Assembly: GCA_902790405.1 (NCBI GenBank)
Contig: CADARW010000029.1
Coordinates: forward strand, 1-36,584
Direction of reading: 5' to 3'
DNA length: 36,584 bases
Origin: an uncultured Bacteroidia bacterium
GTDB taxonomy: Bacteria > Bacteroidota > Bacteroidia > Bacteroidales > ML635J-15
Shown: positions 1 through 36,584 of the stretch, piece by piece
How the letters are laid out: every line of letters starts with the position of its first letter
How positions within the stretch are numbered: position 1 is the stretch's first letter
Notes under the pieces: model-generated
What the model saw: the letters and a program-made list of their open reading frames with translations, nothing else
Databases searched by the model: none
What the model was told of the DNA's origin: nothing
Program-made: the position numbers and the translations under genes

Positions 1-81
1 TCGAAAGGTTAGTAGAAGAACATGGTATACTGAGTATAGCCGGACATACGTGTGCGAAAAGCCTTGACAAATATCGAGATT
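1..81 (+). other. Possible 3' end of an upstream gene
   Basis: The window opens just before a terminator on the plus strand, so this stretch probably holds the last codons of a plus-strand gene. One frame (from base 2) stays open until TGA at 65-67, ending VCEKP just before the hairpin. A second frame (from base 3) stays open through the hairpin to TAA at 119-121, which is less likely for a real gene end. The fragment is too short to identify a product. Confidence 0.3.
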
Positions 82-117
82 ACGCAAGGGCTCTGCGGCT
101 CTTGCGTTTTTTTTTGA
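82..117 (+). terminator. Rho-independent terminator
   Basis: Arms ACGCAAG (82-88) and CTTGCGT (101-107) form a hairpin that is followed by an unbroken T run. It ends whatever transcript enters from the left edge. Confidence 0.75.
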
Positions 118-130
118 AATAAAACAAAAT

Positions 131-181
131 ATATCGTTTGCGATATAATTTTATTTTGTAATTTTGCATCGCAAACGATAT
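131..181 (+). promoter_or_regulatory. Promoter with two operator palindromes for the OhrR-like regulator
   Basis: A TTTG box at 137-140 and a TAATTTTG box at 159-166 are 18 bases apart, the Bacteroidetes promoter layout. Two palindromes, TATCG-TTTG-CGATA (132-145) and ATCG-CAAA-CGAT (168-179), sit on the upstream box and on the expected transcription start. They are also inverted copies of each other (13 of 14 bases). This arrangement suggests that the regulator encoded just downstream represses itself and the peroxidase gene. Confidence 0.7.
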
Positions 182-190
182 AATTTTTAT

Positions 191-646
191 ATGGCATACG
201 AACAGCTAAAATTGGACAATCAGCTTTGCTTCCGTCTTTACACGGCTGCACGACTGACGATGGGCGCCTACCACCCCTATCTCGACCCGCTGGGAATCAC
301 CTATCCGCAGTACCTGGTGATGCTGGTGCTCTGGGAACACGAAAAACAGACCGTAATGGACATTTCGCATCGTCTGCAGCTCGACACAAACACGGTTACA
401 CCGCTTTTGCAGCGTATGGAAAAGGCGGGACTGATAAAACGCACCAAAGGCAAGGAAGATGCTCGCCAGCGCATTGTCACGCTTACCGATAAAGGTCTTG
501 CTATGCAGGAACAGGCAAAGCATATCCCCGAATGCCTGAGCGCCGAAATTCTAAACCATATAGGTTCGATTGAGGAACTGACTAAAATTGTTCCAACTCT
601 CGACAAACTCATCGAAGGACTAAAACAAACTAATAACGAACATTGA
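191..646 (+). CDS. MarR-family regulator, OhrR-like peroxide sensor
   Basis: A winged-helix repressor of 151 residues. The N-terminal stretch LDNQLCFRLYTAAR and the following GITYPQYLVMLVLWEH match the OhrR branch of the MarR family, in which the Cys near residue 15 (here Cys13) is the organic-hydroperoxide sensor. The DNA-binding helix and wing lie at about residues 60-95 (LDTNTVTPLLQRMEKAGLI). The start at 191 is preferred over ATG 164 because the promoter box covers 159-166. In many bacteria OhrR controls an Ohr/OsmC peroxidase. Here the next gene, 42 bases downstream, is a glutathione peroxidase, so the partner seems to have been swapped. Autoregulation is inferred from the two palindromes in the promoter. 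Confidence 0.88.
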   Translation: MAYEQLKLDNQLCFRLYTAARLTMGAYHPYLDPLGITYPQYLVMLVLWEHEKQTVMDISHRLQLDTNTVTPLLQRMEKAGLIKRTKGKEDARQRIVTLTDKGLAMQEQAKHIPECLSAEILNHIGSIEELTKIVPTLDKLIEGLKQTNNEH

Positions 647-688
647 ATTTATTGACAAGTATAATACAATATTAAAAACAAATTTATA

Positions 689-1312
689 ATGACAAAAAGT
701 ATAATTAGCATAGCTGTCGGACTGTTTTTCATTCTGTCGGCGAATGCACAAAACAACAAGACTATGGCAACGATTTATGATTTTAAGGCCTTGAACAACA
801 AAGGCGCAGAGGTTGAAATGTCGCAGTACCGCGGCAAAGTTCTAATGATTGTAAACACTGCTTCGAAGTGCGGTTTCACACCTCAGTACGATGGTTTGGA
901 AGCACTTTACCAGAAGTACAAGGACCAGGGATTCGTCATTCTCGGCTTCCCTTGCGACCAGTTCAAGCATCAGGAACCGGGCAGCGACGAGGAAATTGCT
1001 GAATTCTGCCGCATAAACCACGGCGTAACATTCCCTTTGATGAAGAAAATTGATGTATTCGGCGAAAACGCCCACCCTATCTTCACCTACCTTACCAAGC
1101 AGGTTCCAACCGAGGAAGTGAAAGGTTTGAAGAACAAGGCCACAATGGCGTTGGTTGACAGTCTGAGCAAGTCGGAAGGTCGTGGCGAAGGCGATGTCCG
1201 CTGGAACTTCACCAAGTTCTTGATTTCGAAGGACGGTACGGTTATCAAGCGTTTCCCGCCAGTAGCAGAGCCAAAGGATATGGAAGCCGAGATAGAATCG
1301 ATGTTGAAATAA
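689..1312 (+). CDS. Glutathione peroxidase (thiol peroxidase type), exported
   Basis: A peroxidase of 207 residues that reduces hydrogen peroxide and organic hydroperoxides. Non-animal members of this family usually take electrons from thioredoxin. The first 20 residues (hydrophobic, ending SANA) look like a signal peptide, suggesting a periplasmic enzyme. The catalytic motif NTASKCGFTPQY carries Cys61 in place of selenocysteine. Gln91 in GFPCDQF and the Trp in WNFTKF complete the catalytic triad, and Cys89 and Cys108 are candidates for the resolving cysteine. It lies 42 bases after the OhrR-like gene without an obvious promoter of its own, so it is probably co-transcribed with it and induced by peroxide. 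The family call is firm; export and electron donor are inferred. Confidence 0.93.
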   Translation: MTKSIISIAVGLFFILSANAQNNKTMATIYDFKALNNKGAEVEMSQYRGKVLMIVNTASKCGFTPQYDGLEALYQKYKDQGFVILGFPCDQFKHQEPGSDEEIAEFCRINHGVTFPLMKKIDVFGENAHPIFTYLTKQVPTEEVKGLKNKATMALVDSLSKSEGRGEGDVRWNFTKFLISKDGTVIKRFPPVAEPKDMEAEIESMLK

Positions 1313-1324
1313 TGCAGATGGATT

Positions 1325-1510
1325 ATGGCACAAGCATGTGAAAACTGCAAATTTCGCGCCCATTACGACGCAAAACCGAATTCGGTATTAGGCCGCATCT
1401 GGCGCTGGCACATAAATTTCTGCCCGGGCTGGAAGTCATATTTCACCTCCCAGTCGCCAGAGCGTCAGGCAGAACTGAGAAAGCAGTACAACTTTGAAAA
1501 GTATCAATAA
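1325..1510 (+). CDS. Small conserved Cys-containing protein
   Basis: A protein of 61 residues starting 12 bases after the peroxidase stop, so probably the last gene of the same transcript. It has a CxxC pair (CENC) near the N-terminus and a Trp-rich middle (GRIWRWHINFCPGWKSYF) with a further Cys. Similar short proteins are, as far as I recall, common in Bacteroidetes, but I know no assigned function. The CxxC pair and the third Cys could bind metal or act in thiol chemistry, which would suit the peroxide-stress context. No signal peptide or membrane segment is seen. A terminator follows 45 bases downstream. Confidence 0.7.
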   Translation: MAQACENCKFRAHYDAKPNSVLGRIWRWHINFCPGWKSYFTSQSPERQAELRKQYNFEKYQ

Positions 1511-1554
1511 AATGATTGGCAAATAAAAGGTGTGCTGCCGATAGGAAATGTAAA

Positions 1555-1593
1555 GCACCGCAAAGAAAACTAATGACTTTGCGGTGTTTTTTT
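1555..1593 (+). terminator. Rho-independent terminator
   Basis: Perfect 10-bp arms CACCGCAAAG (1556-1565) and CTTTGCGGTG (1577-1586) are followed by a T run. It ends the OhrR/peroxidase transcript. The same stem is used at 3308-3338. Confidence 0.88.
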
Positions 1594-1684
1594 GCGCATA
1601 GTCATTTGCATTTATGTTATCGCAGAACTCCACCCGATATGTTGGCAGACCCGATTCCATCCGCCAAACGGACATACGATTATT

Positions 1685-1731
1685 CCGCAATTCGAGCAAA
1701 GGCTTGGGTTGCGGATTTTTTTTTATTTTTG
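1685..1731 (+). promoter_or_regulatory. Hairpin with T run followed by promoter box
   Basis: CCGCAA (1685-1690) pairs with TTGCGG (1709-1714), followed by a T run, just upstream of a TATTTTTG promoter box (1724-1731) for the gene at 1750. The hairpin may insulate that gene from upstream transcription. The remaining gap from 1594 shows nothing recognisable. Confidence 0.5.
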
Positions 1732-1749
1732 CCACAAATTTAACTCAAA

Positions 1750-2355
1750 ATGAAGAGATTATTATTTTTCGCAGTTGTGGTTGCAATGTTCGCCACGGGC
1801 TGCAACGGACAGAAACAAGAACAAAAGGAAATGGAGAATAAGAACAACGAATTGACAGCCTTCGATGTACAGAAAGAGTTTGAGAAGAACGGCTTTTCTT
1901 GGTTTACAGAGAATCTCATAGTTTGCAGTGGCGACACCGCCCGTAGCAACGCAATGACAATCGGTTGGGGCGGAATTGGCAACTATCTGGGACACGACCG
2001 CCCGGCAGTGACCGTCTATGTGGCGCCAGGCCGCTACACTTGGGAATTTCTGGAGAAATATCCGCGCTTTACCATTATGCAGTTCGACGACCCGAAAGTT
2101 TGGCAATATATGGGCAAGCACAGCGGTCGAGATGGCGACAAGGCCGCAGCCCTCGGTCTGCATGTCGCCTATACCGAAAACGGCACACCCTATTACGAAG
2201 AGGCTAGCATAGTCATCGAGTGCGAAACAATGTCGGTATGGCACCAAACCAAACAGGACTTCCGCAACGACACCCCAAAGAAATGGTACGATGGTTTCGA
2301 GGCTGGCATACATTCGGTGTATGTAGGTGAAGTTATCGGGGCTTGGAAACGCTAG
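1750..2355 (+). CDS. Flavin reductase-like domain lipoprotein
   Basis: A protein of 201 residues with an N-terminal lipoprotein signal. The lipobox FATGC puts the lipidated Cys at residue 18. The mature part has the FMN-binding split-barrel pattern of the flavin reductase-like family: NAMTIGWGGIGNYLGHDRP followed by AVTVYVAPGRYTWEFL. Family members bind FMN and reduce flavin or a small substrate using NAD(P)H. The substrate cannot be predicted here. Lipidation means it acts at the envelope, which is unusual for this mostly cytosolic fold but seems to occur in Bacteroidales. It is followed after 30 bases by a PhzF-like gene, probably in one transcript. Confidence 0.82.
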   Translation: MKRLLFFAVVVAMFATGCNGQKQEQKEMENKNNELTAFDVQKEFEKNGFSWFTENLIVCSGDTARSNAMTIGWGGIGNYLGHDRPAVTVYVAPGRYTWEFLEKYPRFTIMQFDDPKVWQYMGKHSGRDGDKAAALGLHVAYTENGTPYYEEASIVIECETMSVWHQTKQDFRNDTPKKWYDGFEAGIHSVYVGEVIGAWKR

Positions 2356-2385
2356 AAAAGTCCTTTCAGACAACAAAACAAACAA

Positions 2386-3225
2386 ATGAGATACTATATT
2401 GTTGACGCTTTTACCGACCAGCTTTTTGGTGGCAATCCTGCAGGTGTAGTGATGCTTGACGGGAACACTTTTCCCAACGAGGCGGTTATGCTTCAAATTG
2501 CCGCCGAACTGAGATATTCGGAGACGGCTTTCGTCAGGCGGCATTCCGACAATGAGTTCACAATACGCTACTTCACCCCGAAAGCCGAAGTTGAGCTATG
2601 TGGTCACGCCACCATTGCCACTTTCGGCATGCTGCATCAGGAAACGGGCATTTCGAGATGCTGTCTGTGCCACACGAATGCTGGAGACCTCAACATCGAG
2701 ATTGGCGACCAAGTGATGATGCAAATGGCGGCACCGCGCATTGTCGCAACCATTGGAAATACAGAAGAAATTTATCGCGCAATTGGCCTTACTGATTATA
2801 AGCCCTCACTGCCTGTACAGATTGCATACTCCGGACTGTCCGACATTATGATTCCTCTGCCAGATGTAGCGACTTTGCAAACTCTGAACCCCAATATGGA
2901 AGCCATCGCAAACATCACAAAGAAATACAATGCGGTAAGCTTTCATGTTTTTGCCTTTGGCAACGACAAGTACACGGCATTCGTGCGGGATTTCGCTCCA
3001 CTATACGGAATTCCCGAGGAGTCGGCAACAGGAACCGCGAATGCCGCACTTACCTATTACTTGCAGCAGAATGGCATAATCACCGCATCAGGCGATTATT
3101 CGTTCGCACAAGGCGAAGCAATGGGACGACCATCGGTGGTGGCAACGCGCATTACTGCCGACGGCACAATCTATGTTGGCGGAACAGCGGCAATTGTTGC
3201 CAAAGGAGAACTGAATATAAATTAA
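2386..3225 (+). CDS. PhzF-family isomerase/epimerase
   Basis: A protein of 279 residues of the PhzF family, which has two diaminopimelate-epimerase-like halves. The opening YIVDAFTDQLFGGNPAGVV and the segment AELRYSETAFV, with the Glu used as catalytic acid/base in PhzF, are typical, as are VELCGHATIAT in the first half and ESATGTANAALTYYL in the second. Length matches the family. PhzF itself isomerises a phenazine precursor, but most members outside phenazine clusters have unknown substrates and no other phenazine gene is present. It follows the flavin-reductase lipoprotein by 30 bases, so the two may share a transcript. Confidence 0.88.
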   Translation: MRYYIVDAFTDQLFGGNPAGVVMLDGNTFPNEAVMLQIAAELRYSETAFVRRHSDNEFTIRYFTPKAEVELCGHATIATFGMLHQETGISRCCLCHTNAGDLNIEIGDQVMMQMAAPRIVATIGNTEEIYRAIGLTDYKPSLPVQIAYSGLSDIMIPLPDVATLQTLNPNMEAIANITKKYNAVSFHVFAFGNDKYTAFVRDFAPLYGIPEESATGTANAALTYYLQQNGIITASGDYSFAQGEAMGRPSVVATRITADGTIYVGGTAAIVAKGELNIN

Positions 3226-3306
3226 CTCGGAAAACATCGGTGTCAATTGCCATAGAATCTACATTTTGAGAAATGAAAAAGTTGTACTGACGACAAGAAT
3301 GTAAAA

Positions 3307-3345
3307 ACACCGCAAAGCCATAAGTGTACTTTGCGGTGTTTTTTG
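3307..3345 (+). terminator. Bidirectional rho-independent terminator
   Basis: Arms CACCGCAAAG (3308-3317) and CTTTGCGGTG (3329-3338) have A residues before and T residues after, so the hairpin can serve both the PhzF-like gene and the converging C10 peptidase gene. The stem is identical to that at 1556-1586. Confidence 0.88.
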
Positions 3346-3357
3346 TGCAATATTCCT

Positions 3358-4482
3358 TTATTCTACAATAAATTTAACAGTTTCACGTGAATTTTCACCT
3401 TCTACTTGCAAGAAATACACACCTTTTTCCAAACCAGCGACAGAAATTGTTCCGCAAGAAATTCCATTTGTAACCTCCTGTCCCAATACATTGAAAATGG
3501 AATAATCGACCTGTCCGCAAGCGAGATTCTTCAGATAAAGGACGTCTGAAACAGGATTAGGATAAACTTCGAGAGGCTGTTGGTTGGATGATATAATATC
3601 CGAAGGCGTAGTCGTAGGAATTATATTCACGATGATGCCTTCAATCTTTGTCCATCCGTAACCGAAACCATTAGGATCGGGAAGGCTGTACCAATTATCC
3701 TTGTAACCGCCCCAACCAAAATTGATATGGAACTTTCCGTCCGATTCGCGATAGCCATCTACAACGACGTTGTGTCCGCTATTTCCAGCATTATTTTCTA
3801 CAGCCAGATGTGCAGGATAACCTGCTTGCAAATTGGAAATTAAGGTAGCATACATTTCATCGCTTGCTTCGCGATACAATTGGCATTCTGCAAAGCCAAA
3901 CCGCTGATAAGCAGCATAAGCCTGATCAACATAAAAGGTACCAGACCCATAATTAGGCGATGCAGTATAGATCTGTGTGCAGGCAGTACCACATGCAAAA
4001 ATCAACGCTGCTATCAACGAGTCAGAAAGTTCCTCTCCACGTTGGAAAGTTGCATCAGCAGCATCCAACATGTCATTCAACTGTGGAAACGACGGGAATT
4101 GCATAGTCTGCCAGTCGTCATCTATTCTGTAGTTGCGTCCTGCGTAGCTGTGATTATAGTCGTCGCCGTCGTTAAAACGAGCGTTATTTGTCGTCTGCAA
4201 ATAATTGAGAATCTGACCCATAGCAGTTGCAGGACATCCAGTATAACAATGGGCGTTATTCTCCAATGGATCTATCGGACAAAGCATATTGAAAGGTGCC
4301 TCCTGTGTCCATGTCGTAGTAAGCAAGCCTCCATTGCGAAGCGTCGGCTCGTCTGAATGCGGTATAACTGTAGTTTTAAGCATTGGTGCATTCTGCGACC
4401 ATCCAGTAAGAGCAAAAAACATAATCAACGAGAAAAGAACTATCGGCTTTTCCCAAAAACGCCAAGAAAATAGTGTACTCAT
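3358..4482 (-). CDS. Secreted C10-family cysteine peptidase with T9SS sorting domain
   Basis: A protein of 374 residues. A signal peptide covers about residues 12-29. The peptidase domain resembles streptopain (SpeB): the nucleophile is Cys83 in YTGCPATAMGQI, the catalytic His is His237 in GHNVVVDGY, and NFGWGG (about 254-259) shapes the active site. The last ~75 residues (YPNPVSDVLYL onward, ending VKFIVE) form a type A C-terminal sorting domain for type IX secretion, so the enzyme is likely exported and anchored at or released from the cell surface. Streptopain has a propeptide of over 100 residues; here only about 35 residues separate the signal peptide from the start of the catalytic domain. 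A TAAATTTG box (minus strand, 4527-4520) lies upstream. Confidence 0.9.
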   Translation of the reverse strand: MSTLFSWRFWEKPIVLFSLIMFFALTGWSQNAPMLKTTVIPHSDEPTLRNGGLLTTTWTQEAPFNMLCPIDPLENNAHCYTGCPATAMGQILNYLQTTNNARFNDGDDYNHSYAGRNYRIDDDWQTMQFPSFPQLNDMLDAADATFQRGEELSDSLIAALIFACGTACTQIYTASPNYGSGTFYVDQAYAAYQRFGFAECQLYREASDEMYATLISNLQAGYPAHLAVENNAGNSGHNVVVDGYRESDGKFHINFGWGGYKDNWYSLPDPNGFGYGWTKIEGIIVNIIPTTTPSDIISSNQQPLEVYPNPVSDVLYLKNLACGQVDYSIFNVLGQEVTNGISCGTISVAGLEKGVYFLQVEGENSRETVKFIVE

Positions 4483-4817
4483 TTGATAATAAATTTAATT
4501 AAACTTTATTTTACGAGTGCAAATTTACTAATTCTTAGCAATATTACAAGTATTTTTCATAAATTTTTGTCTTATAAACAATAAGTACGCATTACCGAAA
4601 AGAATTTGAACTATGGCAGAAAGTTACGAAAATAACACACTCAACAATTTTGTGGAACGAATTGCATAATATTTCCCAGACAACAATTCGCATAAATTCA
4701 TCTGCTTTGCGAAACGCAACTCACCGATTATCAATACATAAAGTTTTTTCTGAAAAGCATATAAATTTCGCAATTTTTATGTAAGTTTGCAACACTATAA
4801 ATTTAAAACACATCACG
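4483..4817. promoter_or_regulatory. Divergent AT-rich promoter region
   Basis: This gap of 335 bases separates two divergent transcripts. On the minus strand, TAAATTTG (4527-4520) serves the C10 peptidase. On the plus strand, TAAGTTTG (4782-4789) serves the small winged-helix gene at 4818. I see no ORF, hairpin or repeat worth calling in the rest. Confidence 0.55.
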
Positions 4818-4991
4818 ATGAAAGAACAAGTATTAAAGGCAATGCGCGAGGCTGGCAAGCCCGTCTCGGCTGGTGAAATCACGACGGCTCTCGGTGCCGA
4901 CCGCAAGGAAGTTGACAAGGCTTTTGCAGAACTCAAGAAAGAAGGTGCAATAGTTTCGCCAGTACGCTGCAAGTGGGAACCTGCAAAATAA
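4818..4991 (+). CDS. Small winged-helix DNA-binding protein
   Basis: An ORF of 57 residues with a promoter box about 30 bases upstream. The sequence reads as one compact winged-helix unit: helix KEQVLKAMREAG, then PVSAGEITTALG, a recognition helix ADRKEVDKAFAELKKEG, and a short wing IVSPVRCKWEP. Proteins with this plan occur, as I recall, as small transcription factors in Bacteroidetes and Clostridia. The next gene, a flavodoxin-type reductase, begins 7 bases after the stop, so the two form an operon and the small protein may regulate it, possibly through its one Cys (in VRCKW). That role is inference. Confidence 0.72.
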   Translation: MKEQVLKAMREAGKPVSAGEITTALGADRKEVDKAFAELKKEGAIVSPVRCKWEPAK

Positions 4992-4998
4992 AAGCGCT

Positions 4999-5535
4999 AT
5001 GAAAAAAGTAATCGTAATCTCAACCAGTCTCCGCCCAGGCTCCAACAGCCATGCAATGGCGGTGCAGTTTGCCGAAGGTGCAAAAGCATCTGGAAATCAA
5101 GTGGAACTTATGTCGTTGCGAGGCAAGGAAATCAAGTTCTGTGTCGGCTGTCTGTCGTGCCAGAAGACTGGTGCATGTGTATTCAAGGACGACGTTCCTG
5201 CAATTATGGACAGTGTGCTCAATGCCGATGTAGTGTGCTGGGCGACACCCATTTACTACTACGAAATGTCGGGACAGATGAAAACCCTCATCGACCGTAT
5301 GAATGCAATGTATCCCAAAGACTACCGTTTCCGCGACATCTATCTGCTTACCACCGCTGCCGAGAACGAGGAATTTGTTCCAAAGCGTGCCGAAGGCGGC
5401 CTGACGGGCTGGATTGACTGCTATGGAAAGTCTGCCCTCAAAGGACATGTTTTCTGCGGAGGCGTAGGTGCTCCGAATGAGATAGCTGGGAACGGAAAAC
5501 TGCAGGAAGCGTACGAAATGGGAAAAAGAGTGTAA
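4999..5535 (+). CDS. Flavodoxin-family NAD(P)H-dependent FMN reductase
   Basis: A protein of 178 residues with a flavodoxin-like fold. The N-terminal phosphate loop TSLRPGSNSHAMA binds FMN, and CVGCLSCQKTGACVFKDD contains the four-Cys pattern seen in iron-sulfur flavoproteins and related NAD(P)H:FMN oxidoreductases. TPIYYYEMSGQMKTLIDRM is the second flavin-contacting segment. Such enzymes reduce quinones, nitro compounds or metal ions; the substrate cannot be predicted here. It begins 7 bases after the small winged-helix gene and is probably controlled by it. No export signal is seen, so it should be cytosolic. Confidence 0.87.
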   Translation: MKKVIVISTSLRPGSNSHAMAVQFAEGAKASGNQVELMSLRGKEIKFCVGCLSCQKTGACVFKDDVPAIMDSVLNADVVCWATPIYYYEMSGQMKTLIDRMNAMYPKDYRFRDIYLLTTAAENEEFVPKRAEGGLTGWIDCYGKSALKGHVFCGGVGAPNEIAGNGKLQEAYEMGKRV

Positions 5536-5597
5536 ATTCGGAAATGCATTTTTTTCAAAAATACAAAATTCCATTTTCTGTTTCCAGCCTAATGTAC

Positions 5598-5605
5598 TAT
5601 CTTTG
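5598..5605 (+). promoter_or_regulatory. Promoter -7 box, DUF3098-uppP-truB transcript
   Basis: TATCTTTG fits the TAnnTTTG consensus and lies 37 bases before the DUF3098 start. Confidence 0.55.
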
Positions 5606-5642
5606 CAGTTTGTTTCTAATATGAATTTTTGACTTTTACGAT

Positions 5643-5915
5643 ATGGCAAAAAATGACGCTCTAAACGAAAAAACAGTTTCCGAAAGTGGAAAAACAGGAT
5701 TTGCTCTTGGCAAGAAAAACTATATTGCCCTTGCTATTGGCTTTGTAATCCTTGTAATCGGTTACGCACTTATGGTTGGTGGCGGTTCTGACGACCCGAA
5801 TGTATTCAACCCCGAAATATTCAGTTTCCGTCGCATAACACTAGCTCCGATAGTGCTGATAATCGGTTTCGCAGTAGAAATTTTTGCAATAATGTGGCGT
5901 CCCCGCACAAAATAG
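5643..5915 (+). CDS. DUF3098 small membrane protein
   Basis: A protein of 90 residues with two membrane segments (about residues 28-46 and 64-82) joined by a conserved loop GGGSDDPNVFNPEIFSFRR. This is the DUF3098 signature. The family is typical of Bacteroidetes, where it commonly sits between ftsX and uppP. Here uppP, truB and queA follow, but ftsX is absent upstream, replaced by the flavodoxin-family gene. Its function is unknown; the usual neighbourhood suggests a role near cell-envelope assembly or division. Confidence 0.85.
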   Translation: MAKNDALNEKTVSESGKTGFALGKKNYIALAIGFVILVIGYALMVGGGSDDPNVFNPEIFSFRRITLAPIVLIIGFAVEIFAIMWRPRTK

Positions 5916-5924
5916 AAATTGCAT

Positions 5925-6618
5925 ATGGATTGGTTGGAAGCATTAATACTCGGTTTGATTCAAGGTCTTACCGAATATCTACCCGTAAGTAATTTTATGG
6001 AAAGAAATAGTTTGGCTATTTAAAGGATTCTTCAAGTTCAAATGGAACGACGAGATGAAGTATGTAGTCAACATCCTAATTTCAATGATTCCAGTTGCAA
6101 TAGTAGGTTTCTTGTTCAAGGATACCGTTGAAGAAATCTTCGGCTCGGGATTGCTCATCGTTGGCATCTGCCTGCTTGTAACGGCAGCTCTGCTTGCTTT
6201 TGCTTATTTCGCAAAGCCACGTCAGAAGGAAAAAATTTCGATGCTCGACGCATTCATTATCGGTATTGCGCAGGCTGTGGCTGTTTTGCCAGGACTTTCG
6301 CGCTCGGGAAGCACAATAGCAACAGGACTTCTGCTGGGCAACAAGAAGGAAAAACTTGCACAGTTCTCATTCCTTATGGTAATTCCGCCAATTCTTGGCG
6401 AAGCTTTGCTAGATGTCCTGAAAATGGCCAAGGGCAGTGCCGACGCCGCAATGAATTCGATAGGATTTTTACCACTGGCAATAGGATTCATCACCGCTTT
6501 TGTGGTTGGTTGTCTCGCTTGCAAGTGGATGATTAACATAGTGAAGAAGGGCAAGCTGATATGGTTCGCAATATATTGTGCTATCGTAGGTCTTGTCTCC
6601 ATATTTTTCCTTAGCTAA
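5925..6618 (+). pseudogene. uppP: Undecaprenyl-diphosphatase with internal deletion and frameshift
   Basis: UppP (BacA) regenerates the lipid carrier of peptidoglycan and O-antigen synthesis at the inner membrane. The gene starts normally at 5925 with [14 protein letters not shown], which carries the (E/Q)xxxE motif. It then jumps at about 5988-5991 into sequence that normally follows some 30-35 codons later ([11 protein letters not shown]-like, read in another frame). The first frame stops at 6021-6023. The second frame runs from about 5989, with a possible restart at ATG 6055, to 6618 and contains the PGLSRSGST motif and the C-terminal membrane segments. The SSGH segment with the catalytic His is missing. 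A typical family member has about 260-270 residues. Either the gene is broken or this is an assembly collapse. The stop overlaps the truB start (TAATG). Confidence 0.82.
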
Positions 6619-7337
6619 TGGAATATTTCTCGTTCGACAGACTGCCGGATTTTGAAACAGGCGAAGTCATAATCTTCGACAAGCCATACTCGTGGACATC
6701 GTTCGACGTGGTAAACAAGGTGCGCAAGAAAATCAGCGAATACACAGGCATACGCAAGTTCAAGGTTGGTCACGCCGGAACACTCGACCCGCTTGCTACC
6801 GGACTGCTTATCCTTTGTACTGGCAAGAAAACCAAACTGATAGAGGAATTGCAAGGCGGCACCAAGGTTTACGAAGCCGAATTTTGCCTAGGTGCCACTA
6901 CCCCGTCGTTCGACCTTGAAACAAAAATCGACAAGACCTTCGACATTTCTGGCATTACCGAACAGCAGGTGCGCGATGCTCTTGCAAATCTTTGCGGCGA
7001 ACGCGAACAGATGCCACCGGTGTATTCGGCTGTCCAAGTAAACGGAAAACGCGCCTACGAATTTGCCCGCAAAGGTCGCACCGTAGAGTTAAAGCATAAG
7101 AAAATCACAGTTTACGACATTACTGTCAATAGCATCGAACTTCCACTCGTAAATGTCACAATCACGTGTAGCAAAGGCACATACATCCGTTCGTTGGCCG
7201 ATGAGTTTGGCAGAAGTCTCGGCAATGGAGCCTACCTTAAATCACTCCGCAGGACACGCAGCGGCGAAGCCGACATCAGCAAGGCAGTGAAACTGGAAGA
7301 ATTTGTGGAATATATGGGGAGGATAATGAACAATTAG
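6618..7337 (+). CDS. truB: tRNA pseudouridine synthase B
   Basis: A protein of 239 residues that converts U55 of tRNA to pseudouridine in the T loop. The catalytic Asp is Asp57 in VGHAGTLDPLATGLL. QMPPVYSAVQVNGKRAYEFAR and CSKGTYIRSLADEFG are further TruB signatures. The length fits the short form without an extended PUA tail. Its ATG overlaps the uppP stop by one base, so it is translated from the DUF3098-uppP transcript. A strong hairpin terminator follows at 7371-7411. Confidence 0.96.
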   Translation: MEYFSFDRLPDFETGEVIIFDKPYSWTSFDVVNKVRKKISEYTGIRKFKVGHAGTLDPLATGLLILCTGKKTKLIEELQGGTKVYEAEFCLGATTPSFDLETKIDKTFDISGITEQQVRDALANLCGEREQMPPVYSAVQVNGKRAYEFARKGRTVELKHKKITVYDITVNSIELPLVNVTITCSKGTYIRSLADEFGRSLGNGAYLKSLRRTRSGEADISKAVKLEEFVEYMGRIMNN

Positions 7338-7370
7338 CTTCGCTGAGCTAAAGGTTGATAATGGACGATT

Positions 7371-7411
7371 AAAAATGTAGCGTCACAATGTATTGTGGCG
7401 CTACATTTTTT
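7371..7411 (+). terminator. Terminator built on the 28-nt hairpin repeat
   Basis: A near-perfect stem of about 18 bp (7372-7389 with 7391-7409, one G-T pair) is followed by T residues. The core, 7377-7404, starts with GTAGC, ends with GCTAC and belongs to a repeat family also seen at 14328 and 33148. Confidence 0.85.
7377..7404. repeat. 28-nt hairpin repeat, copy 1
   Basis: A palindromic unit of exactly 28 bases that starts with GTAGCG and ends with GCTAC. See also 14328-14355 and 33148-33175. Confidence 0.6.
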
Positions 7412-7439
7412 TACTATTGTATTTCCGAAATTAAATTTG

Positions 7440-7447
7440 TACTTTTG
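7440..7447 (+). promoter_or_regulatory. Promoter -7 box for queA
   Basis: TACTTTTG matches TAnnTTTG, 73 bases before the queA start, after the truB terminator. Confidence 0.5.
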
Positions 7448-7520
7448 CAGTTCCGAATTTATAATGGGTAAATAGTGGACTTTTTAAAAGTAATATATTG
7501 ATTTATAACAATTTATACAG

Positions 7521-8576
7521 ATGAAGTTATCTCAATTCAAATTCAACTTGCCGGAGGAACTCATTGCTCAGTATCCTTCGAAGTTCCGTGACGAGTGCAG
7601 ACTTTTGGTTTTAAACAGAAAAACTGGAGAAATCGAGCATAAGATTTTCAAGGATTTAAAGGACTATTTCAGCGACAAGGACTTTATGATTTTCAACGAC
7701 ACCAAAGTTTTCCCTGCCCGTCTGTATGGTAACAAGGAAAAGACAGGTGCAAGAATCGAAGTCTTCCTGCTCCGCGAACTCAACCACGACCAGCGTCTAT
7801 GGGACATTCTTGTTGATCCGGCACGAAAGATTAGAATTGGTAACAAGTTGTATTTCGGCGAAGACGGCAACGAACTTGTAGCCGAAGTAATCGACAACAC
7901 AACATCGCGCGGACGTACTTTGCGCTTCCTCATCGACGGCGACTACGACCAGTTCAAGAAAACCTTGTATTCACTTGGCGAAACTCCGCTGCCAATGCAC
8001 ATTATTAAGCGTCCGACCGAGCCCGAAGATGCAGAACGCTACCAGACAATCTACGCAAAGAACGAAGGCGCAGTTGCTGCCCCTACTGCAGGCTTGCACT
8101 TTAGCCGCGAACTTTTCAAGAGACTTGAACTCGTTGGCGTTGAATTCGGGTTCTTGACTCTTCATGTAGGACTTGGCAACTTCCGCAGCGTCGATGTCGA
8201 AGACCTCACAAAGCACAAGATGGATTCGGAACAGATGTTTATCTCCGAAGAACTCGCCGACACCGTCAACCGCAAGAAAGCCGAAAACCGTCGCATCTGC
8301 GCAGTAGGAACAACCGTACTTCGCGCATTGGAATCATCGATTACCACAAGCGGATTGCTGAAACCATACGACGGCTGGACAAACAAGTTCCTTTTCCCGC
8401 CATACGAATGCATGGTTCCAAACTGCATGATTTCGAACCTGCACCTGCCAAAGTCAACGTTGATGATGTCGGTGGCAACATTCGCAGGCTACGAAAACCT
8501 GATGAACGCATACGAGGTGGCAGTAAAGGAAAAGTACCAGTTTGCAACCTACGGCGACGCAATGCTGATTATTTAA
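7521..8576 (+). CDS. queA: S-adenosylmethionine:tRNA ribosyltransferase-isomerase
   Basis: A protein of 351 residues that transfers and rearranges the ribosyl group of SAM onto 7-aminomethyl-7-deazaguanine in tRNA, giving epoxyqueuosine. The opening [12 protein letters not shown], then [17 protein letters not shown], the stretch [13 protein letters not shown] and the C-terminal [15 protein letters not shown] are diagnostic for QueA. Length is as expected. It has its own promoter box, so it is separate from truB although the order truB-queA is usual in this phylum. Confidence 0.96.
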
Positions 8577-8658
8577 TGGCTAACAGCCCAACAGGCTAAC
8601 AGAAGACCAGTCGACTGCAAGACTGTTAGACTGCGAGCACAGAAAACCAGAAAAGTAC

Positions 8659-8676
8659 GGTCGCGGCGCGCCACGA
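8659..8676. repeat. GTCGCGGC-type palindrome, copy 1
   Basis: A near-perfect 18-base palindrome (GTCGCGGC followed by GCGCCACGAC). A second copy, one base different, lies at about 29155-29172 before another gene. Both are followed by CAACAA-like sequence. Confidence 0.5.
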
Positions 8677-8712
8677 CACAACAAGAAACTTGAAACTAAA
8701 AACTTTTTCGTT

Positions 8713-9117
8713 ATGACCAAAATGACATCAAAGTACGTGGGTGGACTTCGCACCGAAAACACTCACCTTCAGTCGGGCAACAGAATCATAACCGACGCTC
8801 CGCTCGACAACCACGGCAAAGGCGAAGCTTTTTCGCCAACCGATTTGCTGGCAACAGCTCTGTGCGACTGCATTTTCACAATAACTGGCATAACTGCACA
8901 GACATACAATTTCTCAATCGACGGAGCAACCGCACAGATTGAAAAGATTATGAACGAGTCGCCACGCCGCGTTGCCGAAGTAAAAATCGACTTCGACTAC
9001 TCGATGTGCAACCTCAACGAAAAGCAGCAGACGATAGTAAAGCGCATTCCGGATACATGCCCAGTTTCGCGTTCGCTAAGTCCAGAGGTAAAGCAGACGA
9101 TAACGTTCAAGTTTTAG
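8713..9117 (+). CDS. OsmC/Ohr-family peroxide-defence protein
   Basis: A protein of 134 residues of the OsmC superfamily. These dimeric enzymes reduce organic hydroperoxides with a pair of cysteines. Here they are Cys51 in LLATALCDCIFTITG and Cys116 in DTCPVSRSL, both in the expected places. PLDNHGKGEAFSPTDLLATAL is the family core. ATG 8722 is an alternative start nine bases in. It may complement the OhrR-linked peroxidase at 689, but I see no copy of that operator here. It is preceded by 130 bases containing a short palindromic repeat. Confidence 0.9.
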   Translation: MTKMTSKYVGGLRTENTHLQSGNRIITDAPLDNHGKGEAFSPTDLLATALCDCIFTITGITAQTYNFSIDGATAQIEKIMNESPRRVAEVKIDFDYSMCNLNEKQQTIVKRIPDTCPVSRSLSPEVKQTITFKF

Positions 9118-9181
9118 GGTTTGAGATGGTTTGACATTGTTTGAAATTGTTTGACATTGTTTGAAATTGTTTGAAATTGTT
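9118..9181. repeat. Decamer tandem repeat upstream of the four-helix-bundle gene
   Basis: About six copies of a 10-base unit, GTTTGAAATT with single-base variants (GTTTGACATT, GTTTGAGATG), run from the OsmC stop to the start of the next gene. Confidence 0.85.
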
Positions 9182-9185
9182 AAAG

Positions 9186-9575
9186 ATGGCAACGGTAAAA
9201 GATTTTGAAGAACTTAGGATTTGGCAGGACGCGCGAGTGTTGTCAAAAGAAATATATGCAATTACTAGTAACGAAGCATTCTCAAAGGATTATCGTTTTT
9301 GTTCTCAAATACGCTCGGCAGCAGGTTCAATAATGGATAACATTGCTGAAGGTTTCGAAAGAAATGGCAAAAAAGAGTTCGTTCAGTTTTTATATGTAGC
9401 AAAGGCATCATGTGGTGAAGTTCGTAGCCAGTTAGCAAGAGCCTACGATTGTGGATATATTGATAAAAAAAATTATGAAGAGTTCAGAACAAAATGTATC
9501 TCCGAATCAGTCTCAATAGCAAATTTTATCAGTTATTTAAAGAAAACCGATATTAATGGATTGAAATACAAATAA
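9186..9575 (+). CDS. Four-helix-bundle protein, S23/Avd-like family
   Basis: A protein of 129 residues. The order of segments FEELRIWQDARVLSKEIY, QIRSAAGSIMDNIAEGFER, FVQFLYVAKASCGEVRSQL and a C-terminal helix SESVSIANFISYLKKT is that of the four-helix-bundle family first found encoded in intervening sequences of 23S rRNA. The Avd accessory protein of diversity-generating retroelements has the same fold. No reverse transcriptase is present. The gene is boxed between tandem repeats on both sides (9118-9181 and about 9596-9727), unlike its neighbours. Function is unknown; members are basic and may bind nucleic acid. ATG 9186 was chosen over TTG 9171, which lies in the repeat. Confidence 0.87.
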   Translation: MATVKDFEELRIWQDARVLSKEIYAITSNEAFSKDYRFCSQIRSAAGSIMDNIAEGFERNGKKEFVQFLYVAKASCGEVRSQLARAYDCGYIDKKNYEEFRTKCISESVSIANFISYLKKTDINGLKYK

Positions 9576-9595
9576 AAACTCTATAAACATAAAAA

Positions 9596-9727
9596 CCACT
9601 TGAAACAACCAGAAACAACCATAAACCACTTGAAACAACCATAAACCACTTGAAACAACCATAAACAACCTGAAACAACCTGAAACAACCATAAACAACC
9701 TGAAACAACCATAAACCACTTGAAACT
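9596..9727. repeat. Tandem repeats downstream of the four-helix-bundle gene
   Basis: About 130 bases made of 10-base units such as TTGAAACAAC, CATAAACCAC and CATAAACAAC in varying order. They fill nearly the whole gap to the thioesterase gene. The period matches that of the repeat block upstream, although the units differ. Confidence 0.85.
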
Positions 9728-9738
9728 TAGAAACAACT

Positions 9739-10113
9739 ATGAACATAAAGCTTGGTATCAAAGGTGAAGAAAGCGAAGTAGTTCGCCACGACAACACCGC
9801 AGCAGCCTACGGCAGCGGATTAGTCGAAGTTTATGCAACACCGGCAATGATTGCTCTCATGGAAAAGACTTGCTATCGTTCCGTAATGCCCTACCTTTCA
9901 GAAGGCGAAGGAACTGTCGGCACGCACATAAACGTTGCCCACAAGAAGGCAAGTCCACTTAACACCGTAATCACCTGCCGTTCCGAAATCATCGAAATCG
10001 ATCGTCGCCGCGTAGTTTTCAAAGTAGAAGCTTTCGACGACAAGGGCGATGTAATCGGCGACGGCACGCACGAACGCTTTGTCATAAACGTGGAAAAATT
10101 CATGAACAAGTAG
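9739..10113 (+). CDS. Hotdog thioesterase, fluoroacetyl-CoA thioesterase (FlK)-like
   Basis: A protein of 124 residues with a single hotdog domain. The segment YATPAMIALMEKTC provides the Thr and Glu, and GTVGTHINVAHKKASPL the His, that form the catalytic set in FlK-type thioesterases. The family hydrolyses acyl-CoA thioesters. The bacterium is unlikely to meet fluoroacetate, so the natural substrate is unknown. The start lies right after the tandem-repeat block, and the stop is one base before the PrsW-like gene, so the two are co-transcribed. Confidence 0.85.
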   Translation: MNIKLGIKGEESEVVRHDNTAAAYGSGLVEVYATPAMIALMEKTCYRSVMPYLSEGEGTVGTHINVAHKKASPLNTVITCRSEIIEIDRRRVVFKVEAFDDKGDVIGDGTHERFVINVEKFMNK

Positions 10114-10114
10114 T

Positions 10115-10894
10115 ATGTGGAAACTTCTTGTTGCTGTAGTTCCCGCTGCTGTGCTTATCGTGTACATAATTATACGCGACAAGTACGAGCATGAACCTAT
10201 TGGGAAAATAGTACTTGCATTCTTTGTCGGAATGGTGTCCATTCCGCTCGACCTTGCCTTAATTAGCATTTTCGACCTTGACGAACTGCCATACCTTTTC
10301 GATGGAGAAATTCTACAGCAGGTCGGAACAGCCTTTTTTTCGGCGGCAATTCCCGAAGAAATATCAAAATTTGTAATTCTTTTCCTACTTGTCTGGTGGA
10401 GCAAGGATTTCAACGAGCGCATGGACGGAATAGTGTATGCCGTGTGCGTGTCGATGGGTTTTGCTACAATAGAGAATATTTTGTACGTATTCGACGATCC
10501 GTCGTGCGCATGGGGGCGTGCATTGTTCGCTGTACCAGGTCACTTCCTTTTTGCCGTGCTTATGGGATTCTTCCTCTCGCTGGCAAAGTTCACAGTAAAG
10601 CACAAGTTCCGCAACTGGACTATGACATTGGTTGCTCCAATTTTGGCTCATGGCATATACGATGCCATACTGATGGTTTCGGATGTAGTATCTGTTGGAT
10701 GGTCGGCGTTGCTAACAATTGCTTTCTATATCTTTATTTTCATGCTGTGGAGAATCTGTTTGAACAAAATATCAGAACACGTAGAAACCTCTCCTTTCAG
10801 CTATTGGCGGAAGTTCAGAGACAAGTACCAAAAAAATAAGAATATTTCCGACGACCAGCAGATTGACAATATGAAGGACTTTTTTGACAGGTAG
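10115..10894 (+). CDS. PrsW-family intramembrane protease
   Basis: A multi-pass membrane protein of 259 residues. It carries the three conserved motifs of the PrsW family: AIPEEISKF with two Glu, GFATIENILYV, and VPGHFLFAVLMGFFL with its His, plus APILAHGIYDAIL. PrsW in Bacillus subtilis makes the site-1 cut in the anti-sigma factor RsiW. Other members may cleave other membrane proteins or, like related CAAX proteases, process lipids or peptides. The substrate here is unknown; no anti-sigma gene is adjacent. The C-terminal ~40 residues are hydrophilic. It starts one base after the thioesterase stop. Confidence 0.88.
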   Translation: MWKLLVAVVPAAVLIVYIIIRDKYEHEPIGKIVLAFFVGMVSIPLDLALISIFDLDELPYLFDGEILQQVGTAFFSAAIPEEISKFVILFLLVWWSKDFNERMDGIVYAVCVSMGFATIENILYVFDDPSCAWGRALFAVPGHFLFAVLMGFFLSLAKFTVKHKFRNWTMTLVAPILAHGIYDAILMVSDVVSVGWSALLTIAFYIFIFMLWRICLNKISEHVETSPFSYWRKFRDKYQKNKNISDDQQIDNMKDFFDR

Positions 10895-10963
10895 GCAATA
10901 CCCTCAATCGACAAGTTGACGAAAGAATGTACTGCTAAACTGTCATTGCATATTTCACTGCGC

Positions 10964-10975
10964 GAGCTAAAGGTT
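10964..10975 (+). repeat. GAGCTAAAGGTT repeat
   Basis: An exact 12-base word that also occurs at 7345-7356, 32928-32939 and, inverted, at 22656-22667, always between genes. Confidence 0.5.
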
Positions 10976-11032
10976 CCGCAAGTTTGAATGCTTTAAGTAC
11001 ATTGTATCAACACGTATATAGATACCTAAATT

Positions 11033-11527
11033 TTATTGCTTTGATTCGTCGTCTTGTGGCTTGCACAAATTGTATATAATTTTGTTTATCTCGCGGGTCG
11101 GGTCGTTGTCGGGCCAAGCCATATAACCGCTCGACCACATAAGGTTTTTACCGAACTTTACATCCATCGACCAGCTGTCGCCATCGAAGACATCGCGATT
11201 TGTATAGCTGGATTCCCAGTTCTGAACTTTGGCATTGATGAGCATTTCGCCAATTTCCACCATGGTTTCACGGGGGACATCGCTTACCGTATATACTTCG
11301 CACGAATCGAGAATGAAGTTGCAGTCGCGCATCGTGGCAGTCACAACGCTGTCCTTATACTCGATTTCGTATTCGCGGGAGATTCCTGAATAGCCGTTGT
11401 GTACCTTATAATAATAACGTACAAGGTCGTTTGCATTCAACTTATTCTTGTCGCCGCTAAAAATAGCACAACTGCAAAGTAGCAATATTGTCGCTGCTGT
11501 AATGGCTACAGATATAACTTTTTTCAT
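11033..11527 (-). CDS. Hypothetical lipoprotein
   Basis: A protein of 164 residues. The start MKKVISVAI at 11527 gives a clean lipoprotein signal with LLLCSC, the likely lipidated Cys being residue 20; an upstream ATG would place extra residues before it. The mature part is soluble and mixed, with YYYKVHNGYSGISREYEIEY and WSMDVKFGKNLMWSSGY. I do not recognise a family. Similar short lipoproteins are frequent in Bacteroidales. It is divergent from the DUF4476 gene. Minus-strand promoter boxes TATCTTTG (11559-11552) and TAAATTTG (11541-11534) lie upstream. Confidence 0.72.
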   Translation of the reverse strand: MKKVISVAITAATILLLCSCAIFSGDKNKLNANDLVRYYYKVHNGYSGISREYEIEYKDSVVTATMRDCNFILDSCEVYTVSDVPRETMVEIGEMLINAKVQNWESSYTNRDVFDGDSWSMDVKFGKNLMWSSGYMAWPDNDPTREINKIIYNLCKPQDDESKQ

Positions 11528-11581
11528 GTCGTTCAAATTTATACACAATGGCAAAGATAATGATTTTGGGAATTATACCTA

Positions 11582-11611
11582 TTTGCTATTTAATAATTTT
11601 CACTACCTTTG
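11582..11611 (+). promoter_or_regulatory. Promoter of the DUF4476 gene
   Basis: TTTG (11582-11585) and TACCTTTG (11604-11611) are separated by 18 bases, the same spacing as in the OhrR promoter, and lie 19 bases before the start codon. Confidence 0.65.
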
Positions 11612-11630
11612 CGAAAATAAAAATATTGAC

Positions 11631-12914
11631 ATGAGAACTTTTGTATCATTTGCAATCCTGTGCCTACTTACAATTGCTGGCATAGCACAAAACAACGACT
11701 TTGTATTCTACACCGACAATGGTGACCTGTTTACCTTGTACTTGAACAGTGTAAAGCAAAATGAAACCGCAGCCACAAATGTCAAAGCCACAAATATCAG
11801 TGGCAAAAACATTAACGTAAGGGTTGTCTTCGAACGCAGCGGTGTACCAGCATTCAACCGTACTTTGTCGGTAAGCAGCAACGACAAGGAAATAAAGGTG
11901 CAACTGGTAAAAGGCCGTGAAAATGTGTACTCGACGAAGATTATCAGCACGACACCCCGTCAACACAACAATCCGTCCAACGGTAACTCTGGTCACGAAG
12001 GTTCTACCGAAACAAAAGACGACAAGTATGGACACAACAATGGCAACAACGGTCACGGAAACAGCTACAATAACAACCATGGGAACAACGGACACAACAA
12101 TCCGCCCCACAATGGAGGTTATAACAACGGACACAACAACAATCCGCCTCACAACGGAGGCTATCCAAACGGTGGCGCCCCCAATGGAGGCCACTGGGGC
12201 AATAGCTACGGTCCGTCAGACAACCCACGTTGCCACATGCCGATGCAACAGAACGACTTCAACTCGCTGAGAAGTCAAGTAAGAGCAAGGTATTTCGACA
12301 GTTCGCGTCTAACAGTGGCAAAACAAGCATGCCGCTACAACTGCATGACCTCCGACCAGATTAGGGACTTATGCCGCGAATTCTCATACGAGTCGAATAG
12401 GCTCGACTTTGCAAAATACGCTTTCGAATATTGCTACGACCGATACAGATACTATATTGTAGGTCAGGCATTTACTTATTCATCGTCGGTTGACCAGCTC
12501 AACAGGTATATCACCAACCAGATGGCAGCATACCAGAATCCTTACGGCGGTTATAATAATGGCGGCTACAATGGTGGTTATCAAGGCGGTTACGGCTATT
12601 TCCAAAGCGACAATCCCGACTGCCACTACATCATGTCGGAACAGGATTTCAACGAACTGCGCAAGATGATAAACAACACGCCGTATTCGAGCACAAAAAT
12701 GACAATTGCAAAACAAGCATGCTCGTATACCTGCATAAGCGCAGAACAAGTTAGAGAAATCTGCCGTCTGTTTACATTCGACAGCGACAGACTTACTTTT
12801 GCAAAGTATGCATACGACCACTGCTACGACCGCAGAAACTACTTTAAAGTAAACGAAGTGTTCACTTTCTCCTCATCGGTCAGCGAGCTTAACAGATTCA
12901 TCAACCAGCATTAA
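11631..12914 (+). CDS. Exported protein with two DUF4476 domains
   Basis: A protein of 427 residues. The first 20 residues are a signal peptide (ending GIAQ). A beta-rich domain covers about 21-105, then an Asn/Gly/His-rich linker (NNGHGN-like, about 115-195). Two copies of a DUF4476 domain follow at about 205-290 and 335-427, each beginning with a CHxxM...DFN pattern and containing AKQAC, a Cys/Tyr stretch and FAKYAYDHCYDR. A Gly/Tyr-rich linker (NNGGYNGGYQGGY) separates them. DUF4476 is common in Bacteroidetes surface or periplasmic proteins, with no known activity. The start at 11631 is fixed by the promoter just upstream. The repeated domains probably arose by internal duplication. Confidence 0.85.
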   Translation: MRTFVSFAILCLLTIAGIAQNNDFVFYTDNGDLFTLYLNSVKQNETAATNVKATNISGKNINVRVVFERSGVPAFNRTLSVSSNDKEIKVQLVKGRENVYSTKIISTTPRQHNNPSNGNSGHEGSTETKDDKYGHNNGNNGHGNSYNNNHGNNGHNNPPHNGGYNNGHNNNPPHNGGYPNGGAPNGGHWGNSYGPSDNPRCHMPMQQNDFNSLRSQVRARYFDSSRLTVAKQACRYNCMTSDQIRDLCREFSYESNRLDFAKYAFEYCYDRYRYYIVGQAFTYSSSVDQLNRYITNQMAAYQNPYGGYNNGGYNGGYQGGYGYFQSDNPDCHYIMSEQDFNELRKMINNTPYSSTKMTIAKQACSYTCISAEQVREICRLFTFDSDRLTFAKYAYDHCYDRRNYFKVNEVFTFSSSVSELNRFINQH

Positions 12915-12938
12915 TCGAGAATTTTATTGCAGAAATAC

Positions 12939-12970
12939 AACGGGGAAACGATTTGTTCCCCGTTTTTTTT
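12939..12970 (+). terminator. Rho-independent terminator
   Basis: The arms AACGGGGAA and TTCCCCGTT (about 12939-12964) are followed by eight T residues. Confidence 0.85.
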
Positions 12971-13012
12971 AATAAATATCGAAGACTTTTGTTTTTATCT
13001 ACATGGATTTTA

Positions 13013-13020
13013 TAACTTTG
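13013..13020 (+). promoter_or_regulatory. Promoter -7 box before the O-antigen ligase-like gene
   Basis: TAACTTTG, with TTTG at 12988-12991 upstream. It lies between two possible start codons (13003 and 13030) and favours the second. Confidence 0.45.
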
Positions 13021-13029
13021 CGAATTGGA

Positions 13030-14271
13030 ATGGATACAACAAAGTCTTCATATTACCTTGATTTGCTCGAAGTGGTGCTACTTGGCATCATAGTTTTCCT
13101 TATTCCCGTACACGTATTTCTTACCCCTATTCCAATAGCAACATTGTGCTTCCTGTTCCTAGTTCGTCCACGAAACTACAAGGCCTTGCGCGAATCCGCC
13201 CGCACACTCGGTTTCTGGGCTATGCTAATTCCGTTCCTCCTATATTTAATAGGTCTTTCTTATTCCGACGACATTACTACAGCACTACACAATACAGAAA
13301 CCGCACTTTCGCTGCTTACTTTCCCTCTAATTGCAACGGCATTCAGACTAAACGGCATCGAACGAAAACTAAGCATACTGAACATTTCGCTGATAGCGGG
13401 CATTTTTGCAATTATGATTTTCAGCATTATCAACGCATGCGGCAACTATATGGAAACTCATAACACCGATGTGTTTTTCTACACACAGCTGCTAAGTTCG
13501 CCTCATCATCACTCCTACTATGCAATGTTTGCCGTAATAATAATCACACAGGACATACTCCGCAACCGACAGCTACACAGCAAAGGCTACATTGCCATTG
13601 AAATTGCAACTGCATTGATAATGGTTGTTTTCATCGGAATGCTTTCGTCGAAGATTACAATCTTGCTACTCGCCATATACGCCATGTACCTAATTGTACG
13701 CATGGTCCTGTCGAAACGAATTCCCAAATGGCTTTCGATACTTGTTGCTGTGCTGACAATCGCTTCAATTCCAGCAATCTACTCACTACCAATGGTAAAA
13801 TACAGAATCGACAGCATGTGGGATAGCCTAAAGGCTCAACACGATGGGGTGGAAACAGTGCGCACACGCAACGAATCGACGACCATCCGCATCAAGTGCA
13901 TGGAATCGGCAGTGGATGTCATCTCCGAAAACTGGCTCATCGGTACTGGCGAAGGCGACGTATATGCCGAATTGCAGAAAAAGATGAAGCTGCGCATGGG
14001 CGACGACTATGAAGGCACCTGTGCTTCCCACAACCAATTCCTGCGATCGTTTGCCTCGTTCGGAATTTTGGGAATAGCCTCTCTCCTACTGCTGTTCTTC
14101 GCAATGTTCCGGAAAGCCATCAAGTCGCGCAACGGCACTATGATATGGTGGTGCATAATAACCTTTTGCTTCTTCTGCATCGAAGATATGTTCTGCATTA
14201 TCAATGGAATAATTTTCTTCTGTTTGTTTACGGGAATAATGTTGATGGGGAGGAAAACAATGGACAATTGA
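13030..14271 (+). CDS. O-antigen ligase/polymerase-like membrane protein
   Basis: A protein of 413 residues with about ten membrane segments. The large hydrophilic loop at about 240-330 contains TTIRIKCMESAVDVISENWLIGTGEGD and SHNQFLRSFASFGILG, the pattern of the Wzy_C/O-antigen ligase family. Members transfer lipid-linked polysaccharide to an acceptor (lipid A core or proteins) or polymerise repeat units at the periplasmic side of the inner membrane. No other polysaccharide genes are adjacent, so the acceptor is unknown. ATG 13030 is chosen because a promoter box covers 13013-13020; ATG 13003 would add nine residues. Confidence 0.85.
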   Translation: MDTTKSSYYLDLLEVVLLGIIVFLIPVHVFLTPIPIATLCFLFLVRPRNYKALRESARTLGFWAMLIPFLLYLIGLSYSDDITTALHNTETALSLLTFPLIATAFRLNGIERKLSILNISLIAGIFAIMIFSIINACGNYMETHNTDVFFYTQLLSSPHHHSYYAMFAVIIITQDILRNRQLHSKGYIAIEIATALIMVVFIGMLSSKITILLLAIYAMYLIVRMVLSKRIPKWLSILVAVLTIASIPAIYSLPMVKYRIDSMWDSLKAQHDGVETVRTRNESTTIRIKCMESAVDVISENWLIGTGEGDVYAELQKKMKLRMGDDYEGTCASHNQFLRSFASFGILGIASLLLLFFAMFRKAIKSRNGTMIWWCIITFCFFCIEDMFCIINGIIFFCLFTGIMLMGRKTMDN

Positions 14272-14276
14272 TAATG

Positions 14277-14320
14277 AATAATTTATAATTTTTATTATTA
14301 TAATTTTATTATAAATTATT
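14277..14320. repeat. AT-rich inverted repeat
   Basis: Perfect 13-base arms AATAATTTATAAT (14277-14289) and ATTATAAATTATT (14308-14320), just after the ligase-like gene. It may act as a weak stem-loop at the transcript end. Confidence 0.55.
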
Positions 14321-14324
14321 CTCA

Positions 14325-14358
14325 GCAGTAGCATCGCGTCATGGCGCGATGCTACTGC
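14325..14358. repeat. 28-nt hairpin repeat, copy 2
   Basis: Perfect 14-bp arms (14325-14338 and 14345-14358) with a 6-base loop. The core 14328-14355 is 28 bases long, starts GTAGC and ends GCTAC like the copies at 7377 and 33148. No strong T run follows, so it is not a clear terminator. Confidence 0.65.
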
Positions 14359-14545
14359 CATTTTGTCACCCACACTGACACCAAATTTCAAAAAATCAAT
14401 CTTTTTTGTGCCAAAAAAGCACGACAAAACTTTTGGTATGACATGAAGAATTTCGCCATAAAAAATCTCACTATCCTTATAATACACTAACATTCAGCGT
14501 ATTAAAAACAAAACAGCCGTTTTTGTCAACATTTTTTCATTCCGC

Positions 14546-14561
14546 TGGCACAAGGATTGCC
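14546..14561 (+). promoter_or_regulatory. Sigma-54 type -24/-12 promoter candidate for dnaK
   Basis: TGGCAC (14546-14551) and TTGC (14557-14560) have the spacing of the RpoN consensus TGGCACG-N4-TTGCA. The site lies 54 bases before the dnaK start. No CIRCE repeat is present nearby. The remaining part of the gap 14359-14545 shows nothing distinct. Confidence 0.6.
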
Positions 14562-14614
14562 ATATTGAAGTCGTGATTTTTTCAAAATTGTAAAACAAAA
14601 AAAAACATAAAATT

Positions 14615-16540
14615 ATGAGCAAGATTATAGGCATAGACTTAGGAACCACCAATTCATGTGTGGCAGTAATGGAAGGCGGAGAACCTGTTGTTATCACCAA
14701 CAGCGAAGGTCATAGGACCACCCCTTCAATCGTAGGATTTTTGAAAGACGGCGAACGTAAGGTCGGCGACCCTGCAAAGCGTCAGGCTATCACAAACCCG
14801 TTGAACACTGTTTTCTCAATCAAGCGTTTCATGGGCGAAAGATACGACAACGTAACCAAGGAAATCGAACGCGTTCCTTACGAAGTTGTTCGTGGCGACA
14901 ACAACACTCCGCGTGTTAAGATTGGCGACCGCAACTACACTCCGCAGGAAATTTCGGCAATCATACTCCAGAAGATGAAGAAGACCGCTGAAGAATACCT
15001 TGGCGAAGATGTAACCGAAGCTGTTATCACTGTTCCTGCATACTTCAGCGACTCACAGCGTCAGGCAACCAAGGAAGCTGGCGAAATCGCAGGCTTGAAG
15101 GTAAAACGTATCATCAACGAGCCTACAGCAGCAGCTTTGGCATACGGCCTTGACAAGAAGAACAAGGATATGAAGGTTGCAGTATTCGACCTCGGCGGCG
15201 GTACATTCGATATTTCAATCCTTGAACTCGGCGACGGCGTTTTCGAAGTTAAATCGACCAACGGCGATACCCACCTCGGCGGTGATGATTTCGACCACGT
15301 TATCATCGAATGGCTGGCAGACGAATTCCAGAAGGAAAACGGCGTTGACCTCCGCAAGGACTCTATCGCACTCCAGCGTCTGAAAGAGGCTGCAGAAAAG
15401 GCAAAGATTGAATTGTCGTCATCGACATCTTCGGAAATCAACCTGCCGTACATCATGCCGGTTGACGGTGTTCCAAAGCACTTGGTAAAGACCTTGACCC
15501 GTTCGCAGTTCGAGCAGTTGGCCGACCGTCTTATCAACGCAACAATCGCTCCTTGCCAGCAGGCATTGAAGGATTCGGGATTCTCGGCATCGGATATTGA
15601 CGAAGTTCTGTTGGTCGGCGGTTCAACCCGTATCCCGGCAGTTCAGGAAAAGGTAAAGCAGTTCTTCGGCAAGACTCCGTCGAAGGGCGTTAACCCCGAC
15701 GAAGTTGTAGCTGTTGGTGCTGCAATCCAGGGCGGTGTCCTCACAGGTGATGTTACCGATGTATTGCTTCTTGATGTTACCCCGTTGTCACTCGGTATCG
15801 AGACTTTGGGTGGCGTAATGACAAAGCTCATCGAATCGAACACCACAATACCTTGCAAGAAGCAGGAAGTGTTCTCGACCGCAGCCGACAACCAGCCTTC
15901 AGTCGAAATCCACGTATTGCAGGGCGAACGTTCGATGGCAAGCGACAACAAGACCATAGGTCGTTTCCACCTCGACGGCATTCCAGCAGCACCGCGTGGC
16001 GTTCCGCAGATTGAAGTAACCTTCGACATCGATGCAAACGGTATCTTGAAGGTTTCGGCAAAGGACAAGGGCACAGGCAAGGAACAGAGCATCCGTATCG
16101 AAGCTTCATCGGGACTTTCTGATGACGAAATCAAGCGTATGAAGGCCGAAGCCGAAGCCAATGCAAACGCCGACAAGGCTGCAAAGGAAAGAATCGACAA
16201 GATCAACCAGGCCGACTCGATGATATTCCAGACCGAAAAGCAGCTCAAGGAGTTGGGCGACAAGATTCCAGCCGACAAGAAGGCTCCTATCGAAAGCGCT
16301 TTGAACAACCTGAAGGAAGCCCACAAGAGCCAGGATGTCGCTGCAATCGACAAGGCAATGGAAGCATTGAACAACGCATTCCACGCAGCATCGGAAGACA
16401 TGTACAAGAACGCAGGTGCCGGTGCAGGTCAGCAGCAGGCTAACCCCAACATGGGAGGACAGCAGCAGCAGTCGTCGGGAAGCTCATCAAGCAACAACAA
16501 CGACGAAGTAACGGATGTGGACTTCGAGGAAGTCAAGTAA
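14615..16540 (+). CDS. dnaK: Chaperone DnaK (Hsp70)
   Basis: A protein of 641 residues, the usual DnaK length. The ATPase domain opens with [18 protein letters not shown] and contains [17 protein letters not shown] and [17 protein letters not shown]. The linker [19 protein letters not shown] leads into the substrate-binding domain, and the tail ends with a Gln/Ser/Asn-rich stretch and the conserved [11 protein letters not shown]. It folds proteins together with DnaJ and GrpE, neither of which is here. A sigma-54 type promoter candidate lies upstream and a GAAA-loop terminator downstream. The last part of the gene has a diverged copy at 27122-27189, at the far end of the accessory island. Confidence 0.98.
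16495..16518 (+). repeat. Left copy of the dnaK-end direct repeat
   Basis: 24 bases inside the dnaK tail, exactly identical to 27150-27173. Weaker similarity extends on both sides (16461-16540 against 27122-27189). The pair brackets the accessory island. Confidence 0.75.
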
Positions 16541-16565
16541 CAGACTGAAATTCAAACAAATACTG

Positions 16566-16594
16566 AAGCGTAGCCGAAAGGTTACGCTTTTTTT
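16566..16594 (+). terminator. dnaK terminator
   Basis: A 10-bp stem (16566-16575 with 16580-16589, one G-T pair) with a GAAA tetraloop, followed by T residues. Confidence 0.92.
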
Positions 16595-16657
16595 GTACTT
16601 TCTTATTGCTTCTGCAAAAAATTCTATCCCAATTAAATAACATTAGTGGGAAAAATA

Positions 16658-16665
16658 TATCTTTG
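16658..16665 (+). promoter_or_regulatory. Promoter -7 box for the SEFIR gene
   Basis: TATCTTTG, 24 bases before the start codon, matching the host promoter consensus. Confidence 0.55.
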
Positions 16666-16689
16666 TAACGTTCTAAAAGTTATAATAAT

Positions 16690-17982
16690 ATGGCTAAAAA
16701 TTTATGTAAAGAAAAGTTTATCAATACGCCAAATAAAGATACTGATAGTAAAGAACTCAATGGCAAAAGAACAGGAAAATCCCTAACGGTATTTATTTCT
16801 TACTCATGGGATAGCAAAGACCATAAAAAATGGGTGAAAAAATTGGCTGATGATTTACAAAAGCTGGGAGTAGAAGCGTTATTGGATCAATACCAACTGG
16901 CAGGCACACCATTAAATACATTTATGAATGATGGTATAAATATGGCAGACAAAGTATTAATCATAGGAACTCCAGAATACAAAAACAAAGCTGAATCTCA
17001 TAAAGGTGGAACAAATACTGAGGATCAAATTATTAATATCCACATCACTAGGAATTATAACGATCCTAAATTTATCCCTATTTTGCGTAGTGGAACTTTC
17101 GAAACATCATTTACAGATTTGGTTGGGAATAGAAAAGGATTTGATTTTACAGATGATTTATTATATAATGATACACTAGAAGATTTGTTTCAAAATTTAT
17201 CAAGTAGAAACAATTCTACAAGGAAAAAACTAACGTCATCGTCTCAAGAAACATATCAAAAAAATCGCCACAAACTAAGAGATCTGTTCGTTTCGATTTA
17301 TATTCCATACTTCACTAATTTGTTTAATAAACTTGAAATTAGCAACTATAAATATTGGTCTTATATGATTGCCGTCTCAGGAGAAATGGAGATTTCATAT
17401 AAAAAATATTTCGAATTAAAAGATTTTATTGATTTTTGCGATAGTTGCCAAAATCATACAGAGTTTAAAGAGTATTACAACCTAACCATGTGCTTACAAG
17501 AGGTTCTAAAAGACATGTTCAAAATATTTGATTTACATTCTGTTATGATAGGCAAAGAAGGATTTAGATATCATAAATATTACAAGGATCATCCATGGGA
17601 TCCAGAACTAAACCCAATTGAAGAAAAAGAATATGAGGATGAAATATTGCTTATGGGAGATTTAGTCTTTGAATTTACAAGGATAGCAAATTTACTTCTT
17701 GAAAGAATTAGAATCTATGAGCCTAGCTTTATGGCTCAATACGGCATATTAACAATTAAGGATTCGCCTAATCCCAAATCGCAAATTGTTTATAAACCAC
17801 AAGAAAAATCCGATTCCCCATATCCTGGGCTTCTGCCATTTTTAAACAAAAAAATGACACGAACACATCACTATAAAGAAGTGGATTTGTATAATTCATT
17901 AAAAATGAAATTAAATCTTTCTGACATTGAATATGTTCATAATAATGATCAAATAAATAGTCGACAAAAAAAAAATTATTGA
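16690..17982 (+). CDS. SEFIR/TIR-domain protein, truncated by a frameshift
   Basis: A protein of 430 residues as read. Residues about 31-135 form a SEFIR/TIR-type domain: SLTVFISYSWDSKDHKKWV, then LGVEALLDQYQL, MADKVLIIGTPEYKNKA and FIPIL. Bacterial SEFIR and TIR proteins often act in anti-phage defence, signalling or degrading NAD; catalytic activity cannot be judged here. The remaining ~290 residues are helical and unrecognised. At 17966-17975 a run of ten A residues shifts the frame and the protein ends at TGA 17980-17982. With nine A residues it would continue into a winged-helix domain ending at 18139. AT-rich, unlike dnaK. It has its own promoter box, so it is not in one operon with the methylase. 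Confidence 0.85.
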   Translation: MAKNLCKEKFINTPNKDTDSKELNGKRTGKSLTVFISYSWDSKDHKKWVKKLADDLQKLGVEALLDQYQLAGTPLNTFMNDGINMADKVLIIGTPEYKNKAESHKGGTNTEDQIINIHITRNYNDPKFIPILRSGTFETSFTDLVGNRKGFDFTDDLLYNDTLEDLFQNLSSRNNSTRKKLTSSSQETYQKNRHKLRDLFVSIYIPYFTNLFNKLEISNYKYWSYMIAVSGEMEISYKKYFELKDFIDFCDSCQNHTEFKEYYNLTMCLQEVLKDMFKIFDLHSVMIGKEGFRYHKYYKDHPWDPELNPIEEKEYEDEILLMGDLVFEFTRIANLLLERIRIYEPSFMAQYGILTIKDSPNPKSQIVYKPQEKSDSPYPGLLPFLNKKMTRTHHYKEVDLYNSLKMKLNLSDIEYVHNNDQINSRQKKNY

Positions 17983-18139
17983 CCTTATTGCATCAAATTC
18001 CCAAATTAAAATTACCCAATTAGCCATTAATCTAAATGTTTCAACAAATACCATACGAAGAGATTTGCAAACACTGCAGAATAGAAAAATGATTGCGCGT
18101 ACTGGCAGTCTTAGAAATTGTCATTGGGAAGTATTGTAA
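17974..18139 (+). other. Out-of-frame winged-helix tail of the SEFIR protein
   Basis: Read one base on from the SEFIR frame, about 55 codons follow without a stop: KKIIDLIASNSQ, then ITQLAINLNVSTNTIRRDL, and the ending TGSLRNCHWEVL before TAA 18137-18139. This is a DeoR-like helix-turn-helix followed by the GS...W wing often found at the end of defence and AAA proteins. It has no start codon of its own nearby. It is best read as the true C-terminus of the SEFIR protein, reached by slippage on the ten-A run or separated by a mutation or sequencing error. Confidence 0.75.
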
Positions 18140-18213
18140 CATATACCTGGTTCATAACCCAACATCATGCGAATGAAAATCAGCTGGAGACCCCCAAAAA
18201 ACAAATCTGTGAC

Positions 18214-18249
18214 AAAGGTGCATATTATATTATTAGTGTGCACCTTTTT
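18214..18249 (+). terminator. Rho-independent terminator
   Basis: The arms AAAGGTGCA (18214-18222) and TGCACCTTT (18239-18247) are followed by T residues. It lies between the SEFIR gene and the methylase operon and shows that they are separate transcripts. Confidence 0.85.
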
Positions 18250-18321
18250 GTTGCATTTTGCGCCCCATCTTTTTGTTCAAAAAATACTCACATGCAAACA
18301 TAAAAACTAAAGATTAATTCT

Positions 18322-18329
18322 TATTTTTG
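18322..18329 (+). promoter_or_regulatory. Promoter -7 box of the methylase-HerA-NurA operon
   Basis: TATTTTTG, 25 bases before the methylase start. Confidence 0.5.
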
Positions 18330-18353
18330 TGCCGATATCGAATTAAACAATAA

Positions 18354-19241
18354 ATGGGACAGGTTTGTAATTACTCACCATTAAGATATCCTGGAGGCAA
18401 GTCTAGGTTATATGATTTAGTCAATGCGTTAATTTCTCAATATGGTGAATCTGTTAATACATATGTTGAACCTTTTGTTGGAGGTGGTGCAATTGCTTTA
18501 GGATTAATTATAAATCACAAAGTAGAAAAAATAATCATTAATGATATTAATGTCGGCGTATATTCATTCTGGAATTCAGTTTGCAACGACACAGAAAACT
18601 TATTGCGACTGATAAGAGAAACCAATATTAACATTAATAGCTTTGATACTCAAAAAAACATTTACAATAACGAAACAGAAGCTTCTTTAGAATTAGGTTT
18701 CGCTACTTTTTTTCTAAACAGAACCAGTTATTCAGGAGTGTTAGGAGCTGGTCCTATTGGTGGATATAAACAAACTGGTAACTTTTTGCTAGACGCTAGA
18801 TATAATCGTAATGATTTAATAAAAAAAATAGAACGCATTGCTCAATACAAATCAAAGATTGAAATACATAATTTAGACATACTAGACTTTATAAAGAAAA
18901 TAGAAAACCGACGAAAAAATATCTTTACATATTTTGATCCCCCATATTTTGTAAAAGGGAAAGCCCTTTATACAAATTTCCTTAGCAAAGAAGATCACCA
19001 AAAAATATATAGTAAAATAAAAAGGATAAAAACACCATGGGTGATTACTTATGATAATGTTAAAGATATTTCAGACATATATAAAGATTACATTCAATAT
19101 GAATTTAGTTTATCATATACTGTAAATCCGAAATCTTGTAGAAAGGCGACAGAACTATTAATTACTAGTGATGTCAACAAACTTAATTCTATTAATGAAG
19201 ATGTATACAAACGAATTGATTTAAAGGAAAAAAAGATATAA
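18354..19241 (+). CDS. Dam-type (D12 class) adenine-N6 DNA methyltransferase
   Basis: A protein of 295 residues. SPLRYPGGKSRL near the N-terminus and VEPFVGGGAIALGL bind S-adenosylmethionine; TYFDPPYFVKG is the catalytic DPPY motif; NRTSYSGVLGAGPIGG is a typical D12-class segment between them. It methylates adenine in a short DNA target that cannot be read from the sequence. No partner restriction endonuclease of a known type is adjacent. Instead HerA-like and NurA-like genes follow at 1 base distance and by overlap, so the methylase probably marks self DNA for those two. The gene is strongly AT-rich, suggesting horizontal origin. Confidence 0.93.
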   Translation: MGQVCNYSPLRYPGGKSRLYDLVNALISQYGESVNTYVEPFVGGGAIALGLIINHKVEKIIINDINVGVYSFWNSVCNDTENLLRLIRETNININSFDTQKNIYNNETEASLELGFATFFLNRTSYSGVLGAGPIGGYKQTGNFLLDARYNRNDLIKKIERIAQYKSKIEIHNLDILDFIKKIENRRKNIFTYFDPPYFVKGKALYTNFLSKEDHQKIYSKIKRIKTPWVITYDNVKDISDIYKDYIQYEFSLSYTVNPKSCRKATELLITSDVNKLNSINEDVYKRIDLKEKKI

Positions 19242-19242
19242 T

Positions 19243-21249
19243 ATGCAAAACATTGTAAATAAAGTCACTTCAGATTCAGATAAGTTAGTTTCATTGATTC
19301 AGACAGAAAACCATGTCGGCTGGATTTATTCAATAGATTACGAAAATGCCCTTGTGCTTACCAATGATGCGTGGAAACAGAAAGTTAACGGTGTTTCTCA
19401 GAATGCATTTTTGATAGCCACGGCGATTGAACCTAATAAATATAATGAAGTTGACGAATTTGACCGCGAGGTAATCCTTTTAAGGGTAAACGGATCTTGT
19501 AAACTTCCGCAAGATGATGATAATATTCGCACAAAACTTGATTCTCTACAAAATAAGACTGCAACTTATACTGCCGAGCAACCTGATGCACTAACCCAAA
19601 ACATATTGCAATACAGCGGTTTGCAATGTAGGGTTTTAGGAACATTCTATATGAAGAATCAAGAGTTGCAATTAGGTTCCGACATAGAAAACTTTTCGTC
19701 TTCACTCACACAGGCAGTATATTTACCCAAGCGTGATGCTCTAAAGACTATTGTAAATTATGTGGATCCGATTCGAAAGAACAAATCCGCAGAAGATTTC
19801 AGGAATATGGGAATTAATCAGAGTGTCGAACCTTTTGAAATAGGGACAATTAGATATACTTCATCAGATAGATTACAAAGGAAAGAGGACCTCGACAAAG
19901 TACCTGTTTCTATTCAACCTGCCGACTTTCTTGCGCGGCGTACTGCCGTTTTGGGTATGACAAGAACAGGAAAGTCAAACATGGTAAAACAGACTATTTC
20001 TGTTGTAAAAGACGTCTCCCGAAAAGTTAAGTTACCAATAGGTCAGTTAATTTTTGATATTAATGGTGAATATGCGAATGCCAACAATCAGGATAATGGT
20101 TCTATTTCCGATATTTTTCAAGATGAATGCATTCGTTATAGAATGATGAAAACTGATGGATTTGAATCACTGCTTACTAATTTTTATGAACAAATAAATG
20201 ATGGATTTCAAATTATTTCTGAAATAGTTAAAGAAGAAAAAACTAGTTCTGCTCAAGACATTATAACTTTTTTGAATGGTTTTTCCTGTGACGAACCAGA
20301 CGAAATTAATCAGAAAAAAAGATATAAAGTTACAATTGCCTTGTATAAAGCTCTGTTATACAAAGCTGGCTTTAAAGTAAAAGGTGATGAAAAAATATAT
20401 TTTGAAGCCAATAAAGACATAATTGAGATAGTCAAAAAAGATCCATCTAAAGGTTTGTCTATTAAAGAAACCTGCGAATGGTTTTCTTCATTACGAGATA
20501 ATGCTGTTTATATGGCAGAAGACGAGAACAATGGCAAAAAACAAAACGAAACAAAGAAACTCTGGCATGAGATGTTAAAATCTTCATCTGGAAAACCATG
20601 GCTTGATGAAGTATGTGTTGCAATGCTTAATATGATTGCGCAAAAGAATTCATCAAACGTTCCAATGTATGGCTATAAATGTCTTATTTCATCCACAGCA
20701 TATCATACAGCAGAGAGAAAATCTCCCGTTTCAAAAGAGATATATGATTTTCTTGTTCAAGGGAAAATTGTAATTTTAGATTTGTCTGTTGGTATCGCAA
20801 CAATGCGTGAAAAAATTAGTAAAGATTTAGCAAAATTCATTTTTACTTCTTCTATGAATATTTTCACTAAAGGAGAACAACCTCCTTTTATAATGATTTA
20901 CATAGAAGAAGCCCATAATTTAATTGGGAAAGGAATGCCTCTAACAGACACATGGCCAAGAATTGCTAAAGAAGGAGCTAAATATAAAATAGGACTTGTT
21001 TATGCGACGCAAGAGGTATCCTCTGTTCATCCTAACATTTTAAGCAATACTGAAAATTGGTTTGTTTCTCATTTGAATAGCGAAAATGAAATTCGCGAAT
21101 TAGATAAATTCTACGATTTTGCAGATTTTCACAAATCTTTACTGCGTGCGCAAGACGTTGGTTTTACAAGAGTAAAGACACTTTCAAGTTCCTTCGTTGT
21201 TCCTGTTCAAATTAATAAGTTTAATCCAGAAGAATGGAGGAATAAGTAA
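19243..21249 (+). CDS. HerA-like hexameric DNA translocase ATPase
   Basis: A protein of 668 residues. The N-terminal ~200 residues look like the beta-barrel domain of HerA/FtsK-type motors. The Walker A motif is GMTRTGKS (about 238-245), followed after one strand by LIFDINGEYAN, and Walker B is FIMIYIEEAHN (about 549-559) with a late segment KIGLVYATQEVSSVHPNIL typical of HerA (DUF87). HerA motors pump DNA and, with the nuclease NurA, resect DNA ends in archaea. In bacteria HerA is also paired with SIR2 or DUF4297 nucleases in phage defence. The start is one base after the methylase stop, and the stop overlaps the NurA start (TAATG). Confidence 0.92.
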   Translation: MQNIVNKVTSDSDKLVSLIQTENHVGWIYSIDYENALVLTNDAWKQKVNGVSQNAFLIATAIEPNKYNEVDEFDREVILLRVNGSCKLPQDDDNIRTKLDSLQNKTATYTAEQPDALTQNILQYSGLQCRVLGTFYMKNQELQLGSDIENFSSSLTQAVYLPKRDALKTIVNYVDPIRKNKSAEDFRNMGINQSVEPFEIGTIRYTSSDRLQRKEDLDKVPVSIQPADFLARRTAVLGMTRTGKSNMVKQTISVVKDVSRKVKLPIGQLIFDINGEYANANNQDNGSISDIFQDECIRYRMMKTDGFESLLTNFYEQINDGFQIISEIVKEEKTSSAQDIITFLNGFSCDEPDEINQKKRYKVTIALYKALLYKAGFKVKGDEKIYFEANKDIIEIVKKDPSKGLSIKETCEWFSSLRDNAVYMAEDENNGKKQNETKKLWHEMLKSSSGKPWLDEVCVAMLNMIAQKNSSNVPMYGYKCLISSTAYHTAERKSPVSKEIYDFLVQGKIVILDLSVGIATMREKISKDLAKFIFTSSMNIFTKGEQPPFIMIYIEEAHNLIGKGMPLTDTWPRIAKEGAKYKIGLVYATQEVSSVHPNILSNTENWFVSHLNSENEIRELDKFYDFADFHKSLLRAQDVGFTRVKTLSSSFVVPVQINKFNPEEWRNK

Positions 21250-22520
21250 TGCCGTACCAGAACGAATTCGCAGATAAGACTTCGCACATTGACATTGTTC
21301 AAAACCCCGATGTTGAAAAGTTTTTAGAAAAATGTCATAAAATAGAAGACTTCAATGGTGAAGATATATCATCGGCAGGACAACAATTCTCGCCGCCTAT
21401 AAATAACTGTTTCCACAAACCTGATAATATCATTTCAATCGATGGCAGTTTCTATGAAGCAAGTAGAAAAAAAGAATACCCTAGCCAAAAAATTGGGTTT
21501 ATTAAAGTCGGTGTAATCTTATTACAAGGGAAATCTTTATCTGCAATTCAAGGTGGTTCAAAATTTGTTGACCCTTATGCAGTTGCAAAAATCAAGGAAA
21601 ATAATGAAGCTTATTCATTCGTGCTACCAAGTACAAATATAGTATATGATGACTGCGAAGATGTTCAAGAAAGTTTTAGAAGGGCATTAGAAGAACAATT
21701 TGACAATTTGCGAGATAAAGCCGACGACCCCAATACTAGTTTGAAAACAACACTTTTCAAAATGGCGTCATATCTTGACGGTTGCGATGCCAATAGAGTT
21801 GTATTATCAAAGTGTCCTTGCTGCAAAGCAACTGACAATATATACATCTACAAAGATGACGAAGCCCCTAAATGTCCTCATTGCGGGAAACGATTGTATT
21901 TAACTGACATATTGAGAGTTTGGGAACAAGTTGCCGATGTAACATCCAATCAAAGCGCATTGACAAGAACAATGAATATTGTTGAACGGCTTTTGGCTAT
22001 TCATTATATTAGGTCAATTGTTGAATCATTGAAAGAATCGTATGCAAATACTTTAGAGAATCTATGCTTTTTCATAGATGGACCATTGGCGGTATTTGGC
22101 GAGCCAGCAAAGTTCCACGCATGCTTTATGAAATACTTGCATGAGTTGAATCAGACTATGCGCAGTCTTAATAAATCTGACATTCTGATGATCGGGATTC
22201 AAAAATCTGGCGCTGTTAATGATTACCTCAATTTGATAAAAGATTACATCAGAAACGGCGAAGTTTATTGTTTGTCTGATGAAATCAGGAATAAATATGT
22301 AACATTTAGTAAAAACGCCGCAAGTGACACCTTTGGAAAGGAAACATATTTTGGACAAGATTTTTTGTACAAAAATAAGAAAGGTAATGTATTTGTATTC
22401 AATGTACCATATCCATTTGAAGAGAAATCAAAAGTTGCGAATTTTAAAATCGAGAAATCCAATATAGCAAATTACAAAAACATCAAAATATATACAGACT
22501 TATTGGATGATCAGTTTTAG
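21249..22520 (+). CDS. NurA-domain nuclease with zinc ribbon
   Basis: A protein of 423 residues. The NurA core is split: the first acidic motif is IISIDGSFYEASR (Asp65), the second FFIDGPLAVFG (Asp277), and a late segment has MIGIQKSGAVNDYL. These Asp residues bind Mn ions in NurA nucleases, which have an RNase H-like fold and act on DNA ends. Between the two motifs lies a zinc-ribbon insert with Cys189/Cys192 and Cys209/Cys212 (CPCC...CPHC), not found in the short archaeal NurA. The start overlaps the HerA stop by one base, so the motor and nuclease are translationally coupled and probably form one complex. It closes the operon. Confidence 0.9.
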   Translation: MPYQNEFADKTSHIDIVQNPDVEKFLEKCHKIEDFNGEDISSAGQQFSPPINNCFHKPDNIISIDGSFYEASRKKEYPSQKIGFIKVGVILLQGKSLSAIQGGSKFVDPYAVAKIKENNEAYSFVLPSTNIVYDDCEDVQESFRRALEEQFDNLRDKADDPNTSLKTTLFKMASYLDGCDANRVVLSKCPCCKATDNIYIYKDDEAPKCPHCGKRLYLTDILRVWEQVADVTSNQSALTRTMNIVERLLAIHYIRSIVESLKESYANTLENLCFFIDGPLAVFGEPAKFHACFMKYLHELNQTMRSLNKSDILMIGIQKSGAVNDYLNLIKDYIRNGEVYCLSDEIRNKYVTFSKNAASDTFGKETYFGQDFLYKNKKGNVFVFNVPYPFEEKSKVANFKIEKSNIANYKNIKIYTDLLDDQF

Positions 22521-22849
22521 CGCACAAATATACTGCAATAAGTTTGGCTCCAGGAAGCAAAGTATTAGATTTGCTCTCAAAAAGCAAAATTGTGTAATAA
22601 AAGCAGTTCCCTTGCTCTGCTGAATTTACTGGCTTACCTGTCGTGTCGGATTTGCAACCTTTAGCTCGTTGCCTTTGGCAACAACCCGACACGCTTGAAT
22701 ATCAGCATCTGTAATACACAAATAATTCTCCCGACAAGCACAGGATAAGCAGTGCCCTATGGTGCGAAATACCACGAATTAAATTCTAATAATAATTTTG
22801 GCGCGTTACTAATGTAAAAAACATTATATTTGCACCAAAATTATTTAAT
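22521..22849. other. Gap with dispersed repeat and AbiE promoter
   Basis: No ORF is supported in these 329 bases. An outer stem CGTGTCGG (22642-22649) / CCGACACG (22686-22693) encloses an inner stem GTTGCC/GGCAAC (22668-22673 with 22677-22682) and an inverted copy of the 12-mer GAGCTAAAGGTT (22656-22667). This looks like a dispersed repeat element. A TATATTTG promoter box for the AbiE operon lies at 22825-22832. Confidence 0.6.
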
Positions 22850-23653
22850 ATGACTTTACTGAAATGGATAAGGAATAGAGCAGTACATGGAATGCAAGCA
22901 TTCTCTATCGAAGAGATAAGGAGAGCAGGCGTGTGTACTTCTGAACAAATCTTGCAGAATGAACTATCTCTGCTTTCCGCAAACAAGACTATTGCTAATG
23001 TGTATCGCGGATTCTATGTCATTTATCCTACCCATTATGTCCTTCGTGGATCTATACCAGCAACATACTACATTGACCAACTTATGAATTATATGGGTAA
23101 GCCATATTATATAAGTATGCTCAGCGCTGCTGAATTGCTGGGAGCTGCGCACCAACGGCCACAGAATTTTTCTGTGATGACTGTTTTTCCAAAGCGAAGA
23201 GTGGTTTCGAAACGAAATGTGACCGTTGAATGGTTCTACAGGGAAAGAATACCAGAGGAGTGCATCATTACAAAAAATACGGAAACAGGAACCATACGCA
23301 TTTCAAATGCCCTGCTTACTGCAGTTGACATCATACAGTACCAGCAACACATAGGAGGCCTTTCGCGTGCAACTACAATTCTTGAAGAATTGACTGAACA
23401 AATTGACATTACAAAGGATTTCAAGCTGCTGGCTCCGTATGTAAAAACCGTTGTGTGGCAGCGTTTGGGATATTTGCTAGAGAACATAGTCGGAGAAAAG
23501 GAACTCTCCGACAAACTGTACAATCAATTGCAAACATCTGCAATCCATATTCAGTATGCACCTCTTAGCACAACGGCAGACAATGAGTACAAGGAACGCG
23601 ACATCCGCTGGAAATTAAACATAAACACAGATATAGAATCAGAGGAACTATGA
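22850..23653 (+). CDS. AbiEi-type antitoxin of a type IV toxin-antitoxin pair
   Basis: A protein of 267 residues. The N-terminal ~70 residues form a winged helix (SIEEIRRAGVCTSEQILQNE, then TIANVYRGFYVIYP), followed by the AbiEi domain (YISMLSAAELLGAAHQRPQNF, VEWFYRERIPEE, IRISNALLTAVDIIQYQQHIGG). AbiEi proteins bind the shared promoter to repress it and counter the AbiEii nucleotidyltransferase. The pair stops phages by abortive infection. The start codon follows a TATATTTG box by 17 bases. The stop overlaps the toxin start (ATGA), the usual layout of this system. Confidence 0.92.
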   Translation: MTLLKWIRNRAVHGMQAFSIEEIRRAGVCTSEQILQNELSLLSANKTIANVYRGFYVIYPTHYVLRGSIPATYYIDQLMNYMGKPYYISMLSAAELLGAAHQRPQNFSVMTVFPKRRVVSKRNVTVEWFYRERIPEECIITKNTETGTIRISNALLTAVDIIQYQQHIGGLSRATTILEELTEQIDITKDFKLLAPYVKTVVWQRLGYLLENIVGEKELSDKLYNQLQTSAIHIQYAPLSTTADNEYKERDIRWKLNINTDIESEEL

Positions 23654-24453
23654 TAAACAGAAACGCCATACAGCAATGGAGTGAACATGCTCCGTGGATT
23701 GAAAATGCACAAATAGAACAAGACCTGATAATATGCCGAGCTTTGGTTGCAATTTTCAGTGATGAGTTTCTTGCTTCCCAATTGGCTTTTCGCGGAGGCA
23801 CTGCACTGCACAAACTTTACTTGTCTCCACAACCACGCTACAGCGAGGACATCGACTTGGTTCAAATTAATCCAGGTCCAATTAAACCAATAATGTATAG
23901 GCTCGGAGAAGTGCTTGATTTCCTGCCTGACAGGACTACAAAACAAAAGCGGTACAATAATACGATGTATTTCCGTATGGAATCTGAAATACCACCGACG
24001 ATACCCATACGCCTGAAGATTGAAATCAACTGCTTCGAACATTTCAATGTGCTGGGACTGACAAAGATTCCGTTCTGCATTGAAAACTCATGGTTTTCTG
24101 GAGCTGCGCAAATTACTACATATCATTTCGAAGAACTTCTTGGAACAAAACTCCGTGCACTTTATCAACGCAAGAAAGGCCGTGACCTGTTTGACCTTTA
24201 CATTGCTTTGCAACAAAAAGAAACAGATGTGGACAAAGTTCTGAAATGCTACAGGGAGTATATGGAATTTGTAGTTGGCAAAGCTCCATCATACAAGCAA
24301 TACGTCAACAATATGGAAGAAAAAATGAATGACAGAGAGTTTTTAGATGACACTCACGCCCTTTTGCGACCAAACATTGAATTTAAACCAGCGGATGCAT
24401 ATAAGCAGATATTCAAAACATTCATTGACAAAATGGAAGGCAAAAGAGATTAA
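23650..24453 (+). CDS. AbiEii-type nucleotidyltransferase toxin
   Basis: A protein of 267 residues of the DUF1814/AbiEii family. LAFRGGTALHKLYL and RYSEDIDLVQ supply the GG(T/S) and DxD residues of the nucleotidyltransferase active site; GTKLRALYQRKKGRDLFDLYIAL carries the later KxxAlxxRxxxRDlfDl-like motif. Related toxins (AbiEii, MenT) transfer nucleotides to RNA targets such as tRNA ends and halt translation. It overlaps the AbiEi stop by four bases, so the two are translationally coupled. Base composition is closer to the host than that of the methylase operon. Confidence 0.93.
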   Translation: MINRNAIQQWSEHAPWIENAQIEQDLIICRALVAIFSDEFLASQLAFRGGTALHKLYLSPQPRYSEDIDLVQINPGPIKPIMYRLGEVLDFLPDRTTKQKRYNNTMYFRMESEIPPTIPIRLKIEINCFEHFNVLGLTKIPFCIENSWFSGAAQITTYHFEELLGTKLRALYQRKKGRDLFDLYIALQQKETDVDKVLKCYREYMEFVVGKAPSYKQYVNNMEEKMNDREFLDDTHALLRPNIEFKPADAYKQIFKTFIDKMEGKRD

Positions 24454-24800
24454 CAGAAACTATTAGTTACATAACCGCATTCAGCATAATAATAAAAGAT
24501 GAAGATGTCGCCTACAACACATCAACTGTTCACCAACTGTTCACCAACCTGTCTACACAAGATAAATCTTTGATAATAAATTTAAAAGAACAGCAATTAT
24601 CGACATCGGAACTTCAACTGTTCACCAACTGTTCACCTCAAAGCAAACAGCTTTTTATAAAGCAGGTCATCACTCCAAATATAGAGAATGGTATTATTGC
24701 TATGACACATCCCGAAACGCCACATCATCCACGGCAAAAATACTATCTAACAGAACTTGGATTAAAAATTCTAGAAATGCTACAAAACAACAAACAATAA
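24454..24800 (+). pseudogene. C-terminal remnant of a winged-helix (RecG/AlbA_2-like) protein
   Basis: An open frame without a good start codon runs through the AbiEii end and this stretch to TAA at 24798-24800. The last ~60 codons (FIKQVITPNIENGIIAM, then THPETPHHPRQKYYLTELG) resemble the winged-helix end of ATP-binding/AlbA_2 or RecG-like proteins, which often read IEMTIPDKPxSxNQKYRLT. Upstream it contains two blocks with the words CAACTGTTCACC repeated, coding for QLFTN twice. The ATPase and DNA-binding parts are missing, so this is likely the tail of a deleted gene. A short functional protein starting at TTG 24570 cannot be excluded. Confidence 0.45.
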
Positions 24801-25047
24801 GGTGCCAACAGAAATATGACATATCAACTAGCAAAAAAATAAAGTATTAACCAAATCCACACAACGAGTAGAAAATCTATTTAAACCAATTTATATTACC
24901 TTTGCAAAGCAACTAAGGGATAAAAACATCGGGTATGGAATCAAATTGTGCAATTGGGAACTGCACAATTTTCATATTTTGGCGGTGTAAAATTTTGTAA
25001 TGGCGGTGTAAAATTGTAATTTTGGCGGTGTAAATTTTTACTGGAAA
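24801..25047 (+). promoter_or_regulatory. Promoter region of the fic gene with direct repeats
   Basis: A TACCTTTG box lies at 24897-24904. An inverted repeat with 9-base arms (24943-24951 and 24963-24971) follows. Then come three direct copies of GGCGGTGTAAA at 24981-25035, about 22-24 bases apart, ending just before the fic start. A similar word, ATGGTGTAAATTTTCACTGG, appears after fic at about 26051-26070. These look like operator repeats lying in the leader, perhaps bound by the winged helix of the Fic protein itself. Confidence 0.6.
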
Positions 25048-25998
25048 ATGGAGAGGAAAGAATTACAGGACAAACTGTTGGAGTGCGAAAAACTGCAGCA
25101 ACAACTGTGGGCATATCGCCCACTTTCGGCAGAAACGCTCAAATCGCTTCGCGAATATTACAGAATCGGTCTCACCTATACGAGCAACGCCATCGAGGGC
25201 AACAGCCTTACCGAATCGGAAACCAAGGTGGTGATTGAGGACGGCCTTACACTCGAAGGAAAACCTCTAAACGACATTTTCGAGGCGGTAGGACACGCCA
25301 AGGCATACGACTATATGTACGCCGTCAGCCACGATTCGCCAATTACCGAAGATATTGTCTGCAATTTGCACAGACTCTTCTATCAGCAGATAAACCCCGA
25401 AAATGCAGGCAAATACCGCAGTGTACCCGTATTTATAAGCGGAAGTAAATACGCAGTTGCTCCTGCCGCAGAAATCTCTAAACGAATGCAACAGCTTTTG
25501 CATTGGTACAATTCGCACGAAGGGAAAATGCACCCAGTAACACTAGCGGCCGAACTGCACAAACGATTTGTTTTCATACATCCGTTTATCGACGGCAATG
25601 GCCGTATGGCACGCCTGCTTATGAATCTCGCACTTATGCGAAACGACTACAATATAGCCATAATACCTGCTATTTGCCGTGCCGAATACATATCGGCGCT
25701 TGAACTTGCACATACAGATGACACTGTTTTTCATGCCTTCATTGCCGACCGCGTGATGATGACACATATGGACATATTAAGGCTGTTCAGAGAAAACGAA
25801 CCTGCACAGGAAAAAATGCCGTTCGACCAAATGCTGCTGCAGACAATAACACACAATCCAGGACTTAACGCACCAAAATTGTCAGAACGCCTAGGCAGAA
25901 GTCTTCGCACAACACAACGGTACATAAAGACCTTATCCGAGAAACGACTTATCGAATTTCGCGGTGTTGCAAAAAATGGAGGCTACTTCGCGTTATAG
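25048..25998 (+). CDS. Fic-family AMP-transferase with C-terminal winged helix
   Basis: A protein of 316 residues. The Fic motif HPFIDGNGR is at 178-186. The inhibitory helix with (S/T)xxxE(G/N), here SNAIEG (46-51), lies N-terminal, which makes it a class II Fic protein able to hold itself inactive. The C-terminal ~60 residues (NAPKLSERLGRSLRTTQRYIKTLSEK) form a winged helix for DNA binding. Such enzymes transfer AMP from ATP to protein side chains; the target is unknown. Bacteroidetes carry many copies. The promoter region holds three GGTGTAAA repeats that could be its own operators. Composition is like the host. Confidence 0.93.
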   Translation: MERKELQDKLLECEKLQQQLWAYRPLSAETLKSLREYYRIGLTYTSNAIEGNSLTESETKVVIEDGLTLEGKPLNDIFEAVGHAKAYDYMYAVSHDSPITEDIVCNLHRLFYQQINPENAGKYRSVPVFISGSKYAVAPAAEISKRMQQLLHWYNSHEGKMHPVTLAAELHKRFVFIHPFIDGNGRMARLLMNLALMRNDYNIAIIPAICRAEYISALELAHTDDTVFHAFIADRVMMTHMDILRLFRENEPAQEKMPFDQMLLQTITHNPGLNAPKLSERLGRSLRTTQRYIKTLSEKRLIEFRGVAKNGGYFAL

Positions 25999-26096
25999 TT
26001 TCGCCTATCTCCCCCCAATGTTGTCTATATTTACACAAATTCCATATTTTTATGGTGTAAATTTTCACTGGCATATAGGAACTAGAAAATTTATTG

Positions 26097-26104
26097 TATC
26101 TTTG
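26097..26104 (+). promoter_or_regulatory. Promoter -7 box of the InlB-like lipoprotein gene
   Basis: TATCTTTG, 25 bases before the start, with a further GGTGTAAA word at about 26053-26060 upstream. Confidence 0.5.
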
Positions 26105-26129
26105 TCGCTCACAAAAAAAATAAAGTACG

Positions 26130-27089
26130 ATGAAAAGATCATTATTTCTATTATTCGCCATCATTTCTGTAGCAGGAATGATAGCAACAAACGGTTGCAA
26201 GACCGACGTGAAAACTTATACGGTAACTTTCGATGCCAACGGCGGCGAAGGAAACATGGATACACAATTGTTCACCGAAGATTACGAAAAAGCGCTTAGC
26301 GCCAACAAGTTTACTCGCGAAGGCTATTCGTTCGCAGGTTGGAACACAATGCGCGACGGCACTGGCACCGCCTACACCGACCAGCAGAAGATAAAGGTGG
26401 TTGCCGACATGACACTCTACGCACAGTGGAACGAAGAACGCCCAGTAACCATGCACAACGGTCACGAATACATCGACCTTGGATTGCCAAGCGGAAACAT
26501 GTGGGCAACCTGCAACATAGGCGCCGATGCCCCCGAAGCAGCCGGAAACTATTATGCATGGGCTGAAACAGCGCCCAAACAGACTTATACCACCGAAAAT
26601 TACCCATATATACGCCTTGTGGTAGAAGGTGAAGATACTCTTCGAAAGCTTACAAAGTACTGCTCACAGAGTCCTTTCGGCTACGAAGGTTTTAGCGACG
26701 ACCTGACTAGCCTTTTAGCAGAAGACGATGCTGCAACAGTAAACTGGGGCGGCAAATGGAAAACGCCATCGGAAGAAGATTATAATGAATTGTTTGAAAA
26801 TTGCACAATAACAACAGATACCATAAACAATGTGGTAGGACTTACATTTAAGGCCACAAACGGGAACTCGATATTCATGCCTGCCGTCCGCTACTATTCT
26901 GATGAAGGTCTAGCCGATTATGCATGTGGTTGTTACTGGACAAGTACGCTGGCAACAGATATAAGCTCTACAGACCCGACTTGTGCTTTTCATTGCTCTT
27001 TGCGTCCCGAATACGAATATGCAGAAGTGTACCCATGGTCTCGCGAGTGCGGCATGCCTGTGAGAGCAGTATGCAAGATTAGCGAATAA
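26130..27089 (+). CDS. Surface lipoprotein with Listeria-Bacteroides repeat domain
   Basis: A protein of 319 residues with an N-terminal lipoprotein-like signal (about residues 1-22; Cys23 follows TNG). Residues about 29-92 are an InlB B-repeat/Listeria-Bacteroides repeat (YTVTFDANGGEG ... FAGWNTMRDGTGTAY ... MTLYAQW). The rest, from HEYIDLGLPSGNMWATCNIG through YYAWAETAPK, WGGKWKTPSEEDYNEL and the ending YWTSTLA...VRAVCK, is a domain common in Bacteroidales exported proteins, related in pattern to Fibrobacter major-paralogue/DUF1566-type domains. Both domains are thought to serve surface binding. It is the last intact gene before the duplicated dnaK tail. Confidence 0.85.
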   Translation: MKRSLFLLFAIISVAGMIATNGCKTDVKTYTVTFDANGGEGNMDTQLFTEDYEKALSANKFTREGYSFAGWNTMRDGTGTAYTDQQKIKVVADMTLYAQWNEERPVTMHNGHEYIDLGLPSGNMWATCNIGADAPEAAGNYYAWAETAPKQTYTTENYPYIRLVVEGEDTLRKLTKYCSQSPFGYEGFSDDLTSLLAEDDAATVNWGGKWKTPSEEDYNELFENCTITTDTINNVVGLTFKATNGNSIFMPAVRYYSDEGLADYACGCYWTSTLATDISSTDPTCAFHCSLRPEYEYAEVYPWSRECGMPVRAVCKISE

Positions 27090-27121
27090 AGACAGACTCA
27101 AGTCGGCTACTTTTGTTGCAG

Positions 27122-27189
27122 AAGAGCAGCAATCATCTTGCAGCTCAAGCAACAACGACGAAGTAACGGATGTAGATTTGAGGCTGTAA
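27122..27189 (+). pseudogene. Diverged copy of the dnaK 3' end
   Basis: The frame reads [20 protein letters not shown] and a short end before TAA 27187-27189, against the true dnaK tail with Gln/Ser/Asn-rich residues and [11 protein letters not shown]. 24 bases (27150-27173) are identical to 16495-16518; the flanks differ mostly at silent positions plus two short gaps. No start codon or upstream coding belongs to it. It is either the tail displaced by the insertion or one brought in by the element. Confidence 0.8.
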
Positions 27190-27227
27190 AATAGTTCTCA
27201 TAAACAATATTTTAACATTCAAACGAT

Positions 27228-27259
27228 AAAGGAGGTGCGAAACACACCTCCTTTCTTTT
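27228..27259 (+). terminator. Rho-independent terminator
   Basis: Perfect 10-bp arms AAAGGAGGTG (27228-27237) and CACCTCCTTT (27245-27254) are followed by CTTTTT. Lying after the dnaK-tail copy, it may be the original terminator of a dnaK gene. Confidence 0.9.
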
Positions 27260-27413
27260 TATAATCCACTGAATAACAATATGATACGATTTAGCAACAG
27301 CACATAATAGGTTGTTAAATATTATTTAAACTCCAATTGTGCCTTAAAAAACAGAAAATTTGGCATAATTTTTATATCTTTACAAACTGAACGAACTAAA
27401 AAAATTTAAAGTT

Positions 27414-29045
27414 ATGAAACGGTTTATCATATTAGGATGTTTGGTACTCGGGATGAGTATCGCATCGGTGGCACAAACGGTAACTGCAGCAAGCGAAGAA
27501 ATTGCCGACGATTTCGATCTCAAAGCAGCAGCTTCACTGTTCGGAGATTCAAAAGATATTGAAGACTTCGAGAAAAGACTCAACGACGAATCGATAGCCA
27601 TTTCGAACCTCGACCTCAACGGCGACGGAGAAATTGACTACCTCAGGTGCGTTGAGACGGTAGAAAACGGCGACCACTACATTGTGATACAAGCAGTCCT
27701 TGCTGCCGATATCTACCAAGATATTGCAACCATCTTTGTAAAAAAAGACGTTGAAACCAAAAACATTACGGTTCAAGTAATCGGCAACGAGTACATCTAC
27801 GGACGTAACTACATCATCGAGCCGGTTTACATCCGCCGTCCAGTAATATACACCTGGTTCTGGGATCCTTACTGGCACTACTGGCACTCTCCATACTACT
27901 GGGGATACTACCCACACTACTGGAGATGCTGGCACCACAGACCATACCACGTATATCACCACCACATCGTTGAATATCACCACCATCACCACTACTGCAG
28001 CTACCACCACCCGCATCACCCACACTCTGGCTACAATGGTCACAGGAATGTTGCAAACGGATATGGTAACGCTCATCCAGAAGGAAGCTACAATGCAAGA
28101 CACCCTGAACACGTGAACTTCAGCGACAGCCGCAGAGCAGTAGATGCAAACGGAAGTCCTTCGACCAAGACTCCATCGACCTCAAGAATTAACAACGACG
28201 CAAGCAAAACTCCTGCATACAACAATGCCTCAAGAGTTAGCAACGATGCAAGCAAAATTCCTGCAAGCAACAATGCCTCGAGAGTTAGCAACGATGCAAG
28301 CAAAACTCCTGCTAGCAACAATGCCTCGAGAGTTAGCAACGATGCAAGCAAAACTCCGGCATACAATAATGCTTCGAGAGTTAGCAACGACGCAAGCAAA
28401 ACTCCGGCATACAACAATGCCTCGAGAGTTAGCAACGATGCAAACAAAACTCCTTCATACAATAGCAACAGCTCAAGGACCAACTCATCAAGTTCTTCAA
28501 AGCCGAGCTACAACTCCTCAAGCTCTTCGCGCACAAATTCTTCGAGCAACGCTTCGAGAACCAACTCGTCGAGTGCTTCAAAACCCAGCTACAACTCCTC
28601 AAGTTCATCGAGCAGCAACAGCTCAAGGACAAACACCTCTAGCTCAAAGCCGAGCTACAACTCCTCAAGCTCATCACGCCCGAGTTCATCGAGCAGCAGC
28701 TCTAGGACTAACACCTCCAGCTCGTCAAAGCCAAGCAGCAGCTACAGCTCATCTAGCTCACGCCCAAGCTCATCGAGCAGCAGTTCAAGGGTAAGTTCTT
28801 CAAGCAGTTCGCGTCCTAGCTCATCGAGCAGCAGCTATCGCAGCAGTTCGTCAAGCTCGCGTCCTAGCTCATCAAGCAGCTACCACAGCAGTTCGTCAAG
28901 CTCGCGTCCAAGCTCATCAAGCAGCTACCACAGCAGCTCGTCAAGCTCGCGCTCAAGCTCACCTAGCTCACACTCAAGTTCATCTTCGAGCAGGTCAAGT
29001 GGCAGCAGCCACAGCTCTTCGAGCCATTCATCTTCTCGCAGATAA
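27414..29045 (+). CDS. Exported His-rich, Ser-rich repeat protein
   Basis: A protein of 543 residues. A signal peptide (about 1-20, ending SVAQ) is followed by a domain of ~120 residues with an EF-hand-like loop (DLNGDGEIDYL) and VENGDHYIVIQAVLA. Then comes a Trp/Tyr/His-rich stretch (about 145-205; many HH and YW pairs) and a tandem repeat of 16 residues, NASRVSNDASKTPAYN with variants, in about six copies (28186-28464). The final ~190 residues are almost only Ser with some Arg, Pro, Asn and Tyr. The N-terminal part resembles proteins often seen in Bacteroidales, without known function. The low-complexity tail suggests a flexible, possibly glycosylated surface region; the His stretch could bind metal. 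Confidence 0.82.
   Translation: MKRFIILGCLVLGMSIASVAQTVTAASEEIADDFDLKAAASLFGDSKDIEDFEKRLNDESIAISNLDLNGDGEIDYLRCVETVENGDHYIVIQAVLAADIYQDIATIFVKKDVETKNITVQVIGNEYIYGRNYIIEPVYIRRPVIYTWFWDPYWHYWHSPYYWGYYPHYWRCWHHRPYHVYHHHIVEYHHHHHYCSYHHPHHPHSGYNGHRNVANGYGNAHPEGSYNARHPEHVNFSDSRRAVDANGSPSTKTPSTSRINNDASKTPAYNNASRVSNDASKIPASNNASRVSNDASKTPASNNASRVSNDASKTPAYNNASRVSNDASKTPAYNNASRVSNDANKTPSYNSNSSRTNSSSSSKPSYNSSSSSRTNSSSNASRTNSSSASKPSYNSSSSSSSNSSRTNTSSSKPSYNSSSSSRPSSSSSSSRTNTSSSSKPSSSYSSSSSRPSSSSSSSRVSSSSSSRPSSSSSSYRSSSSSSRPSSSSSYHSSSSSSRPSSSSSYHSSSSSSRSSSPSSHSSSSSSRSSGSSHSSSSHSSSRR
28186..28464 (+). repeat. 48-bp in-gene tandem repeat
   Basis: About six copies of a 48-base unit coding for NASRVSNDASKTPAYN. 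Copies differ at a few bases (AAAATTCC/AAAACTCC, GCAAGC/GCATAC). Near-identity makes copy-number change likely. Confidence 0.85.
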
Positions 29046-29160
29046 ACACTATGATATAGCATTTCATGACAACAAAATGGTGCAGACTAAGAATCTGCAT
29101 CATTTTTTTATTAATTTTGCAACATATAAACAATATAAAAAACAAAACACCAAGGTCGCG

Positions 29161-29220
29161 GCACGCCACGACTCAACAACAAACTAATATGCACGCCACG
29201 ACTCAACAACAAACTAATAT
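29161..29220 (+). repeat. 30-bp tandem duplication at the hydrolase start
   Basis: Two perfect copies of a 30-base unit (29161-29190 and 29191-29220). Each begins with GCACGCCACGAC and ends with AATAT, so that an in-frame ATG appears at both junctions (29189 and 29219). The first copy also carries the end of a GTCGCGGC-type palindrome (about 29155-29172). Confidence 0.92.
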
Positions 29221-30457
29221 GAGACGATTATTGATAATTATTTCGCTGACACTTGTCACATTCCTTGCAAAGTCGCAAAAAATCGAATACTTCAACGACC
29301 TAATGTCGGACATGTACAACTTTGCCATTTACGAACCAGCCGGCTACGACCCCGTCAACAGCACCGACATGCCCGTGGTAATGTTCCTGCACGGACGAAG
29401 CATGAGCATAGGTCTTGACGGCTACAGGTACGGCACAATAGAATCAATAAAAAAGGAATTCGATATACTTAAAGGACAGCCAGCCCTGGTCGTAGAGCCT
29501 AACGCAAAAGGAGGCGAAGGCTGGGGTTCGGTAAAACTGCACAAAGTTTACGAATTTCTGAAGGCTCATTATGCATTCGACCACAACAAGTTTTATGTAA
29601 TAGGCATGAGTATGGGCGGCTGGGGTACACTCAACTATGTCAACAAATATCCCGACGAAGTTGCCGCCTGCGTAGGTATCTGCGGAGGCTGCGATGCAAA
29701 GTCACCATGCGGACTCAACAAAGTGCCAACCTGGATAATACACGCCGCTGACGACGAAACAACCGATGTTGCTTGTTCCGACAGAGTTGTAGAGGCAATG
29801 AAAGCATGCGGAAGCACAAACCTATTGAAATACAGCCGTTTGGAATCTGGTGGACATAGCCTCATAAATTATTTCCAAATTCACAGCCTCTACGAATGGC
29901 TTTTCAAACACAACCGAACCAACCGCAGATTCGACACAAGCATCGATTTTGTAAACAATCACGATTATCCCAGATATTGGTCAGGAGGCAAAGGACCGTC
30001 GGTTTACATTACAGCATCAGAACTTGCTAAGATACAGGCGCGTACTCCAAGACAACAAGGAAGCGCCCCCATCGCATCGAACAGCGGAACAAATTCATCG
30101 AACAACGGCAATTCATCAAGTACGTCAAAGCCGACAACAAACAACACTTCGTCGTCGAGCAACACAAGTTCGTCGAACAAGCCTTCGACAAGCAACACAA
30201 GTTCGTCGTCGAAACCCGCAACAACGGCGAAACCAGTTACTACAGTAAAGCCAGCAAACAGTTCCACGGCAAAACCAAACACTGTCACAGTAAAGCCGGT
30301 ATCATCGTCAGAGAAAGGCATTTACATTGTCAAGCAAGGCGACACACTGAAGAAAATTGCAAAAAAACACAAAATCAAATACAAGAAACTTCTTCAGATT
30401 AACCATTTTACAAAGGACAGGAAGATTAAACCAGGCGACAAAATTAAGGTCGCATAA
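29219..30457 (+). CDS. Exported alpha/beta hydrolase (esterase-like) with LysM domain
   Basis: A protein of 412 residues. A signal peptide (about 1-19) is followed by an alpha/beta hydrolase domain to about residue 225. The oxyanion region is MFLHGRSM, the nucleophile is Ser131 in IGMSMGGWG, an acidic residue lies in HAADDETTD and the His in ESGGHSL. The pattern is that of esterases related to feruloyl/polyhydroxybutyrate esterases. A Ser/Thr/Asn/Lys-rich linker (about 285-365) leads to a C-terminal LysM domain (YIVKQGDTLKKIAKKH ... IKPGDKIKV), which binds peptidoglycan. So it probably sits in the periplasm on the cell wall. The start at 29219 gives a clean signal peptide; in-frame ATG 29189 arises from the duplication. 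Confidence 0.87.
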   Translation: MRRLLIIISLTLVTFLAKSQKIEYFNDLMSDMYNFAIYEPAGYDPVNSTDMPVVMFLHGRSMSIGLDGYRYGTIESIKKEFDILKGQPALVVEPNAKGGEGWGSVKLHKVYEFLKAHYAFDHNKFYVIGMSMGGWGTLNYVNKYPDEVAACVGICGGCDAKSPCGLNKVPTWIIHAADDETTDVACSDRVVEAMKACGSTNLLKYSRLESGGHSLINYFQIHSLYEWLFKHNRTNRRFDTSIDFVNNHDYPRYWSGGKGPSVYITASELAKIQARTPRQQGSAPIASNSGTNSSNNGNSSSTSKPTTNNTSSSSNTSSSNKPSTSNTSSSSKPATTAKPVTTVKPANSSTAKPNTVTVKPVSSSEKGIYIVKQGDTLKKIAKKHKIKYKKLLQINHFTKDRKIKPGDKIKVA

Positions 30458-30497
30458 TATATATGTAGTAAAAAACGTATACTATATAATTTTTATA

Positions 30498-30505
30498 TAT
30501 CTTTG
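30498..30505 (+). promoter_or_regulatory. Promoter -7 box of the GH3-family gene
   Basis: TATCTTTG, 20 bases before the start. Confidence 0.55.
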
Positions 30506-30525
30506 CCGCTTTTAAAAAAAATAGC

Positions 30526-32214
30526 ATGAAAACAAGTAACATGATTGTGCCTAACCTACTATTGGGAATGGCAGGAGGTATTCAGTACCGCGCACTTTTA
30601 AAAGCTACAAAGAATCCGCGAAAGGCAAGCGAAAATACGCTTCGCGAAATCCTTACTTACGCAAAAGACACTGTTTACGGCAAGGAACACAAGTTTGACT
30701 ATATACTTGAAGCCACAACCGACACAGAACTTTACAAACGTTACCGCGAACAGGTAAAGCCAAACGAATACGAGGACTTACGTCCATACGTTGAACGCCA
30801 CAAACACGGCGAAGCAGACATTCTATTCCCTGGCAAACCAGTGCTTTACGCTACCACTTCGGGTTCCACTGCCGAACCGAAGTGGATTCCAATAACCGAG
30901 CGCTACCTGAAGACCATATACGGAAAAATGACCAAGGTATGGCTCTACAACTTCATCCAGAACCGCCACAAAGTATTTGCAGGAAAGATTCTTTCAATCG
31001 TTGGCAAGGTTATCGAAGGTTATGCACCCGATGGCACCGTATATGGTTCGGTTAGCGGTGTCACACAGCGTGACTGCCCTGGTTTCGTAAAGAAACTCTA
31101 CAGCAACCCGCAGTGTGTTTACGGAATCGCCGACTACACGGCTCGTTACTACGTGCTTATGCGCATGGGCATCGAGCAGGACATCACCCTGATTGTGACA
31201 GCAAACCCGTCGACAATCGTTGAACTGCAGAACAATGTAAACCGCTACTACGACGAGTATGTGAACGACATTGAACACGGCACGCTTAAAGCCGACCTCA
31301 ACATCGACCCGGAAATCCGCAAGGAACTGGAAGCTTGCCTCAAGCCAAATCCGAAACGCGCTGCCGAACTTCGCGCATTAAAGGCAAAATATGGCAATGT
31401 CCTTCCAAAGCACTACTGGCCGAACATGCAGATTCTGAACACTTGGAAGTGCGGAAATACAAAGGTTTACCTCGACAAGTTCAAGGATTCGTTCCCCAAA
31501 ACCATGTTGCACCAGGAATTTGGCTATTTCGCTTCGGAATGCCGTTTCGGTCTGGTTATGGACGACACTCTCAACAGTGTTATGTTCCCGCACATGCACT
31601 ACTACGAGTTCGTCAAGGAAGAAGACATGGACTCCCCCAACCCGACATTCTACCAGTTGCACGAACTTGTTGAAGGTCAGCGTTATTGCCCGTATGTAAG
31701 CACATTCGCCGGCTTGTACCGCTACAACATGAACGACTTGCTCGAAGTTGGTCCGAACTTCAGGAACACACCAACTGTACACATGATACAGAAAACTCAC
31801 GGTATCGTAACAATGACTGGCGAAAAACTCTATGAGCGTCAGTTTATCGAAGCAGTTCACAAGGCCGAAGATACTACAGGCATGAAGACTCGCTTCTTCA
31901 TCGGTTTTGCCGAACTGCCCGAATCGCGCTACAACTTCTACTATGAGTTTGCCGACCAGGAAACAACACAGGAACAAGCCGAAAAGTTCACCGAAGCCGT
32001 TGATGCAGCCCTCAAGGAGAGCAACATGGAGTACAAAGCAAAACGGGAATCGCTACGACTAAAAGACGCAGTAACCTACCGCTTGCAGTTTGAATCGTTC
32101 GAGCATTTCAAGGAAGAATGCATAAAGGAAGGCGCACGCGACGGACAGTTCAAGCTCAACCTGTTGCTACAGGACGAAAAGCGTCAGGCAAAGTTCAACA
32201 AACTGATAAAATAA
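30526..32214 (+). CDS. GH3-family acyl-adenylating protein
   Basis: A protein of 562 residues homologous over its full length to plant GH3 enzymes, which adenylate jasmonate or auxin and link them to amino acids. The ATP-binding motif is ATTSGSTAEPKWIPIT (TSGST at 111-115). Later segments such as FGYFASECRFGL, GLYRYNMNDLLEVG and HGIVTMTGEKLYE fit the acyl-adenylate family. Bacteroidetes often carry one copy; substrate and product are unknown there. The HAD gene follows one base after the stop, so they are co-transcribed. No signal peptide; cytosolic. Confidence 0.9.
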   Translation: MKTSNMIVPNLLLGMAGGIQYRALLKATKNPRKASENTLREILTYAKDTVYGKEHKFDYILEATTDTELYKRYREQVKPNEYEDLRPYVERHKHGEADILFPGKPVLYATTSGSTAEPKWIPITERYLKTIYGKMTKVWLYNFIQNRHKVFAGKILSIVGKVIEGYAPDGTVYGSVSGVTQRDCPGFVKKLYSNPQCVYGIADYTARYYVLMRMGIEQDITLIVTANPSTIVELQNNVNRYYDEYVNDIEHGTLKADLNIDPEIRKELEACLKPNPKRAAELRALKAKYGNVLPKHYWPNMQILNTWKCGNTKVYLDKFKDSFPKTMLHQEFGYFASECRFGLVMDDTLNSVMFPHMHYYEFVKEEDMDSPNPTFYQLHELVEGQRYCPYVSTFAGLYRYNMNDLLEVGPNFRNTPTVHMIQKTHGIVTMTGEKLYERQFIEAVHKAEDTTGMKTRFFIGFAELPESRYNFYYEFADQETTQEQAEKFTEAVDAALKESNMEYKAKRESLRLKDAVTYRLQFESFEHFKEECIKEGARDGQFKLNLLLQDEKRQAKFNKLIK

Positions 32215-32215
32215 T

Positions 32216-32827
32216 ATGGCAGAAATCAAAGCTGTCATCTTCGATTTAGACGGGACTTTATACGACAAGTCCCGTCTTCCTTTACGACTGGTAGCAAGGC
32301 AAATCCTGCACGGGAAGCTAATTATGCTCAAACGCGAACGCAGCGTCAGGAAACAGCTCAAAGGCAAATATTTCGGCGATAAAGACCGATTCGAAGAAGC
32401 ATTCTTTAGTCATTTCATGCGTAAGAATGCAAAAGAATGGTTTTACAAAACCTATATGCCCGACACCATAAAAATCCTAAAGAAGCATTACCATATTGCC
32501 CCGTGGGTCGAAGATTGCCTAAAATCACTGCACGACAAAGGCGTGAAAATAGCTGTATTTTCAGACTACGGCTATGTTGAAGAAAAACTTGAAGCCATAG
32601 GTTTCGACCTCAAGTGGGCCGATTATCTTTTCGATGCACCATCACTCGGCGGACTAAAGCCTTGCAAGGAAACTTTCCTAAAAATATGCGAGACAATGGA
32701 TGTTTCTCCGCAAAACTGCCTCATGGTTGGCGACCGCGACGACACTGACGGCGCAGGAGCAAATGCGGCCGGCATGCGATTCATGAAGGTTACAAAAGCT
32801 TCAGAACCAAGCGAGTTGGAAAATTGA
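32216..32827 (+). CDS. HAD-superfamily hydrolase
   Basis: A protein of 203 residues. Motif I is VIFDLDGTLYD (nucleophile Asp10, acid/base Asp12), motif II VFSDYGYVEEKL, motif III the Lys in GGLKPCKETF, and motif IV VGDRDDTDGAGA. This is the phosphoglycolate phosphatase-like group with a helical cap between motifs I and II (about 20-100). It probably dephosphorylates a small metabolite. It starts one base after the GH3-family stop, so the two functions may be linked, for example one removing phosphate from a substrate or product of the other; that is inference. Confidence 0.9.
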   Translation: MAEIKAVIFDLDGTLYDKSRLPLRLVARQILHGKLIMLKRERSVRKQLKGKYFGDKDRFEEAFFSHFMRKNAKEWFYKTYMPDTIKILKKHYHIAPWVEDCLKSLHDKGVKIAVFSDYGYVEEKLEAIGFDLKWADYLFDAPSLGGLKPCKETFLKICETMDVSPQNCLMVGDRDDTDGAGANAAGMRFMKVTKASEPSELEN

Positions 32828-33061
32828 ATGGCTAAAGCCGTTTTTCGCTGCGCGTTTAACTTCGTTGAGGGCTTCGCCGTTCTATGTGCTTCGCACGTTT
32901 GAATGCCTTCGGCGTTTGGCTTACGCCGAGCTAAAGGTTAACTTCGTTGAGGGCTTCGCCGTTCTCGCTGCGCTGTTTCAATGGCTTCGCCGTTTCAATG
33001 CCAGCGGCGTTTGAAGGTTTCTGGGTTTAAAGTTCAAAGTTCAATGGCTACGCCGTTTCTA

Positions 33062-33115
33062 AAAAAGCGGAATGTCATGCTGGACTTGTTTCAGCATCTG
33101 ATTCCGCTTTTTTTG
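33062..33115 (+). terminator. Hairpin terminator of the CTGrACTTG repeat type
   Basis: AAAAAGCGGAAT pairs with ATTCCGCTTTTT, with an inner stem ATGCTG/CAGCAT around the loop GACTTGTTT. A T run follows. The inner sequence resembles the hairpin at 36345-36382. Confidence 0.8.
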
Positions 33116-33147
33116 TTCAAAGGTTCAACGTTTAATGTTCAATGTTT

Positions 33148-33175
33148 GTAGCGACGCAAAGCATTGCGTCGGTAC
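33148..33175. repeat. 28-nt hairpin repeat, copy 3
   Basis: 28 bases with arms GACGCAA/TTGCGTC, starting GTAGC and ending GGTAC. Compare with 7377-7404 and 14328-14355. Confidence 0.6.
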
Positions 33176-33210
33176 AATGGCTACGCCGTTTAAATGGGTT
33201 GAAGATTTTA

Positions 33211-34056
33211 TTATTCTTCTGTCGTTGGCCACGGATTCTCTTCTATTCCAGCCATCTGCACCATGGTTTTGTGAGCGATATTGCATACCCGCAAAATTTC
33301 ATCCTTACGCAATTGTCCCTTCTCGAAAAATATAGGTTCGCCAACATGCAAAGTAACACATGGCAGATTACGCTTACCAAACAACCTGTACAAACCTTTT
33401 CGCTCGCGATAGCTATAAACCAACGGAACGACAGGAATATCGTACTTGTAGGCCATAGCAAAAGCGCCAGTCCTGAACGGACGTATCGGTGCATACATAT
33501 CCCAGCGCACTGCCTCCGGAAATATCAGGAACCACTCTTTGCGACTATGAAGTTCGTCGAAAGCCTCGTTGAACTTGCGTATGCCTCCGCGCGTTTCGGG
33601 AATCGGAATACCACCAGCATGGCGCATAATCCAGCCAAATTTCCCGTTGAAATGCTTGGCAAACATCGGAATCCAGATTCTCCCAAATAGACGAACTGCC
33701 TGATTTACACCAAACGCATCGAAAATAAAAACATGATTGCATAAACACATCGCTCCGTTTTTCAGTTCTTTGCGATGTTTGCGCACATTTTTCCGTCCTT
33801 CTATCCGTAGTCCGAAATGAAAGCGGGTCATAAATGCAACCAATAGCCATTTTATAAAAAATCCCAACACGTCACCAAACTTGTAACTCAGCGACTTGTC
33901 GATGTACGGATAATTTTCGTCGAACTGATATTTTCCCTGCGACGAATCCTCGACCTCAACCTTCAGCAGACGGCGAAACGGATCATCCTTTGGATAATCG
34001 ACACCAATGTCGGGAATATACACGCCCTCTTTTACCTTAAATGTACCGAAATGCAT
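33211..34056 (-). CDS. PlsC-type lysophospholipid acyltransferase
   Basis: A protein of 281 residues. A single membrane-associated segment (about 63-78) precedes the acyltransferase domain. The HxxxxD motif is NHVFIFDA (His108, Asp113), the substrate-binding segment is HAGGIPIPETRGGIRKF, and FPEAVRW stands where FPEGTR is usual. VPLVYSY follows. Members acylate lysophosphatidate or related lipids at the inner membrane. The N-terminal ~60 residues are hydrophilic and not part of the core domain. The FPEA variant may indicate a different acceptor from that of housekeeping PlsC. A minus-strand TATATTTG box is at 34085-34078. Confidence 0.87.
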   Translation of the reverse strand: MHFGTFKVKEGVYIPDIGVDYPKDDPFRRLLKVEVEDSSQGKYQFDENYPYIDKSLSYKFGDVLGFFIKWLLVAFMTRFHFGLRIEGRKNVRKHRKELKNGAMCLCNHVFIFDAFGVNQAVRLFGRIWIPMFAKHFNGKFGWIMRHAGGIPIPETRGGIRKFNEAFDELHSRKEWFLIFPEAVRWDMYAPIRPFRTGAFAMAYKYDIPVVPLVYSYRERKGLYRLFGKRNLPCVTLHVGEPIFFEKGQLRKDEILRVCNIAHKTMVQMAGIEENPWPTTEE

Positions 34057-34187
34057 TTTTACAAAATAAAATCAGGGCAAATATAAATCTTTTTCAGCAA
34101 TTATCGGTTTCTGCTGCGAAGGCAAACCTCATCGAACCATTATTTATAAAAAACGTAAATCGTCAATCAAAAATCGAAAATAACTTT

Positions 34188-34195
34188 TATCTTTG
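34188..34195 (+). promoter_or_regulatory. Promoter -7 box of the two-gene unknown operon
   Basis: TATCTTTG, 28 bases before the start at 34224. Confidence 0.55.
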
Positions 34196-34223
34196 TCTCA
34201 CTAATTTTAAAAGGTAATATGCT

Positions 34224-34886
34224 ATGGCAGATCAAAGACTAGAAGAGTATCGCGCATACTACGATGCACGCACAGAGCGATACGCAAACAACCCTCTGAC
34301 GAAACATTCATACGAGGCTGAGAAAAAATTGAGAGACTTGTTCTACCGCTACGACAATCTCGATGAAATAGGACAAAACATGGGCCGACTCAATACCGAC
34401 TGCGCTTTCGCCGTAACGCGCGACCAGTACGAAATGGAAAGCGAATACTACGAGAGTGTTCAGGAGCCAATACGCAAGAAAGGCGCCGACCAGATACTTG
34501 CCGAACTCGACAGGAAGACCGAACTCTTGGACATGATGAACATGGTGAACGACCAAACCAACAAGAACGGTGTCGAAGTTAGTGCCGACGAAGCCAGTGG
34601 CAAAGCTTTGATGGAAAACTGGAAACAACTCGACGAAATAGAAGTTTACACCAATGCCGTTGTTCCTGCAAGATACAAAGCCAACATGCAGAAAGTTATC
34701 GACGAGGCAAAAAAATCCATCATCGAATCGCGCGACAGCGAAGAGAAAACCATTGGCGACTGGGTTGAAGGATGGCACATGAAACCGGAACTTACACGCG
34801 AATATAGGTTCAGGCACGTTATGCCATATAGCGACGAGGAAATTGAGGAACACCTCAAGAAGTTCAAAAACATTATTAACAGATAA
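34224..34886 (+). CDS. Hypothetical cytosolic protein, mostly helical
   Basis: A protein of 220 residues, highly charged, with no signal peptide or membrane segment. Long Glu/Lys-rich stretches (QILAELDRKTELLDMMNMV, then KVIDEAKKSIIESRDSEEK) suggest coiled helices. The end has a conserved look: WVEGWHMKPELTREYRF and MPYSDEEIEEHLKKF. I do not recognise a family. It is followed after 15 bases by the larger unknown gene, preceded by an unusual AGGAGG-like sequence (AAAGGAGGAAC) in the gap, one of the few clear Shine-Dalgarno sites in the window. The two proteins probably work together. Confidence 0.65.
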   Translation: MADQRLEEYRAYYDARTERYANNPLTKHSYEAEKKLRDLFYRYDNLDEIGQNMGRLNTDCAFAVTRDQYEMESEYYESVQEPIRKKGADQILAELDRKTELLDMMNMVNDQTNKNGVEVSADEASGKALMENWKQLDEIEVYTNAVVPARYKANMQKVIDEAKKSIIESRDSEEKTIGDWVEGWHMKPELTREYRFRHVMPYSDEEIEEHLKKFKNIINR

Positions 34887-34901
34887 AAGGAGGAACAAGA
34901 T

Positions 34902-36332
34902 ATGGCAGTAGATAAAAGTATACTCGATGCAATAACCGGCGGATACAAGTTCTATCTCGACGACATGAAGAGCAAGAACATCACCGGACAGTACTACGAC
35001 GAAGTCGAAAGGCTTTTCAAGCGCATAGAGGAACTCGGCGAAGAATGCTCCGACATGAACGAACTGTACGCCAAGATGCAGAACGAAAACATCACCGTAA
35101 AGATGTCCGACGCCTACACCCGCGCACTTACCGAAGAAGGCAACAAGAAATATATGCCGCAAAACGGCGAAATTCCCGACGACAGCCAGTTGTTCAAGAA
35201 CAACTTGGATGCTCTGCGTAATTGTATAACAAGCTTGCGCGACAACTTCGACAACGTGATGGAAAAGGCAACCGAATCGGAACGCATGAGACTTATGGTC
35301 GAAGGCAATCCCGAAGCTCTAATAAAGAGCATCGAGGACATGATTGCTCTCGCCGAAGAGCCCGGCATGACATACGCCAACTTCCTACGCCTGCAGATTG
35401 AACGCGGACTCGACAAGGCTGCTCAAGCTACTACCCGCAGTGCCCTCGAAAGTATTGTCGAAAGCCAGAAAGCCCTTATGGCACCTGAAATAGAAACTAA
35501 GATGTGCGAGGAAAAACTCGAAGAATACGACAAAGAGGCTTCAAAAAACAAGTTCAACATTGTTGACGTCAATGTTTGGAACCTCATCTCCGACAGAATC
35601 GAAAGGAAATACAGACCCGATATAATAAAAAGAGACAAAATATACGATTTGTTCCATACAATAATTGGGGACCTAAGTTTCTGGAGTATCGCACATTGCC
35701 CGTTTGCACCTACCGATGTGCCGCCATGGTCTATGATGGGTGACATCGAACGTGCAAAAGCTGACATTGAAAAGACAAAGGCCATATATCCCGGAATTAT
35801 CCGCGAATACGAAAAGCTTTTGTATCGCTACTTCGGACTAAGGCTTAAAGATATTATCTACGACAGCAAATTCATCCATACCATAAAGTCGAACTATATT
35901 GACGAGTCACAAGAACTTATAGAACACCTGCTTCTCGACGTATATCCTCAATGCAAACCGTTCAACACTCTGCCCAATGATTTAATCGAAAAGCGAAGCG
36001 CAATGTACAAAGGAAATCGCGAAGTAAATCCTCTTAGAAACGAACCTTATATGAGGATGAAAAGATTCTACAATTCCAAGTTCGGTGAAGGTTACATGGA
36101 GAAATTCATGAAAGAAATAGGACAGGAAAAAGTTGATGTCAACACAGCAAAGATAAATAGTTCTGCTACTCCGTGGGATCTCGAAACTTTCTTCCAGCAC
36201 ACCGAAGACAAGATTGCAGAACCCGACCTCAACGAAACCTTTGTGGACAATTCCGCATCGAGCAAGGTCGAGGAAGCAGCCAGCACAATTAAGGAAAAAG
36301 CCGGAGGTTTGTTCTCGTTCTTCAAACGATAG
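34902..36332 (+). CDS. Hypothetical protein, second gene of unknown operon
   Basis: A protein of 476 residues, hydrophilic and largely helical (for example DEVERLFKRIEELGEECSDM and GDIERAKADIEKTKAIYP). No signal peptide or membrane segment is seen. A central part (VNVWNLISDRIERKYRPDII ... DLSFWSIAHCPFAPTDVPPW) looks folded. The C-terminus ends in a Ser/Lys-rich linker and an amphipathic aromatic tip GGLFSFFKR, which may dock to a membrane or partner. I do not recognise a family. It starts 15 bases after the previous gene with a good Shine-Dalgarno sequence, so strong, coupled expression is likely. Confidence 0.68.
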   Translation: MAVDKSILDAITGGYKFYLDDMKSKNITGQYYDEVERLFKRIEELGEECSDMNELYAKMQNENITVKMSDAYTRALTEEGNKKYMPQNGEIPDDSQLFKNNLDALRNCITSLRDNFDNVMEKATESERMRLMVEGNPEALIKSIEDMIALAEEPGMTYANFLRLQIERGLDKAAQATTRSALESIVESQKALMAPEIETKMCEEKLEEYDKEASKNKFNIVDVNVWNLISDRIERKYRPDIIKRDKIYDLFHTIIGDLSFWSIAHCPFAPTDVPPWSMMGDIERAKADIEKTKAIYPGIIREYEKLLYRYFGLRLKDIIYDSKFIHTIKSNYIDESQELIEHLLLDVYPQCKPFNTLPNDLIEKRSAMYKGNREVNPLRNEPYMRMKRFYNSKFGEGYMEKFMKEIGQEKVDVNTAKINSSATPWDLETFFQHTEDKIAEPDLNETFVDNSASSKVEEAASTIKEKAGGLFSFFKR

Positions 36333-36344
36333 AAACATAAAAAT

Positions 36345-36382
36345 GTGGTCGTCGTCCTGAACTTGCCATAGGATCTGACCAC
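36345..36382. repeat. CTGAACTTG hairpin repeat
   Basis: The outer arms GTGGTC (36345-36350) and GACCAC (36377-36382) enclose an inner stem around CCTGAACTTGCCATAGG. Its pattern resembles the inner part of the hairpin at 33062-33115. Confidence 0.55.
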
Positions 36383-36393
36383 GTATATAACAA

Positions 36394-36424
36394 CAAAAAG
36401 GTCGGACAATGTCCGACCTTTTTG
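36394..36424. terminator. Bidirectional terminator
   Basis: AAAAAGGTCGGAC pairs with GTCCGACCTTTTT around a 3-4 base loop. A residues before and T residues after let it serve both converging genes. Confidence 0.9.
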
Positions 36425-36443
36425 TAATCTAAAATCTGGACTA

Positions 36444-36584
36444 TTAGAACTTCGTAACCTTTCTTACGATTACTTCGTTTGCGGTATAGATTCTTACAAA
36501 GTACATGCCTGCTGGCTGAGCTTCGAGAGAAATAGTAACTACATCAGAAGCAACTGCTTCGCTAGAAACAATCTGTCCGTCAAC
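36444..36584 (-). CDS. C-terminal end of a T9SS-sorted protein (partial)
   Basis: The last 46 codons of a minus-strand gene that continues beyond the window; the stop is at 36446-36444. The sequence VDGQIVSSEA ... ISLEAQPAGMYFVRIY ... VIVRKVTKF is the end of a type A C-terminal sorting domain used by the type IX secretion system, as in the C10 peptidase at 3358. The function of the rest of the protein cannot be told. It converges with the unknown operon, sharing the terminator at 36394-36424. Confidence 0.85.
   Translation of the reverse strand, partial: VDGQIVSSEAVASDVVTISLEAQPAGMYFVRIYTANEVIVRKVTKF

Follow-up and report, generated by a model that had tools for sequence, protein, structure and literature searches.

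The window analysed here, a stretch of 36,584 nucleotides corresponding to contig C29, comes from a draft assembly that totals 2.75 Mb, is split into 229 contigs and is about 94% complete. On its forward strand, positions 16690 to 17982 encode a protein of 430 aa consisting of a SEFIR domain and a middle domain. Close to the 3' end of this gene a run of ten A residues (17966-17975, + strand) is directly followed by the bases TTATTGA, the last three of which (17980-17982) form the early stop codon. According to the initial annotation, the reading frame ended 7 bases after the run, and with nine A residues it would continue for about 55 codons into a well-formed winged helix. The coordinates and the arithmetic of this prediction were correct, and the tail was confirmed as well: the +1 frame is open up to a TAA stop at 18137-18139, and its translation matches the Pfam families HTH_DeoR (1.7e-11) and HTH_11 (5e-7). 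The winged helix as a whole occupies 17953-18139 of the + strand, with the residues INSRQKK in frame 0 (17953-17973) and the rest in the +1 frame (17975-18136). Upstream, the transcription unit is limited by the terminator of dnaK (16565-16590, + strand), found by terminator scan and folding. The same scan gave no terminator between 17982 and 18139, and a hairpin resembling an intrinsic terminator, with a U-rich 3' arm, is located past the winged-helix stop (18208-18255, + strand; fold of -23.8 kcal/mol, z -6.5). Since the terminator follows the stop of the tail and not the early stop, the gene is laid out to end at 18139.

The SEFIR/TIR domain covers residues 33-168 (16786-17193, + strand) and was recognized by Pfam as TIR_2 (3e-15) and SEFIR (5e-13), as well as by the PADLOC model bSEFIR (PDLC03957; 153 bits, 4e-45). 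Its structure was modelled with a pLDDT mostly above 90, and the best match in the PDB was the prokaryotic SEFIR structure 5y8e (also 5y8f). Glu111 is invariant in 16 aligned SEFIR proteins and is likely the catalytic residue, by comparison with TIR NADases; the domain is presumably an NAD-cleaving killing effector. The N-terminal SEFIR domain is what the protein shares with bSEFIR, and on the basis of this similarity the effector chemistry is likely the same. The likeness ends there: of the 153.3 bits, 153.1 were already obtained with residues 31-170, the middle domain on its own gave no match to the model, homology is lacking in the C-terminal part, and a winged helix is encoded here. Whatever the A run does, this architecture is outside the known bSEFIR model.

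The middle domain (residues 203-404; 17296-17901, + strand) gave no significant match in Pfam, PADLOC or PDB. Profile matches were obtained with G463 (5e-62), G584 (1e-42) and G738 (1e-35), and also with L003, one of the HNH proteins found in four genomes across the phylum (L003, L055, L056 and L057). In these, the C-terminal half is homologous to the middle domain, with 23-28% identity and strong profile matches. An HNH part resembling the PADLOC effectors PDC-M68A and SAVED-HNH replaces the SEFIR domain, and the proteins stop after the middle domain, with no winged helix. By homology, the middle domain is thus a module common to two kinds of effectors, SEFIR and HNH, which makes it a probable new sensor domain of infection; being absent from Pfam and PADLOC, it would be worth naming. 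As the 430-aa form follows the same two-part plan as the HNH relatives, this short form may by analogy be a complete effector-sensor protein. The structure model was built on SEFIR rows only and had a pLDDT below 50 over most of the middle domain, hence no fold is claimed for it.

The gene is situated in a region that is variable among close relatives. Sister genomes whose DnaK is 99-100% identical carry different cargo in the interval from dnaK to the gene at 26130 (window positions 16541-26130; sister loci L217-L226). It consists of Wadjet in G023, type I restriction in G016 and G022, AbiE alone in G006, Fic in G002 and G007, and PADLOC candidate genes in G005 and G015. The cargo of the present genome comprises SEFIR, a D12 methyltransferase, a HerA-like ATPase, a NurA-like protein (with a weak NurA match), AbiEi/AbiEii and Fic. 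Judged by this gene content, the gap is a defence hotspot of the genus, and an anti-phage role of the SEFIR gene is predicted as likely because of its location there. The D12 adenine methyltransferase (349 bits to PADLOC PD-Lambda-5_B), the HerA-like ATPase and the NurA-like protein form a tight three-gene operon at 18354-22520, adjoining the SEFIR gene. After AbiEii, the segment 24474-24968, including a 3' gene remnant, is 97% identical to a segment of G022 (L226, 8868-9363) that is also located in the dnaK hotspot of that genome. This likeness indicates that gene debris passes between species.

When 26 genomes of the genus were searched with the read-through protein, the same winged helix was found as the C-terminus of many other proteins, among them proteins with SLFN_AlbA_2 and HATPase_c_4 domains. 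In these genus relatives the family starts with a signature close to L-T-E-R-Q-K-K-I-L, and the family alignment passes straight through the A tract (INS-RQ-KK|IIDLI against LTE-RQ-KK-ILSLI). Frame 0 reads I-N-S-R-Q-K-K as far as the run, beyond which the +1 frame reads K-K-I-I-D-L-I; the signature is split at the A run and nowhere else. As its two halves sit in frame 0 and in the +1 frame on either side, the break corresponds exactly to an insertion or deletion within the run. As in genes of the tssM1 type described below, the rest of a known domain is encoded in the alternate frame. Its third-position GC content (0.24) is close to that of the SEFIR ORF (0.25) and is set apart from the value of 0.38 in the other two frames. 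In a simple shuffle, the 54 codons of the tail would be open by chance in about 1% of cases, a figure that the domain match makes irrelevant. The winged-helix assignment rests on Pfam and the family alignment, and from the architecture we infer that the tail has an accessory role in DNA binding or regulation. Neither the tail nor the middle domain was clarified by structure prediction; a single-sequence model of the tail gave one long helix, which is implausible for the family, and was discarded. Independent translation of the tail was also set aside, as its start carries no ATG, GTG or TTG.

A comparison of run length in relatives had been called for by the initial annotation, and it showed no conservation of the long A run among relatives of the tail. 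In 13 tail relatives with comparable residues, at most six A residues are present at the equivalent site, and only four in those reading R-Q-K-K-I. The SLFN_AlbA_2 proteins, which share the C-terminal position of the winged helix and its L-T-E-R-Q-K-K-I start with the SEFIR gene, have no long A run at this site; the SEFIR gene, in turn, encodes neither an AlbA_2 nor a HATPase_c_4 domain.

The length of the run was changed in silico. Nine or 12 A residues gave products of 482 and 483 aa with the winged-helix tail, ten or 13 gave 430 and 431 aa, and 11 gave 444 aa with a different short end and no winged helix. Different tract lengths thus yield different products, as in phase-variable loci. The ORF strongly prefers A-rich codons (AAA:AAG 42:4; CAA:CAG 14:0), so that nine A residues at Q-K-K-I (CAA AAA AAA ATT) are expected without design. 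From codon use, the A run would need no functional reason and only the tenth A is odd. With nine A residues, the intact gene would be predicted to encode 482 aa in the order SEFIR, new middle domain and winged helix.

All 90 runs of at least nine A or T residues in the genome, 18 of which have a length of at least ten, were inspected. They are mostly outside genes, as expected if such runs are slippery (PMC1088944). Seven are coding, and six of these are in frame (lengths 9, 9, 9, 11, 16 and 17), the run of the SEFIR gene alone being out of frame. A T17 and an A/T run of 16 in the same genome (L094, run at 1599 of contig C77, and L097, run at 1581 of contig C92, respectively) are in frame within apparent genes. 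L104 carries a relative of the L094 gene that has a T11 run elsewhere in the gene and whose equivalent of the T17 stretch is not a homopolymer. An A10 run flagged as a break (L092) turned out to be an ordinary intergenic gap between two genes.

No close orthologue of the whole protein was found in IMG/VR, GTDB representatives, plasmids or phages. No orthologue, whether carrying the tail or lacking it, turned up in the searched genomes of the genus, order, class and phylum or in the plasmid, phage and viral collections. Scanning genome contigs on the basis of SEFIR returned 27 SEFIR proteins, none of which had the middle domain or the same winged helix. DNA searches around the A run gave no second copy and no length variant in the collections searched, in which the species is known from one genome. 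The age and the direction of the change in the A run are accordingly read from the domain signature alone.

The reading that we favour, at a probability of roughly 0.5, is that of a recent and reversible slip, in which a natural nine-A stretch gained one A residue in a gene for a protein of about 482 aa. The gene would have been built for one such protein, in which a SEFIR effector is followed by the middle domain as sensor and by the winged helix at the C-terminus, and the stretch CAA AAA AAA ATT (Q-K-K-I) would have gained its tenth A in the sequenced population. The main product would then be the 430-aa protein of SEFIR and middle domain without the winged helix, and small amounts of the long form would arise by polymerase slippage. 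The middle domain would sense infection and the SEFIR domain would kill. Loss of the winged helix would leave a usable two-domain core, comparable to the HNH relatives. The undecayed tail points to a recent slip, and the lasting hypermutability of the tract to one that is easily reversed.

The strongest competitor, which we regard as unlikely but as deserving serious weight, is an assembly or sequencing error: the cell would have nine A residues and an ordinary single-frame gene for SEFIR, middle domain and winged helix. The draft state of the genome, with its 229 contigs, and the tail without decay are in line with this. For four of the nine runs of at least 11 residues, a contig end is no more than about 60 bases away, which suggests that run length is difficult for the assembly. 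On the other hand, none of the nine runs of exactly ten bases is located at a contig end and the six other coding runs, of 9 to 17 residues, are in frame, which indicates that run lengths were mostly called correctly and that indels at runs are no general fault of the assembly. If the run is an error, the gene is to be annotated as one 482-aa protein.

The initial annotation described a SEFIR protein with a winged helix switched by the ten-A run. The anatomy of this proposal was retained: the SEFIR domain, the slip site and the intact winged helix in the next frame are all present. A dedicated switch is disfavoured, as reaching the tail requires a shift of -1 or +2, tail relatives lack the run and nine A residues are explained by codon use. 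Two forms of the protein, or phase variation at the run, are possible. It is doubtful that the locus encodes a SEFIR defence protein that carries the winged-helix tail on a fraction of its molecules through polymerase or replication slippage, giving a mix of a long form (restrained or DNA-bound) and a short, free form. If the tract does vary, the locus would exemplify the tuning of a bacterial immune effector through homopolymer slippage.

Selected phase variation, in which replication slippage toggles the winged helix between cells and makes the run a contingency locus in a defence gene, appears improbable. In length, the tract is comparable with known contingency loci, each of the two lengths encodes a well-formed product, and for a gene of a defence hotspot turning off a costly protein could pay. 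Against this, no length variants were present in the collections searched (with one genome of the species), the tract is explained by codon use, and the contig is unbroken at the run, which argues weakly against many lengths in the population.

Slippage at ten A residues is physically expected. It occurs at A9 in Thermus dnaX, and in many genomes selection is evident at this length of nine (PMC1088944); further cases have been published for genes of endosymbionts (PMC5009743). In tssM1 of Citrobacter rodentium, transcriptional slippage at A11 yields transcripts with 10-15 A residues and about 20% of the long form (PMC4256274). The SEFIR gene resembles tssM1 in having an A run before an early stop, ten residues being within the range of about nine or more of such slippage genes, and a domain that continues in another frame. 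It differs in that a +1 shift restores the frame of tssM1, both forms of which were proven by experiment, whereas the SEFIR gene is known from sequence alone and its tail is reached by -1 or +2 and not by +1; a +1 shift on poly-A leads to the 444-aa product without the winged helix. The E. coli polymerase mostly inserts residues on poly-A, and deletions were absent from the poly-A runs that were tested (PMC6260861); the long form would therefore make up a small share of the product. Programmed transcriptional slippage with a fixed ratio of short to long form, as in tssM1, is consequently judged quite improbable. The ten A residues before an early stop, the intact alternate frame with a known domain and a mechanism that needs no RNA structure agree with it, as does the tssM1 parallel; the need for -1 or +2 and the absence of a conserved run in the tail relatives do not.

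Ribosomal frameshifting into the winged-helix tail is very improbable: an A-rich slippery stretch is present at the site, but the usual -1 shift would enter the short frame obtained with 11 A residues and not the winged helix, for which +1 is needed, and no stimulating fold was found (z -0.67). Equally hard to credit is that the winged helix is the leftover of an unrelated AlbA-type gene that came to lie beside the SEFIR gene by chance. AlbA-type genes with such a winged helix are common in the genus and present in the dnaK hotspot, and gene fragments are common to different hotspots, as seen for 24474-24968 and G022. However, the SEFIR gene and the first residues of the winged helix are both in frame 0, and it is within the A run that the frame changes. 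With a chance neighbour or an out-of-frame fusion it would change at the domain joint and not inside the first helix.

Two further observations concern related proteins and the same hotspot. Short SEFIR proteins from other genomes of the class (L059 and L060) have C-termini which, read by eye, look like a different winged helix and gave no Pfam match; they would be in-frame designs of SEFIR plus winged helix if this reading holds. Upstream of the Fic gene, positions 24976-25039 contain three tandem copies of a 21-base element (ATTTTGGCGGTGTAAAATTTT), and a similar sequence is present in the hotspot of G022.

Follow-up and report, generated by a model that had tools for sequence, protein, structure and literature searches.

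The window, a stretch of 36,584 nucleotides from an uncultured Bacteroidia bacterium (contig CADARW010000029.1), carries on its forward strand a three-gene operon at 18354-22520 that encodes a D12-class adenine methylase (MTase), a HerA motor and a NurA-fold nuclease (Table 1). The MTase and HerA genes are separated by 1 base, and the HerA stop codon TAA shares one base with the NurA start codon (TAATG); these boundaries, reported in a preliminary description of the locus, proved exact on re-check. Dozens of diverged loci hold these three genes together, so the arrangement is more than a chance juxtaposition.

Table 1 Features of the operon and its neighbourhood
Feature	Position	Strand	Description
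dnaK	14615..16540	+	Core gene anchoring the hotspot; 99-100% identical in sister genomes, downstream content differs
bSEFIR-like (TIR-superfamily) defence gene	16690..17982	+	PADLOC bSEFIR 4.2e-45; SEFIR 4.9e-13; TIR_2 3.1e-15; neighbour, outside the system
MTase ORF	18354..19241	+	295 aa; DNA adenine methyltransferase of the D12 class and the PD-lambda-5_B family; predicted to mark self DNA
HerA ORF	19243..21249	+	668 aa; HerA/FtsK-type hexameric DNA translocase, TdpA-like
NurA ORF	21249..22520	+	423 aa; nuclease of NurA fold, similar to TdpB; contains a zinc ribbon; C-terminal end missing in the window copy
Zinc-ribbon codons C189, C192, C209, C212 in NurA	21813..21884	+	Each Cys in 43-44/45 alignment rows
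37-bp deletion scar (near 22508) and remnant of ancestral NurA C-terminus in shifted frame	22505..22600	+	From DNA alignment
AbiEi/AbiEii toxin-antitoxin pair	22850..24453	+	PF09407 1.3e-22, PF08843 1.5e-36; neighbour in the hotspot

Properties of the three proteins

The MTase matched Pfam PF02086 (E=1.7e-24), contains the motifs RYPGGK (residues 11-16), FVGGG and DPPY (195-198), and gave a full-length match to the PADLOC family PD-Lambda-5_B (5.8e-105). It is the sole PF02086 match in its own genome, in which no other D12 methylase was found. Since its score of 77.3 lies below the NCBIfam Dam cut-off of 114.85 bits, it is not an orthologue of the housekeeping Dam. The earlier label of a Dam-type methylase therefore holds for the D12 class but not for Dam proper, the enzyme belonging to the PD-lambda-5_B family. 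Judged by its class, the MTase is predicted to methylate a short motif in host DNA.

HerA matched PF01935 (E=1.1e-9), and its Walker A motif GMTRTGKSN, the EE of Walker B and the sensor glutamine Q590 are invariant across the family, in agreement with its initial reading as a HerA-like DNA motor. Among all PDB chains, TdpA was the best match of the single protein (6.9e-20) and also of the family profile (3.4e-38, with the next at 1.2e-19).

For NurA, the Pfam NurA profile alone gave only E=0.06, a sequence comparison with TdpB returned no significant match (E about 2), and sequence profiles searched against the PDB yielded no usable match, the top ones being designed or unrelated proteins; structure prediction was thus needed. 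The AlphaFold2 model (pLDDT 93) resembles TdpB (Z 15.1, rmsd 4.3 over 274 residues; Foldseek 3.3e-9) and NurA structures (Z 7-10), and a full-length relative resembles TdpB with Z 19.6. Residues D65, R144, D220, D277 and K319 are conserved in the family, of which D65 and D277, both present in the window copy, are by analogy the probable catalytic residues. The cysteine pairs C189/C192 and C209/C212 are kept in most relatives and, together with the fold matches of the model, bear out the proposed NurA-like nuclease with a zinc-ribbon insert.

The window copy of NurA lacks the conserved C-terminal ~40 residues that its relatives have, a truncation overlooked by the preliminary description. Aligned at the DNA level with the Prevotella locus L048 and the Treponema locus L047, the gene lacks 37 bp near 22508 that these relatives have, and the C-terminus was lost because this deletion shifts the frame. 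The last part of the former frame, LAHKYTAISLAPGSKVLDLLSKSKIV, is still readable in another frame just downstream. In the full-length relative this region forms two extra C-terminal helices. With these helices gone, the window copy may be broken, and the cassette may therefore be in decay while still marking DNA. Intact gene sets occur among the relatives, for example in Shewanella sp. HN-41 (L085) and in the Clostridium-type locus L113.

Conservation and genomic setting of the gene set

A scan of genome contigs with the single NurA sequence gave no match, and the loci of relatives were recovered with a HerA profile instead; five marginal hits (L005, L006, L016, L017 and L046; E about 1e-4 to 1e-3) were dropped as chance matches with no HerA beside them. 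They span Bacteroidota, Spirochaetota, Bacillota, Chloroflexota, Cyanobacteriota, Myxococcota and Pseudomonadota, and also include archaea and viral contigs. A DNA methylase directly adjoins HerA and NurA in 75 of the 90 loci examined, a D12 methylase lying just upstream on the same strand in 59 of the 90, and it is likewise adjacent in 19 of 23 loci within the NurA-centred sets. Absence of the methylase from most HerA-NurA relatives, which the preliminary description had named as the finding that would speak against its reading, is thus clearly not what was seen, and methylase and nuclease form a conserved unit, as in restriction-modification. Two loci beyond the 75 carry an N6_N4 MTase by Pfam (L037 and its homologue L038), and methylase matches more than 1 kb away or belonging to another system were not counted as adjacent (L069, L098, L115, L124 and L129). 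Loci without an adjacent MTase include the cyanobacterial plasmids L010-L012, L062 and L063.

The trees of the components co-vary, with a Mantel r of 0.94 for HerA-NurA and 0.85 for HerA-MTase, and contain clear MTase replacements (e.g. L103/L106 and L077/L079). Distinct clades carry an unrelated N4/N6-type methylase, which lies downstream in one HerA clade and upstream in another, with the D12 class found elsewhere; as the class differs between clades, the methylase is swappable, as in restriction-modification. In some relatives, in a Clostridia branch, an AlbA_2/Schlafen gene has been gained, and the putative catalytic aspartates of NurA are mostly lost there.

In the window, the cassette occupies a defence hotspot behind dnaK that in sister genomes is empty or differently filled: G007 has almost nothing at this site, G006 has AbiE alone, G002 has a DUF262-type restriction gene and G005 has a PDC-S02 gene. 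NurA was absent from the same-genus genomes searched. Besides AbiEi/AbiEii, a Fic gene also lies downstream of the cassette. The sampled flanks of HerA-NurA loci matched 175 PADLOC families, against 2 in the flanks of solo Verrucomicrobia HerA genes, and integrases occur among the flanking genes. HerA-NurA cassettes were also found on prophage, plasmid and viral contigs, being adjacent to an integrase in Vibrio prophages.

Relation to characterized systems

The preliminary description had compared the pair with HerA-NurA of archaeal end resection, but profile and structure matches place TdpAB nearer than the archaeal pair. Tdp (TdpABC) is reportedly a phosphorothioation-based defence system with TdpA as the motor and TdpB as the nuclease, in which phosphorothioation would stop or discourage TdpAB translocation. 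TdpA and TdpB (PDB 8wet, 8wfd) are the closest solved relatives of HerA and NurA here, and in both cases DNA modification is coupled to a HerA-type motor-nuclease. In contrast to Tdp, the place of the phosphorothioation enzyme is taken here by a DNA methyltransferase, which can belong to one or the other of two classes, and NurA has a zinc ribbon and shares about 13-15% identity with TdpB in the structural alignment. Membership in Tdp was rejected: the operon has no TdpC, its modification gene is the D12 methylase, and the adjoining genes are bSEFIR and AbiE. Archaeal and Deinococcus HerA-NurA share the arrangement of a motor and an RNase H-fold nuclease (structural matches of Z 7-14), but belong to other subfamilies by sequence and are mostly discussed as repair machinery, whereas the pair described here is accompanied by a DNA methylase and lies in mobile defence loci.

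PD-lambda-5 is an experimentally found phage-defence system (Vassallo et al. 2022, PMC9519451). The MTase falls in its subunit B family, but HerA and NurA stand in place of subunit A; PD-Lambda-5_A had no match in P0002 (HerA), P0003 or P0004, the next downstream genes being AbiEi/AbiEii and Fic, and the operon is therefore not PD-lambda-5. One locus (L098) holds a complete PD-lambda-5 pair beside a HerA-NurA pair. HerA-SIR2, HerA-DUF4297 and related pairs similarly join a HerA motor to an anti-phage effector and gave weak PADLOC HerA matches (5e-20), but here the effector has a NurA fold and a methylase is added, and identity with these named pairs was rejected, as was membership in MADS, for which a weak mad8-like match was the only sign. 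With type II restriction-modification the operon shares a methylase and a nuclease in one mobile unit and an exchangeable methylase; it differs in having an ATP-driven end-processing complex and no site-specific endonuclease. In line with the earlier remark that no established system has exactly this make-up, none was found in PADLOC, NCBIfam or the papers searched, although absence there does not mean that the system is unpublished.

A probable restriction-like function and its alternatives

We consider it probable that the three genes form a mobile restriction-like defence system. This reading is favoured because the MTase family already serves phage defence in PD-lambda-5, because the operon is conserved in many phyla and on viral contigs with an adjacent MTase of exchangeable class, and because the trees co-vary, the effectors are nearest to TdpA and TdpB, the window cassette lies in a hotspot and the sampled HerA-NurA loci have PADLOC-rich flanks. 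The proposal that a motor-nuclease replaces the endonuclease of a restriction-like system is accordingly the best reading of a methylase conserved beside HerA-NurA, while defence, self-marking and the stop to translocation are features that we infer. By extension from TdpAB and from archaeal and Deinococcus HerA-NurA, the HerA ring would load on DNA ends and feed duplex DNA to a NurA dimer for degradation, so that unmethylated incoming phage or plasmid DNA would be destroyed processively. Methyl marks on self DNA may stop or discourage HerA translocation, as phosphorothioation may for TdpAB. An end-loading motor leaves attack on circular plasmids or circularised phage DNA unexplained, and some HerA-NurA loci have no adjacent MTase.

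Three other explanations were weighed. HerA-NurA might process broken ends in DNA repair, with the methylase supplying a cue to strand or self, comparable to the role of Dam in mismatch repair; the pair is classically tied to end resection (PMC12977600), but the cassette is accessory and mobile, being present or absent at the hotspot and occurring on contigs of prophage, plasmid and viral origin, NurA is absent from the same-genus genomes searched, the methylase class is swapped, and a T. kodakarensis study speaks against direct end resection, which leaves repair improbable. A comparably low probability applies to a module serving mobile elements, in which the methylase would guard the element against restriction by its host, and the HerA-NurA pair would aid its recombination or exclude rival elements. 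Integrases in the flanks and next to the Vibrio prophage loci, and carriage on plasmids and viral contigs, agree with such a role, but the cassette also occurs in chromosomal hotspots beside other defence genes and HerA-NurA is kept beside unrelated MTases.

The complex might instead respond to a foreign modification, to DNA ends or to phage proteins rather than to its own methyl marks, with the methylase acting as a regulator or decoy in a type IV-like or BREX-like manner. BREX-type systems methylate DNA without classic cleavage, the PD-lambda-5 pair joins the same MTase family to an unrelated partner, and the loci lacking an adjacent MTase point the same way; swaps between unrelated MTase classes, however, are easier to reconcile with reading of the mark or protection of sites than with a specific contact between proteins, and we regard such gating as unlikely. 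Within the restriction-like reading, we tentatively suggest a more specific form, which may well not hold: an end-dependent class of restriction-modification without a site-specific endonuclease, in which methyl marks would be stop signals for the HerA ring rather than shields of cleavage sites. Unmarked linear DNA would then be digested outright, a broken host chromosome would be chewed only to the next mark, and in one branch the nuclease would have been retired in favour of an AlbA_2/Schlafen effector.

If the restriction-like reading is true, a widespread and apparently unnamed class of defence systems would couple a HerA motor-nuclease with ordinary DNA methylation, and the TdpAB-type effector would not be bound to phosphorothioation. 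It would give a testable answer to the role of many bacterial HerA-NurA pairs and a model for a motor that reads base modification, and the AlbA_2 branch would represent natural effector switching inside one defence chassis.

The operon and its nearest known system

The three open reading frames, their coordinates, the one-base gap and the TAATG overlap in the preliminary description were all confirmed exactly on the sequence.

Genes of the methylase-HerA-NurA operon in the window
Gene	Position	Features
Methylase	18354-19241	D12 class, PF02086 1.7e-24
HerA	19243-21249	PF01935 1.1e-9; 1-base gap after methylase ORF
NurA-like nuclease	21249-22520	1-base TAATG overlap with HerA ORF end

Of the proposed Dam-type methylase, the D12 class held while the score fell under the Dam cut-off. 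The protein belongs, over its whole length, to PADLOC family PD-Lambda-5_B (5.8e-105) and is the sole D12 methylase found in the source genome (93.7% complete). The NurA-like nuclease was recognized weakly by sequence (0.06), yet its AlphaFold2 model was confident (pLDDT 93, pTM 0.90) and bore out the assignment, with TdpB as top structural match (Foldseek 3.3e-9; Z 15.1, rmsd 4.3, 274 residues), followed by NurA crystal structures from Sulfolobus, Deinococcus, Thermococcus and elsewhere (Z 7-10). A full-length relative scored Z 19.6 against TdpB (316 residues) and 10-14 against canonical NurA, and the HerA family profile matched TdpA at 3.4e-38, well above every other HerA chain. Therefore, the Tdp system is the closest known counterpart of motor and nuclease alike, with TdpA for HerA and TdpB for NurA. 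In that system, phosphorothioation is said to restrain TdpAB on self DNA, whereas the window system would mark by methylation. Our literature search found no paper on a methylase-HerA-NurA system, in line with the earlier remark that no established system of exactly this make-up could be named. In one locus, L098 (3374-5653), a complete, divergently oriented PD-lambda-5 phage-defence pair (A 2.9e-133, B 2.9e-115) adjoins the HerA-NurA pair.

Conservation of the gene set and exchange of the methylase

NurA-centred searches gave 23 loci, window included, and a DNA methylase lay beside NurA/HerA in 19 of them; the other four were three related cyanobacterial plasmids and L042, where a type I R-M set comes after the locus. 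With a HerA profile, 556 relatives were detected across 84,980 species genomes and the 80 best retained; viral contigs contributed 8 loci. HerA and NurA were both present in 90 pooled loci, with a D12 methylase directly upstream on the same strand in 59, an adjoining methylase in another arrangement in 16 and a more distant one in five; because the retained 80 lie closest to the window HerA, percentages over these loci are no census, and the NurA-centred set gives the less biased figure. The automatic rule detected none in the remaining 10, two of which (L037 and L038) have an upstream N6_N4 methylase, seen by Pfam in L037 and as a homologue in L038. Thus, the methylase is present in most HerA-NurA relatives; its absence would have spoken against the restriction-like reading.

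HerA without NurA occurred in 18 loci, three cut by contig ends and 15 with a Verrucomicrobia-type solo HerA (L089, L091, L092, L094, L096, L097, L099, L102, L104, L105, L107, L110, L112, L125 and L126). These solo genes of the window-HerA family, from Verrucomicrobia and Limisphaerales, lack NurA and methylase and often lie near housekeeping genes, e.g. an aminoacyl-tRNA synthetase-like gene.

In the HerA tree (77 loci), an N4/N6-type methylase downstream of NurA was restricted to one clade and an upstream one to a second, and D12 occupied the remaining clades, in some of them shifted downstream or onto the opposite strand. Mantel comparison of distance matrices over 50 loci with upstream D12 gave r of 0.94 for HerA-NurA, 0.85 for HerA-D12 and 0.83 for NurA-D12 (permutation p 0.0005), the outliers being near-alike HerA proteins paired with very distant methylases. 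We infer a tightly co-evolving motor-nuclease with a replaceable methylase, as restriction-modification logic predicts.

Variation and possible decay of the effectors

An additional upstream AlbA_2/Schlafen-like gene (PF04326 3.2e-14, PADLOC PDC-S50 1e-24), whose proteins share a conserved E-x4-D-x-K stretch, was found in 13 loci, or 12 once the near-duplicate L059 is discounted; they are mostly from Clostridia and include L050-L054, L056, L058, L066, L076, L111 and L128. Among the 10 with full-length NurA (L076 and L128 have identical HerA), nine had lost the presumed catalytic Asp65 and/or Asp277 (replaced by N, S or A); of 67 loci without the gene, 66 kept both and the remaining one had D to E (Fisher p ~1e-9 or lower, which overstates independence because the loci are related). 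Since the substitutions vary, the loss suggests more than one event. It is natural to suppose that the arrival of the AlbA_2 effector made nuclease activity dispensable, which suggests effector switching in this branch.

Around 22508, 37 bp of the nearest relatives, Prevotella L048 and Treponema L047, are missing from the window, which shifts the NurA frame; what was the ancestral C-terminus can still be read in another frame. The two additional terminal helices of the relatives are thereby absent from the window NurA, and their C-terminal tail raises the TdpB match from Z 15.1 to 19.6. Several HerA-contacting residues of T. kodakarensis NurA lie in its C-terminal part (Arg401, Ile423, Pro441, Leu442), and the window model stops near its residue 395 in the structural alignment; loss of HerA docking is thus plausible, although the gap may be an assembly error. 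Elsewhere, an in-frame stop or frameshift interrupts HerA in L007, L051, L084 and L095 and NurA in L071, a sign of frequent decay or of assembly errors. In L045 (8047-9447), one ORF beside an intact HerA joins the first ~108 NurA residues to an N4/N6-type methylase, the nuclease core being absent, possibly through a deletion fusion.

Genomic setting and mobility

Reading from dnaK, the order is a bSEFIR gene, the cassette, AbiEi/AbiEii and a Fic-type gene. Sister genomes have 99-100% identical dnaK, yet differ behind it: dnaK reaches the Fic gene in ~250 bp in G007, and the site holds AbiE only in G006, a 588-aa DUF262/SspE-like restriction gene in G002 and a PDC-S02 gene in G005. Window positions 16550-24959 form a defence hotspot with variable contents. 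At 17966-18140, the bSEFIR ORF stops at ten consecutive A, past which a shifted frame reads on into a winged-helix-like C-terminus (KKIIDLIASNSQIKITQLAINLNVSTNTIRRDL...), possibly a frameshift or fused remnant.

Sampled flanking genes matched 175 PADLOC families at HerA-NurA loci versus 2 at solo HerA loci, a rough contrast because a single protein may hit many related models. Downstream of HerA-NurA, many Chloroflexota and other loci (L060, L063, L064, L067-L069, L071, L072) have a UvrD-type helicase gene and then a PD-(D/E)XK nuclease gene, a possible accessory module. The methylase-HerA-NurA unit also occurs on plasmids and, adjoining an integrase, in Vibrio prophages. Taken together, the set appears to be a conserved, mobile, restriction-like system that would work in a Tdp-like manner with methylation as the mark.
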